Of a stretch of DNA of 42,278 nucleotides, positions 1 to 42,278 are shown piece by piece; within the stretch, counting starts at the first letter, position 1, and every line of letters starts with the position of its first letter. The notes beneath the pieces are model-generated. The model did no database searches. It saw nothing but the letters and a program-made list of their open reading frames with translations, and was not told where the DNA came from. Position numbers and translations under genes: made by a program. Origin of the DNA: a virus; IMG/VR virus record IMGVR_UViG_3300024343_000029, positions 1 through 42,278 of that record; one strand, 5' to 3'.

Positions 1-1226
1 AAACTGGCAAGTATGCGCTAAAGTTGAAACGTCTTGCCGACAAAGCAGGTGTAAAACTCAACAATGCTGTTATGGGTGAATCAAATCCATTTACTGATGC
101 CAGAATGAATGCTATTAAAGCAGGTAAAAAAGAGTTTACTGTAAACGGTAAAAAGTATCAGGTAACTGGTGATACAAGTGATGAACGAGAAGCTATAGAA
201 TTAGACGAAGACATACCAGACATGGCACCGGTATATAGAAACATAAAATCAGGTATAAATGATGCATATGGTACAATAGACGAACTTGATTTTATAATCT
301 TAAAATTACAAAAAACCATTGCAGAAGAATATGGGGAAGATGATGTACCAGATGAGTATCTAAAACCATTGAATTTCATTACTAATACGAGCCAAAAAAT
401 TACTAGTGCATTACGTCATATTGCAGATATTGCAAAAAATGATGAAATATTTGAAGCAGTAAACCGTGATGAATATACAGCAACCCTAGCAGCAAAACAA
501 AACGATAAATTCTTTGCGGCAGCACTAGCAGCACTAGATCGTCTTGTAAAGAGCGATCCACGTGGTCAAGACGTTGGCGGTTATGCTTTTGATATTGCAC
601 GTGCATTTAATGGTGTTAATGGTAAAGAACTAGTAGCGGCGTACAGTGCAAGTGCAATGAACGAAGAAAGCGGTAAAACTATCCAAGTAAGTGAATTAGA
701 CACTCTTAAACTTCCAGATATTGCAGTTGGCGACGAAGTGATGGTGGGTAAGTTTAAAAATCGTAAAGCAGAAGTCAAAGGCTTTAGCAAAGATGCCCAT
801 AATCAACCAGTATTAAAAACAACCAAGGGTGATCAAAAACTATTTAAACCTAGATTATCTAAACTAACCTCAATGAACGAGGAAAACGGTAAAGAGATGC
901 TGCAAATCTTTAGAGGTATGCATCACGATGCTGGCATGAATAAAAATATGGATCGTTACATACAATCCCATGATTGGAAACTAGGGGATTTTACGCCCGA
1001 CATGTTCCCAAGCGAAGAAGAGTTTTTTGATTACGACGATCCATTTGATCGTATTATTGATATTGACTACAGCCACCGTGTAAATCTATCACAACCAATT
1101 ATTGTTGGTCCACAGTTTAGCGATGGCAAGTATAGTGTTATTGATGGCAATCACCGTGCAGCATCAGCACAAAAGATGGGTAAAACTATCCAAGCATATT
1201 TTCCTATTAATACAAAAGAAAAATGA
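1..1226 (+). CDS. Phage protein with C-terminal ParB-like domain (5' partial)
   Basis: The reading frame is open from base 3 to the stop at 1224-1226, so the gene begins upstream of the window; an internal TTG at 24 is not a convincing start. The N-terminal part carries the module NAIKAGKKEFTVNGKKY, recurrent in T4-type marine phage structural proteins. The middle is acidic and helical. The last 45 residues contain SVIDGNHRAASAQKMG, which resembles the ParB/Srx nuclease-fold signature (GNHR). Its stop overlaps the start of the next gene by 4 bases. Whether the ParB-like domain hydrolyses NTP or DNA, or only binds, cannot be seen. A virion or morphogenesis role is inferred from the neighbours. 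Confidence 0.6.
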   Translation, partial: TGKYALKLKRLADKAGVKLNNAVMGESNPFTDARMNAIKAGKKEFTVNGKKYQVTGDTSDEREAIELDEDIPDMAPVYRNIKSGINDAYGTIDELDFIILKLQKTIAEEYGEDDVPDEYLKPLNFITNTSQKITSALRHIADIAKNDEIFEAVNRDEYTATLAAKQNDKFFAAALAALDRLVKSDPRGQDVGGYAFDIARAFNGVNGKELVAAYSASAMNEESGKTIQVSELDTLKLPDIAVGDEVMVGKFKNRKAEVKGFSKDAHNQPVLKTTKGDQKLFKPRLSKLTSMNEENGKEMLQIFRGMHHDAGMNKNMDRYIQSHDWKLGDFTPDMFPSEEEFFDYDDPFDRIIDIDYSHRVNLSQPIIVGPQFSDGKYSVIDGNHRAASAQKMGKTIQAYFPINTKEK

Positions 1227-1603
1227 AACTAGAGTTACGTAGGTTACATCAACGAGACTTTTATAAACTAACGGCGATTGTAGACCAAAATATAGCAACT
1301 GCTGCGAGTCTGGAATGGCCGTTCGTTCGTGATGCAGCTAATATGTTTATAAATGATTACTACACCTGGGGAATATGGTTAAATAGTGGTATACTAGTAG
1401 GGGCGCTGGAAATCAAAGAGGATTGCGAGACAGCATATTTTGTAGCTAAACAATGGCAGGGCCAGGGTATTGCTACATGGGCAGTAAAACGTGCTAAAGA
1501 ATTATTTGCTGATCGTCAACTTTGGTGCTTGATTCATCCAGCCAACCGTGCTAGTTTACGTGTAGCACAGAAGGCTGTTATGCGTATACAATACCTACAG
1601 TGA
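1223..1603 (+). CDS. GNAT-family N-acetyltransferase
   Basis: A 126-residue protein with a GNAT-like layout. The acetyl-CoA loop is probably VAKQWQGQGIATWAVKRA (residues about 75-92; the family pattern is Q/R-x-x-G-x-G/A). It is followed by IHPANRASLRVAQKA, the usual motif B region with Asn and a downstream helix. The length is slightly short for the family and the C-terminus ends soon after motif B. ATG 1223 overlaps the preceding stop (ATGA), implying translational coupling. The likely activity is acetyl transfer from acetyl-CoA to an amine; the substrate is unknown. Such genes are common cargo beside structural genes in marine T4-type phages. Confidence 0.72.
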   Translation: MKLELRRLHQRDFYKLTAIVDQNIATAASLEWPFVRDAANMFINDYYTWGIWLNSGILVGALEIKEDCETAYFVAKQWQGQGIATWAVKRAKELFADRQLWCLIHPANRASLRVAQKAVMRIQYLQ

Positions 1604-1612
1604 GGCTTAATC

Positions 1613-1855
1613 ATGTCACGCAAAAAATTTAATCCAGACGACCTTGACGAAACAGTTGGTCCTATGAATCATGTAGCAAAGGAAGACGCTATGGTTTGGG
1701 CAGGCGTTAAAAATCCAGACAACATGAACGAATACGAAAAGCGTACAGTAGTAGTCAAAAAGCAAAATATTAAGAAGTCTACAGTTAAAAATGAACGTAG
1801 ACTAAGTAAAAACATAATCAAAAATTTAGACGACAGTAATAATGATAGAAAATAA
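1613..1855 (+). CDS. Hypothetical basic 80-residue protein
   Basis: Not recognised. The sequence is hydrophilic, with an acidic N-terminal third (FNPDDLDETVGPMNH) and a Lys/Asn/Arg-rich C-terminal half, and no membrane segment. A GAGG-type ribosome site lies just before the ATG (gtgaggcttaatc). The stop codon falls within a triplicated 13-bp direct repeat and overlaps the next start as TAATG, so the last residues (NNDRK) are encoded by repeat DNA and may vary between relatives. Confidence 0.5.
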   Translation: MSRKKFNPDDLDETVGPMNHVAKEDAMVWAGVKNPDNMNEYEKRTVVVKKQNIKKSTVKNERRLSKNIIKNLDDSNNDRK

Positions 1856-1876
1856 TGATAGAAAATAATGATAGAC
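1839..1876 (+). repeat. Three tandem copies of a 13-bp unit at a gene junction
   Basis: The unit ATAATGATAGAAA occurs at 1839-1851 and 1852-1864 and again, as ATAATGATAGAC, at 1865-1876. The array spans the stop of the upstream gene and the start of the downstream gene. Each copy contains an ATG (1842, 1855, 1868), and because the period is 13 each lies in a different frame; only 1855 opens the long downstream gene. Confidence 0.85.
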
Positions 1877-2607
1877 AAGTAATATTTGTATCTAACCCAA
1901 TTGGTCATGGCGGTAACTATTTTGCATGGGCGTTACAGGACGCGATGGGTTATGATTACTATATATTAAAAGCAGGTCCTAACCGAGATTTTACCGCAGG
2001 AGAAAAAGACGATACTACTTTATCATTGGATAGGGATCCTTATTGGACAAATTCAGGTGTTGTTGGAAACAATTTACGTTTAATGAGTTTTCTATTAGAC
2101 CCTTACAAACACGAAATATTTGAAAGAGAAAAATACGACAATGAGATAGCTGGTGCTGATGATTCTAATCGTACATCTAGAATTTATAATTTCGTAATAG
2201 AACAAATAAAATTGATGATAAATTCTAAAAAATTTATATTTTTAGATAATATTAAAACAGTAATAATACAAAACGAGCATTTTATACTAATGCCAGAAAT
2301 AGAGAATAATGATATGTTATTCTTTATTACAGATGCTGACAGTTATTTAAAACGTTTTAATATTGAACGATTTAATAGTGAAAGACCACAGCAGTATTTA
2401 GAAACTATGATAGGCTGGTTTAATCATATAGATAAAGATAATATGAATCCATATCATTTCATAATTAATATGGAGGATATGATTTGTAATAAAAACTATG
2501 ACTTTATTGAACATCTTAAAGAAAAAGATCGTGTAGACGTGGACAAATTACACAAAAATATGCTCGTATGGCATGAGTTTATACTCGAAAAGAACTTAAA
2601 TAAGTGA
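1855..2607 (+). CDS. Sulfotransferase-like P-loop protein (tentative)
   Basis: A 250-residue soluble protein, visibly more AT-rich than its neighbours. After a short lead it has a beta strand and glycine loop, VIFVSNPIGHGGNYFAWAL (residues about 9-27), which resembles the N-terminal PAPS/P-loop region of sulfotransferase-like phage proteins, although the classic RTGTT motif is absent. A strand-like segment (LFFITDADSYLKRF) follows in the middle. It may belong to the same broad group as the genes at 7344 and 11996. The start TAATG is coupled to the upstream gene. The substrate and true activity are unknown. Confidence 0.35.
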   Translation: MIENNDRQVIFVSNPIGHGGNYFAWALQDAMGYDYYILKAGPNRDFTAGEKDDTTLSLDRDPYWTNSGVVGNNLRLMSFLLDPYKHEIFEREKYDNEIAGADDSNRTSRIYNFVIEQIKLMINSKKFIFLDNIKTVIIQNEHFILMPEIENNDMLFFITDADSYLKRFNIERFNSERPQQYLETMIGWFNHIDKDNMNPYHFIINMEDMICNKNYDFIEHLKEKDRVDVDKLHKNMLVWHEFILEKNLNK

Positions 2608-2612
2608 GTTAG

Positions 2613-2620
2613 CATAAATA
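2613..2620 (+). promoter_or_regulatory. T4-type late promoter box, 5 nt before an ATG
   Basis: CATAAATA matches 7 of 8 positions of the T4 late box TATAAATA. The ATG of the next gene is exactly 5 nt downstream (2626). With usual T4 late initiation 5-7 nt after the box, the transcript would begin at or next to the start codon; no Shine-Dalgarno lies between. Confidence 0.5.
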
Positions 2621-2625
2621 CATAC

Positions 2626-2838
2626 ATGAAGATATCTGATATTTTAAACCTAAACGAAGACGCATCTGCGGGTGCTACTAGCGCAGGCAACATTGCTAGC
2701 GTAAATTTTCCTTTATTCGGTGATAAAAAAATGATACGACGAGCTGTTGACCCTAACGGATACTTGGGCAGCGGTAAACAAAAAAAGCGTAGCACAGGCT
2801 ACGTACACCCAGTTAAAGTTAGAGGTAACGACAAATGA
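2626..2838 (+). CDS. Small phage protein with DASAGATSAG module
   Basis: A 70-residue protein: an N-terminal MKISDILNLNED segment, then DASAGATSAGNIASVNFP, a motif I associate with short proteins beside structural genes in T4-type marine phages, then a basic tail (GSGKQKKRSTGYVHPVKVRG). It has no membrane segment. The start has no ribosome site but sits 5 nt behind a late promoter box. The stop overlaps the next start by 4 bases. The position suggests a virion or assembly component; no biochemical role is evident. Confidence 0.55.
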   Translation: MKISDILNLNEDASAGATSAGNIASVNFPLFGDKKMIRRAVDPNGYLGSGKQKKRSTGYVHPVKVRGNDK

Positions 2839-3923
2839 ACGTAGGCAAAATTGATAGAACAATTATGAAAGCCCTAGACATGGTTGAGAAGTTAGAAAAA
2901 CTTTTCGCTAACAACGGTGCTTTTGAAAACGCAGTCATGGAAATAGACGGCGACATCAGCTACTTTGGCGATGTAAGAAAAAAGTTAGCACAACTATATG
3001 TAGACATTGAAGACCTACATATGGGTGCAGTAGGACACAACATGGATGAGAGTGTAACAGAGAGTGTTAAGCTAACAGAAGGTGTATTGGACGGCGATGA
3101 TGAAGATGGCTTTATGGCTCGCAGTCAACTATACTTCCTGGCAAAAGATGCTATCAGCCTACACGGCATGATTAGCGATCGTGATAATCTAGAACCATGG
3201 GTGCAGTCAAAGATTACCACAGCAGCAAATGATATGGAAGCAGTTCGTCGTTATACTGAATACAATAAATCACAAGCAGACAGTCAACTACCAGTACCAG
3301 TTGAACAGCCAGCTGAGCCAGAGATGGATGTAGAAGAAGGTTGGGAAACACTTCCAGCAGTTGATGCAGACCGTTATGGTGAGCGGCCTGGTCTAGAAGG
3401 TCCATTTCAAACACGTGTTGGCAAAGTAGTATACTACGATCCAAAAGCTGGCAAGTATTATGACCCAGACAGTGATCACTATCTAGAGTATGATGAATGG
3501 CGTCAGCTAGACATGCCAGATACTCCACTGCGTAATGAATCTGTCGCAGAATCAAAAGAACGTCCTTACGTTTGCGTTCATGCTAAAAAAGGCAAGCATA
3601 GTTGCACAGCAGGATCATCATACGAAGCAGCGCAAAAAGCAGCTAAAGCATGGGGTCTAAAATCAACAGCAGGTATCGACGCACACTTAGCGGATGTTGA
3701 AAAAGTGGCAGAAGGCAAGAAAAAGCAAATCGATCGCAACGGCGATGGCAAAAACGATTGGGAAGATGTAAAACTTGCTCGTAAGGCAGCAGCCGCAAAA
3801 GCACAAAAGAAACCAGTTGAAGAAGGCATGAACTTTGATGATAATCGTGATGGCGATCTAAAGCAGACAGCCGCTGATATGTTTTCACATGCTAAAAAAG
3901 CAGCAGCTAAGAAGGTGAAATAA
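2835..3923 (+). CDS. Modular phage protein with EF-hand/dockerin-like loop
   Basis: A 362-residue acidic mosaic. Residues about 1-75 form a helical domain. About 93-145 is the ARSQLYFLAKDA...WVQSKIT...AA module seen in many T4-type marine phage proteins. About 198-225 is a Tyr/Asp-rich segment (VVYYDPKAGKYYDPD). About 245-290 contains SSYEAAQKAAKAWGLKSTAGID, another recurrent module. About 299-312 is a calcium-loop-like DRNGDGKNDWED. The C-terminus is Lys/Ala-rich. Such module strings suggest a virion or scaffold-like protein that may bind calcium. Its start overlaps the upstream stop (ATGA), and the next gene follows after one base. Confidence 0.6.
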   Translation: MNVGKIDRTIMKALDMVEKLEKLFANNGAFENAVMEIDGDISYFGDVRKKLAQLYVDIEDLHMGAVGHNMDESVTESVKLTEGVLDGDDEDGFMARSQLYFLAKDAISLHGMISDRDNLEPWVQSKITTAANDMEAVRRYTEYNKSQADSQLPVPVEQPAEPEMDVEEGWETLPAVDADRYGERPGLEGPFQTRVGKVVYYDPKAGKYYDPDSDHYLEYDEWRQLDMPDTPLRNESVAESKERPYVCVHAKKGKHSCTAGSSYEAAQKAAKAWGLKSTAGIDAHLADVEKVAEGKKKQIDRNGDGKNDWEDVKLARKAAAAKAQKKPVEEGMNFDDNRDGDLKQTAADMFSHAKKAAAKKVK

Positions 3924-3924
3924 G

Positions 3925-5520
3925 ATGCGTTTTGATAATATTAATGAGGGCGTAGCAAAAATTGCTTGCACAAAGTGTGACGAGGTTTCAACTGCAAAGG
4001 CATGGGAAAAGAACAATGGGTTTTGTCCTAAGTGCAAGACATCTTCTCAAGGTGTTGCTGAATCAACAATTGTTGAAGTTTCAAACGCAGTAAAGGATCA
4101 GTTGGGCAACATCGACTTGTCAATTCGTGATTGGACAAGACGTTGGAAAAATAAGAGTGCTGGCAATCCAAACGATATGAAAGCACCTCAGAAAATCCAG
4201 GATCTGAAAGCTCAAAAAGCTGCGCTCATGAAAAAGCATGGCATCAGTGAAGATGTTAAACGTATGGCAGGCAATCAGCAATTGTATCCACAGCAAGGTA
4301 TAACAGAAGCAAAACTTTCAACAGAACAACGAGACAGACTTGATGATTTAATAGATGAGCTTCGTTATCTAACTATGCCCTACATTGATTGGGATGACTT
4401 TGATAATGTAGAAGCTGCGCGTAAAGTTATAGATACTATTCGTAGTGAGTTTGGCGACAAGATTGCAGCTGAAATTGAAAAAGGATCAGAAGAAATTTGG
4501 CATGGTTATAGACCTAATGTTAGACAAGGATACGATAAACTAGATAATAAGAAAAGCACTAGAGTTACCAAGTCAGGCAAAGCCAACAAAGCAGATATCA
4601 GCGCACTAAAAAGTCAAATTAAAAGACATAGAGGTTACTCAAAAGATCCAAGCAGACTGCCAGAATCTGACAATGTACAAGAATCACTGACACTAGACTA
4701 TTCACGTTATATGCGTTCACATGGTAAAAAGCCACGCCCTGGTTCAGGGGTGTGGATGTTTACAACAAAAGACATGGGTGAACCAGACGAAAAAGAGATT
4801 TTCCAATTCCAAGGCAACTTGGCTGACGCAAAACGTGCAGCGGCCAAATGGGCAAAAAGCCAAGGTGCATATCGTTTTTACGTAATGGAAAAAACCGTTA
4901 CTGAAGATGACTGCCAGTGTGCAAATGGAGAAACAACACGAGATCAACTGCTAGATATGTTAGAAAATGCTATGATCAGTATTGAGCAGGATCTAGAAAG
5001 CGGCAAGCTAATGGATGCACACCAGCTAGCATTGGGTGAGCAATATTTGGTATATGAAGCACTGTATAACAAAATTAGCAGTGGCGCTGATTTAGGCGAA
5101 AGTGCAAATCAAAAACTAGACGAGATTGATTGGGGTACTGTTGCTAACGTTGGTATGACAGTGGCACCACTGCTACTAGGTCCAGTTGGTATTGGCGGCG
5201 CACTTGCGGGAATGGCTGGCCGTGCAGCACTTGGCGCACTAGCACGTCGCGGCGGTATGGCGCTTGCAAAGCGTGGACTACAAAAGGTAGCACCAAACCT
5301 AATGCAGCGTTTGGGACAGACAAAAGCTGGTCGTGCTGCAACTACAGCAGGCGGACAAGCCGCAGTAGGTGTATTAAATCCAGCAGCGGATGGTCCAGAT
5401 GTAGATCGTCCAGATTCAAACGCTGCCGCAGGGCAGGATTTACTGGGCCTAGCGGCGAAGTCAGGTTTAAGTTCAACAGACTTGGAACTTGTAAAAAAAG
5501 CAGTAGCAGCTCGCAAGTAA
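3925..5520 (+). CDS. Modular phage protein: zinc ribbon N-terminus, glycine/alanine-rich C-terminal hydrophobic domain
   Basis: A 531-residue mosaic. Residues about 14-40 contain CTKC and CPKC, a probable zinc ribbon. Several helical charged modules follow, with one Tyr-rich segment (FQGNLADAKRAAAKWAKSQG) and a CQC cluster near 332. Residues about 400-480 are strongly Gly/Ala/Leu-rich with amphipathic or membrane-active character (LLLGPVGIGGALAGMAGRAA). It resembles multi-module virion proteins in marine T4-type phages. The hydrophobic C-terminus could interact with membrane during entry, which is inference. A strong terminator follows, so this gene closes the first transcription unit. Confidence 0.55.
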   Translation: MRFDNINEGVAKIACTKCDEVSTAKAWEKNNGFCPKCKTSSQGVAESTIVEVSNAVKDQLGNIDLSIRDWTRRWKNKSAGNPNDMKAPQKIQDLKAQKAALMKKHGISEDVKRMAGNQQLYPQQGITEAKLSTEQRDRLDDLIDELRYLTMPYIDWDDFDNVEAARKVIDTIRSEFGDKIAAEIEKGSEEIWHGYRPNVRQGYDKLDNKKSTRVTKSGKANKADISALKSQIKRHRGYSKDPSRLPESDNVQESLTLDYSRYMRSHGKKPRPGSGVWMFTTKDMGEPDEKEIFQFQGNLADAKRAAAKWAKSQGAYRFYVMEKTVTEDDCQCANGETTRDQLLDMLENAMISIEQDLESGKLMDAHQLALGEQYLVYEALYNKISSGADLGESANQKLDEIDWGTVANVGMTVAPLLLGPVGIGGALAGMAGRAALGALARRGGMALAKRGLQKVAPNLMQRLGQTKAGRAATTAGGQAAVGVLNPAADGPDVDRPDSNAAAGQDLLGLAAKSGLSSTDLELVKKAVAARK

Positions 5521-5543
5521 AGATAAATTTTAAAAGATACATC

Positions 5544-5570
5544 AGGGGGGCCTATTGGTCCCCCTTTTTA
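5544..5570 (+). terminator. Rho-independent terminator
   Basis: A 9-bp stem (AGGGGGGCC with GGTCCCCCT, one G-U pair) and TATT loop at 5544-5565 is followed by a T-rich run. It lies 23 nt after the stop of the 3925-5520 gene. Confidence 0.9.
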
Positions 5571-5609
5571 TTAGGATTACTAAATATCCGAAAGAAGGGG
5601 TATTAAAGT

Positions 5610-5873
5610 ATGTCCTATTGCAAAAATTGTGGCCATCCAAGTCACTGTGGAATTCCATTATACAGTGAAAATCATTTTAGTTTAAAAGACGAAATCCAGC
5701 AAGGTATAAAACTATGCGACAGTTGTAGCTGTGAAGAATGTTGTAAGCATAAATGTTCTAAATGTAAAGAAAATAAAGTGTGCAGTCAATTTGATTACAG
5801 AGACTACTGGGGCAAGTTGCGAGGTCAGATGTGGATTTGCAAGGATTGCCAAGATGACATTAGCCAGCACTGA
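5610..5873 (+). CDS. Cysteine-rich zinc-binding protein
   Basis: An 87-residue protein with twelve cysteines arranged as CxxC-type pairs (CKNC near residue 4, CDSC, CEECC, CSKC, CKDC near the C-terminus), so it probably folds around two or more zinc ions. A GAAGGGG ribosome site precedes the ATG by about 9 bases. It is the first gene after the terminator at 5544, and an ACTAAATA late-box-like sequence lies about 30 bases upstream. It could be a nucleic-acid-binding or protein-interaction module; no specific family was recognised. Confidence 0.6.
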   Translation: MSYCKNCGHPSHCGIPLYSENHFSLKDEIQQGIKLCDSCSCEECCKHKCSKCKENKVCSQFDYRDYWGKLRGQMWICKDCQDDISQH

Positions 5874-6459
5874 AGACGATGTATGGAAAAACATAGATCC
5901 AGATGATATCTGGATTCTTGACAAACTTATACTTAGTCGTAAATTAGGATACAACTGTGGACCAATTGGATTAGATGTTCCGTACTCAGGGTATTACATT
6001 GTACGTCCATGCGTTAATATGCTAGGGCTAGGGTTAGGCGCAAAGAAAATGTGGCTTGAAAAAGACACTTGCGATTTGCCCTACGGTTACTTTTGGTGCG
6101 AGTGGTTTACAGGATTTCATCACAGTGTAGATTATTACAACGGCACACAGATACTGTGTGTTCAAGGTAATAAACCCGAAGACACATTCATAAAATGGAG
6201 TGAATGGATAAGATCTGATAAAAGATTTAAGTTTCCAACCTTTTTAAATAGTTTAATTGAACGGCACCCATGGATTAATTGTGAGTTTATTGGTGACAAA
6301 TTAATTGAAGTACACTTTAGGCGCAATGAAGATTTTGATGGCAATACAAATCATTTTATTCCGGTCTGGGAAGGACAAGATACTACTCCGCCCCCAGGAT
6401 ACAAGTATCGAGAATACCCAGACGTACACGGCAGAATCGGCGCATTTGTCAACAAATAG
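5854..6459 (+). CDS. Hypothetical 201-residue protein
   Basis: The start at 5854 (MTLASTEDDVW) was preferred over an in-frame ATG at 5731 because the latter would read 140 bases through the cysteine-rich gene and an AAGGA site lies 10-14 bases upstream of 5854. The protein has a Trp/Tyr-rich middle and a C-terminal segment NCEFIGDKLIEVHFRRN resembling the closing strand of ATP-grasp-type folds (E-V-N/H-F-R). That resemblance is weak and no nucleotide loop is evident. The stop precedes a late promoter box. Confidence 0.5.
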   Translation: MTLASTEDDVWKNIDPDDIWILDKLILSRKLGYNCGPIGLDVPYSGYYIVRPCVNMLGLGLGAKKMWLEKDTCDLPYGYFWCEWFTGFHHSVDYYNGTQILCVQGNKPEDTFIKWSEWIRSDKRFKFPTFLNSLIERHPWINCEFIGDKLIEVHFRRNEDFDGNTNHFIPVWEGQDTTPPPGYKYREYPDVHGRIGAFVNK

Positions 6460-6468
6460 ATAAAATAG

Positions 6469-6476
6469 CATAAATA
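6469..6476 (+). promoter_or_regulatory. T4-type late promoter box
   Basis: CATAAATA, 20 nt before the start of the 6497 gene, with an AAGGAG ribosome site at 6482-6487 between. Its sequence context (tagcataaata) matches that at 2611. Confidence 0.55.
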
Positions 6477-6496
6477 GTGGTAAGGAGATCTTTACA

Positions 6497-6928
6497 ATGA
6501 GTGATATGAGAAAATGGATTGATGCTGTCAATGAAAAGAAGGATGATCCATGCTGGGACGGTTATCGTCAGCTGGGTATGAAGAAAAAAGGCGGCAAAAA
6601 AGTCCCAAACTGTATTCCTGAAGATGTTGAAGAGTTTACACTAGAAGAAGCTGAGGAAATCTTTGGCGATCTAGATGAGACACTAACTGAAGCAGAATAT
6701 CAGGGACGCACTGTTAAACTAAACAAGCCTATGCAGGGCGATGTAAAGAAATTCAAAGTATACGTAAAGAATGAAAAGGGCAACGTAGTTAAAGTTAACT
6801 TCGGTGATCCTGACATGCGTATTAAAAAATCAAATCCAGCACGCCGCAAGAGTTTCCGTGCGAGACACAACTGTGACAATCCTGGACCAAAGACCAAAGC
6901 ACGTTACTGGAGTTGCAGGGCCTGGTAA
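6497..6928 (+). CDS. Conserved marine-phage protein with CDNPGPKTKARYWSC C-terminus
   Basis: A 143-residue protein in three parts: an N-terminal module WIDAVNEKKDDPCWDGYRQLG, an acidic helical linker rich in Glu (about 47-70), and a basic C-terminal domain (about 85-143) containing VYVKNEKGNVVKVNFGDP and the Cys/Trp-rich ending RARHNCDNPGPKTKARYWSC. I associate this last domain with virion-linked proteins of T4-type cyanophages and pelagiphages. It has a good AAGGAG site and late box, consistent with late expression. The Cys pairs could bind metal. The molecular role is unknown. Confidence 0.62.
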   Translation: MSDMRKWIDAVNEKKDDPCWDGYRQLGMKKKGGKKVPNCIPEDVEEFTLEEAEEIFGDLDETLTEAEYQGRTVKLNKPMQGDVKKFKVYVKNEKGNVVKVNFGDPDMRIKKSNPARRKSFRARHNCDNPGPKTKARYWSCRAW

Positions 6929-6929
6929 T

Positions 6930-7166
6930 ATGAAAATTAGTGAAATTACTTCTTGCTGTGACGATTGTGTCAATGAAGCCGTTGGATTAATGTTTAAAGG
7001 TTATCCATGTACAAAAGACTGTGGCGGTCACAAGGCAGGCTTCCGCTATGCGGCACTTAAAATGCCCAATAGAACACAAGCTGACTGGCAAAGAATAATG
7101 AGCGGAATAGGAACAGCGCACAATAGCTTCTGGGAAGGCGCTAAATCTTTCCTAGAAGGAAGATAA
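6930..7166 (+). CDS. Small cysteine-containing phage protein
   Basis: A 78-residue protein starting MKISEITSCCDDC. It shares the MKIS-E/D-I opening with the 2626 gene. Cysteines at about 9, 10, 13, 27 and 31 plus a His (YPCTKDCGGHKAGF) could bind zinc. The start at 6930 directly follows the upstream stop (TAATATG), consistent with coupled translation; the longer reading from 6804 overlaps the upstream gene and was rejected. It probably belongs to the same late virion-linked group. Confidence 0.55.
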   Translation: MKISEITSCCDDCVNEAVGLMFKGYPCTKDCGGHKAGFRYAALKMPNRTQADWQRIMSGIGTAHNSFWEGAKSFLEGR

Positions 7167-7181
7167 CAAAGGAATAATATT

Positions 7182-7334
7182 ATGGCAAAAATATCAGGCG
7201 GAGCAGCAACAAAGCGTAAAGCTGCACTACACAAAGGCACGAGCCAGGGTAACACAAACAGCTCACTAAAATTTAGTTCAATGAATAAGAGCAAAAAGCG
7301 TAGCTTCAAAGCATATAGAGGGCAGGGCCGTTAG
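7182..7334 (+). CDS. Small basic phage peptide (50 residues)
   Basis: ATG 7182 follows an AAAGGAA ribosome site. The product is Lys/Arg/Ser/Gly-rich and ends FSSMNKSKKRSFKAYRGQGR, a type of tail I associate with tiny proteins in T4-type marine phage structural clusters. It has no hydrophobic segment. Its charge suggests nucleic-acid or capsid-interior binding, which is inference. Confidence 0.55.
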   Translation: MAKISGGAATKRKAALHKGTSQGNTNSSLKFSSMNKSKKRSFKAYRGQGR

Positions 7335-7343
7335 GCATTCATT

Positions 7344-8171
7344 ATGATCATTAATATTATAGGTTTGCCTAGAACTGGAACCACTGTATTGTATCAGTCA
7401 GTTTTTTCCGGAATAAACAAATGTGATATGTTAGTTAAGCGAGATACATTTTTAGATAGATGGGATGAACCTTGGATATTTAGTAAACAGGATAGAGGTA
7501 ATCCTGAATTTATTAAAAATTTGTCATTGAAAATAGATGAAGCAATAGAGTTGGGCACAACTGGCCATTTGGTAATCAAAACACACTATGGACACTTGTC
7601 TGATCTCAAAAAATATGTTCCAGAGTCGTATGAAAAGCTATTATCTGTAGAAACGTACAACATAAAGATATTTAGAGCCAACATATTTGATTCAACGTTG
7701 AGTAATATGATACTTACAAAAGCAAATATAGAAGGACCTGAAAAATTCTTAACCGTTCTAAATTCAGCAATACCAGACATGTCAGAGGAACAGGTCATAG
7801 AATCTATCAAATCTATATCTTATGAAATCGACGAGGCGGAGTTTTTAAAGTTTTTTGACGGTTATATCTTTTCCCATTGTGAGATGTTGAGAAATCATTT
7901 AAATTTATCTGTAGATGATTATGTTCTATATGAAAATCTTCCTAAAACAATCAAGGGCATCTGGGAAAGTTTAAAGCTATCATTAGATGACAGATTTAAA
8001 TTTGATATAAATGATAGTTTTGATGTGGTAACAAAAAAATCTTTCTACAGTAAAAAAGATCTGATCAAAAATTATGACAATTTACACGCCGCCGTCTCAA
8101 AATATAATGGTGAGTATAGTTCAATGACATTGACTGATGGATTCTGGACTACTAAAGTTGTTGACTTTTGA
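7344..8171 (+). CDS. Sulfotransferase-like protein
   Basis: A 275-residue soluble protein. The first strand and loop, MIINIIGLPRTGTTVLYQSV, match the PAPS 5'-phosphosulfate-binding loop of sulfotransferases (R-T/S-G-T-T). The 3'-phosphate-binding region may be around residues 105-125 (NIKIFRANIFDSTLSNMI). The gene is AT-rich with no obvious ribosome site, suggesting recently acquired cargo. If active it would transfer sulfate from PAPS to a carbohydrate or protein acceptor; the acceptor is unknown. Other P-loop kinases could share the loop, so the specific activity is uncertain. Confidence 0.6.
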   Translation: MIINIIGLPRTGTTVLYQSVFSGINKCDMLVKRDTFLDRWDEPWIFSKQDRGNPEFIKNLSLKIDEAIELGTTGHLVIKTHYGHLSDLKKYVPESYEKLLSVETYNIKIFRANIFDSTLSNMILTKANIEGPEKFLTVLNSAIPDMSEEQVIESIKSISYEIDEAEFLKFFDGYIFSHCEMLRNHLNLSVDDYVLYENLPKTIKGIWESLKLSLDDRFKFDINDSFDVVTKKSFYSKKDLIKNYDNLHAAVSKYNGEYSSMTLTDGFWTTKVVDF

Positions 8172-8234
8172 TACACATCATTGTATAGTATTAGAAGTTA
8201 GTATACTGACTACAGATTGTACCGGAGATTATAT

Positions 8235-8489
8235 ATGACACAATTTTCAGATTCTGATATTAATAAGCTAAAACGACTGGTTACTGAAGGTATCCAAGTT
8301 AAAGAAGAAGTTAAAACACTAAACGAAGGACTGCGCGATACTGTCAAGTCTATCGCAGAAGAGCTTGGCATTAGTCCAAAAGTTCTTAATAAAGCTATCG
8401 CTATTGCACATAAAGCAGAATTCGACAAGAATCGTGAAGAATTCGAAGAGCTTGAAAGTATCCTTGCGTCAGTGGGCCGTAATCATTAA
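8235..8489 (+). CDS. dsbA: DsbA-like double-stranded DNA-binding protein (late transcription)
   Basis: An 84-residue helical protein with the segment LNEGLRDTVKSIAEELGISP, then KVLNKAIAIAHK, closely resembling DsbA-type dsDNA-binding proteins of T4-type phages, which are about this length. In T4 the protein binds near late promoters and enhances late transcription. The start at 8235 follows a CGGAGA site; an upstream in-frame ATG at 8217 lacks one. A TATACT -10-like hexamer lies at 8202-8207 without a clear -35. Its neighbour is a methyltransferase-like gene, starting on the base after the stop. Confidence 0.72.
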   Translation: MTQFSDSDINKLKRLVTEGIQVKEEVKTLNEGLRDTVKSIAEELGISPKVLNKAIAIAHKAEFDKNREEFEELESILASVGRNH

Positions 8490-9254
8490 ATGATATTAAA
8501 TCCTATTTTTTCAATAGACAACTATCACCAAGAAAAATTTGGCTGCAAGCATCCTAAAATTCAAAGAGGATGGGGCCAGATCTATGATGTTATCTTTAAC
8601 GAGTTAGGTGATAAGATTGATGTTATTACTGAAATAGGTATAGGCAATGCATCATGCCAACTAGCGTGGGCAAGAACATTTCCAGGTAAAAAAATTGTTG
8701 GTATTGATATTGCAAGTCCAAGCATACAGCTATGCGATGAAAACGACAGTTATACAAAGCAATTTACAAATGCTATGAACGGGGTATATAATTTGCACAG
8801 ATTACCTATGAAAGAGATTTGCAATATTGACCTTTATTATAATAAAAATGCTTATGAAATGGACGTTGCTAATCAATATCTAGAAATTTATGGAAAACAA
8901 ATTTTTTTCATCAATGATGGTAAACAAGACGGAATAGCACACCACAAATTTAAAGAGTCTTGGAGTCCACTACTACTACCAGGGGGAGTTCTTCTTCAAG
9001 AACGTATAGCCCGTAAAGGATACGATGGCATCAGAATAAATCAGATGAGAAAAGCAGTCCAGGGAGAATGGCTAGTGTATGATTGTAGAGAATATGTACA
9101 ATTTGAAAACCCAAATGCTAATGGATTTTTAGGAATTTGGTCACGCAGCCCTGATTTCTGGATAAATGTTTTAAAAGACTTCAAACGTGTGACGGATCCC
9201 GAATCACAAATTGAACCCAAATACCAACTTCCAGATGACGATAACATATTATAA
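8490..9254 (+). CDS. Class I SAM-dependent methyltransferase-like protein
   Basis: A 254-residue protein with a Rossmann-type SAM site: VITEIGIGNASC (motif I, E-x-G-x-G, residues about 45-56), KKIVGIDIA (motif II, acidic Asp), IFFINDGKQDG (about 135-145) and LLLPGGVLLQE (motif VI region). This layout is seen in phage and polysaccharide-locus methyltransferases acting on sugars or small molecules. It begins immediately after the dsbA stop with no own ribosome site, so it is probably coupled. The substrate is unknown; a surface glycan is one possibility given the other cargo. Confidence 0.62.
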   Translation: MILNPIFSIDNYHQEKFGCKHPKIQRGWGQIYDVIFNELGDKIDVITEIGIGNASCQLAWARTFPGKKIVGIDIASPSIQLCDENDSYTKQFTNAMNGVYNLHRLPMKEICNIDLYYNKNAYEMDVANQYLEIYGKQIFFINDGKQDGIAHHKFKESWSPLLLPGGVLLQERIARKGYDGIRINQMRKAVQGEWLVYDCREYVQFENPNANGFLGIWSRSPDFWINVLKDFKRVTDPESQIEPKYQLPDDDNIL

Positions 9255-9283
9255 TAGACATATCTGTAGTGACGTGTTATATT
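9255..9283 (+). promoter_or_regulatory. Promoter of DNA polymerase gene
   Basis: TAGACA (9255-9260), 17 bp, TATATT (9278-9283). The -35 and next four bases (TAGACATATC) are identical to those of the clamp-loader promoter at 30381. Confidence 0.6.
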
Positions 9284-9303
9284 ATAAAAAATAAGGAAAA
9301 TTT

Positions 9304-11988
9304 ATGAGTTACGTAGACGGCTTTCTTGATAGGGAAGCTGACAAAATTCACATCGTAGAACGTGTAAACGGCAGGCGCGAATATCGCGAATATCCTGCAC
9401 GTTACACGTTTTATTACCCTGATCCACGCGGTAAGTTTACCAGCATTTTTGGTGACAAGCTAGAGCGTGTAGTATGCAATACTGGCAAGAAGTTTCAAGC
9501 TGAAAAGAAAATCCACGGACACAAAAAGTTATTTGAGAGTGATATCAATCCAGTGTTCCGCTGTTTGGCTGACAACTATATGGATGTGGAAGCCCCAGAA
9601 CTACAACTAGCATTTTTCGACATTGAGGTTGACTTTAACAAGGATTTGGGTTTCGCCAATCCAGAAGATCCTTTCAATGCCGTTACTGCTATTGCAGTAC
9701 ATCTAAGCTGGCTAAAGCGCACAGTATGTTTAACTATCAAGCCCAAAACACTCACCAAAGAAGCAGCACAGGCTATTGTTGATAAGTTTGACGACACAAT
9801 TCTGTTTGATACTGAGGCCGAACTACTTGAATCGTTTATTTCATTAATTGACGATGCTGTCGTACTCAGCGGTTGGAACAGTGAAGGCTTTGATATTCCA
9901 TACATTGTTAACCGTATTCAGCGTGTACTAAGTAAAAGTCACACACGGCAGCTATGCCTGTGGGATAAGTTTCCAAAGCCAAAAATAGTTACAAAGTTCG
10001 GTAAAGAAAGTGGCACATATGAACTCATGGGCCGTGTACATTTGGACTATCTAGAACTGTATCGCAAGTATACATATCACGAAATGCACAGCTATAGTTT
10101 GGATGCCATTGGTGAATATGAACTTGATGAACGTAAAATTGAATACGAAGGTACACTTGATCAGCTATACAACAATGACTATGAAAAGTTTATTGCTTAT
10201 AATAGACAGGACGTTGATCTACTGGTAAAGCTGGACAAGAAGCTACAGTTTATTGACCTTGCAAACGTGCTAGCACATTCCAACACAGTGCTACTACAAA
10301 CAACTATGGGCGCTGTTGCACAAACTGACCAAGCTATTGTTAACGAAGCACATCAGCGTGGGCTTATTGTACCAGATAAAGATCGTAGCGAAAATAACTT
10401 TCAGAAAAACTATACACGCAACGTGCAGGCAGCTGGCGCTTATGTTGCTGATCCTATGAAAGGTAAGCATCGTGACTTGGGCAGTGTTGACTTAAACAGT
10501 CTGTACCCCAGTATCTTGCGGGCGTGTAATATGAGTACAGAAACCATCGTAGGTCAGGTGCGGCATATCTTTACTGCGCCAGGCATTGACGAGAGTTTCA
10601 ATAAACACAAGGAAAGCCCAGTAGCACGTTACTGGGAAGGCCGTTTTGCGACAGAAGAATATGAACTCGTCATGAACCGTGACAAGGTAGAGAGATTGCA
10701 TCTTGACTTTGAGAATGGCGAAAGTTACGAGCTAACAGGTGCTGAGATTTATGAACTAATCTTTAACAGCGGACAGCCCTGGATTATCAGTGCCAATGGT
10801 ACTATCTTTACCTATGAGAAAAAAGGTATTATTCCTGGACTACTGGAACGCTGGTATGCTGAACGTAAAGACCTACAAAAGAAAGCAAAAAGTTTCAAAG
10901 GCGTAGACGATGAGCAGTTTGCATTCTGGGACAAACGACAGCTAGTTAAAAAGATTAACTTGAACAGTTTGTATGGTGCGTTGCTGAATCCTGGCAGTCG
11001 TTTTAACGATCCTCGTCTAGGACAAAGTACAACACTAACAGGACGGTGTATTGCACGTCACATGGCAGCAGAACTTAATCGTGTTATTGCTGGCGAGTAT
11101 GATCATCGTGGCAAAGCTATTGTTTACGGCGATACTGACTCAACATACTTTAGTGCATATCCTATACTAAAGGGGCAAATTGATGCCGGTGAGATCAAGT
11201 GGGACAAAGAAACTGTTATTCAGTATTACGATGCAGTCAGTGAGGAAGTCAACACCAGTTTCCCTAACTTCATGAATCGTGCGTTCCATACAACAATGGA
11301 ACTGGGTGAAATTATTGCAGCAGGTCGTGAAGTAGTAGGAGCAGCAGGTATCTTTATTACTAAAAAACGTTATGCACTGCTGGTATACGATTTGGAAGGT
11401 AAGCGTGAAGATGTTAACGGTAAGCCTGGTAAGATTAAAGCTATGGGACTTGACCTCAAGCGTAGTGATACCCCAGGGTATATGCAGGACTTCTTAAGCG
11501 AAATACTACTAATGGTATTGACAGGCAGTGGTGAGTCCGAGGTTATTGATCGTATTGTTGAATTCCGCAAGGAGTTTCGTGCAAAACCAAGTTGGGAGAA
11601 AGGCACGCCAAAGCGTGTTAACAACCTAACGAATCATACAAAGAACTTTGAGAAGACTGGCAAGTGTGGTGTTGGACACGCACTAGCAGCTATCAACTGG
11701 AATCGCTTAAAGAAGATGAACAGCGATGCTTACAGTATTGACATTACAGATGGTATGAAAACTATTGTTTGTAAGCTGAAAAAGAATCCAATGAACATTA
11801 CGAGCATTGGATATCCAACAGACGAAAAGCGTATCCCAGACTGGTTTAAAGAACTGCCTTTTGATGATGAAGCAATGGAAGATGCAATTATTACCAGCAA
11901 GATTGGCAACCTTATTGGTGTGCTAGAGTGGGATTTGAGCTCTAGTATTGCAAAGAACACTTTCAACGATCTTTTTAGTTTTGGATAA
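9304..11988 (+). CDS. 43: Family B DNA polymerase, T4 gp43 type
   Basis: An 894-residue replicative polymerase, essentially the length of T4 gp43 (898). Visible motifs: Exo I AFFDIEVD (Asp106/Glu108), an Exo II-type segment GWNSEGFDIPYIVNRI (about 190-205), polymerase motif A VDLNSLYPSIL (about 394-404), motif B KINLNSLYGALLNPG (about 550) and motif C VYGDTDST (about 608-615, the two catalytic Asp). Both proofreading and polymerase sites look intact, and the gene is uninterrupted. It has an AAGGAAAA ribosome site and its own promoter at 9255. It works with the clamp loader ATPase encoded at 30431 and a clamp presumably outside the window. Confidence 0.97.
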   Translation: MSYVDGFLDREADKIHIVERVNGRREYREYPARYTFYYPDPRGKFTSIFGDKLERVVCNTGKKFQAEKKIHGHKKLFESDINPVFRCLADNYMDVEAPELQLAFFDIEVDFNKDLGFANPEDPFNAVTAIAVHLSWLKRTVCLTIKPKTLTKEAAQAIVDKFDDTILFDTEAELLESFISLIDDAVVLSGWNSEGFDIPYIVNRIQRVLSKSHTRQLCLWDKFPKPKIVTKFGKESGTYELMGRVHLDYLELYRKYTYHEMHSYSLDAIGEYELDERKIEYEGTLDQLYNNDYEKFIAYNRQDVDLLVKLDKKLQFIDLANVLAHSNTVLLQTTMGAVAQTDQAIVNEAHQRGLIVPDKDRSENNFQKNYTRNVQAAGAYVADPMKGKHRDLGSVDLNSLYPSILRACNMSTETIVGQVRHIFTAPGIDESFNKHKESPVARYWEGRFATEEYELVMNRDKVERLHLDFENGESYELTGAEIYELIFNSGQPWIISANGTIFTYEKKGIIPGLLERWYAERKDLQKKAKSFKGVDDEQFAFWDKRQLVKKINLNSLYGALLNPGSRFNDPRLGQSTTLTGRCIARHMAAELNRVIAGEYDHRGKAIVYGDTDSTYFSAYPILKGQIDAGEIKWDKETVIQYYDAVSEEVNTSFPNFMNRAFHTTMELGEIIAAGREVVGAAGIFITKKRYALLVYDLEGKREDVNGKPGKIKAMGLDLKRSDTPGYMQDFLSEILLMVLTGSGESEVIDRIVEFRKEFRAKPSWEKGTPKRVNNLTNHTKNFEKTGKCGVGHALAAINWNRLKKMNSDAYSIDITDGMKTIVCKLKKNPMNITSIGYPTDEKRIPDWFKELPFDDEAMEDAIITSKIGNLIGVLEWDLSSSIAKNTFNDLFSFG

Positions 11989-11995
11989 GTAACAC

Positions 11996-12745
11996 ATGAA
12001 ACATTATTATTGTTTATATAGTGCAGGGTTAGCAGGAACGTGGTTAACGTGGTTTGTGAATCAACACAACGATTTTCCAAAATACAGGTATCAACAGTTA
12101 AAGACACACGGAGTAATAACAGATCTTGGATGTGATGGTGCTACTTGGTGTTTCACTAAAGACACAGAAGATGGGTCACAAGATGAACCAATGACGTTCG
12201 ATGATTACATAAAGAATTGGTCAGAACCTGAAAGTAATAACCACAATGCAACACACAACTGTATAAAAGTATTGCCTGATCATGATCTATCATGGGAAAG
12301 ATGGGAACGTGAATCAGACGTATTGAATGAAGTAACTTCACATGCCAGTGGGTTCTTATATCCTTACATCAAACGTGATGCAAAACTTTTACCATTTTTT
12401 GCTAACCGCTTGCTTTTTATGTGGGAAGAAATGTACCAAGAGCGCAGCAACGGCAAAGTAATAGACGAAAATGTAATAATGGATATGATGGCAGAATCTG
12501 CGCACGATATACGTGATTCTAACAGCAGAATACGTGAAATTACTAATTACAAAACATGCCTTGGTGTAGATATAGATGCGCTACTACAATGTGACCAACA
12601 CGAGTACAACCGGTTAATAGGATACATAGACCAGCCGCCAATTGACAACTGGGAACACCTAGTCAACAACTATAGACAACAGTTCATATGTCGTGACTGG
12701 AAAAAAATGTTAGCAGATAGAAAAAAATCTGAAGAAAACACTTGA
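11996..12745 (+). CDS. Hypothetical 249-residue protein, possibly sulfotransferase-like
   Basis: The N-terminus HYYCLYSAGLAGTWLTWFVNQH has a strand-loop-helix resembling the GLPGSGTTWL region of sulfotransferase-like P-loop proteins, but the Lys/Arg-Thr residues are not canonical. The remainder is acidic and Trp/Tyr-rich with no membrane segment. It starts 7 bases after the polymerase stop. Its own stop (TGA, 12743-12745) lies inside the TTGACA -35 element of the next early promoter, so the promoter is embedded in the gene end. Function not assigned. Confidence 0.45.
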   Translation: MKHYYCLYSAGLAGTWLTWFVNQHNDFPKYRYQQLKTHGVITDLGCDGATWCFTKDTEDGSQDEPMTFDDYIKNWSEPESNNHNATHNCIKVLPDHDLSWERWERESDVLNEVTSHASGFLYPYIKRDAKLLPFFANRLLFMWEEMYQERSNGKVIDENVIMDMMAESAHDIRDSNSRIREITNYKTCLGVDIDALLQCDQHEYNRLIGYIDQPPIDNWEHLVNNYRQQFICRDWKKMLADRKKSEENT

Positions 12746-12770
12746 CAAACCAAGACACATTGCTTATATT
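12742..12770 (+). promoter_or_regulatory. Repeated early promoter, copy 1
   Basis: TTGACA (12742-12747), 17-bp conserved spacer, TATATT (12765-12770). The leader holds AGCG (12783-12786) and CGCT (12799-12802), which can pair around the AGAGGA ribosome site. The leader closely matches that of the copy at 40270. Confidence 0.88.
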
Positions 12771-12806
12771 AGTATTGTAGACAGCGAAACATAGAGGACG
12801 CTAAAG

Positions 12807-13190
12807 ATGCAAATTACTGATATGACCACTGCAATTGAAACGCTCATTGAAGCTATCAAAACTGACTACTTGGATTGTACGGAGCGGAGTGCTATTGCTC
12901 GCGGCAAGCGGTCTGTCATCATTGATGGTACCGCTAGCGAACTTAACGATATTAACAAGCGTATGATTGCTGATTTTAACGCTAGTATGCGTGTTGAAGA
13001 AGGTCGCAAATACATTAAGATTATCAAAGACACCAGCGTTTGGGGCTTTGTTGTTAAGGAGGACGGCGGCAAGTTTAAGCGTGGTGATATCCTTAAGGCT
13101 GCTAGCTGGGCTAGCCCTGCTACTAACCACGCTCGTGGCAACGTTTTTGACGGGTACCGGATCCAGTGGACCGGTCCCTACTACATATAA
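12807..13190 (+). CDS. Early hypothetical protein (127 residues)
   Basis: First gene behind early promoter copy 1. Soluble, with an N-terminal helix pair (TAIETLIEAIKTDYLDC), then RSVIIDGTASELNDINKRM, and a C-terminal half rich in Lys/Gly strands (YIKIIKDTSVWGFVVKEDGGKFKRGD) ending in IQWTGPYYI. No family recognised. It is followed after 11 bases by a tiny membrane peptide gene. Strong promoter and early position suggest a host-takeover role, which is inference only. Confidence 0.6.
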   Translation: MQITDMTTAIETLIEAIKTDYLDCTERSAIARGKRSVIIDGTASELNDINKRMIADFNASMRVEEGRKYIKIIKDTSVWGFVVKEDGGKFKRGDILKAASWASPATNHARGNVFDGYRIQWTGPYYI

Positions 13191-13201
13191 GGAGAACTAA
13201 C

Positions 13202-13288
13202 ATGGGTGCAGTTGTTGGATGCGCGGTGTTTTTTGTAGTACTGGTGGCAGTGACCGCTGTGTATGAAACTTTTTTCCAAAGGAAATAA
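13202..13288 (+). CDS. Single-pass membrane peptide (28 residues)
   Basis: ATG 13202 follows a strong AAGGAG site at 13191-13196. The product is almost entirely one hydrophobic helix (GAVVGCAVFFVVLVAVTAVY) with a short basic tail (FFQRK). It stops one base before the lipoprotein start, with that gene's AAAGGAA site inside its final codons, so the three genes form one unit. Confidence 0.6.
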   Translation: MGAVVGCAVFFVVLVAVTAVYETFFQRK

Positions 13289-13289
13289 A

Positions 13290-13493
13290 ATGAAGTATGT
13301 TGTAATCGTCGCTGTTGCTATGCTGTCAGCGTGTAGCACTATGGATCGTGATCTTCAGGATCATTTGGAAGCAGAACGTGACTTCCATGCTCACCAACAA
13401 TATCTTGAAAGTATTTACAATCTGGACAACTACGATCCAGAATATGTTGATGACTGCCTATACTACGAGGAAGTAGTATGCGAATTTGAATGA
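13290..13493 (+). CDS. Small lipoprotein
   Basis: The start at 13290 was chosen because AAAGGAA precedes it and it places a type II signal peptide at the N-terminus: MKYVVIVAVAMLSAC with lipobox LSAC, lipidated Cys15. The mature part (about 53 residues) is acidic and rich in Asp, Glu, Tyr and His, with two further cysteines near the C-terminus that could form a disulfide. Ser at +2 would favour outer-membrane sorting in Gram-negatives. A phage-encoded early lipoprotein may alter the host surface, for example in superinfection exclusion (inference). Confidence 0.65.
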   Translation: MKYVVIVAVAMLSACSTMDRDLQDHLEAERDFHAHQQYLESIYNLDNYDPEYVDDCLYYEEVVCEFE

Positions 13494-13500
13494 GGTTGAT

Positions 13501-13761
13501 ATGCGAAACACTATTCTTAAACTAACTCACAATACTGCATGGTACACGTTTGTTAACGTTGCTAAACTTTCTGCATACATTGCTTCCGTGGCCATTGTCA
13601 TGGAAGTTGCAGAGCGTGTAAACTCTGAACACGGGGTTACTGTTGTGTTTGCAGCGATTGTGATTGGATCTGCGTTCTACGGATGCTATGCTTTCGCTAA
13701 AATGCGTCGTGAGAGCGAAGTAGCTGAAGAACAGCGCATGATGGAACGGTTGAGTAATTAA
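13501..13761 (+). CDS. Two-pass membrane protein
   Basis: The start at 13501 uses TGAGG, 8 bases upstream; an in-frame ATG at 13486 overlaps the lipoprotein gene. 86 residues with hydrophobic segments at about 18-34 (FVNVAKLSAYIASVAIV) and 45-65 (VTVVFAAIVIGSAFYGCYAF), and a charged C-terminal helix (KMRRESEVAEEQRMMERL). It probably sits in the inner membrane. The stop overlaps the next start as TAATG. Confidence 0.6.
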   Translation: MRNTILKLTHNTAWYTFVNVAKLSAYIASVAIVMEVAERVNSEHGVTVVFAAIVIGSAFYGCYAFAKMRRESEVAEEQRMMERLSN

Positions 13762-14288
13762 TGACTAAAATGAAACTAAAGTTGCTGGTGATTGGTCACG
13801 GGCGACACGGCAAGGATACTGTATGTGAGATGCTTGCTGATAACTATGGATATAGTTTTGAGAGTAGCAGTCGCTTCTGCTCGAAACTGTTTATCTTTAA
13901 CGATTTAAGGGACAAATATGGATACGCTGATGAAGAACAGTGTTACGCTGACAGGCATAATCACAGAGCAGAATGGTATGATGCTATCTGCGATTATAAT
14001 GTACCTGACCCGTCACGTCTAGGGCGTGAGATTTTTAAGGCTCACGACATCTATTGCGGCTTGCGTAACAAGAAAGAATTTCACGCTATGAAAAACAGTG
14101 GCGTGTTTGACTGTGCTATCTGGGTTGATCGCAGTGATCATTTGCCCCCAGAAAACAAGAACAGCATGAGCCTGGAACAGTGGATGGCTGATTTCACTAT
14201 TGATAACAATGGATCACTGGCTGATCTAGAGTTTAATATGCGACAGCTAATATCACATATTGATCCCTACAGTGTGCCAGATGCATAA
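13761..14288 (+). CDS. P-loop kinase, probable deoxynucleoside monophosphate kinase (T4 gp1-like)
   Basis: A 175-residue protein with the P-loop VIGHGRHGKDTVCEML (Walker A GHGRHGKDT, residues 12-20) at the N-terminus. The pattern G-x-x-x-x-G-K-D-T matches phage dNMP kinases such as T4 gene 1, which phosphorylate dNMPs for replication. Later segments include GREIFKAHDIYCGLRNKKEF (a likely substrate and lid region with Arg residues) and FDCAIWVDRSDHL (strand plus Asp). It is slightly shorter than T4 gp1 (241). Other dephospho-CoA- or adenylate-kinase-type activities cannot be excluded. Confidence 0.62.
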   Translation: MTKMKLKLLVIGHGRHGKDTVCEMLADNYGYSFESSSRFCSKLFIFNDLRDKYGYADEEQCYADRHNHRAEWYDAICDYNVPDPSRLGREIFKAHDIYCGLRNKKEFHAMKNSGVFDCAIWVDRSDHLPPENKNSMSLEQWMADFTIDNNGSLADLEFNMRQLISHIDPYSVPDA

Positions 14289-14583
14289 GCGTGAAGTCAT
14301 ATCACAATATTTCAGTGATGATGAACAGCGTGAGGCCATTATCTTTGATCGTAAATCTGGTGAAACATACAGATTGAAACACGACTCTGACCGTGCAGTA
14401 ACAGTTAGTGAACAACTGTCAATCTTTACTATAGACTTCTTTGAAAATAAACGTTACGTTGGTAGTCTAAGTTACCCTGATAACAACCTGTCATATGTAG
14501 AAAGTGCTGCGGAAAACTGGGTGACCTATGTCATGAGCATAGATGTTATAAAAAAATACAGTAAAAATACGTATCCTAAGTAA
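14281..14583 (+). CDS. Hypothetical 100-residue protein
   Basis: The start at 14281 (MHKREVI) overlaps the kinase stop by 8 bases, implying coupling; the ATG at 14260 reads deeper into the kinase and was not used. The protein is mixed alpha/beta, acidic, and ends in a Lys/Tyr-rich tail (VIKKYSKNTYPK). No family recognised. The early promoter copy at 14602 begins 18 bases after the stop. Confidence 0.5.
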   Translation: MHKREVISQYFSDDEQREAIIFDRKSGETYRLKHDSDRAVTVSEQLSIFTIDFFENKRYVGSLSYPDNNLSYVESAAENWVTYVMSIDVIKKYSKNTYPK

Positions 14584-14601
14584 AAAATTTCAAAATAACT
14601 C

Positions 14602-14630
14602 TTGACAAACCAAGACACATTGCTTATATT
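14602..14630 (+). promoter_or_regulatory. Repeated early promoter, copy 2
   Basis: TTGACA (14602-14607), 17 bp identical to copy 1, TATATT (14625-14630). In the leader AGCA (14640-14643) can pair with TGCT (14653-14656) around the CGGAGA ribosome site; the ATG follows directly. Confidence 0.88.
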
Positions 14631-14656
14631 AGTATTGTAAGCAACGGAGATATGCT

Positions 14657-14842
14657 ATGACTGTAAAAGTATTTCGCTATGATACCGAAACAGGATCTAC
14701 TGAACTGTTTCAAGAATTTGAAAATGACAACGATTACACAGATAACGGCCCTGTTCTTAATCTGACAGAACGGCAGTTTAAAATGTATAAAGCCGAAGAT
14801 CTGCTAGGTGGCGGTCTTGTGTATTACGAAGTGTATTGCTGA
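14657..14842 (+). CDS. Early hypothetical protein (61 residues)
   Basis: Sole gene between early promoter copies 2 and 3. A small acidic protein beginning TVKVFRYDTETGSTELFQEF with a central DNDYTDNGP turn and ending GGGLVYYEVYC. It looks like a small beta-rich domain. Ribosome site CGGAGA lies 6 bases upstream. No family recognised. Confidence 0.55.
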   Translation: MTVKVFRYDTETGSTELFQEFENDNDYTDNGPVLNLTERQFKMYKAEDLLGGGLVYYEVYC

Positions 14843-14850
14843 AATAATGG

Positions 14851-14879
14851 TTGACAGGTAAGATGTCTTGCTCTAAACT
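14851..14879 (+). promoter_or_regulatory. Early promoter, divergent spacer
   Basis: TTGACA (14851-14856), 17 bp, TAAACT (14874-14879). The spacer differs from the repeated cassette, but the leader (AAGCAACGGAGATATGCTATG) is the same as that of copy 2, including the AGCA/TGCT pairing. Confidence 0.75.
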
Positions 14880-14905
14880 GTATATGTAAGCAACGGAGAT
14901 ATGCT

Positions 14906-15190
14906 ATGAACACTGCTACTATTATCCGAGACCAGATTCGTGCGCTGGACCGTTTTGCGTTTGGTGCTTGGGGAACCAAGGACATGGTTAACATGGGTGA
15001 CGGTCTCAAGTTTAAGACGTCCGGTATGACCCGTTGGAAAGGCCATGTTTATGTCAAGTATGATGCTGGACAAGACCTGTACAACGTTGACTTCTTCCGT
15101 ATCCGTAAAGCAGAAGTTAAGTATGACCAGCGTCTTGAAGGCGTGTTTGCTGAAGATCTGGTTCGTGTTATTGATGAGGTAGTGGGCTAA
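14906..15190 (+). CDS. Early hypothetical protein (94 residues)
   Basis: Behind its own early promoter at 14851. Soluble and basic in the middle: DRFAFGAWGTKDMVNMGDGL, KTSGMTRWKGHVYVKYDAG, then an acidic C-terminal helix (GVFAEDLVRVIDEVVG). No family recognised. The stop overlaps the next gene start (TAATG), indicating coupled expression with a small membrane protein. Confidence 0.6.
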   Translation: MNTATIIRDQIRALDRFAFGAWGTKDMVNMGDGLKFKTSGMTRWKGHVYVKYDAGQDLYNVDFFRIRKAEVKYDQRLEGVFAEDLVRVIDEVVG

Positions 15191-15423
15191 TGGATCTGTC
15201 CTTTTTGCAAGGTAATGGCTGGGTCGGTGTTGCGCTAGGGGTTGCCATGTTTTGCATGGGGTACATGAAAGGTGCTAGTATTCGCAAAGGGGTTGTTGAA
15301 GCAGTCATTGATGTGACCATTAAGCAAATGATTGCTGCCCGCATGATCAAGACCCGCCGTACTTGGAACAATCAGACTGGCGAGTGGGAAGAAGAACTTC
15401 TTCAGTATGACGAGGAAACATAA
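15190..15423 (+). CDS. Small membrane-anchored protein
   Basis: A 77-residue protein with an N-terminal hydrophobic segment (GWVGVALGVAMFCMGYMKGA, residues about 10-29) and a cytoplasmic-type charged tail (KTRRTWNNQTGEWEEELLQYDEET). It is translationally coupled to the 14906 gene. It could be a membrane-tethered partner of that protein; function unknown. Confidence 0.55.
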   Translation: MDLSFLQGNGWVGVALGVAMFCMGYMKGASIRKGVVEAVIDVTIKQMIAARMIKTRRTWNNQTGEWEEELLQYDEET

Positions 15424-15457
15424 TTGGGTATCAACAGTTATTTTGTTTCTCTTGGAT

Positions 15458-15550
15458 ATGAAACATAAGAATACCAACAGTTTTTTATTTTCCTGGTCTA
15501 TGTTTCTAGTCATCTTGTATATTTTAGGCACAATGTTCGTGATGTTCTAA
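15458..15550 (+). CDS. Possible 30-residue membrane peptide
   Basis: An open frame MKHKNTNSFLFSWSMFLVIL continuing to a hydrophobic end, i.e. a basic lead and one transmembrane helix, similar in plan to the peptide at 13202. The ribosome site is weak. Its stop overlaps the next tiny frame (TAATG). Reported because the spacing and composition fit; expression is uncertain. Confidence 0.32.
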   Translation: MKHKNTNSFLFSWSMFLVILYILGTMFVMF

Positions 15551-15621
15551 TGCAGCACGTAGAAAAGCAACTGTTTACTAACGTAAAATGGGATGCTTGC
15601 GCAGAATGGATGGGGATGTAA
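15550..15621 (+). CDS. Possible 23-residue peptide
   Basis: TAATG-coupled to the membrane peptide and ending inside the terminator stem at 15614. It encodes MQHVEKQLFTNVKWDACAEW plus a few residues. The only support is position and start-stop overlap. Confidence 0.25.
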   Translation: MQHVEKQLFTNVKWDACAEWMGM

Positions 15622-15638
15622 ATCCACATCCTTTTTTT
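15614..15638 (+). terminator. Rho-independent terminator
   Basis: Stem GGATGT (15614-15619) with ACATCC (15626-15631), 6-nt loop, then seven T. It ends the early unit begun at 14851. Confidence 0.82.
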
Positions 15639-15670
15639 GTTAAATAATACTATAGACGAGGAGACGATTT

Positions 15671-15886
15671 ATGGAACTATTTTTTGTTTGGCTGGCCAGT
15701 ATTGTGCTATCACTGTTGTGGTTTTTTGCTGTTTTGAAAGTGTGCAAGTACACTGTAGGCAAGGACGCAAATATCTGGCAGATTATGTTTTGCCTATTAC
15801 TAGCAGGCCCAATTGGCTGGGTAACTATCGTTATAATCTTTGCATATGACATGGTTGACAAGGTCTTCAATATCAAGAAAAAATAA
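15671..15886 (+). CDS. Two-pass membrane protein (71 residues)
   Basis: Hydrophobic segments at about 2-24 (ELFFVWLASIVLSLLWFFAV) and 37-57 (IWQIMFCLLLAGPIGWVTIV), and a basic C-terminus (NIKKK). A GAGGAG ribosome site lies upstream and the gene begins just after a terminator; TTAAATAA and ACTATAG elements at about 15639-15654 may form its promoter. No family recognised; a small inner-membrane protein. Confidence 0.6.
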   Translation: MELFFVWLASIVLSLLWFFAVLKVCKYTVGKDANIWQIMFCLLLAGPIGWVTIVIIFAYDMVDKVFNIKKK

Positions 15887-15893
15887 CAAAAAA

Positions 15894-15901
15894 GATAAAT
15901 A
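15894..15901 (+). promoter_or_regulatory. T4-type late promoter box
   Basis: GATAAATA, 49 nt before the start at 15951. The leader contains an AGGAG site, and the downstream gene ends in a strong terminator. Confidence 0.6.
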
Positions 15902-15950
15902 ATATTATAGAGATAGAATATCTCAAGACAAATTTTTAGGAGAATTAAAA

Positions 15951-16172
15951 ATGGTAGAAAAAGTAAATGACAACTGGGATCTAGCGGGCCAAGGTATTGG
16001 TAACGTAACACACATCCTAGAAGTAGACACAGGCGCAACAACTGTAGAAGCAGCAGTAAAAGCTCTACAAATCACACACGTTGTAGTAGGCATTTCAGGT
16101 AACTTCGTTGCAGTACAAGGTGACGCAACACCAGCAGTAGCAGACGTAGCAGTAGTAGTTACATTCGCATAA
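15951..16172 (+). CDS. Small Val/Ala/Thr-rich protein, monocistronic, probable abundant virion protein
   Basis: A 73-residue protein: a short charged start (MVEKVNDNWDLAGQGIGN), then beta-rich segments with repeated Val, Ala and Thr (ILEVDTGATTVEAAVKALQ, HVVVGISGNFVAVQGD, VADVAVVVTFA). It has no charge-rich membrane flanks, so it is more likely a beta-structured soluble or capsid-surface protein than a membrane protein. It uniquely has its own late box (15894), an AGGAG site and a long-stem terminator (16195), and a narrow codon set dominated by gta, gca and aca, as in highly expressed genes. A decoration or other high-copy virion role is inferred. Confidence 0.6.
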   Translation: MVEKVNDNWDLAGQGIGNVTHILEVDTGATTVEAAVKALQITHVVVGISGNFVAVQGDATPAVADVAVVVTFA

Positions 16173-16194
16173 TAAAAACTATTTTTTAAGTTTT

Positions 16195-16225
16195 AAGGCC
16201 CAGTAGAAATACTGGGTCTTTTTTT
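16195..16225 (+). terminator. Rho-independent terminator
   Basis: An 11-bp stem (16195-16205 with 16210-16220, one G-U) closed by a GAAA tetraloop, then a run of seven T. It lies directly behind the 15951 gene. Confidence 0.93.
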
Positions 16226-16246
16226 GACTTTTTTTCTAAAAAGGTC

Positions 16247-16275
16247 TTGACAAACCAAGACACATTGCTTATATT
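16247..16275 (+). promoter_or_regulatory. Repeated early promoter, copy 3
   Basis: TTGACA (16247-16252), conserved 17-bp spacer, TATATT (16270-16275). The leader can pair GCGT (16286-16289) with ACGC (16303-16306) around AAAAGGA. Its leader type matches the copy at 39965. Confidence 0.88.
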
Positions 16276-16308
16276 AGTATTGTAAGCGTTAGAGAAAAGG
16301 ATACGCAA

Positions 16309-16680
16309 ATGAGAGTAGTAACCGCAGAACGCACCACTGAGCAAAACATTCAGTATTGGGGCGAACAGCAAGACGCACTTGGTTACGAAACTGTGTGGAG
16401 CATCTGGGAATGTTCTGACGTTGATATGCAACTTTTAAAAGATAAGTCATATCGTGTTTACTATCGGTTCTTGGCAGCAGATGCTACTGTTGAACAGATT
16501 ATGAACGGCACTGCGGAAGAGATTGAAGTCCGTGCTGTTGCTATGGGTGGCAGTGTTCGTGACCTGTGGGCAGCGGCAGAATCTTGCTTCCAACAAGCAA
16601 AGAAACTTGGTGATTGGCACAAGTTTATTGAGAACTTTGAAGCCACTGACGAAGGTTTTGAGATGGTTATGGGATCGTAA
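16309..16680 (+). CDS. Early hypothetical protein (123 residues)
   Basis: Monocistronic behind early promoter copy 3. Acidic alpha/beta protein; an N-terminal helix (EQNIQYWGEQQDALGYETVW) is followed by a strand rich in Tyr (SYRVYYRFLAADATVEQIM) and a helical C-terminus (RDLWAAAESCFQQAKKLGDW). No family recognised. The next promoter starts about 30 bases after the stop. Confidence 0.58.
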   Translation: MRVVTAERTTEQNIQYWGEQQDALGYETVWSIWECSDVDMQLLKDKSYRVYYRFLAADATVEQIMNGTAEEIEVRAVAMGGSVRDLWAAAESCFQQAKKLGDWHKFIENFEATDEGFEMVMGS

Positions 16681-16708
16681 CTTTTTTCAAAAAAAGTGAA
16701 GATAGTTG

Positions 16709-16737
16709 TTGACAACCAAGGCATCTTACTGTAGAGT
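16709..16737 (+). promoter_or_regulatory. Early promoter, variant
   Basis: TTGACA (16709-16714), 17 bp beginning ACCAAGGCATCTT (related to the repeated cassette), TAGAGT (16732-16737). Confidence 0.7.
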
Positions 16738-16769
16738 ATAAGAGTAAGTTAAGAAAACTGGAGAAGAAG

Positions 16770-17099
16770 ATGAAAGTTACTGTTCAGCACATCAACCAAG
16801 ATCGCGACACTGGCAATGTTCTTGGGTTTGATAATGTCGCAGAAGTTAATGTGTGGCACACTGAGGACATTGACGAAGCACTTGAATATGCTTACCGCTA
16901 CACCAACAACGTTGATGGCTCGTGGAGTATGAAGATTGGTTCTGATGCCAACGACGATGTAACTGTTCTTGCTCCGCTCCCAGTTGTCAATGGTCGCACT
17001 TACGGGCTGCGTAGCACTTCAATGTTTGACTGTATGGTAGTGAACGGCAAGACCTACAAAGTCGCAATGATTGGATTTACAGAAGTGGAGAAAGTCTAA
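16770..17099 (+). CDS. Early hypothetical protein (109 residues)
   Basis: First gene of a four-gene early unit. Beta-rich and acidic: TVQHINQDRDTGNVLGFDNV, a helix EDIDEALEYAYRYTNN, then strands ending NGKTYKVAMIGFTEVEKV. No family recognised. A GGAGAAG ribosome site is present. The stop overlaps the next start (TAATG). Confidence 0.58.
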   Translation: MKVTVQHINQDRDTGNVLGFDNVAEVNVWHTEDIDEALEYAYRYTNNVDGSWSMKIGSDANDDVTVLAPLPVVNGRTYGLRSTSMFDCMVVNGKTYKVAMIGFTEVEKV

Positions 17100-17233
17100 T
17101 GGATCGTTTGACCGAGAAACGCATTGACAATGTGCAGCGAGTGTTGTATAACACTCGTAGAGGCACTTGGGCGCATACTTACTGGACTCAAGTGCTACAA
17201 GCGCTGATTCGTAAACTTAACCGAGAGATCTAA
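17099..17233 (+). CDS. Small basic protein (44 residues)
   Basis: A short open frame coupled by TAATG to the upstream gene and directly abutting the lipoprotein ATG at 17234. The product is basic and helical (RLTEKRIDNVQRVLYNTRRG; WTQVLQALIRKLNREI). The tight packing on both sides supports it being a real gene. Function unknown; it could bind nucleic acid or membrane surface. Confidence 0.55.
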   Translation: MDRLTEKRIDNVQRVLYNTRRGTWAHTYWTQVLQALIRKLNREI

Positions 17234-17719
17234 ATGCTACGTTATCTACTACTCATCCCTGCCGTTGCCACTGTAAGCGCATGTGTGCAAAATCAGCCCG
17301 CACAGGTGCTGTATCCTACCACACAATGCCAGACAGTCCAAGCCCCTGTATATGGTGTGCTGGATCGCCCTTCTAGTGATGGTGAAGTTGCTGCTGGTGC
17401 AATTATTGGCGGTGTTATTGGCAATCAGATCAGCGATCACGATGATGGTGCTACACTTGTTGGTGCGCTAATTGGTGGCGCTCTTGTAAGTAACAGTAGA
17501 CAACAAGAGCAAATTGTTGTAGGGTATCAAGATCAGGTAGTATGTCAGGAAACTTATGTTCCTAGACCTGTTAAACAACCAACACAACAATGCAGTTGGC
17601 AACTATACGATCCTCGAATTACACAATGGGCAAACGAACAGTTGCGTAAAGAATATACCCCCGATCAACTGGTTAAAATGGGATTTCAAAACCAATGGAC
17701 ATGCGTAGAGAATCACTAA
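17234..17719 (+). CDS. Glycine-zipper lipoprotein (17-kDa antigen type)
   Basis: A 161-residue protein. The lipoprotein signal peptide MLRYLLLIPAVATVSAC has a VSAC lipobox (Cys17). Residues about 51-83 contain two glycine-zipper stretches (AAGAIIGGVIGNQI and GALIGGALV), as in the 2TM glycine-zipper domain of rickettsial 17-kDa antigen and SlyB-like outer-membrane lipoproteins. The C-terminal part holds paired cysteines and QCSWQLYDPRITQWANEQ. The protein probably inserts in the outer membrane or peptidoglycan interface. As phage cargo it may modify the envelope; alphaproteobacterial origin is plausible. Confidence 0.7.
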   Translation: MLRYLLLIPAVATVSACVQNQPAQVLYPTTQCQTVQAPVYGVLDRPSSDGEVAAGAIIGGVIGNQISDHDDGATLVGALIGGALVSNSRQQEQIVVGYQDQVVCQETYVPRPVKQPTQQCSWQLYDPRITQWANEQLRKEYTPDQLVKMGFQNQWTCVENH

Positions 17720-17871
17720 TCCAAGCAATTGGAATGACGGAACAAGATGCAGCAGAATACTCCACTGACTTCTTGTTTCAAACTTATGTAGAACTATACG
17801 AGTTTCACAAAACTACAGATGATGCGATTGAACAGATGCTGGAGGTATCTTACTTCAAAACGCTAGAATAA
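17695..17871 (+). CDS. Hypothetical 58-residue protein
   Basis: An open frame overlapping the lipoprotein 3' end. ATG 17695 has GGGA 11 bases upstream; 17701 is an alternative ATG two codons later. The sequence is acidic and helical (REESL-like start, EQDAAEYSTDFLFQTYVELY, DDAIEQMLEVSYFKTLE). The stop lies inside a late-box-like AATAAATA. No family recognised. Confidence 0.5.
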   Translation: MDMRRESLIQAIGMTEQDAAEYSTDFLFQTYVELYEFHKTTDDAIEQMLEVSYFKTLE

Positions 17872-17874
17872 ATA
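17867..17874 (+). promoter_or_regulatory. T4-type late promoter box, 5 nt before an ATG
   Basis: AATAAATA overlaps the upstream stop codon and ends 5 nt before ATG 17880. No Shine-Dalgarno precedes that ATG (the nearest GGAGG is over 30 nt away). Same geometry as at 2613 and 39523. Confidence 0.45.
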
Positions 17875-17879
17875 ATTAT

Positions 17880-18596
17880 ATGAAAACAGCATACCTTTTT
17901 GATGTTGACGGGACACTTACTCCTAGTAGACAACATATAGATCCAGAATTTAAAGAGTATATGATAGCGTTCGCTAAAACGCATGACGTATACATCGTTA
18001 CTGGAAGTGATAAACCTAAAACTGTTGAGCAGATTGATGAAGATCTGTACAACAGTGCCATTCGTGCCTACAATTGTGGCGGGAATGATGTGTGGGTGGG
18101 CGAAGATAATATCTACACTGATCCCTGGACCTTACCCGAAGAACCCTGGAAGTTTTTAGAGGCACGACTAATCCACAGCTCTTGGGGACAAAAGACTGGG
18201 AACCACTTTGATGTGCGGCCAGGTATGATAAACTTCAGTATACTTGGGCGCAATGCTACACTAGAACAACGTCATGCTTATGTAGAGCATGACAAGAGTA
18301 CGCAGGAACGCAGACTGATAGCTGATGAATTCAACAGTTATTTTGGTGACAAATACGATATTGAAGGGACTCTTGGCGGTGAGACTGGTATAGATATAGC
18401 GGCTCGTGGCAAAGATAAGGGACAAATTCTAAAAGACTTTGACAAGTATGATGAAGTTGTATTCTTTGGTGATCGTACAGAACCGGGTGGAAATGATTAC
18501 GCTCTAGCCAAACTTATAATTGAAGCTGGACGCGGCGCTGTTTTTCAAGTTGATCACTGGGTTACCACCTATAAAACATTATTGAATATTGAATAA
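17880..18596 (+). CDS. HAD phosphatase resembling eukaryote-type phosphomannomutase
   Basis: A 238-residue HAD-superfamily protein. Motif I is LFDVDGTLT (Asp8 nucleophile, Asp10). A cap domain contains PGMINFSILGRNATLEQR, matching the GRxxxxEER region that binds the sugar phosphate in PMM1/PMM2-type enzymes. The C-terminal core has ARGKDKGQIL (motif III Lys) and VVFFGDRTEPGGNDYAL (motif IV), nearly the PMM signature FFGDKTxPGGND. Length is close to human PMM (246). Likely activity: mannose-6-P to mannose-1-P conversion or sugar-phosphate hydrolysis, feeding GDP-mannose-type glycan synthesis. It lacks a ribosome site and sits behind a late box. Confidence 0.75.
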   Translation: MKTAYLFDVDGTLTPSRQHIDPEFKEYMIAFAKTHDVYIVTGSDKPKTVEQIDEDLYNSAIRAYNCGGNDVWVGEDNIYTDPWTLPEEPWKFLEARLIHSSWGQKTGNHFDVRPGMINFSILGRNATLEQRHAYVEHDKSTQERRLIADEFNSYFGDKYDIEGTLGGETGIDIAARGKDKGQILKDFDKYDEVVFFGDRTEPGGNDYALAKLIIEAGRGAVFQVDHWVTTYKTLLNIE

Positions 18597-18601
18597 TTAT
18601 C

Positions 18602-18630
18602 TTGACAGTTAAGCTGTAACATGTTATGGT
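18602..18630 (+). promoter_or_regulatory. Sigma-70-type promoter upstream of lysin
   Basis: TTGACA (18602-18607), 17 bp, TATGGT (18625-18630). The leader shares AACGGAGATA with the early cassette family; the ATG is at 18666. Confidence 0.65.
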
Positions 18631-18665
18631 TAAATACGTGCTACAAGTAACGGAGATAAGACAGT

Positions 18666-19346
18666 ATGTTCAAAAGATCAGGCACTATCCTGGCCTTTGG
18701 AATGAATGCCATTATTCTAACGACATTGGTGGCCATTTCAAATGGTATGGCGTCCCCCACGCCACAACAAGAAATTATGGAGTTAGCATCCATAAATGAC
18801 CAACAAGTAATAGTACTCAAAGAGATAGTTACTGTTGAAACGGAAGTTGTCAAACTAGTCAGCGATGCTGATGACCCTAGACTAGAAGAAGCTAGAAACA
18901 GATTTTTAGCTAATCCAAATGACTACAGTGATGAGTTTTGTTTAGCACAAAACATTTACTTTGAAGCAAGCATTGACAACTTAGCTGGTATGGCCGCTGT
19001 TGCCAACACAGTATTAAATCGTGTCGAGGACAGCAGCTACCCTGACAGTATCTGCGGTGTTATTCATCAAGGACAACGGGATAGTGCTGGCAACATGGTT
19101 CGTAACAGATGTCAATTTAGTTGGTACTGTGACGGCAAAAGTGATCGTATTCCTGAAAGTGAAGCCTGGGAGCAGGCAAAACTAGTTGCATGGAATATGC
19201 TGCACACTGACCTATATCGTGGGCTTGCGGAAGGCGCTACCCACTACCATGCCACATATGTAGATCCATACTGGGCAGCCAGTAATGACATGGTGGAAGT
19301 AGGTCAGATTGGTAAACACATTTTTTATAGATATGAACGTTCTTAA
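18666..19346 (+). CDS. SleB/CwlJ-type cell wall hydrolase (probable endolysin)
   Basis: A 226-residue protein. Residues about 9-29 form a hydrophobic signal or signal-anchor segment (LAFGMNAIILTTLVAISNGM), so it may be exported via Sec. The Hydrolase_2 domain spans about 95-225: LAQNIYFEASIDNLAGMAAV (catalytic Glu), VANTVLNRV, YPDSICGVIHQ, RCQFSWYCDG and THYHATYVDPYW. These motifs are typical of SleB/CwlJ peptidoglycan hydrolases, used as lysins by several phages of alphaproteobacteria. A charged Glu/Val segment links anchor and domain. It has its own promoter; lysis timing could involve membrane-anchored release. Confidence 0.82.
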   Translation: MFKRSGTILAFGMNAIILTTLVAISNGMASPTPQQEIMELASINDQQVIVLKEIVTVETEVVKLVSDADDPRLEEARNRFLANPNDYSDEFCLAQNIYFEASIDNLAGMAAVANTVLNRVEDSSYPDSICGVIHQGQRDSAGNMVRNRCQFSWYCDGKSDRIPESEAWEQAKLVAWNMLHTDLYRGLAEGATHYHATYVDPYWAASNDMVEVGQIGKHIFYRYERS

Positions 19347-20076
19347 TAAAGACCAAATTATAAAATCAGATTGGTTTACTGAATTCCACATTGGAAATGA
19401 CGCACCTGGTGTGCGTCATTTTCGTGATGATGGTGAAGTCAGAATTTGGGAACACAATCAGAATAAAGCACGTGATCTGGGATGGACTGCCGACAATGTC
19501 ACCTATCATTTTAATGATATGGGATACCGCGGTGGCATAAGTCCAGGGCACGGCGTTCCTGCAGGATTTGGATGTAGTTGTACTTTTGGCACGGGGGTTG
19601 ACGAACGTCATCACTGGCCTGGAATAATGGGCATTGCTAATTGCGGACAACCAGGCAGCAGCAATGACAAGATAGCACGACTAGCAGTTAGTTACATTAA
19701 CACATATAAACCAAGAGAGATATTCATTTGCTGGACATATCCGCAACGCCGTGAATGGGTTGACGAGTTTGGTAATGTTATTGGGTTTAAAAACGTTACT
19801 GCCGCTGAAGCAGCAGGGATGATAGCACAAAAATTTGTAAGCTGGGATAACGCACATTTGTACTTACAAAATGAGTTGTGGGACGAATACAACTATACAA
19901 AAAATGTCTTGTTTGTTGAAAGTTATTGTACCGCTAATGATGTTAAACTATACTATACAAGTATGCTAGAACAAGATCACACACGTTATCCTTATAGTAG
20001 AGATCTTAACCATCCGGGCCCACTGTGGCATATAAATGTTGCTGCACTTTTTCAGGACCTGAGTTATGGAAATTAA
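19333..20076 (+). CDS. SGNH/GDSL-hydrolase-like protein
   Basis: A 247-residue protein whose start (MNVLNKDQI) lies inside the lysin 3' end. Block I is GFGCSCTFGTGVDERHHWP: the nucleophile position of typical G-C-S-F-T/S is CSC here, with the Ser retained. Block II/III are GQPGSSNDKIARLA (G-x-N-type). The C-terminus has LNHPGPLWHINVAALF, the block V His region. These fit SGNH esterases acting on acetylated or acylated glycans, but the HxxP geometry is modified. It is the first of four SGNH-like genes in the window. Confidence 0.6.
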   Translation: MNVLNKDQIIKSDWFTEFHIGNDAPGVRHFRDDGEVRIWEHNQNKARDLGWTADNVTYHFNDMGYRGGISPGHGVPAGFGCSCTFGTGVDERHHWPGIMGIANCGQPGSSNDKIARLAVSYINTYKPREIFICWTYPQRREWVDEFGNVIGFKNVTAAEAAGMIAQKFVSWDNAHLYLQNELWDEYNYTKNVLFVESYCTANDVKLYYTSMLEQDHTRYPYSRDLNHPGPLWHINVAALFQDLSYGN

Positions 20077-20743
20077 CACTGGCGTATTGGACCGCTGGAT
20101 GGAAAATCATCGTAAGTTAGGTGGTCATGTGTTCCTTGTTCACGACACATATGCACTAGTTGGATCTCCTGAACAATACGTAACAAACCTATACGATAGT
20201 TTTCGTCAACTCTCCTTTGAAACAGTGAATGAATTTGTAGCAGCAGGTGTTACTGATAACACTATGCAACATCGTGACATCTTAGAAGATGCCAGTAAAA
20301 TACACTATCTAAGACAGCAGATAAGGGCTGGTAAGTTAGCGTTTCGTCCGCAGCTACTACACGAACCTTGGCGCAAACGCTGGCGTGTACATCCTGGTAG
20401 CGGACGTTATGCGGCTATGTGGATGGAAAATCCAACGGATTGGTTGCGTAGCATTTACATTTATTTTAACGAGCCTGGATTTGAGATGCCGACAGGTGCT
20501 ACGGCAATAGACTTGCGCAATCCCGCTGCCTTTATCAATGCTATAACTTTAACCGCGTCTGATATAGACTTTACTACTCACACTGCGTTCGAGCGTTCTG
20601 ACAGAGACACTGAGTGGCACCCTAATATTACAACTGATAAAGACTGGCAATTCTTGCGTTATAGCGAAGGCGAACATTTTCTTAACTATAAACAAGCATG
20701 GCGAGATACAGCCGTAGACTTGTGGTTGTCATTGAATAGATAA
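20066..20743 (+). CDS. Hypothetical 225-residue protein
   Basis: Overlaps the upstream SGNH-like gene by 11 bases. Soluble, rich in Trp, Arg and His: notable segments are GGHVFLVHDTYALVGSPEQY, HEPWRKRWRVHPGSGRYAAM and ENPTDWLRSIYIYFNEPGF. The paired short-overlap arrangement suggests it works with the upstream gene. No family recognised. Its last 15 bases overlap the tail of the convergent oxygenase gene, and no terminator is visible between them. Confidence 0.5.
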   Translation: MEINTGVLDRWMENHRKLGGHVFLVHDTYALVGSPEQYVTNLYDSFRQLSFETVNEFVAAGVTDNTMQHRDILEDASKIHYLRQQIRAGKLAFRPQLLHEPWRKRWRVHPGSGRYAAMWMENPTDWLRSIYIYFNEPGFEMPTGATAIDLRNPAAFINAITLTASDIDFTTHTAFERSDRDTEWHPNITTDKDWQFLRYSEGEHFLNYKQAWRDTAVDLWLSLNR

Positions 20744-21376
20744 GTTACTGGACACATATGCATACATATCCCAGCAAATTTCAGCATTAATAACTAACCA
20801 TAAACTATGTCTATCTGGATTAGTAAACGCATTGAAAAGGGTATGTTCAAGAGTTGTGTTAATAGCATATAGGCTACCATTATTCCAATTTAATGTTTTA
20901 TCCTCAATCATAAAGCGGAACCATGGTGCTTCTGTATTTGCTAGTGGCATAATAAGCCTAAATGTTTTTTGGGTTGCTTTTTGACTATCGCGATGAGGTG
21001 GAAAATATCCGCCAGGAGGAACCCTTAGAATATGTGTACGATTTATCCATGGAAGTATAGGATCAAGTAATTCTTGTAAGTCTGTACACGCATGGTATAC
21101 TGGGGTAGGAACAACAAAGTCACTCTCATTCCAGTTTGTTCCGTGTGTGTTATTCCACTCTAATAGACTACTAATAGCTGGGCCAGGTTTGTTGACGCCA
21201 TCTTCGTTAAGTATACACAATCCTTGGCGAGGTATCCAATGTTTAAACTCATTGTATTGATACCATTTGTCGTCAAACTGTTTTAGATCATTAAGTAATC
21301 TAGTTGTGTTGACAGTCTTACTAATGCGTATTTGATTGCCAAATTGAAATATGCTCTGGGCTGTTACTTCTTCCAT
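20729..21376 (-). CDS. 2OG-Fe(II) oxygenase, aspartyl/asparaginyl beta-hydroxylase-like
   Basis: A 215-residue protein on the minus strand. The facial triad is visible: PPGGYFPPHRDS (His128, Asp130) and LEHTLFNAF (His178), followed by DRHSLWLVIN (Arg189, the likely 2-oxoglutarate ligand). This order fits the double-stranded beta-helix fold of Asp/Asn hydroxylase-like oxygenases. The start at 21376 was chosen for its TGAGGATAAC ribosome site, identical to that of the clamp loader gene; an in-frame upstream ATG at 21418 lacks support. 2OG oxygenases are frequent in marine phages; the substrate is unknown. It needs Fe(II), which fits the nearby iron genes. Confidence 0.68.
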   Translation of the reverse strand: MEEVTAQSIFQFGNQIRISKTVNTTRLLNDLKQFDDKWYQYNEFKHWIPRQGLCILNEDGVNKPGPAISSLLEWNNTHGTNWNESDFVVPTPVYHACTDLQELLDPILPWINRTHILRVPPGGYFPPHRDSQKATQKTFRLIMPLANTEAPWFRFMIEDKTLNWNNGSLYAINTTLEHTLFNAFTNPDRHSLWLVINAEICWDMYAYVSSNLSIQ

Positions 21377-21396
21377 GTTATCCTCATATAACTCTA

Positions 21397-21404
21397 TATA
21401 AATA
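21397..21404 (+). promoter_or_regulatory. Exact T4 late box TATAAATA
   Basis: TATAAATA on the plus strand in the divergent region upstream of queD, 8 bp before the TTGACA of the sigma-70-type promoter. Confidence 0.45.
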
Positions 21405-21411
21405 CTTATGC

Positions 21412-21440
21412 TTGACAAAGCAGCGCATTTATCGTATTAT
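21412..21440 (+). promoter_or_regulatory. Sigma-70-type promoter of queD
   Basis: TTGACA (21412-21417), 17 bp, TATTAT (21435-21440). Confidence 0.72.
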
Positions 21441-21473
21441 GCTACTAAGAGGACTGCAAACGGATCGACCCTC

Positions 21474-21481
21474 TATAAATA
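21474..21481 (+). promoter_or_regulatory. Exact T4 late box TATAAATA upstream of queD
   Basis: TATAAATA, 26 nt before the queD ATG, with an AAGAGG ribosome site between. With the promoter at 21412 this suggests both early and late transcription. Confidence 0.55.
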
Positions 21482-21507
21482 TTCCGCTCCTGTCAAGAGG
21501 TAATATA

Positions 21508-22014
21508 ATGACATCAGTACAACCAGTAACTTACAAGTATGTGAGTACAAAAGAGTATGTTGATGCTTTTCCATGTGCGTATAGACAATGGCGAGCAGAT
21601 TCACACTGTAATACAATCCATGGCTATGCATTTAGTATGAAGTTTTACTTTGGTACAAACCAACTAGATGTTCGCAACTGGGTAGCTGACTACGGCGGCC
21701 TAAAACCACTAAAGAAAACACTTGAAGATCAATTTGATCACACATTGCTAGTAGCAGAAGATGATCCGCACTTGGATATTTATAAAGAACTACAAGCACG
21801 AAAACTAGCAAAACTGACCATTCTACCCAAGCTAGGCTGTGAAGGATTGGCAGACCAGCTTTACAAGTATGTAAACGGGGTGTTTATTCCAGAAGCATTT
21901 GGACAAGCTGAGGCAGAACGTTTGTGGTGTTTCCGTGTGGAAGTACGTGAAACACAGGCTAACATGGCTTATAGAGAAGGCCATCGTGAATGGAACGAAG
22001 ATTTGTTTGAATGA
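21508..22014 (+). CDS. queD: QueD-like 6-carboxytetrahydropterin synthase homologue
   Basis: A 168-residue member of the 6-pyruvoyl/6-carboxy-tetrahydropterin synthase family, which supplies the queuosine/preQ0 pathway. Motifs: FPCAYRQWRADSHCNTIHGY (residues 21-40), with the catalytic Cys34, and QFDHTLL with the Asp-His pair, plus a C-terminal RVEVRETQ Glu. Two usual zinc-binding His positions read Tyr here (AHR to AYR, HGH to HGY), a divergent subfamily pattern. The start at 21508 has an AAGAGG site; the longer frame from 21412 begins inside the promoter. In phages, preQ0 can feed 7-deazaguanine DNA modification; other que/dpd genes are not in this window. Confidence 0.78.
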   Translation: MTSVQPVTYKYVSTKEYVDAFPCAYRQWRADSHCNTIHGYAFSMKFYFGTNQLDVRNWVADYGGLKPLKKTLEDQFDHTLLVAEDDPHLDIYKELQARKLAKLTILPKLGCEGLADQLYKYVNGVFIPEAFGQAEAERLWCFRVEVRETQANMAYREGHREWNEDLFE

Positions 22015-22979
22015 GACTAAAATTCAAAACACGTGAAGAAAAGTTATCTGATCTGGCAGAATTTCTGCCAGACGGAAACTTTATTGCAGTCTTTGGTACT
22101 AGTCACACCAGTGGCATTTGCAAGCGTGGCGATAGTGAAGCAATAGCACATGAAGATATCTGGGCATCTATAGTTGGAAGTGAATTAAATCTGGAAGTTG
22201 TTAATGCAAGTAATCCTGGTAATGATAATGAAACAATCATTCAACAACTAATAGACTTCTTGGATATGCCAGGGGTATTAGAGAGATGCAAGCATATTAT
22301 TTGTGAATTGCGGGTAGCTGAGGGGACAACACGATTTGGCAGGGATCTTTTTGGAAACCTTGAAATATTAAGACGTGCTGAATTCGTACCACAACTAACA
22401 AACAGCTATTTTGGTCCAAAGTTAGAGGCCAGAGACTCTGATGGCGGGTTAGTGGGACACATTACAGTTGCAGACAAATTGTTATCACGACTTACTACTT
22501 CTTTTCTAAAATTAAAAAAGAAGGAACAAATGCAACTTCTCCAATCCATGGTATTGGATGTTAACCAACCAGCGGTTGGTGCGATGCACGATATTGTAAT
22601 GGATATCCTACATAGTTTTTCAAACTACGAAAATGTTTCTATGTTACCGTTTGTTAAAGACTACAATCATATTAGAACTATGAGTGCGTTATGCCGAGCC
22701 CATAACATCGGTTTCAATTGGTTTTGTTGGGATGAACACGCACAGTTTGAAGACCCTACTGAAGAATACAAAGTTGTAAAAAGTGCATTTAAACAAACAA
22801 CTGATGTTTTTGATACAGAGGTTGTTTCGTTGGCAGGGTCAGCACATAAACACTTTGTTAAGTCACTGCCACCTGATGTTAAATTTTCAGATTTTAATTG
22901 CGAGTGCGGTCACCAGAATGAGGGTATGCACAGATTTGTTGCTGATAACATTATTAATAATATCAAGGAAATAGTGTAA
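22011..22979 (+). CDS. SGNH-like protein, tandem paralogue 1
   Basis: A 322-residue protein with block I IAVFGTSHTSGICKRGD (G-x-S-H-T/S, residues about 28-44), block III-like SNPGNDNETIIQQLIDF and a C-terminal block V ECGHQNEGMHRFVADNI (His). Shares block I and C-terminal layout with the next gene, so a tandem duplication with divergence is likely. SGNH proteins usually hydrolyse or transfer O-acyl groups on glycans. Starts at ATGA overlap with queD, so the two are co-expressed. Exact substrate unknown. Confidence 0.55.
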   Translation: MRLKFKTREEKLSDLAEFLPDGNFIAVFGTSHTSGICKRGDSEAIAHEDIWASIVGSELNLEVVNASNPGNDNETIIQQLIDFLDMPGVLERCKHIICELRVAEGTTRFGRDLFGNLEILRRAEFVPQLTNSYFGPKLEARDSDGGLVGHITVADKLLSRLTTSFLKLKKKEQMQLLQSMVLDVNQPAVGAMHDIVMDILHSFSNYENVSMLPFVKDYNHIRTMSALCRAHNIGFNWFCWDEHAQFEDPTEEYKVVKSAFKQTTDVFDTEVVSLAGSAHKHFVKSLPPDVKFSDFNCECGHQNEGMHRFVADNIINNIKEIV

Positions 22980-23944
22980 TGCCTGACAGTTTTATTGATA
23001 ATGATGATTTCATGAAACAGTTAAATGATTCACTACCAGACACTGATTTCATTGCAGTCTTTGGTACTAGCCATACGTATGGCGCATGTCTCAAAAATAA
23101 CATTGATCAAAAAGTGGTTGCAAATCATGACATATGGATTAATATTGTTGGAAAATATCTAGGTATGCCAGTGGTAAATTTCGCACTTGAAGGCAATGTA
23201 AATACTGTTATACTATCACAAATAATTGACTTTCTCAAGTTGCCAAAGTCTAAACTATGTAAACGTGTATTTTTGGAAATCAGATTAGGTGAACTTGTTA
23301 TTCGTATGTCTTCAGATATAGCGGGCGGTCCACCTTATTCGGAAAATGAGACACTTCCTAAAATTTCAGATCTAAGTGTATCAAAACATAGTCAAGATAC
23401 ATTTTCAGGTTACTACCCTGGTGTAGCTAGAGTACGATCGAGCAATCATCATTATATATGGCGGCTAGGTATTCCACATGATACTGAAATTTTTAATAGA
23501 AAACTTAAGAGTACACTAGTTGCGCCTGGATATTGGGAAACTGATGAAGATATACCTCCATTGTTTATTAAAAGAATAAACGAGTACAAAGACATGATGA
23601 TGGAAATGTATTTTGGACAAGATATACACTATATAGATGATTGGGGATTTATACAAACTATGATCACATTATTGAAAGCACGTGATATAGAGTGTCTTTG
23701 GTTTTGTTGGGATTGGGTGCCAGTTAAATCTAGTGATCATTATACTACATTACTAGACGCATATGATCAAACAATGGATATAAAAAAATATATGGTAAAA
23801 GATATGCAATGGGGAGCAGCGATAGCTCATAGAGACGAAAATGATGGCAAGGTGATGCATCTATGTGATTGTGATCATAGAGATGAAAATTTTCACCGGT
23901 GGATTGCACACAAAATATGTACACAAATAGAAGGAAATAATTAA
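22979..23944 (+). CDS. SGNH-like protein, tandem paralogue 2
   Basis: A 321-residue paralogue of the preceding gene, more AT-rich: block I IAVFGTSHTYGACLKNN, LEGNVNTVILSQIIDFL in place of the block III loop, ECLWFCWDW matching NWFCWDE in the partner, and a C-terminal CDHRDENFHRWIAHKICTQ block V. The start overlaps the upstream stop by one base. Divergence plus retention of the same key residues suggests both are functional, perhaps on different glycans. Confidence 0.55.
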   Translation: MPDSFIDNDDFMKQLNDSLPDTDFIAVFGTSHTYGACLKNNIDQKVVANHDIWINIVGKYLGMPVVNFALEGNVNTVILSQIIDFLKLPKSKLCKRVFLEIRLGELVIRMSSDIAGGPPYSENETLPKISDLSVSKHSQDTFSGYYPGVARVRSSNHHYIWRLGIPHDTEIFNRKLKSTLVAPGYWETDEDIPPLFIKRINEYKDMMMEMYFGQDIHYIDDWGFIQTMITLLKARDIECLWFCWDWVPVKSSDHYTTLLDAYDQTMDIKKYMVKDMQWGAAIAHRDENDGKVMHLCDCDHRDENFHRWIAHKICTQIEGNN

Positions 23945-24295
23945 ATGACATTTGTAGTAACAGATGCTTGTATTAAATGTAAGTATACGGACTGCGTGGC
24001 TGTCTGCCCCGTTGACTGTTTTTATGAAGGGGAGAATACACTAGTAATCAACCCTGATGAATGTATTGACTGCGGGGTCTGTGAACCAGAATGTCCTGCA
24101 GATGCCATCCTTCCAGATACTGGTGAAGAAGGTAAACGCTGGGTTGAGTTTAATGCTAAGTACAGCGCCATGTGGCCAGTGATTACACAACAGCGTAATT
24201 CACTACCAGATGCTGACTCCTGGAACCCAGCGAAAGGATATACGGGTGGCAGTAAACTAGAACACCTAAGCGAAGCGCCAGGACAGGGAGATTAA
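23945..24295 (+). CDS. fdxA: Seven-iron ferredoxin, FdxA type
   Basis: A 116-residue ferredoxin. The full 7Fe cysteine set is present: Cys9, Cys17 and Cys50 for the [3Fe-4S] cluster and Cys21, Cys40, Cys43 and Cys46 for the [4Fe-4S] cluster, in the segments [21 protein letters not shown] and [16 protein letters not shown]. The C-terminal extension with LNA-type ...[12 protein letters not shown] resembles proteobacterial FdxA almost throughout. It is an intact low-potential electron carrier in the cytoplasm, probably host-derived. It has an AAGGAA site. It is followed by an iron-permease-like gene and an ABM-fold gene, forming an iron module. Confidence 0.9.
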
Positions 24296-24297
24296 TC

Positions 24298-24834
24298 ATG
24301 CTAGCAAGTTTTACAATTACACTAATTGAGTGTCTAGAGATTGCACTTATTACTCTACTACTAACTAGACTGTCTAATCCAATGCGTCTATATCTATACG
24401 GGGCGATTGGTCTAGCGGCTGGCTACGTTGCAAGTGTAGTGTTGCATGAAGTTATTGAAGATTATGAGTGGCTGGGATATGCTATCCTTAGTGCTATGTT
24501 GCTCTATCTGTTCTTCCGTGGCAAGGACATGGCAGCACACGTGGAGGAGCATGTTAATGAAATTAAACACATTGGCAAAGAGATCGTAATCTTTGTAACA
24601 GTGCTAACAGTGTATGCACGTGAAAGTTTTGAGATCTTTAGTGCGTTGTTACTAAACGAAAACTCAAGCTGGCTAGCAGCAGGCTTAGCCGCAGTTGTTG
24701 CAGTAATTGCTTTCTTTGTGGGACGTGATGTTAAGAGTGTAAACCGCTATGTGTTTGAATTTGGACACTGGGCATACTTGGCACTTGCACTATGGTTTGG
24801 CTACGAAGCATTGGAGCATCTGCATTGGCTGTAA
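24298..24834 (+). CDS. FTR1-like iron permease (short form)
   Basis: A 178-residue integral membrane protein with six predicted helices (about 3-22, 31-50, 58-74, 96-118, 125-142, 158-172). Two E-x-x-E motifs lie in helices: IECLEIALI (Glu11/Glu14) and ARESFEIFSALL (Arg108-Glu109-x-x-Glu112), the latter a full REXXE iron-binding motif of FTR1/EfeU-type permeases. The first motif lacks the Arg. Helix 3 to 4 loop is His/Glu-rich (HVEEHVNEIKHIG). Shorter than FTR1 (about 270-300). GGGAG ribosome site; 2-base gap after fdxA. Iron transport is inferred from the motifs; other metals are possible. Confidence 0.62.
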   Translation: MLASFTITLIECLEIALITLLLTRLSNPMRLYLYGAIGLAAGYVASVVLHEVIEDYEWLGYAILSAMLLYLFFRGKDMAAHVEEHVNEIKHIGKEIVIFVTVLTVYARESFEIFSALLLNENSSWLAAGLAAVVAVIAFFVGRDVKSVNRYVFEFGHWAYLALALWFGYEALEHLHWL

Positions 24835-25112
24835 AAGTTTTCTTCATCGCCAAAGTCAAAGACCTCAATAGCGAATACAAGGACATGAGTAAACGTATTC
24901 GTGAACTAGGAACAAATCATCCTGGATTTATCAGCATTGAGAGCGAAGAAATTGGCGATGTTGAAATTACTGTTAGCACTTGGCGCAGTAAAGAAGATGT
25001 AGCAGACTGGGCAAGAGACCCAGAACACGTAGAAGCAAAAAAACGTGCCATGGAATGGTACGAATGGGTACGTGGAATTCATGTGGAGACAATAGATGAA
25101 AGTAGCAATTAG
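24825..25112 (+). CDS. ABM-fold (antibiotic biosynthesis monooxygenase-like) protein
   Basis: 95 residues from a TTG start at 24825, chosen because GGAG at 24813-24816 is 8 bases upstream and the product then begins with a beta strand (AVKVFFIAKVKD); the ATG at 24792 would add residues translated from the permease frame's antiphase. Ferredoxin-like strands and helices: MSKRIRELGTNHPGFISIES, then EITVSTWRSKEDVADWARDP. This is the dimeric alpha-beta-barrel plan of ABM proteins, which include IsdG-type heme oxygenases. The catalytic Asn/His pattern of IsdG cannot be confirmed. Next to iron genes, heme or quinone chemistry is attractive but unproven. Confidence 0.58.
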   Translation: MAVKVFFIAKVKDLNSEYKDMSKRIRELGTNHPGFISIESEEIGDVEITVSTWRSKEDVADWARDPEHVEAKKRAMEWYEWVRGIHVETIDESSN

Positions 25113-25872
25113 TATAAGTGGAGAAACCCGTAACCACAACGATCCTGGAGTTTATGAACAATTTTGGGATCATATGGATGAGTTTACGACAGGACATGAA
25201 TGTGATTTTTATGGACACACATGGACAAGGTGTGATTCTCCAAAGAGCGAATATAAATTAAAAAGATTTATAAAGACAGACCAGAATGAGATCTGGGAAA
25301 CTTTTGCAAGACGAAATATTTTCAACGCCATACCATTTAACCGCACAGATGATCCAAGGTTTATTGAAATAGTAGAAGATACAGAAACAGGAGCATTTGC
25401 TAAGTGGTGTCACGATAGAATAGATGTGTCTTATGGACAGTTTTGGTCTTTTTATAATTCATTTAAAGATGTTGATGTATCTAATTATGACATATGCATC
25501 AGATGGAGATGGGATCACACGGTAATGCCAAAGAACATTGACAGATTTTGGGAGCATATAGATTATTTGTTGACTGTTAAGACTGGGATGCAACAACACG
25601 TAGGGGTATACGTAGCATCACCAGGAAATTCACTAGCAATGCATGATTGTGCCTTTGCGTTAAAACCAGTGGCTTTACAAAAAATATATTCAGCACCTAT
25701 AGCAAAGTCAATGGAAAGAACTATAATTAAAAATCATCCAGGTCGGTGGGATGCACATAGATTATGGAATACCTGGCTTCAAGAATTGGGTATAGAAATA
25801 GGACACGGTCACCCTCTAATATCCAGCAGTTTATACAAAGCGGAAAGACCTTACAAATATTGGCAGAATTAA
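25096..25872 (+). CDS. Possible glycosyltransferase or capsule-type protein
   Basis: A 258-residue protein opening MKVAISISGETRNHNDPG, the strand-loop found at the start of many polysaccharide-locus proteins (KIALxxSGxxR). Later segments FYGHTWTRCDS, SNYDICIRWRWDHTVM (possible D-x-D-like acidic strand) and YVASPGNSLAMHDCAFAL fit a GT-A-like fold. It is AT-rich compared with apt downstream. The start overlaps the ABM gene by 17 bases with a TGGAGA site. A surface-glycan role would fit the PMM-like, SGNH and methyltransferase genes; the assignment is tentative. Confidence 0.42.
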   Translation: MKVAISISGETRNHNDPGVYEQFWDHMDEFTTGHECDFYGHTWTRCDSPKSEYKLKRFIKTDQNEIWETFARRNIFNAIPFNRTDDPRFIEIVEDTETGAFAKWCHDRIDVSYGQFWSFYNSFKDVDVSNYDICIRWRWDHTVMPKNIDRFWEHIDYLLTVKTGMQQHVGVYVASPGNSLAMHDCAFALKPVALQKIYSAPIAKSMERTIIKNHPGRWDAHRLWNTWLQELGIEIGHGHPLISSSLYKAERPYKYWQN

Positions 25873-25873
25873 A

Positions 25874-26413
25874 ATGAAACATAAATATCAACCAACGAAG
25901 TATATTAGAACAGTGCCTGACTATCCAGTGGCAGGCGTAAACTTTTACGACATGAACAGTCTGTTTGCCAGCGAAATGTGGGGATGTATCGTAGAACAAA
26001 TAGCCAGTGCTATGGAATACGGCAGTGTGTTTGAACACGTTACACACATCGTGGGTATTGAGAGCCGCGGCTTTGTTGTGGGTCAAGCACTAGCTAGTGA
26101 AATGCTGAAACCATTTGTAATGGTGCGCAAAGCTGGCAGCAAGTATCCTGGAAAGCTGTTAACTGAAAGTTATTACACTGAATACAGCACTGACGCACTA
26201 ACGCTACAAGAGGGCATCTTAGGGCATACTAGCCGTGTTCTTATTGCTGATGACTTAATTGCCACTGGTGGAAGTATGCTGGCAACTAAACGTCTTGTAG
26301 AACAAACTGGTGCCAAAGTAGTTGGCGGAACAGCAGTTATTAACTTAAAATACTTAAATAGTGTAGAATTAGAAAATATGCACCTAGTGTGCGGGGAGGA
26401 TGTATTGCGATGA
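25874..26413 (+). CDS. apt: Adenine phosphoribosyltransferase
   Basis: A 179-residue type I PRTase. The N-terminal PDYPVAGVNFYDMNSLFA matches the Apt substrate loop (PDFPxxGIxFxD). IVGIESRGFVVGQALASEM and the PRPP-binding motif VLIADDLIATGGSML (adjacent Asp-Asp, then TGGS) are intact, as is the flexible-loop region KLLTESYYTEYSTD. It converts adenine and PRPP to AMP, recycling purine bases during phage replication. Length matches bacterial Apt. It has no clear ribosome site and is probably expressed from the upstream unit; its stop overlaps the iscA-like start (ATGA). Confidence 0.9.
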   Translation: MKHKYQPTKYIRTVPDYPVAGVNFYDMNSLFASEMWGCIVEQIASAMEYGSVFEHVTHIVGIESRGFVVGQALASEMLKPFVMVRKAGSKYPGKLLTESYYTEYSTDALTLQEGILGHTSRVLIADDLIATGGSMLATKRLVEQTGAKVVGGTAVINLKYLNSVELENMHLVCGEDVLR

Positions 26414-26784
26414 TTAAAATTAGTCCAGAAGCAGAGACACATTTAAAAGCTATTCAAGATAGTGAAGGCAAGCTACCTAAACTAAGCGTTGCTGGTGGCG
26501 GGTGTGCTGGCTTCAAATATGTATGGGATTTGATTACAGAGGAACAGATTGATGAAATGGCAGACGAAGTTATTACTTTGGGCAATGGTGGCACTTTTGT
26601 GTTGGATGGTTACAGTCTCATGTTCTTATTCGGCATGGAACTTACACTTAACAAAGGTGTGTTTGGCACTACGCTAGAGATCAACAATCCGCAAGCATCA
26701 GCAGGATGCGGGTGTGGTGAAAGTGTTAACTTTGACATGGACAAAGTGTCAGCCAACCAGGACAGTTTTCAAATTCCAGAATAA
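26410..26784 (+). CDS. A-type iron-sulfur carrier (IscA/HesB family)
   Basis: A 124-residue protein (start 26410, ribosome site GGGGAGGA at about 26393-26400). The three conserved cysteines of A-type carriers are present: Cys32 in VAGGGCAGFKY, and Cys100 and Cys102 in SAGCGCGESVNF. It would bind Fe or a [2Fe-2S]/[4Fe-4S] cluster and pass it to apo-proteins, such as the FdxA ferredoxin and the radical SAM enzyme in this window. Slightly longer than IscA (107). Coupled to apt by ATGA. It ends the unit; the MazG promoter follows. Confidence 0.88.
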   Translation: MIKISPEAETHLKAIQDSEGKLPKLSVAGGGCAGFKYVWDLITEEQIDEMADEVITLGNGGTFVLDGYSLMFLFGMELTLNKGVFGTTLEINNPQASAGCGCGESVNFDMDKVSANQDSFQIPE

Positions 26785-26792
26785 TTTAAAAG

Positions 26793-26821
26793 TTGACTGC
26801 ATTATAATACTATAATATACT
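26793..26821 (+). promoter_or_regulatory. Promoter of the mazG unit
   Basis: TTGACT (26793-26798), 17 bp, TATACT (26816-26821), in a strongly AT-rich region; ATG at 26844. Confidence 0.7.
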
Positions 26822-26843
26822 ATATATTATCAAGAGGAATAGA

Positions 26844-27251
26844 ATGACAAAACAAGTAGACTTAAATGCATATAAAGAGTTTGTAGCCGCAGTTACAAGT
26901 GATGCAAGCAATGATTTGGAAACACTCATTGTACGACTGCGCGAGCTAAATGAAACAGTAAATATTGCATTGCTAATGACAGGCGGTACTGGGCTAGCTA
27001 GTGAAGGTGGTGAATTTAATGAGATCATTAAAAAGTGTATCTTCCAGGGTAAGCCCATGAATGACGAAACAGTGTTTCACATGAAGCGTGAACTGGGAGA
27101 CATTGCTTGGTATTTTGTAAATGCATGTCGTGCGATTGGTGAAGATCCTAACGATGTTATTGCGGAAAATGTACGCAAATTAGAAGCACGTTATCCAGGT
27201 GGTAGCTTTGATGTTTATTACAGTGAAAACAGGCAAGAAGGCGACCTTTAA
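26844..27251 (+). CDS. mazG: MazG-like nucleotide pyrophosphohydrolase
   Basis: A 135-residue all-alpha NTP pyrophosphatase. The metal site is spread over GLASEGGEFNEIIKKCIFQG (E-x-x-E, about residues 52-71) and MKRELGDIAWYFVNACRAI (E-x-x-D, about 82-100), the MazG/dUTPase-2 pattern EExxE...ExxD. MazG genes are typical of T4-type marine phages, where they are proposed to act on dGTP/dCTP or other NTPs. It has an AGAGGAA ribosome site and its own promoter. The stop overlaps the next gene (TAATG). Confidence 0.85.
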   Translation: MTKQVDLNAYKEFVAAVTSDASNDLETLIVRLRELNETVNIALLMTGGTGLASEGGEFNEIIKKCIFQGKPMNDETVFHMKRELGDIAWYFVNACRAIGEDPNDVIAENVRKLEARYPGGSFDVYYSENRQEGDL

Positions 27252-27535
27252 TGCTGCAATTTAACGACAAGCCACTTGAAAATCTTAGTATGGAAGAAAG
27301 TATTGAGTTTGAAAAGATGGTTCTTAAAAAAGTACTAGCCGCCAACAGTGCGGGAATGAGCAATCAAGTTATTGAGCAACTGAACGGTTATCTATCAATT
27401 ATCAGATCGCACAAGCAGGAAAAAATTAATCAATATGTATCAGATGCTACAGAAAAAAACGAACCCAAGCATAGCGGTGGATTGGACATTGGCGAGATCG
27501 AATCAGAACAATCAGATGATATTGACGGAGAATGA
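27251..27535 (+). CDS. Hypothetical 94-residue protein
   Basis: TAATG-coupled to mazG. A helical, charged protein: ENLSMEESIEFEKMVLKKVL, NQVIEQLNGYLSIIRSHKQ and an acidic disordered tail (GEIESEQSDDIDGE). The tail overlaps the start of the DnaE-like gene in another frame by 20 bases. No family recognised; it could be an adaptor for a neighbouring enzyme. Confidence 0.55.
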   Translation: MLQFNDKPLENLSMEESIEFEKMVLKKVLAANSAGMSNQVIEQLNGYLSIIRSHKQEKINQYVSDATEKNEPKHSGGLDIGEIESEQSDDIDGE

Positions 27536-27998
27536 TGTCGTCACTGCTTGGTTGAGTGATACAGACATTGACGCCGCAATATTTGAAGATATTGACCCGA
27601 TAAATATATACAATAACTGGTGTAAAGCGTATGATGTTGACGATAGCATCACACCACAAACTGAATACACTGGTGACAATTTTGTAGAACACTGTATACA
27701 AAACTGGAATATGCCAGCTGAATACAAAAACTATCCCATATATGATGTATGCATTAGACAATGCGACACAATAGAAAAGAAGCAACGTGTTTCGCTAGAG
27801 TTTGATTTATACGACGAACGTGGCATGTTACCTGTGTTACGCTTTTTAGCATATATGGTAGATGTTTGCAAAGCAAATAATATTGTATTAGGCGTGGGCC
27901 GCGGCTCAAGCGTGGCAAGCTATGTATTGTATTTGTTGGGTGTTCACAAAATTGATAGTTTGAAATATGGACTAGACATTAAGGAGTTCTTAAAATGA
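27516..27998 (+). CDS. Truncated DnaE-like protein (DNA polymerase III alpha fragment)
   Basis: 160 residues from ATG 27516 (MILTENDVV); an in-frame ATG at 27435 would read through the upstream gene. The C-terminal 70 residues match bacterial DnaE around the palm entry: RVSLEFDLYDERGMLPVLRF, then VDVCKANNIVLGVGRGSSVA, then YVLYLLGVHKIDSLKYGLD. DnaE has GxGRGSAxGSLVxYxLGIT. The protein ends just after this, before the PDIDIDF catalytic Asp motif, so it cannot polymerise alone. It is intact otherwise, with its own stop, not a decayed long gene. Its role is unknown; nucleotide or phosphate binding through the GRGS loop is possible. Confidence 0.7.
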   Translation: MILTENDVVTAWLSDTDIDAAIFEDIDPINIYNNWCKAYDVDDSITPQTEYTGDNFVEHCIQNWNMPAEYKNYPIYDVCIRQCDTIEKKQRVSLEFDLYDERGMLPVLRFLAYMVDVCKANNIVLGVGRGSSVASYVLYLLGVHKIDSLKYGLDIKEFLK

Positions 27999-28351
27999 AA
28001 ACAGCTACAACCGCACGTGGCAATCAAATTAATATGGGAGCATTGGCAGCACAACACGAGCAAACTCGTGCTATCAGCAACATGCCACTAAATGCCCGCG
28101 GTGATATTATTGACAATCGCGGCAAAGTAAAAGTAAGCAAAGAAAAAATCAGCGCCACCTACTATAAAGACACAGTGGTGGGCGTTACTGAACAAGTTAG
28201 CATTAAAGAAGAAGCAGCAGAGCCTGTTGCAAAGAAAGATGCTGGCCCAACTGAAGTAAGCCGTGAACTGCGTGAGCGTGATAATGGCACACTGTATTAT
28301 GAAGTAGAGTACAGTGATGGCAGCATGGCTGAAATACCATACGAGGGATAA
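27995..28351 (+). CDS. Hypothetical 118-residue protein
   Basis: An AAGGAG site inside the DnaE-like 3' end drives this start, and the genes overlap by 4 bases. Mixed basic/acidic, likely extended: ARGNQINMGALAAQHEQTRA, ISNMPLNARGDIIDNRGKV, then a beta-rich end LYYEVEYSDGSMAEIPYEG. It resembles small proteins next to gp31-like genes in marine T4-type phages, though I do not recognise a named family. Followed by the co-chaperonin gene after one base. Confidence 0.5.
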   Translation: MKTATTARGNQINMGALAAQHEQTRAISNMPLNARGDIIDNRGKVKVSKEKISATYYKDTVVGVTEQVSIKEEAAEPVAKKDAGPTEVSRELRERDNGTLYYEVEYSDGSMAEIPYEG

Positions 28352-28352
28352 T

Positions 28353-28658
28353 ATGAACGTAAAAGCATTTGGTGACCGTATTCTGGGAGTTATGATTGAC
28401 AGACCAGACGGTGAATACAAAGCAACTAAAAGTGGGTTGCTTATTGCAGAAAAAGACGCCAGTACTGAATCTATCAGACCACGTTGGTTTCAGATAAGTA
28501 GTGTTGGAGAACGTATTGACTGGGTAAAACCTGGTGATTATGTTCTTGTAGCACACGGTCGTTGGAGTAATGGCATTACTCTATCAGACGACAGTAAAGT
28601 TTGGCTATTGGACAATAAAGAAATACTAGGGGTAAGCGATACTAACCCTATCGAGTAA
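28353..28658 (+). CDS. GroES-like co-chaperonin (gp31 type)
   Basis: A 101-residue protein of GroES length: KAFGDRILGVMIDRP at the start (GroES-like LxDRVLV), a mobile-loop-like EYKATKSGLLIAEKDAST with the hydrophobic GLLI that contacts GroEL (GroES IVL), then KPGDYVLVAHGRWSNGITL and a C-terminal strand. In T4, gp31 replaces GroES for folding the capsid protein. The start at 28353 is supported by a GAGGG site. It lies beside a ClpP-like gene, making a small proteostasis cluster. Confidence 0.72.
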   Translation: MNVKAFGDRILGVMIDRPDGEYKATKSGLLIAEKDASTESIRPRWFQISSVGERIDWVKPGDYVLVAHGRWSNGITLSDDSKVWLLDNKEILGVSDTNPIE

Positions 28659-28681
28659 TTAGTAAGAAAGAAATATAATAA

Positions 28682-29311
28682 ATGAAAAATGTTATTCCAG
28701 AACCGAAAGAAGCGCCCATGCCACCGCCACCTCCACCACCAATGATGCCACCAAGCCCACCAAAACAGCCTGGTGAACACCTACGCGATAACGGCGTATT
28801 GTTTATGGATAAAGAATTCAATCAAGAAAACTGTATGCCTTTAGTTAAAATGATTATGGAATATAATCTAATGCCAAAAGATAAAGCACCTGAAATTATT
28901 CACTTATACATCAACAGCCCAGGCGGGTATGTTGACAGTTGTATGCATCTAATTGATATTATCAAGCAAAGTCGTATTCCAGTATACACCTATGGCATGG
29001 GATCGATTGCAAGTTGTGGCGTTATGCTTATGATGGGCGGCGAAAAAGGTCATCGCTATCTAACGCAGAATACTGCGGTCATGAGTCACGAATTCAGTGG
29101 CGGCACACGTGGTCAATATCACGACATGGTTGAAAGCCGCAAGCACATGGACTGGACTAACCAAAAGCTGCTAGAGCATTATATCAAATGTACTGGTAAG
29201 AATGAAAAGTACATTCGCAAGCATTTGCTGGCACCAAAGACTGATCACTGGCTAACACCAGAAGAAGCAGTACAGCATGGTATTGCGGATCACGTTGTTG
29301 AAACTTACTAA
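28682..29311 (+). CDS. ClpP-like serine protease with proline-rich N-terminus
   Basis: A 209-residue ClpP-family protein. The catalytic triad is present: Ser111 in GMGSIASCGVM, His136 in NTAVMSHEFSGGTRGQ (ClpP MIHQPxGGxxGQ) and Asp188 in TDHWLTPEEAVQHGIAD. LYINSPGG (about 75-82) is the oxyanion strand. Residues 11-30 are almost only Pro and Met (PMPPPPPPPMMPPSPPKQP), replacing the usual axial-loop region. No Clp ATPase is in the window, so the host ClpX/A might be used or bypassed. Proteolysis of capsid or host proteins is plausible but unproven. Confidence 0.82.
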   Translation: MKNVIPEPKEAPMPPPPPPPMMPPSPPKQPGEHLRDNGVLFMDKEFNQENCMPLVKMIMEYNLMPKDKAPEIIHLYINSPGGYVDSCMHLIDIIKQSRIPVYTYGMGSIASCGVMLMMGGEKGHRYLTQNTAVMSHEFSGGTRGQYHDMVESRKHMDWTNQKLLEHYIKCTGKNEKYIRKHLLAPKTDHWLTPEEAVQHGIADHVVETY

Positions 29312-29314
29312 CTA

Positions 29315-29322
29315 GATAAATA
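29315..29322 (+). promoter_or_regulatory. T4-type late promoter box
   Basis: GATAAATA, 40 nt before the ATG at 29363, with an AGGAG site in between. Confidence 0.55.
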
Positions 29323-29362
29323 TGTTATAAAGTATTAATTTATTATATATAGGAGAAATATA

Positions 29363-29647
29363 ATGAAAACACATGTTATTAGAATAAAAAATATGGTAGA
29401 ATCTTGGAATGATGTACACACGGCAAGGCAGGCAGTTACCGTGGCTACTCCATTTGGTAGACTATCATTAATCAATGAATTATTGCAACAGTACAACATA
29501 ACTACATTATATGATTTAGTAAATGGCGAACTTGTAATTACCCGTGAATGGACAGCCGAAGGTTGGAATGCATATAAGGCAGTAGGTGATATCAACGTAT
29601 CAATATACGCTGACGCTGGTCTAGAAGTTTCTGAAACAGTATCTTAA
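29363..29647 (+). CDS. Hypothetical 94-residue protein
   Basis: Behind a late box and an AGGAGAAATATA ribosome site. Soluble, alpha then beta: KTHVIRIKNMVESWNDVHT, FGRLSLINELLQQYNITTLY, VITREWTAEGWNAYKAVGD. No family recognised. Its regulation suggests a late-expressed, possibly virion, product. Confidence 0.55.
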   Translation: MKTHVIRIKNMVESWNDVHTARQAVTVATPFGRLSLINELLQQYNITTLYDLVNGELVITREWTAEGWNAYKAVGDINVSIYADAGLEVSETVS

Positions 29648-29670
29648 TACATAGTATTATTTTGCTGATC

Positions 29671-30396
29671 ATGAATAAAATTGTCACAGCAGGGTGTAGT
29701 TTGTCTCCATCTGATGGATGGCCAAGTACGGTTAAAGATTTCCTTGACAGCTCGTATAATCACTACCATTATGGAATGGGCGGGGGTTCAAACGGGATAC
29801 AGCTATATCTTCTGGAAGACCATATAATTAGGTATGGGGTGGATACTGGAGATATATTTGTATTCGGGTTGACTGGCGATCTTCGTCCATGGGGAGTAGA
29901 AGGACAAGATAGTTATAATAAACTACCGCATCTATTCAGAGATGAAGACGAATACTCTAAATTTACTGAAGTTGGCAGTTTTAAAAAAAGCATCAATCCA
30001 ATAGATGATAATCAAAGATATATTTTAATACAAAACCATCCATTAGTAGTAGCAGATTTAAAATCTAAAAAAACAGAAACAAGTAAATTTTTTGGTAATC
30101 TCAATGATCCATATATTGAGTTGCAACGATTGTTATTCACCTTGCTGATGATTAAAAAGGCTGGAGGAACAGTAATTGTATTTCGTGGTTGGACAGGGGC
30201 ATTAAAAGAAAAAACCTGGCATAGGTTTACTGAACATTTTAAAAATAATAATATTGCATACACAGATGAGTGTTTAGTTGAGTGGTGTTTAAAAAACGAT
30301 TATCCGTTTATGGATGAACACCACCCCAAGGTAAAGTATAACCGAAAATTTGGCGAAGAAATATTATTACCAATTTTAAGTAGACATATCAATTAA
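29671..30396 (+). CDS. SGNH/GDSL-hydrolase-like protein
   Basis: A 241-residue protein. Block I is KIVTAGCSLSPSDGWPST (G-x-S-L, Ser about 9). Block III-like MGGGSNGIQLYLLEDHI and IFVFGLTGDLRPWG follow. Block V is YPFMDEHHPKVKYNRKF with the catalytic Asp-x-x-His-Pro. This is the most canonical of the SGNH genes here. No ribosome site is seen at ATG 29671. AT-rich. Its final codons contain the -35 of the clamp-loader promoter. Likely an esterase or acyl transferase on glycans. Confidence 0.66.
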   Translation: MNKIVTAGCSLSPSDGWPSTVKDFLDSSYNHYHYGMGGGSNGIQLYLLEDHIIRYGVDTGDIFVFGLTGDLRPWGVEGQDSYNKLPHLFRDEDEYSKFTEVGSFKKSINPIDDNQRYILIQNHPLVVADLKSKKTETSKFFGNLNDPYIELQRLLFTLLMIKKAGGTVIVFRGWTGALKEKTWHRFTEHFKNNNIAYTDECLVEWCLKNDYPFMDEHHPKVKYNRKFGEEILLPILSRHIN

Positions 30397-30409
30397 ACAG
30401 TGTTATACT
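30381..30409 (+). promoter_or_regulatory. Promoter of clamp loader gene
   Basis: TAGACA (30381-30386), 17 bp, TATACT (30404-30409). The first ten bases are identical to those of the DNA polymerase promoter at 9255. Confidence 0.65.
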
Positions 30410-30430
30410 AACTGAAAATATGAGGATAAC

Positions 30431-31357
30431 ATGGCTAAAGAACTTTGGGTAGAAAAGTATCGTCCCAAGACAGTAAGTGAATATGTGTTTAAAAACGCAT
30501 CACAACGTAAACAAGTAGAACAGTGGGTGCAGGATGGCAGTATTCCGCATCTACTATTCAGCGGTAGTGCTGGCACAGGTAAAACAACATTGGCAAAAGT
30601 GTTGATCAATGACTTGGATGTACAAAGTGCTGATGTGCTTTACATCAACGCAAGTCGTGACAACAACGTAGACACTATGCGACAGAAGATCACATCGTTC
30701 TGTGAAACTATGCCTTGGGGTGAGTTTAAGGTTGTGCTGCTAGACGAGGCGGACTATATGACCCCAAACGCACAGGCAATTTTGCGTGGTATGATGGAAC
30801 AATATCATACAAGTGTGCGTTTCATTCTTACTTGTAATTACCCTAACCGTATTATCCCAGCGATCCACAGTCGTTGTCAGGGATTTGAGATTACCAAACA
30901 GGATCAAGTAGACTTTACTGCACGTGTTGCAGAGATCCTTATCAATGAGGGCGCACAGTTTGAACTGGAAACCATCGACGCACTAGTACGCACCTACTAT
31001 CCCGACCTGCGCAAAACAATCAACACTGTACAGATGAACACAATTGATGGCGTGCTTCAAGCTGCGGAAGATACTAGCGCTGACACAGCAGAGTGGCGTA
31101 CTAGGATGGTAGAACTTTTTAAAGCTGGTAAGATCAAAGAAGCACGTGAGTTTTTGATTAAAAACGCACAGTCAAATGAGTATGAAGAAATTTATACTTG
31201 GTTGTATCGCAACTTAGATCTCTATACAAGCAATGATAATCAATACGATGAATGCGTGTTAGCTATCCGTAACGGGCTTGTTAAGCACACACAAGTTGCA
31301 GACGTTGAGATCAATTTTAGCGCAACGATGGTGGAAGTAGCACGTGCCTTAGCTTAA
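30431..31357 (+). CDS. 44: Sliding-clamp loader large subunit, AAA+ ATPase (T4 gp44 type)
   Basis: A 308-residue RFC-type AAA+ protein. ELWVEKYRPKTVSEYVF opens it as in RFC and gp44. Walker A is SGSAGTGKTTL (residues 44-54), Walker B VVLLDEADYM (Asp105, Glu106), sensor 1 FILTCNYPNRI, the SRC arginine finger is HSRCQGFEI, and sensor 2 is around LRKTINTVQ. Length matches T4 gp44 (319). With a gp62 partner outside the window it loads the sliding clamp for the gp43 polymerase. It has a TGAGGATAAC ribosome site and its own promoter, and a terminator follows. Confidence 0.96.
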   Translation: MAKELWVEKYRPKTVSEYVFKNASQRKQVEQWVQDGSIPHLLFSGSAGTGKTTLAKVLINDLDVQSADVLYINASRDNNVDTMRQKITSFCETMPWGEFKVVLLDEADYMTPNAQAILRGMMEQYHTSVRFILTCNYPNRIIPAIHSRCQGFEITKQDQVDFTARVAEILINEGAQFELETIDALVRTYYPDLRKTINTVQMNTIDGVLQAAEDTSADTAEWRTRMVELFKAGKIKEAREFLIKNAQSNEYEEIYTWLYRNLDLYTSNDNQYDECVLAIRNGLVKHTQVADVEINFSATMVEVARALA

Positions 31358-31391
31358 AATTCTATTACAAAACTATACTTAATATTGCAAC

Positions 31392-31420
31392 AAGGCAGGG
31401 TTTCATACTCTGCCTTTTTT
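31392..31420 (+). terminator. Rho-independent terminator
   Basis: Stem AAGGCAGGG (31392-31400) with CTCTGCCTT (31408-31416, one G-U), 7-nt loop, T run to 31420. Follows the clamp loader gene. Confidence 0.92.
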
Positions 31421-31465
31421 GCATCAATTACTAAATACTATTAGATAGTTCGGGGAGGTATCACG

Positions 31466-31921
31466 ATGTCAAAAGTTTTGAAATGGTGGTTAATATTTTG
31501 TTTATCGTTAGTTGTTGGTTATGTAGCACACATCTTTGGATGGACTTGGGAAATTTATACGAAAGATACAACTAAGCTAAGTGTTTTGATTGTTGGATTA
31601 TACATTATATCAAGTTTGTTTGTAGGCAAGCTGTCATACGATAATTCAAAAAATAAATCCATTTCAGAGAGACTGGACGTTGCATGGTTTATAAGTGATA
31701 CTATGCTTACACTTGGTATGATTGGTACAGTTGCAGGTTTTATTTTAATGTTGGGTGGCAGTTTTGCAAACATTGACGCAAGCAATCCAGAAACATTAAA
31801 AGCAGCACTAACTGGCATGGCGCTAGGTATGAGTACAGCACTATACACAACACTTGTTGGACTAGTATGCAGTCAGACATTAAAAATTCAACTGGTTAAT
31901 TTAGAGTCTGGAAAAGCATAA
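31466..31921 (+). CDS. MotA/TolQ/ExbB-family proton channel protein
   Basis: A 151-residue inner-membrane protein with four predicted helices (about 5-24, 38-55, 77-97, 113-135). The family core is visible: MLTLGMIGTVAGFILML, equivalent to GLLGTVxGI in TolQ/ExbB with the channel Thr, and ALTGMALGMSTALYTTLVGL, matching the final pore helix (ALxTTxxGLxxAIP). TolQ is about 230 residues, so the cytoplasmic loop is much reduced. GGGGAGG ribosome site after the terminator at 31392. First of a six-gene envelope operon; the next gene is its predicted stator partner. It would convert ion flow into motion or force. Confidence 0.82.
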   Translation: MSKVLKWWLIFCLSLVVGYVAHIFGWTWEIYTKDTTKLSVLIVGLYIISSLFVGKLSYDNSKNKSISERLDVAWFISDTMLTLGMIGTVAGFILMLGGSFANIDASNPETLKAALTGMALGMSTALYTTLVGLVCSQTLKIQLVNLESGKA

Positions 31922-32685
31922 TGGCACGTAGACAATATGGTAGCAGCACTGCATTTAATGACTTGTTGTTTAACCTAGTTGTTGGATTTGTATTCCTATT
32001 TGTTATTGCTTTTATTCTAATCAATCCACCAACAAAAAAAGCAGACATTCCAACAAAGGCAGAATATATTTTTATCATTGAATGGGATTCTGAATCAGCA
32101 GATGATATTGACCTATGGGTTCGTGATCCAAATGGTATCACTGTTAGCTTTACTCGCAAAGAGGGCGGATTATTAAATTTAGAGAAAGATGATCTTGGAA
32201 CATCAAACGATACATTTACAAGTCCAACTGGCGAAGTAACGGTAATCAAAATTAACCGTGAAGTTACAACAATGCGTGGTATTATTCCAGGCACATATAC
32301 GGTTTTCGCACACGTATATAACGGAGTATCACGTGTTGAATACGATGAAGAAAATAAACGTTGGATAAATCTTGACGAAACAAACCCATTGGATTCTCCA
32401 CTTTCATTTCAACTACTACGTGTGAACCCATATCAAGAAGTTTATTCATCACAACATAGATACCAGCGCAAAGGACAACAAATTCCTATATTGGAATTCG
32501 ATCTGGACGAAGATGGTGTTGCGAGTAACTTTAGATTTCCAAAGGAAAGTATTATTACACGCGGCAGAATGGTTCCTACCAGTATCGATGACACATTTGT
32601 AAGTGGTGGATTGGGTACTCGTCGTACATCTAATCCAATTATACTACCAGCACAAGCAGGGCAAGGAGCCGTACAGATTCCATGA
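31921..32685 (+). CDS. TolR/ExbD/MotB-like stator partner with periplasmic beta domain
   Basis: A 254-residue protein. The N-terminus has one transmembrane helix preceded by the stator Asp: STAFNDLLFNLVVGFVFLFV (Asp14 at the cytoplasmic edge, as MotB Asp32 or TolR Asp23). The periplasmic part starts IIEWDSESADDIDLWVRDP and includes IIPGTYTVFAHVYNG, a beta-sandwich reminiscent of DUF2135-type domains (DxDLxVxDPxG). It lacks an OmpA-type peptidoglycan domain. A Gln/Ala tail ends it. TAATG overlap with the channel gene fixes the pairing. The target that the stator drives is unknown. Confidence 0.75.
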   Translation: MARRQYGSSTAFNDLLFNLVVGFVFLFVIAFILINPPTKKADIPTKAEYIFIIEWDSESADDIDLWVRDPNGITVSFTRKEGGLLNLEKDDLGTSNDTFTSPTGEVTVIKINREVTTMRGIIPGTYTVFAHVYNGVSRVEYDEENKRWINLDETNPLDSPLSFQLLRVNPYQEVYSSQHRYQRKGQQIPILEFDLDEDGVASNFRFPKESIITRGRMVPTSIDDTFVSGGLGTRRTSNPIILPAQAGQGAVQIP

Positions 32686-33152
32686 TATACACCGTCGATT
32701 TATTACCAATTCTAGTTTCATTACTATTTTTATCATTAGTAGTTCTTTGGGTAGCAGTTAGAAACTATAAGAATTTTTTAATTACATTTATTATTATCCC
32801 ATTGACATTAATAAGTGTTATTACAAGCTATACCACAATACAGAATTTACTGGGATACCCTGTCAATACAACTATTCCAGATGACAGTTTTTATATCACA
32901 CACTTGGAAAGTTTAGATAGAGAATGGATATATGTATGGGCTGTTCCGCCAGCAAGCGACAAACCAAGAGCATATACTATAGCTAATACTGAACAAAATA
33001 GGGAAGCCATGGAAGAAGCAGAAGTTGGTGCGGAAGATGGCGTGGGACAACAAATAGGCTCAGCACAAAAAGGGCAAGGACAAACTGAAGGTGGAGAATA
33101 TGTAGTATATGACTTCATTCCACCAGATGCAGAAAATCTTAAAGGAGAATAA
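32682..33152 (+). CDS. Two-pass membrane protein with acidic periplasmic tail
   Basis: A 156-residue protein with helices at about 5-26 (VDLLPILVSLLFLSLVVLWV) and 31-50 (NFLITFIIIPLTLISVITSY), then a soluble domain with ITHLESLDREWIYVWAVPP and a low-complexity Gly/Gln/Glu tail. ATGA overlap with the stator partner. Probably a third subunit of the same complex. No named family recognised. Confidence 0.6.
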   Translation: MIYTVDLLPILVSLLFLSLVVLWVAVRNYKNFLITFIIIPLTLISVITSYTTIQNLLGYPVNTTIPDDSFYITHLESLDREWIYVWAVPPASDKPRAYTIANTEQNREAMEEAEVGAEDGVGQQIGSAQKGQGQTEGGEYVVYDFIPPDAENLKGE

Positions 33153-33153
33153 A

Positions 33154-33417
33154 ATGGAATACAATGCAGTACTAATAATGGTTTATTTCATAGTTTCGGT
33201 GTTCAATGTTCAACTAGGTCAGCCAGTAGTAATGACATTGCCTTATCAATCGTTAGAAGATTGTCAAGCACACGCTACTATGATAGAAGGTGGGCAGATG
33301 CAGATTGATATAGAATGGATGGTTTATTCAAGATCACAATGCATGACGAAGGCTGAGTACGAAGCAATGATTGCTGCGCAACAGCTACAAGAGCCTGAAG
33401 AAGAAGTAACAAATTAA
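33154..33417 (+). CDS. Small exported or membrane-anchored protein
   Basis: 87 residues from ATG 33154 (AAAGGAG site inside the upstream gene's last codons). An N-terminal hydrophobic segment (YNAVLIMVYFIVSVFNVQLG) may be a signal peptide or anchor. The remainder has two cysteines (LEDCQAHAT and RSQCMTK) that could form a periplasmic disulfide, then a Glu/Gln-rich end. It follows its neighbour by one base. Function unknown. Confidence 0.58.
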   Translation: MEYNAVLIMVYFIVSVFNVQLGQPVVMTLPYQSLEDCQAHATMIEGGQMQIDIEWMVYSRSQCMTKAEYEAMIAAQQLQEPEEEVTN

Positions 33418-33464
33418 GATTAAATACTAAATACTTTATATGCTAATATAATAGCAGGAGATCA

Positions 33465-34331
33465 ATGATGCAGACGATATCAAATGTTTTAAGTTTTCTC
33501 TATACACAACTAGAGGGTGTATGGTTGTTTAGAGTAATCAGAGATCTCTTTAAGAATCCAAAAGTTTTATTTTTAGTAATTATAATAGTACTACTAGCAG
33601 GTAATCAATTACAGATGTCTTATAACTCATTTAGTGCAATGTACGATGAGGCAAACAATCCAGTTGAAGATACAGCAGCAGAAGATGAACCCGGGTTAGA
33701 GTTTAAGCAAATTGACGATAATCTTTATACTCTTACAGGTCCAGTTAAAGAGGGCGATTGTGAAAAGATTGTTCCATTACTACCACAACAGTTTACAGTA
33801 ATACTTGAAAGTCCGGGCGGAAGTTTAGCAGACGGTTCATGTCTAGCAGCACACCTAAAACTACGAGACGTTGTAACAGTTGTTCGTGATACACCAGTAT
33901 ACAATGAAAACGGCAAAAACGTTTATCAACCAGGATTGATAGCAACAGAAGACTCAGGCATGGTAGGTAAAACTATGTGTGCAAGTGCTTGTGGTTTATT
34001 ATTCCTAGCTGGTGATGTTCGTTACTTAATTGGTGATGTGTGGTTTGGTATACACGCACCAGCAACTCCAGCAGACTCAATAGGACGTATGCATCCGCTA
34101 CAAGTTGAATCATCAACACTAAGAGTAGCCGCAAACCTTCTGAATATTTTGGAACGTCTAGGGGTTACTGACCCTGATGTAAGACAACTCTTTATTCAAA
34201 TACCAAACGCCAATATGTATTGGCTAAAACCAGAAGATTTCCAAGCAAAGCCAGGATTAATTTTTATCGCGACAAACTACAGAAATTTCTGGGGATTTAC
34301 AGGAACTAATCCATTCGGTGGATTAGAATAA
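33465..34331 (+). CDS. Membrane-anchored ClpP/crotonase-fold periplasmic protein (COG3904-like)
   Basis: A 288-residue protein. One transmembrane helix at about 33-47 (KVLFLVIIIVLLAGN) places residues 50-288 outside the cytoplasm. The ClpP/SppA-like fold is seen in FTVILESPGGSLADGSCLAA (oxyanion strand SPGG, about 110-129), CASACGLLFLAGDVRYL (candidate Ser174) and FGIHAPATP (His197). Two cysteines flank Ser174. It may be a protease or a binding subunit with protease fold. AGGAG site; TATAAT at 33447-33452 is a possible -10. A second ClpP-fold gene is at 28682. Confidence 0.66.
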   Translation: MMQTISNVLSFLYTQLEGVWLFRVIRDLFKNPKVLFLVIIIVLLAGNQLQMSYNSFSAMYDEANNPVEDTAAEDEPGLEFKQIDDNLYTLTGPVKEGDCEKIVPLLPQQFTVILESPGGSLADGSCLAAHLKLRDVVTVVRDTPVYNENGKNVYQPGLIATEDSGMVGKTMCASACGLLFLAGDVRYLIGDVWFGIHAPATPADSIGRMHPLQVESSTLRVAANLLNILERLGVTDPDVRQLFIQIPNANMYWLKPEDFQAKPGLIFIATNYRNFWGFTGTNPFGGLE

Positions 34332-34343
34332 CGGAGAAGTAAA

Positions 34344-35429
34344 ATGTTAAAAAGTTTCTTTTGGACTAAGGATCAGTTCTTATACGCATGGCTGATGTTA
34401 ACATGGTTGTTATTCATTGGTTGGTATAACGTTGAAATCCTTGTCTATTATAACGCTTGGAACAGAGAGTTCTATGACGCTATCCAAACACTACAAGAAG
34501 ACGCATTCTGGGAATTACTATGGGGATGGGACACTAGACGGTTCTGGGATTTCTTATGGTTAAACTTGGATAGCGAAATGATGGTTCCAAGTTTTCTGGA
34601 AATTATCGTACTATATACACCAATGGCTGTTTATGCTACTTGGCAAACCCAACGCTATACATTCCACTGGCGTGAAGCGAATACTTACTACTATCTACGC
34701 CGTTGGGAAAATTCAACTGCACAGATTGAAGGTGGAAGTCAGCGTATTCAAGAAGATTTGATGATCTTTGGTAAAACATTACAGGGTCTATTCAGTGGCT
34801 TTGTTAATAAAATTTTTGTTCTAGCAGCATTCTTACCAGTGCTGTGGAATTTGAGTGAGGGCTTACCAGTTTGGGATGACAAAATCATTCCTGGCTTCCT
34901 AGTCTGGGTAGCACTTACTCTATCACTTGGTGGCACACTACTATCATTCTTACTGGGCTTGAAGTTGCCTGGGCTGGAATATAACAACCAAGTTGTTGAG
35001 GCTAAATTTCGTAAACAACTTGTACACAGTGAGGACGATTTTAGCAAGCGTATGACAGCAGACTTATTTCCAATGTTTGCTTCAATTAAACGTAACTACT
35101 ATCGCTTGTTCAACTGGTACATGGGATTTGGCGTATGGCAAACAGCATTCGGTATGATTGCTGGTAACGTTGCACTAGTGGTACTTGCTCCAAGTTACTT
35201 TGCACAGTTAGTCACTTTCGGTGTGCTAATTCAAGTGCTAAATGCGTTTGGGCGTGTTGAAGGCGCACTGACGTATTTTATTGACCGTTGGACGACAATC
35301 GTTGACTTCCAGTCAGTCATTAAGCGTTTACGAGAATTTAACCGTGCGCTAGACGAGGCAGAAGCTAACCCTACCCCCGTAACTACAGCTAAAGCCAAGA
35401 CAACACGCAGTCGTAAACCAAAACAATAA
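34344..35429 (+). CDS. sbmA: SbmA/BacA-family peptide transporter
   Basis: A 361-residue integral membrane protein, clearly homologous to SbmA/BacA. Conserved segments: NREFYDAIQTL (E. coli NAWYAPFYDLIQTAL), QRIQEDLMIFGKTLQGL (QRVQEDTMRFASTLENM), IKLPGLE-like GLKLPGLEYNNQVVEAKFRKQL, SEDD, SIKRNYYRLFNWYM and YFIDRWTTIVDFQSVIKRL. It lacks roughly the first 45 residues of the 406-residue E. coli protein (the first helix) and has a basic C-terminal tail. SbmA imports peptides, such as proline-rich antimicrobial peptides and microcins, using the proton gradient. CGGAG site; end of the envelope operon. Confidence 0.92.
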   Translation: MLKSFFWTKDQFLYAWLMLTWLLFIGWYNVEILVYYNAWNREFYDAIQTLQEDAFWELLWGWDTRRFWDFLWLNLDSEMMVPSFLEIIVLYTPMAVYATWQTQRYTFHWREANTYYYLRRWENSTAQIEGGSQRIQEDLMIFGKTLQGLFSGFVNKIFVLAAFLPVLWNLSEGLPVWDDKIIPGFLVWVALTLSLGGTLLSFLLGLKLPGLEYNNQVVEAKFRKQLVHSEDDFSKRMTADLFPMFASIKRNYYRLFNWYMGFGVWQTAFGMIAGNVALVVLAPSYFAQLVTFGVLIQVLNAFGRVEGALTYFIDRWTTIVDFQSVIKRLREFNRALDEAEANPTPVTTAKAKTTRSRKPKQ

Positions 35430-35447
35430 ACTCCAAGATAAATTATC

Positions 35448-35476
35448 TTGACTTATCCCAGTTAAGTTGCTATACT
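35448..35476 (+). promoter_or_regulatory. Sigma-70-type promoter with flanking dyads
   Basis: TTGACT (35448-35453), 17 bp, TATACT (35471-35476). A palindrome AGATAA-a-TTATCT (35436-35448) overlaps the -35 edge. Confidence 0.78.
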
Positions 35477-35499
35477 GATATAGATAACTTGACTGGGAT
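35455..35499 (+). repeat. Inverted repeat bracketing a promoter -10
   Basis: ATCCCAGTTAAGTT (35455-35468) and AACTTGACTGGGAT (35486-35499) are complementary at 13 of 14 positions (the other G-T) and enclose the -10 TATACT. A repressor operator is the simplest reading, because the first arm lies upstream of the expected start and so cannot form an RNA hairpin with the second. Confidence 0.8.
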
Positions 35500-35506
35500 T
35501 TTCTTT

Positions 35507-35767
35507 ATGGCAGACTTTGACCTTGTCGCTGAACTAAAAGCAGAAAATGCTAAACTGCGTAAAGCATTAGAAATCTATGAGCGTGAGCGTGAGCGTTTTC
35601 GTCATAACAACGCAGAAATCACTGGTGCATTTTTTCTGACTGGCGGGCATGGAGAAAAAGATGACAATATGCTTCCAGAATATGTTCGCATTTGTCCAGC
35701 ATATGGTTGTGCGTGGGAACAAGTTTATGCCAAGACTGATAAGACTATTAGTTATGAGGGGTCATAA
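35507..35767 (+). CDS. Hypothetical 86-residue protein with coiled-coil start
   Basis: ATG 35507 was preferred over 35489, which lies inside the dyad. The first 35 residues form a charged heptad helix (LVAELKAENAKLRKALEIYE), followed by FLTGGHGEKDDNMLPEYVRI and a CPAYGCAW segment with two cysteines. It may dimerise. Because its promoter is wrapped by a dyad it may be autoregulated; no DNA-binding motif is evident. TAATG overlap to the next gene. Confidence 0.55.
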   Translation: MADFDLVAELKAENAKLRKALEIYERERERFRHNNAEITGAFFLTGGHGEKDDNMLPEYVRICPAYGCAWEQVYAKTDKTISYEGS

Positions 35768-35955
35768 TGATCAGATGGTATGATTGGGCAGTAGCATTAT
35801 TAGTAGCAGATGCTATAACATCTTTCTTAATTTCAGGATTTATTGCTACAACATGGTGGGAGCCTATATTATATGGACTATGTGCAGGCGGTGTGTGGCG
35901 CCTGTGGGATGACACATATATTCCGTTTAGAAAACGTCAAGAGGAAAACAGATGA
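35767..35955 (+). CDS. Two-pass membrane protein (62 residues)
   Basis: Hydrophobic segments at about 6-27 (DWAVALLVADAITSFLISGF) and 31-46 (WWEPILYGLCAGGVWRLW), basic C-terminus (FRKRQEENR). It overlaps both neighbours by a few bases (TAATG; ATGA). Similar small membrane proteins occur through the early regions of this window; function unknown. Confidence 0.58.
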   Translation: MIRWYDWAVALLVADAITSFLISGFIATTWWEPILYGLCAGGVWRLWDDTYIPFRKRQEENR

Positions 35956-36569
35956 AAGTATATATTGGACCGTATCGTAGTAGAGCGATCAGCAACATTC
36001 ATACAAATTATATGAACTGGAAGTATGGTCGCTTCGAATGGGAAGACAGTACAAATTGGTTTGAGCGTACACTTGAAAAAATCGAAGATGGACTACAAAG
36101 CGTATACAACGCAACTATTAACCGTATTCTTGATAAGCGTAGCGATCAACGTGTTAAAGTAAAAATTCACAACTATGACACTTGGAGCATGGATCATACT
36201 CTTGCTCCAATCATTCTTCCTATGCTTAAACAATTACAAGCAACTAAGCATGGCTCCCCTTGGGTTGATGACGAGGATGTTCCTGAAGAACTGCGCAGTA
36301 CTAACGCTCCTCCTAAGGAAAATGACTACGATATCGATAGCAATCACCATCTTCGTTGGGATTGGGTCATGGGTGAAATGATCTGGGCGTTTGAACAAAA
36401 ATGCCGTGATGATTGGGAAGGCGACTACTACAAATACGAGGACGATCCATCTGCTACTTTTGGACTAAAACTTGTTTGGGAGGATCGTGAAGGCAGTAAA
36501 GCACACCAAGAACGTATGACGAACGGCTTCAGACTGTTTGGCAAGTACTACGACTCGATGTGGAATTAA
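35952..36569 (+). CDS. Conserved hypothetical phage protein (205 residues)
   Basis: A soluble Trp/Tyr/Asp-rich protein. Notable segments: MKVYIGPYRSRAISNIHTNY, VKVKIHNYDTWSMDHTLAPIILPML and HLRWDWVMGEMIWAFEQK, with a C-terminal NGFRLFGKYYDSMW. I associate this architecture with a hypothetical protein common in large marine phage genomes, function unknown. It overlaps the membrane protein gene by 4 bases; GAGGAA lies upstream. Confidence 0.6.
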   Translation: MKVYIGPYRSRAISNIHTNYMNWKYGRFEWEDSTNWFERTLEKIEDGLQSVYNATINRILDKRSDQRVKVKIHNYDTWSMDHTLAPIILPMLKQLQATKHGSPWVDDEDVPEELRSTNAPPKENDYDIDSNHHLRWDWVMGEMIWAFEQKCRDDWEGDYYKYEDDPSATFGLKLVWEDREGSKAHQERMTNGFRLFGKYYDSMWN

Positions 36570-36571
36570 AT

Positions 36572-36721
36572 ATGTCGCAAGGTTGCTGCAACGATATCAA
36601 TATCGTTAGAAGAGAAAAAATAATTGAAGATGGAAAATACGGATTTATCGTTACCCTGGTATACTGCACTGGATGTGGAGACATTAAAACAACAAGCAAT
36701 ATCAAAGAAGCCAAGGGATAA
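36572..36721 (+). CDS. Small protein with cysteine pairs (49 residues)
   Basis: An open frame 2 bases after the previous stop. Cysteines as CC (residues 5-6) and CTGC (about 37-40) could form one zinc site: MSQGCCNDINIVRREKIIED and VTLVYCTGCGDIKTT. It ends with an AAGGG site serving the next gene. An alternative frame on the same strand extends the downstream gene into this region, but the tight spacing and Cys pairs favour this one. Confidence 0.5.
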   Translation: MSQGCCNDINIVRREKIIEDGKYGFIVTLVYCTGCGDIKTTSNIKEAKG

Positions 36722-36722
36722 C

Positions 36723-37055
36723 ATGCCACTAATGTATAGATACAGAGTTTACAGCATTGCACGGGATATACATGAAGTACAACGTATGCTTCATCAGCGT
36801 ACTTACTATGAATCAAATAAAGAATCATATTCCAATAGATTTGAAATTCCACCAGGATTTGCCAGAGAATGTATGTTTGAGTTTGTAAAATATGATGGCG
36901 GTTGGGTCATTGACAATGGTATTGCTGTTAGTGTAGAAACATTTATCGATCAAGGCGCATATCAGTATCGCGCAGAACTCATAGCACATATGACCCCAGA
37001 GCAAAAAGATATGTGGGAGAAGCGTGAATTTATGAGAAAACTGGCAGGTACATAA
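36723..37055 (+). CDS. Hypothetical 110-residue protein
   Basis: The start at 36723 (MPLMYRYRVYSIARDIHEVQ) has AAGGG 6-10 bases upstream; ATG 36624 in the same frame would overlap the cysteine gene by about 100 bases and was rejected. The protein is alpha/beta with FEIPPGFARECMFEFVKYDG and a helical Met/Glu-rich end (HMTPEQKDMWEKREFMRKL). No family recognised. Confidence 0.5.
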   Translation: MPLMYRYRVYSIARDIHEVQRMLHQRTYYESNKESYSNRFEIPPGFARECMFEFVKYDGGWVIDNGIAVSVETFIDQGAYQYRAELIAHMTPEQKDMWEKREFMRKLAGT

Positions 37056-37116
37056 TATTATTACTTTATACTCCCTATTAGTATTTTAAATATTAATACA
37101 GAGGGGGGTAAAGACA

Positions 37117-37266
37117 ATGTTGAACAGAAGATATCAAATCTATCTGTCAAAGTTGCGCAAAGCAAATCGACTACAACGAAAAGCAACTAGTAACATTGAC
37201 TCAAAAAGAAACGCTATCATGGTGAGTTACCTTAACTCAATACGTGGCAAAGGCAAAAAGAAATAA
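37117..37266 (+). CDS. Small basic protein (49 residues)
   Basis: An AGGGGGG site lies upstream of ATG 37117, although its spacing of about 9-15 bases is loose. The product is strongly basic (LNRRYQIYLSKLRKANRLQR; SIRGKGKKK) and helical, so nucleic-acid binding is likely. Its stop codon is part of the terminator stem at 37261. It is the last plus-strand gene before the minus-strand cassette. Confidence 0.58.
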   Translation: MLNRRYQIYLSKLRKANRLQRKATSNIDSKRNAIMVSYLNSIRGKGKKK

Positions 37267-37284
37267 GGGCTTCGGCCCTTATTT
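37261..37284. terminator. Bidirectional rho-independent terminator
   Basis: A perfect 10-bp stem AAATAAGGGC / GCCCTTATTT with a TTCG tetraloop. T runs follow on both strands (TTTTT on plus; CTTTTT after reading minus). It separates the converging plus-strand unit and the minus-strand carrier-protein cassette. Confidence 0.95.
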
Positions 37285-38361
37285 TTATGGTTTGAAGAAT
37301 TCGTGAATTATTTTAGATCTAAATAATTCAGTGATAATAAAGTGATTATCCTTGGTCATAAGTGTGGGTTCCTGAAATTTTATATTCAGATTGTCAATAT
37401 CGTGTTCCAGATAGTCTATATGATTTTTCATAAATCTATCGTTTACATGATAATAGATTTGTATTTGAATATTAGGATTTTTTCTTGCTATGCTGTTTAT
37501 AGAAATATGATGGTCTTCAAAAATATTAGAATATTTTAGTGATCTCGTCCACATCACAAATTCCATGCCCGCCAATCCGCGTGTATTATTATTATACAAA
37601 TAATCACTATCCACTGTAGTCACGGGGCTTATTAAAAATATCTTCCTTGCGTATATCTTCTCTGCCAACATTGTTGCACTGTGGCCAGTTTTACAATCAC
37701 TTAAAATATAGTATTCAGAGTCTGGAAATCTATTTTTAATCCAATTCACTAATTTATCTATACTATCAATCTCTGAATTGATTCCACCGTACATTACTGA
37801 CGGCATCAATATAGGATTGTCATAGGATCTTCGTATATCTTCACATACGCCTACATAGTTATATTCTAAAAATACGTCATGCTCAGGGTTACCTGGTTTG
37901 TTACCTTCATTCCCAAGTGTGGATAATACATTAAATTGCGGGTGTATATACAACTGGTCGCTATTATTTTCAATAGATGCGAGGGTTCTTGCCCAGTGAC
38001 CATTATGGGAAATAACTATCAATGTTCGTTTCTTTTTTCTATCTCTTACTAAGATGTCACCATCATAATATGATTCCATGCCTGGCCACAGTTCATTAAA
38101 CCTGTCCATAGAAAATTTTGATTTTATATTTTTTAGATCTGAAATATTATCAATGGATTTTAGTAAATACTCTGCATGTTTGCTATTCTTACCATGATCA
38201 GGAAGATTTGCAATTTCAATCATTGATCTTAGTTGATATAATCGTAAACTATCAGCAGAATCCTCTAAATTCCATTCACGTGATTCTAACTCTAGATCGT
38301 ACTCTGTTTTTAGTCCGTCTGGTCCACTGTATTTAAATTCTATAGATTTTAATTTACTCAT
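37285..38361 (-). CDS. Alpha/beta-hydrolase-fold protein with predicted Cys nucleophile
   Basis: A 358-residue protein, last gene of the carrier-protein cassette. LIVISHNGHWARTLAS may be an early strand and oxyanion loop. YYILSDCKTGHSATMLAEKI (about 217-236) has the strand-elbow-helix shape, with Cys223 at the small-x-nucleophile-x-small position (Ser228 is the alternative). IQIYYHVNDRFMKNH (Asp308 candidate) and LMTKDNHFIITELF (His340) complete an Asp/His pair in the expected order. A thioesterase or acyltransferase on the neighbouring ACP is the natural reading. It overlaps the ACP gene by 8 bases. AT-rich. Confidence 0.6.
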   Translation of the reverse strand: MSKLKSIEFKYSGPDGLKTEYDLELESREWNLEDSADSLRLYQLRSMIEIANLPDHGKNSKHAEYLLKSIDNISDLKNIKSKFSMDRFNELWPGMESYYDGDILVRDRKKKRTLIVISHNGHWARTLASIENNSDQLYIHPQFNVLSTLGNEGNKPGNPEHDVFLEYNYVGVCEDIRRSYDNPILMPSVMYGGINSEIDSIDKLVNWIKNRFPDSEYYILSDCKTGHSATMLAEKIYARKIFLISPVTTVDSDYLYNNNTRGLAGMEFVMWTRSLKYSNIFEDHHISINSIARKNPNIQIQIYYHVNDRFMKNHIDYLEHDIDNLNIKFQEPTLMTKDNHFIITELFRSKIIHEFFKP

Positions 38362-38602
38362 TAGGTAGATTTTTTGTAATAAATGTCCATAGCTGTTTAA
38401 GATCAGTCAGGTCACTATTATCAATAGTAGGGAGATATAGTCCTGGAATGCTATCCTCTATTTCCATAAGCATTTCAATTAATGAGAGGCTATCAACATT
38501 AAAATCACTGAAAGGCCTACCACTCATTATATCATCTTCTGTTATCTCTATATTGTTTAATTCATTACATACTTCGATTATCTTTTCGGTAACTAAATCC
38601 AT
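38354..38602 (-). CDS. Acyl (or peptidyl) carrier protein
   Basis: An 82-residue acidic four-helix protein. The phosphopantetheine site is FNVDSLSLIEMLMEIED, with Ser38 in the D-S-L motif (Asp37, Leu39), and helix 2 acidic residues follow as in ACPs. A good AGGAG ribosome site precedes ATG 38602. It would be activated by the AcpS-type gene at the head of the operon and carry an acyl or aminoacyl thioester. Whether it works with fatty acyl or amino acid groups cannot be told. Confidence 0.85.
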   Translation of the reverse strand: MDLVTEKIIEVCNELNNIEITEDDIMSGRPFSDFNVDSLSLIEMLMEIEDSIPGLYLPTIDNSDLTDLKQLWTFITKNLPNE

Positions 38603-38611
38603 ATTATACTC

Positions 38612-39517
38612 CTAATATCCAAATTCATTTTCTTTGACATGCTCAAAAAATGGTGCCACATTGAAATCCTGTGTAACTCTGCCACGTCGCTCACTCAATG
38701 GATCTGGTATACCAACATCCTTATCAGAAATCCAGTTTGTTAATTTAATCCATCTACCACGTGTTATAGTCCTTGCACCATATTCTAACGGGAACAGCAC
38801 AGTGTTTTGTTCTTTATTCATTGCGTACCCGCTTTTTTCTTTGAATTCCCATATATAATCTTCTGATATGTTAAATTGAGTGGCACATAGTGATACAAGT
38901 TCTTTCATTGTGATGGCTTTACTATCATCTTCCATATATCTTCCTATCTGGCCTACATTTTTAATACGTATAAGAATATCCTTAACATCGTGTGTATCAA
39001 CCAAATGTAATAATCGAGCGGGTGCTTCTTCATTTATACCACTTGCGATAATCGTTCCTGTTTCAGTACGAACATTATTCTTAATCAAATTTGAAAATGC
39101 TTGTAACTTTTTCTTGGCACATCGCATTTCATCTATTGCTTCGTACCAGTCATCATTATCCACACCATTCATGCTAATGTATACTACGTTCAATCCATAA
39201 TCCATTAACATTTTAAGATATTTCTCATGTGATAGTCTTAGACCATTGGTAAGTAATCCCATCCTGTGTCCATTATCTTTTATCGCCTTAATAAATTCTG
39301 GAAGCTGCCGGTTCATAGTTGGTTCTGCCCCTATAAGTCTTATAGTAATAGGAGCGGGAAGTCTGGACAAGAAATCTTTAAATCTTTCTAAATCCATATC
39401 TGGATGATCTCTGTTAGGTATGTAGCAGTTTTTACATGTCATGTTACATTTATGTGTTATGTCTGCTATAATAACCTGATAATAATTATTTTCTGGCGAA
39501 ACTTCATTGTATGTCAT
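38612..39517 (-). CDS. Radical SAM enzyme
   Basis: A 301-residue protein with the canonical cluster motif ITHKCNMTCKNCY (Cys24, Cys28, Cys31), followed by ITIRLIGAEPTMNRQL (GGEP-like SAM loop), MGLLTNGLRL and VYISMNGVDND, as in MoaA/PqqE-type radical SAM proteins. There is no obvious SPASM cysteine cluster at the C-terminus. It has no ribosome site, but a late-type box GATAAATA ends 5 nt before its ATG. In this operon it probably modifies a carrier-bound or released substrate. It would need [4Fe-4S] supply. Confidence 0.85.
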   Translation of the reverse strand: MTYNEVSPENNYYQVIIADITHKCNMTCKNCYIPNRDHPDMDLERFKDFLSRLPAPITIRLIGAEPTMNRQLPEFIKAIKDNGHRMGLLTNGLRLSHEKYLKMLMDYGLNVVYISMNGVDNDDWYEAIDEMRCAKKKLQAFSNLIKNNVRTETGTIIASGINEEAPARLLHLVDTHDVKDILIRIKNVGQIGRYMEDDSKAITMKELVSLCATQFNISEDYIWEFKEKSGYAMNKEQNTVLFPLEYGARTITRGRWIKLTNWISDKDVGIPDPLSERRGRVTQDFNVAPFFEHVKENEFGY

Positions 39518-39521
39518 ATTA

Positions 39522-39911
39522 TTATTTATCTTTCGTATTTTCCACTATAACAAACGCTATCACATGTGTAAGTTCGTCACTGACACTCAGGTGTGTTATC
39601 TTATTATTTAATAGTCCACTTTGGTGTATTTTTTCTGAAAATCTAACATAGGGTTTGCCGCCATCTGATGTGTATCCTATGTCGCATGGAGAAAATGGCG
39701 TTGTAAAACCAGTACCATATGCCTTAACAACTGCTTCCTTTACAGCCCAGCATTTAGAAAGATATTTTACCCTATCATGTTTTTTTATGTATATGGCGTA
39801 TTCGTCATTAGAAAGTATACGTGCTGCAAACGCATTACCACGTCTACTATAGATCTTGTGTATACGATCAACCAGAACTATGTCTACTCCTGTGCCATGT
39901 ATAGACATCAT
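39522..39911 (-). CDS. AcpS-type 4'-phosphopantetheinyl transferase
   Basis: A 129-residue protein of AcpS length. Motif 1 is HGTGVDIVLVDRI (Asp10 magnesium ligand), and motif 3 is KCWAVKEAVVKAYG (Glu59, Lys62/63), both signature regions of group I PPTases; a downstream FSPCDIGYTSDGGKP and HLSVSDELTHVIAFVIVE are also typical. It transfers phosphopantetheine from CoA to Ser38 of the ACP encoded two genes downstream. Start 39911 (or 39908) is preceded by GGAGGAAT. First gene of the minus-strand cassette. Confidence 0.88.
   Translation of the reverse strand: MMSIHGTGVDIVLVDRIHKIYSRRGNAFAARILSNDEYAIYIKKHDRVKYLSKCWAVKEAVVKAYGTGFTTPFSPCDIGYTSDGGKPYVRFSEKIHQSGLLNNKITHLSVSDELTHVIAFVIVENTKDK
39523..39530 (-). 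promoter_or_regulatory. T4-type late promoter box, 5 nt before an ATG
   Basis: Read on the minus strand, GATAAATA overlaps the AcpS-like gene's stop and ends exactly 5 nt before the radical SAM ATG (39517). No Shine-Dalgarno intervenes. Confidence 0.45.
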
Positions 39912-39927
39912 GATTCCTCCACTACAT

Positions 39928-39957
39928 AGTATATATCTTTTCAAAAAAAAACTTCAA
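39928..39957 (-). promoter_or_regulatory. Candidate promoter of the carrier-protein cassette
   Basis: On the minus strand: TTGAAG (39957-39952), 18 bp, TATACT (39933-39928). It is back-to-back with the plus-strand early promoter, whose TTGACA starts 8 bp away. Confidence 0.55.
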
Positions 39958-39964
39958 AAAGCTC

Positions 39965-39993
39965 TTGACAAACCAAGGCGTATTGCTTATATT
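39965..39993 (+). promoter_or_regulatory. Repeated early promoter, copy 4
   Basis: TTGACA (39965-39970), conserved 17-bp spacer (variant AAGGCGTATT), TATATT (39988-39993). In the leader GCGA (40004-40007) can pair with TCGC (40022-40025) around AAAAGGAG. Confidence 0.88.
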
Positions 39994-40026
39994 AGTAGTG
40001 TAGGCGATAGAGAAAAGGAGTTCGCT

Positions 40027-40251
40027 ATGTGGGCAGTTGAAGCACGTAACTACGGTGAGGAGCCTGACTACTGGTACATGAGCGGCTTGACTGAAGCTGA
40101 ATCACGTAAGCGTCACGCTGTACTGTCAAACAGCGGCAAGTGGGCAATGGTCCGTAGTTGGGATCTTGTTGCTGAATGGGAGCGTGAGGCTGCTGATCGT
40201 CGCATTGCGCAGTGGGCCAAGGAACGCGAAGATGGTATTGGTGAAGGTTAA
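40027..40251 (+). CDS. Early hypothetical protein (74 residues)
   Basis: The start at 40027 was chosen from the AAAAGGAG site and the promoter at 39965; the longer frame reads through the promoter. A helical charged protein with many Trp, Glu and Arg: MWAVEARNYGEEPDYWYMSG, TEAESRKRHAVLSNSGKWAM, then DRRIAQWAKEREDGIGEG. No family recognised. It is monocistronic between two copies of the repeated promoter. Confidence 0.55.
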   Translation: MWAVEARNYGEEPDYWYMSGLTEAESRKRHAVLSNSGKWAMVRSWDLVAEWEREAADRRIAQWAKEREDGIGEG

Positions 40252-40269
40252 GTTTGTTAAAAATAACAC

Positions 40270-40298
40270 TTGACAAACCAAGGCGTATTGCTTATATT
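40270..40298 (+). promoter_or_regulatory. Repeated early promoter, copy 5
   Basis: TTGACA (40270-40275), spacer identical to copy 4, TATATT (40293-40298). The leader matches copy 1 (AGACAGC...GAGGACGCTAAA); AGC (40311-40313) can pair with GCT (40326-40328) around AGAGGA. Confidence 0.88.
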
Positions 40299-40331
40299 AG
40301 TAGTGTAGACAGCAAAACAGAGGACGCTAAA

Positions 40332-40733
40332 ATGTTTACTTACGATGAAGACATCTTTAGCGACATGTACAAGGACGCTTACGGTTTCCGGCCTCGTGGG
40401 CATGAGTTCTATAAGGCTACTCCTGAGCGTAAGCAGGAAATCTGGGACTACATGCAGCAAGATTTCCTCCAGGAAATGGTGCGTGAGGAGAAAGCGAAAG
40501 CTGAAGCTATTACAGCCTTTGAAGACTGGATCGAAAAGTGCTACGAGTATGCTGTTGGCTGTCCTTCGCGTGAAGACGTTCTCCGCTGGATGACTGAAGG
40601 TGAAAAGTTCTATAACCAGCAAGATGTTGAGCATTGGGTCTGGAAACAAGGAATTCTGTTCACCGACTATGGCAAAGAACTCGTCAAAGAGTTGATGGAC
40701 ATTGTAACTTTTGAAGAGTGGGAGGCTGAATAA
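40332..40733 (+). CDS. Early hypothetical protein (133 residues)
   Basis: First gene of a unit of at least two coupled genes. Acidic and helical, with many Trp/Tyr/Glu: FTYDEDIFSDMYKDAYGFRP, EKAKAEAITAFEDWIEKCYE and QDVEHWVWKQGILFTDYGKE. AGAGGA site. Start 40332 chosen because the longer frame reads through the promoter. No family recognised. The stop overlaps the next start (TAATG). Confidence 0.58.
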   Translation: MFTYDEDIFSDMYKDAYGFRPRGHEFYKATPERKQEIWDYMQQDFLQEMVREEKAKAEAITAFEDWIEKCYEYAVGCPSREDVLRWMTEGEKFYNQQDVEHWVWKQGILFTDYGKELVKELMDIVTFEEWEAE

Positions 40734-40921
40734 TGGGTATTAAGTTTCTAGGTTACTATACCGTTGAAATGATCACCGATGACATGACTGATTTGCTTTT
40801 TACACGGCATCGCGATCAATTCATGGTCAATGCAACAGAACTAGTCACTACATTTAAAGATTATGAAACTGCCAAGTCAGTTGCTGAATCATTAAATCAT
40901 CTGATGGATAATATAGAATAA
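40733..40921 (+). CDS. Hypothetical 62-residue protein
   Basis: TAATG-coupled to the upstream gene. A small alpha/beta protein (IKFLGYYTVEMITDDMTDLL; FKDYETAKSVAESLNHLMDN). No family recognised; the composition resembles small early phage proteins that bind host enzymes, but that is only analogy. Confidence 0.52.
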   Translation: MGIKFLGYYTVEMITDDMTDLLFTRHRDQFMVNATELVTTFKDYETAKSVAESLNHLMDNIE

Positions 40922-40937
40922 TTGGAGAGAAACATAA

Positions 40938-41126
40938 ATGTCACCACACAAACAAGAACTACTTAATCAGATAGAGCTGATGCAGGATGTACTAGCTATG
41001 TACAGCAAAGTGTCCAGAAGCAATGATTTTTCTAAAAAGGTACAAGATTACGCAGTATCGCGTACCATTGCCGTTTCAGCTGATCGTAAGAAACTGCTGG
41101 ACCAATTTAGTAAAATAATGGAATAA
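40938..41126 (+). CDS. Small helical protein (62 residues)
   Basis: GGAGAGA ribosome site at 40924-40930. Almost entirely helical with heptad character: HKQELLNQIELMQDVLAMYS, KVSRSNDFSKKVQDYAVSRT, ADRKKLLDQFSKIME. Probably a coiled-coil dimer. No family recognised. Confidence 0.52.
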   Translation: MSPHKQELLNQIELMQDVLAMYSKVSRSNDFSKKVQDYAVSRTIAVSADRKKLLDQFSKIME

Positions 41127-41129
41127 TGT

Positions 41130-41825
41130 ATGACTAGTTTTGTCTGGGATCTTGAGGACCTGAAAGATACACGTAAAAGTAATCTTATGCCCTTCAGCGT
41201 ACTGGAAGCTATGAGCTATACCATTAGCTACATGAATAATACAGATGATTCAGTAAAGAATGATCTAGTAGAGCTAATGAGGGAATTGGAGTCACGTCAG
41301 ACAGGACGCTGGTTGCATGATAACACTAAAGCTGCCAAAGACATGCTGGAGTTCTGGGGCTTTGAGATGATGCAAAATCGTCTAGTAGGGCGTGATCTTA
41401 CCAATTGGCAAAAGACAGTAAGCAAGCTGACATCAAACCCACATCAGCGTATTATCCAAGACGATCTCCGTGTGATCATCACACTGCCCAAGTTTACTGA
41501 TTTACAAAAACGCTATCACAGGTATGCTGAACAGTACAAAACTGTTACAGGAATGCCGTACGACTATGTTGGGTATCTTACACTTGAAGACACTTATCAG
41601 CACGACACCACACACAAAAACAGAACAGTGTATGCCTTCCGTTCTCCAGAAGATCACTTGTATCTTTACGAGTTTAACAGCCGTTATGATTATGAAAAGC
41701 GTAAGTTCTTTGATGCGGTGTTGTCACTAAGCAATAACCGTCTACTTGTATCAGCACGTACACAGCGGCGGTCACTTACAGCAAATATGAATGCGATAAA
41801 GATCACTTTTTTAGACGAAATCTAA
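41130..41825 (+). CDS. Hypothetical 231-residue protein
   Basis: Starts 3 bases after the previous stop. Soluble, rich in Thr, Arg, Tyr and Leu: SFVWDLEDLKDTRKSNLMPF, DMLEFWGFEMMQNRLVGRDL, YHRYAEQYKTVTGMPYDYVG, and a basic C-terminus (SARTQRRSLTANMNAIKITF). The first part is helical, the last beta-rich. No family recognised. The following 178 bases carry no gene and end in an early promoter; a short dyad at 41880-41894 is the only other structure seen there. Confidence 0.52.
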   Translation: MTSFVWDLEDLKDTRKSNLMPFSVLEAMSYTISYMNNTDDSVKNDLVELMRELESRQTGRWLHDNTKAAKDMLEFWGFEMMQNRLVGRDLTNWQKTVSKLTSNPHQRIIQDDLRVIITLPKFTDLQKRYHRYAEQYKTVTGMPYDYVGYLTLEDTYQHDTTHKNRTVYAFRSPEDHLYLYEFNSRYDYEKRKFFDAVLSLSNNRLLVSARTQRRSLTANMNAIKITFLDEI

Positions 41826-41949
41826 AAAATTTTAATGAAGAATAATATTATGGAAGCATAGGTAGATCCTGGCTGGTTCATCAACAGTGTTGATAGCGAA
41901 AAAATATATCCTGCATCGAAAAAAATCTTAGGAATCTGGCAAAAAACAC

Positions 41950-41978
41950 TTGACAAACCAAGACGTATTGCTTATATT
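41950..41978 (+). promoter_or_regulatory. Repeated early promoter, copy 6
   Basis: TTGACA (41950-41955), conserved spacer, TATATT (41973-41978). The leader is of the AAGCAACGGAGATA type, but the downstream half reads TAGCA, so the AGCA/TGCT stem is not formed here. Confidence 0.88.
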
Positions 41979-42003
41979 AGTAATGTAAGCAACGGAGATA
42001 GCA

Positions 42004-42153
42004 ATGCGTGAAGCAATCCTGAACTACATCGCAGCGTGTGAAAAGAACATCGCTAACTACATGCTGATTGAAGATGCAGATGAACGCCAACGTGCTCTTG
42101 ATGCCGCATATGGCATGAAAGCAGATTTTGAAGCTATGCTGGAGGACCTGTAA
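42004..42153 (+). CDS. Early hypothetical protein (49 residues)
   Basis: Behind early promoter copy 6 and a CGGAGA site. A helical acidic protein (REAILNYIAACEKNIANYML; DADERQRALDAAYGMKADFE). Its stop overlaps the next start (TAATG). No family recognised. Confidence 0.55.
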   Translation: MREAILNYIAACEKNIANYMLIEDADERQRALDAAYGMKADFEAMLEDL

Positions 42154-42278
42154 TGGCTTATATGTTTGAAATGGAAGTTGTTAAAGCGTGGAACACTGCT
42201 ATTGCTCGTGAGGAAAACTGGAAGCCCACTGGCCCACGTTGGACCTTCGTTGACAGTGACATGTATATGGATGTGATG
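42153..42278 (+). CDS. Early hypothetical protein (3' partial)
   Basis: Open from ATG 42153 to the window end (42 codons, no stop). TAATG-coupled to the upstream gene, with GGAGG at 42141-42145. Visible part: AYMFEMEVVKAWNTAIAREE, then WKPTGPRWTFVDSDMYMD. Too short to classify. Confidence 0.5.
   Translation, partial: MAYMFEMEVVKAWNTAIAREENWKPTGPRWTFVDSDMYMDVM

Follow-up and report, generated by a model that had tools for sequence, protein, structure and literature searches.

A compact cassette of carrier protein, AcpS, radical SAM enzyme and predicted alpha/beta hydrolase in a probable giant marine-type phage

What does a phage do with an acyl carrier protein (ACP) of its own when the gene sits beside those for an enzyme that would activate it, a radical SAM enzyme and a hydrolase? 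Phage ACP genes have so far been listed as scattered auxiliary genes without a known role, and several dozen records of isolate phages contain ACP-like genes. The Prochlorococcus phages P-HM1 and P-HM2 were reported in 2010 to carry both an ACP and a 4'-phosphopantetheinyl transferase (Sullivan et al., PMC3037559), and a 2023 review of 153 cyanophages recorded an ACP in 2 and a Trp halogenase in 20 (PMC10452541). In the open-access literature we found no report of a phage ACP together with a radical SAM enzyme, or of an ACP together with the particular radical SAM enzyme and hydrolase described here. The four genes lie in a viral record of 42,278 nucleotides (IMG/VR IMGVR_UViG_3300024343_000029), called the window below.

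The source of this DNA is probably a giant marine-type phage. Comparison of DNA polymerases puts the window at 51% identity with the 469 kb Sinorhizobium phage Phosso and at 44-46% with other phages of 350-490 kb, and many window genes are held in common, at 31-86% identity, with G013 (342 kb), G030 (127 kb) and other jumbo-phage contigs. These similarities make it probable that the 42 kb record is one piece of the genome of a jumbo phage related to T4.

The first-pass annotation described four tightly packed genes on the minus strand, and all four open reading frames were recovered there as one compact block at positions 37285-39911. They encode an AcpS-type 4'-phosphopantetheinyl transferase of 129 aa (AcpS, 39522-39911), a radical SAM enzyme of 301 aa (38612-39517), an ACP of 82 aa (38354-38602) and a predicted alpha/beta hydrolase of 358 aa, thioesterase- or acyltransferase-like (37285-38361; hereafter the hydrolase). 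Successive genes are spaced by 4, 9 and -8 nt, the start of the hydrolase overlapping the stop of the ACP by 8 nt. A strong intrinsic terminator on the minus strand (10-bp stem and T-run, 37261-37284) closes the block, as had been described, between the cassette and a convergent plus-strand open reading frame. The proposed cassette promoter fared less well, as 26 promoter-like sites in the region against 16.7 expected (sd 5.2) are not beyond chance. Six copies of a TTGACA-N17-TATATT repeat were also considered as the promoter and set aside, since they lie on the plus strand and not upstream in the direction of the cassette.

The first gene begins at an ATG at 39911 preceded by GGAGG, and its product scores above the cut-offs of both TIGR00516 (87.6 bits, cut-off 59.8) and PF01648 (56 bits, cut-off 25). 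The Mg2+ ligands Asp10 and Glu59 are where they had been placed, a WxxKEA motif is present, and by sequence the protein qualifies as a holo-ACP synthase. Relatives in jumbo-phage contigs are 48-51% identical. A tblastn search of isolate phages with AcpS proved insensitive: it brought up four unannotated Firmicute records and nothing else, not even P-HM2. The ACP is acidic (pI 4.05) and carries the expected Ser38 within the DSL motif (VDSLS). It falls just under the gathering cut-off of PF00550 (18.4 against 20.8 bits) and matches the NCBIfam ACP model with an E-value of 2.4e-5; its positional homologues in the viral loci L022 and L024, 44% and 39% identical to it, exceed the Pfam cut-off at 27.5 and 25 bits. 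Used as the sole query against viral contigs the ACP gave no match, the protein being too short and divergent.

The radical SAM enzyme matches PF04055 (E 2.6e-17) and contains the CxxxCxxC motif as Cys24, Cys28 and Cys31, which places it in the superfamily as first annotated. An alignment of its relatives showed no invariant cysteines beyond these three; a conserved C-terminal tail, GRxTxDF..APF.EH.K.NE.GY, falls in a part of the AlphaFold2 model with low confidence (pLDDT of the whole model 81). The PDB structure nearest to the model is GDGT-MAS (7tol), an archaeal lipid enzyme, with a TM-score of 0.74, followed by MoaA, and the best profile matches come in the same order. Two more specific assignments were rejected, those to the TrsS equivalog NF045646 (83.4 bits, cut-off 490) and to the Tes equivalog NF045702 (53.8 bits, cut-off 450). 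What the protein has in common with Tes/GDGT-MAS and MoaA is the radical SAM core, and it differs from them in falling far below the equivalog cut-offs, in its length of 301 aa, in having no extra invariant cysteines and in its C-terminal tail.

The last gene product has no family match in Pfam, PHROGs, NCBIfam, PDB sequences or isolate phages, and its likeness to thioesterases is at the level of the fold, with no sequence match to any thioesterase family in Pfam or NCBIfam. An AlphaFold2 model of moderate confidence (pLDDT 71, pTM 0.77) found alpha/beta hydrolases as its best Foldseek matches in the PDB (E 1.4e-5, probability 1.0, with modest TM-scores of about 0.3-0.5), and the named entries among 47 matches at E<=0.001 were mostly of this fold. 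They include the surfactin thioesterase SrfTE, the pikromycin thioesterase and a myristoyl-ACP thioesterase, and also many esterases, so the fold alone is no proof of an ACP-bound substrate. The proposed residues Cys223, Asp308 and His340 are present. At the nucleophile site the window, L022, L024 and the loci grouped around L126 have Cys (SDCK or ADCK) and the other clade has Ser (ADSK), and the two clades recognize one another in a profile comparison (probability 95%, E 2e-8) with Asp308 and His340 aligned across both. A nucleophile would be expected to vary in this way, between Cys and Ser, while the Asp and His partnering it stay conserved. The alternative of an unrelated fold lacking a triad is thus disfavoured both by the structure search and by conservation of C/S223-D308-H340, and we read the protein as a putative thioesterase or acyltransferase. 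Import of the gene from bacteria was considered and rejected: the hydrolase was not found in 289 genomes of the class of locus L106 or in nine bacterial genomes bearing the radical SAM gene, which is weak evidence as these searches had no positive control.

Do the four genes belong together? A profile of the radical SAM enzyme found at least 167 related places in viral contigs, of which 80 were kept, and 12 loci in bacterial contigs and metagenome-assembled genomes (MAGs); isolate phages gave nothing above weak superfamily similarity. The ACP directly follows the radical SAM gene in the window and in loci L022-L026, L029, L030, L033 and L036-L041, with a hydrolase homologue next in most of them, and an ACP also lies near the radical SAM gene in L063 and L095/L096. 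A more distant set (L126-L130 and L134), reached from AcpS, contains each of the four components inside a span of 7.3 kb. Their order differs, the hydrolase is on the opposite strand, the ACP again comes directly after the radical SAM gene, and a further radical SAM gene and an aminotransferase-like one are interspersed. Identities of this set to the window are 36-41% for AcpS, 26-29% for the hydrolase (E 1e-34 to 1e-39) and about 35% for the radical SAM enzyme, in whose tree the group is set apart by long branches; linkage to an ACP needs about six changes on that tree. The association also holds from the side of the hydrolase. A search from this gene alone gave nine loci, all in contigs with both radical SAM and ACP genes, a profile run over 29 contigs matched nine, every one with both partners, and each Cys-type hydrolase found has both in its contig. 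The view that the genes form a functional unit is thus supported, and their recurrence in distant contigs rules out chance clustering.

Conservation of the complete four-gene order, by comparison, was found only in part: the radical SAM-ACP-hydrolase series recurs and the four-component set exists in distant, rearranged form, but AcpS is usually unlinked in relatives. It lies apart in G013, G011, G027 and G028, all four of which have an ACP. As most relatives have AcpS apart from the other genes, its tight linkage is a feature of the window. Among the 26 radical SAM contigs that were compared, AcpS was found in 5 of 13 with an ACP and in 0 of 13 without (Fisher p 0.02), so that every AcpS-positive contig fetched by the radical SAM profile has an ACP; after near-duplicates were collapsed the p-value was 0.10, and the co-occurrence is only suggestive.

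The cassette is AT-rich as described, its G+C content of 33.6% being the lowest in the record among stretches of the same length (mean 39.3%, sd 2.2). The radical SAM enzymes of L022 and L024 are 95% identical, yet their ACPs share only 44%, their hydrolases 33% and their oxygenases 32%, and parts of the cassette are therefore exchanged. Low G+C, inversion and this swapping of parts suggest that the cassette may be mobile, as the first-pass annotation had proposed; the composition and orientation stand, and mobility itself is an interpretation of them.

The commonest neighbour of the radical SAM gene, at 68 of 94 loci, is an Asp/Asn beta-hydroxylase-like 2OG-Fe(II) oxygenase, a partner that had been overlooked in the first reading of the window. 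A gene of this kind lies on the minus strand outside the cassette operon (20732-21373); it matches PF05118 (27.0 bits, cut-off 22.6) and the profile of the neighbouring oxygenases (E 8e-31), and it is a likely functional partner of the cassette. The relatives that lack an ACP often stand beside tail-fibre genes, and in five bacterial MAG loci the radical SAM gene lies close upstream of a giant protein of a single family, which was of RTX type in the member scanned. These neighbours hint at modification of a protein or a surface structure.

In three jumbo-phage contigs related to the window (G013, G030 and G005) a single block of genes encodes both an acyl-AMP ligase and a ketosynthase resembling FabF. 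The block of G013, which was scanned in full, adds a flavoenzyme of the Trp-halogenase family and a fatty acid desaturase, halogenase-like frames similar to that of G013 are visible in the other two, and G013 has three ACPs. A ketosynthase was found in 7 of 21 related contigs searched, with Cys and His motifs in the four that were read. Neither a ketosynthase nor an acyl-AMP ligase was found in the 42 kb window, itself a fragment, and the genes read included no recognizable ketoreductase, dehydratase or malonyl transferase. The notion of a self-contained pathway therefore probably does not hold, given the ketosynthase, ligase, flavin halogenase and desaturases that jumbo relatives add and the oxygenase that adjoins most relatives of the radical SAM gene.

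It is these additional enzymes, together with up to three ACPs, that lead us to favour, by a modest degree, a reading in which the cassette belongs to an ACP-dependent acyl pathway of type II, with a free-standing carrier protein, encoded by the phage. From the gene identities we infer how loading, order of steps, substrate and product might fit together. AcpS would put phosphopantetheine on Ser38 of the ACP, and an acyl or possibly aminoacyl group would be loaded on the resulting thiol, either by the host or by a ligase or ketosynthase whose gene lies in another part of the jumbo-phage genome. The radical SAM enzyme would act by radical chemistry on the carrier-bound group or on its acceptor, the hydrolase would take the group onto Cys223 and then release it or pass it to an acceptor, and the 2OG oxygenase probably adds a hydroxyl to the group or to its acceptor. 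Besides the gene identities and the recurrence of the set, we count in favour of such a pathway that the nearest solved relative of the radical SAM enzyme modifies lipids, that the hydrolase has SrfTE, the pikromycin thioesterase and a myristoyl-ACP thioesterase among its structural matches, and that ACP-less relatives are associated with tail fibres and, in bacterial MAGs, with RTX proteins. Counted against it are the missing ketosynthase and ligase in the window fragment, the absence of a thioesterase-family match for the hydrolase and the only suggestive co-occurrence of AcpS and ACP. Six loci (L027, L028, L031, L032, L034 and L035) moreover have the radical SAM gene followed by the hydrolase with no ACP between them, and most radical SAM relatives have no ACP nearby, so the substrate of this enzyme need not be ACP-bound. 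As to output, we lean weakly towards the modification of a protein or a surface structure and away from a free metabolite. A bolder version, possible but rather doubtful, is that marine jumbo phages use an ACP system of their own, comprising AcpS, several ACPs, acyl-AMP ligase, ketosynthase, flavin halogenase, desaturases, radical SAM enzyme and thioesterase-like transferase, to build an unusual, perhaps halogenated, acyl group that is attached to virion fibres or host surface structures. If true, phages would be modifying proteins post-translationally, or surfaces, in a way new for viruses.

The likeness to GDGT-MAS invites a different explanation, in which the phage remodels host membrane lipids: the radical SAM enzyme would act on lipid acyl chains in the manner of the archaeal tetraether synthase, together with desaturases and the oxygenase, while the ACP and hydrolase would shuttle acyl chains into lipids. 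Desaturase-like genes do lie near several radical SAM relatives as well as in the ketosynthase block, and a membrane-bound O-acyltransferase adjoins the radical SAM gene in L110 and L111. With MoaA as second match, however, the likeness may reflect only the common radical SAM core, the score against the Tes model is far off its cut-off, and tail-fibre and RTX neighbours fit a membrane lipid poorly; we think this explanation unlikely. We hold it quite unlikely that the ACP and AcpS serve Fe-S cluster assembly, lying near the radical SAM gene because that enzyme needs a cluster, with the hydrolase incidental. In G013 and G030 another ACP does directly follow HscB and ErpA/IscA-like genes, and the window encodes an A-type Fe-S carrier (26389-26784), but the ISC-linked ACP, with 24% identity to the cassette ACP, belongs to another subtype, the Fe-S genes do not adjoin the cassette, and the cassette ACP is tied to a hydrolase with no known Fe-S role.

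Two further explanations dispense with biosynthesis altogether. As ACP genes are scattered through many isolate phages without an obvious pathway, the phage protein might act in counter-defence or host takeover as a decoy or regulator of the partners of the host ACP; this leaves the conserved radical SAM and hydrolase partners and the ketosynthase-ligase-halogenase block unexplained, and we consider it very unlikely. We give hardly any credence to unrelated cargo genes accumulating in a variable region of a jumbo phage. The low G+C, inverted orientation and variable AcpS linkage would suit such an origin, but recurrence of the same set in distant, rearranged form already speaks against it, as do the overlap of the ACP and hydrolase genes and the finding that, in the contigs searched, no Cys-type hydrolase lacked a radical SAM gene and an ACP.

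The ACP-dependent acyl pathway that we favour can be set beside several known systems. An ACP with a phosphopantetheinyl transferase in a phage is not without precedent, as had been supposed, since P-HM1 and P-HM2 have both, unlinked (PMC3037559), together with Asn-beta-hydroxylase and taurine-dioxygenase genes. In P-HM2, unlike the cassette, the two genes lie about 22 kb apart by our measurement, and in isolate phages we found no relative of the hydrolase and none of the radical SAM enzyme beyond weak superfamily similarity. Type II fatty acid and polyketide synthases resemble the cassette in their free-standing ACP, AcpS and thioesterase-like alpha/beta hydrolase, and in the ketosynthase and acyl-AMP ligase of the jumbo relatives; the radical SAM enzyme is an unusual partner for them, and the window has no ketosynthase.

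A recurrent module of ACP, AcpS, radical SAM enzyme and a member of a new alpha/beta hydrolase family, with a ketosynthase-ligase-halogenase block in relatives, would give phage ACPs a pathway. The role of phage carrier proteins becomes directly testable with a four-gene expression construct, and the cassette family may yield new ACP-dependent chemistry of radical SAM enzymes and halogenases.

RTX proteins are activated by acyl-ACP-dependent acyltransferases of the HlyC type. The bacterial radical SAM relatives recall this arrangement: they are grouped with genes for a GNAT and a 2OG oxygenase, and giant RTX-family proteins are encoded downstream. The GNAT, however, is not HlyC by Pfam, and the bacterial loci have no ACP. 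A marine viral flavin-dependent halogenase is likewise on record (Gkotsi et al. 2019, as cited in PMC10452541); the Trp-halogenase-family gene of G013, a kind absent from the window, is linked to a ketosynthase and an acyl-AMP ligase.

Between two related viral loci, L022 and L024, the radical SAM enzymes are 95% identical, whereas the adjacent ACPs share 44%, the predicted hydrolases 33% and the 2OG oxygenases 32% identity. Because near-identical radical SAM enzymes adjoin such divergent partners, the sequences show part-swapping inside the cassette. The C-terminal tail of the window's radical SAM enzyme (38612-38700, minus strand), although modelled with low confidence in the predicted structure, is kept with its NE.GY ending across phages and bacteria, and is perhaps a docking peptide.

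Bacterial relatives of this enzyme lie upstream of giant proteins, themselves all of one family, at L103, L104, L106, L107 and L108, accompanied in most of these loci by a GNAT, a 2OG oxygenase or both; RTX repeats in the giant protein were confirmed for L104. A membrane-bound O-acyltransferase (PF03062) is close to the radical SAM relatives in L110 (8788-11991) and L111, and in the former so is a haem-oxygenase-like iron enzyme (PF14518).

Jumbo-phage contigs G013 (L161, 8104-14551), G030 (L162, 8844-13776) and G005 (L163, 6574-12191) carry a block of an acyl-AMP ligase, a Trp-halogenase-family flavoenzyme, desaturase-like genes, a GNAT-like gene and a FabF-like ketosynthase with both Cys and His motifs. 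Fe-S biogenesis blocks in G013 (L142, 3210-5364) and G030 (L144, 4514-5637) run from HscB-like through ErpA/IscA-like to an ACP of another subtype than that of the cassette. The window's own A-type Fe-S carrier (IscA/SufA/ErpA-like; 26389-26784, plus strand) scores 59.4 bits against TIGR00049, only slightly above the cut-off.

Also on the plus strand are 6-pyruvoyl-tetrahydropterin synthase/QueD-like (21412-22014, PF01242) and adenine phosphoribosyltransferase-like (25874-26413) genes, and an SbmA/BacA-like peptide transporter (34344-35429; PF05992, E 3e-76), not expected in a phage, whose G030 counterpart is 71% identical. A 30-base plus-strand element containing TTGACA-N17-TATATT occurs six times (12742, 14602, 16247, 39965, 40270 and 41950) against zero expected; the copies appear to form a family of phage promoters resembling the sigma-70 type.
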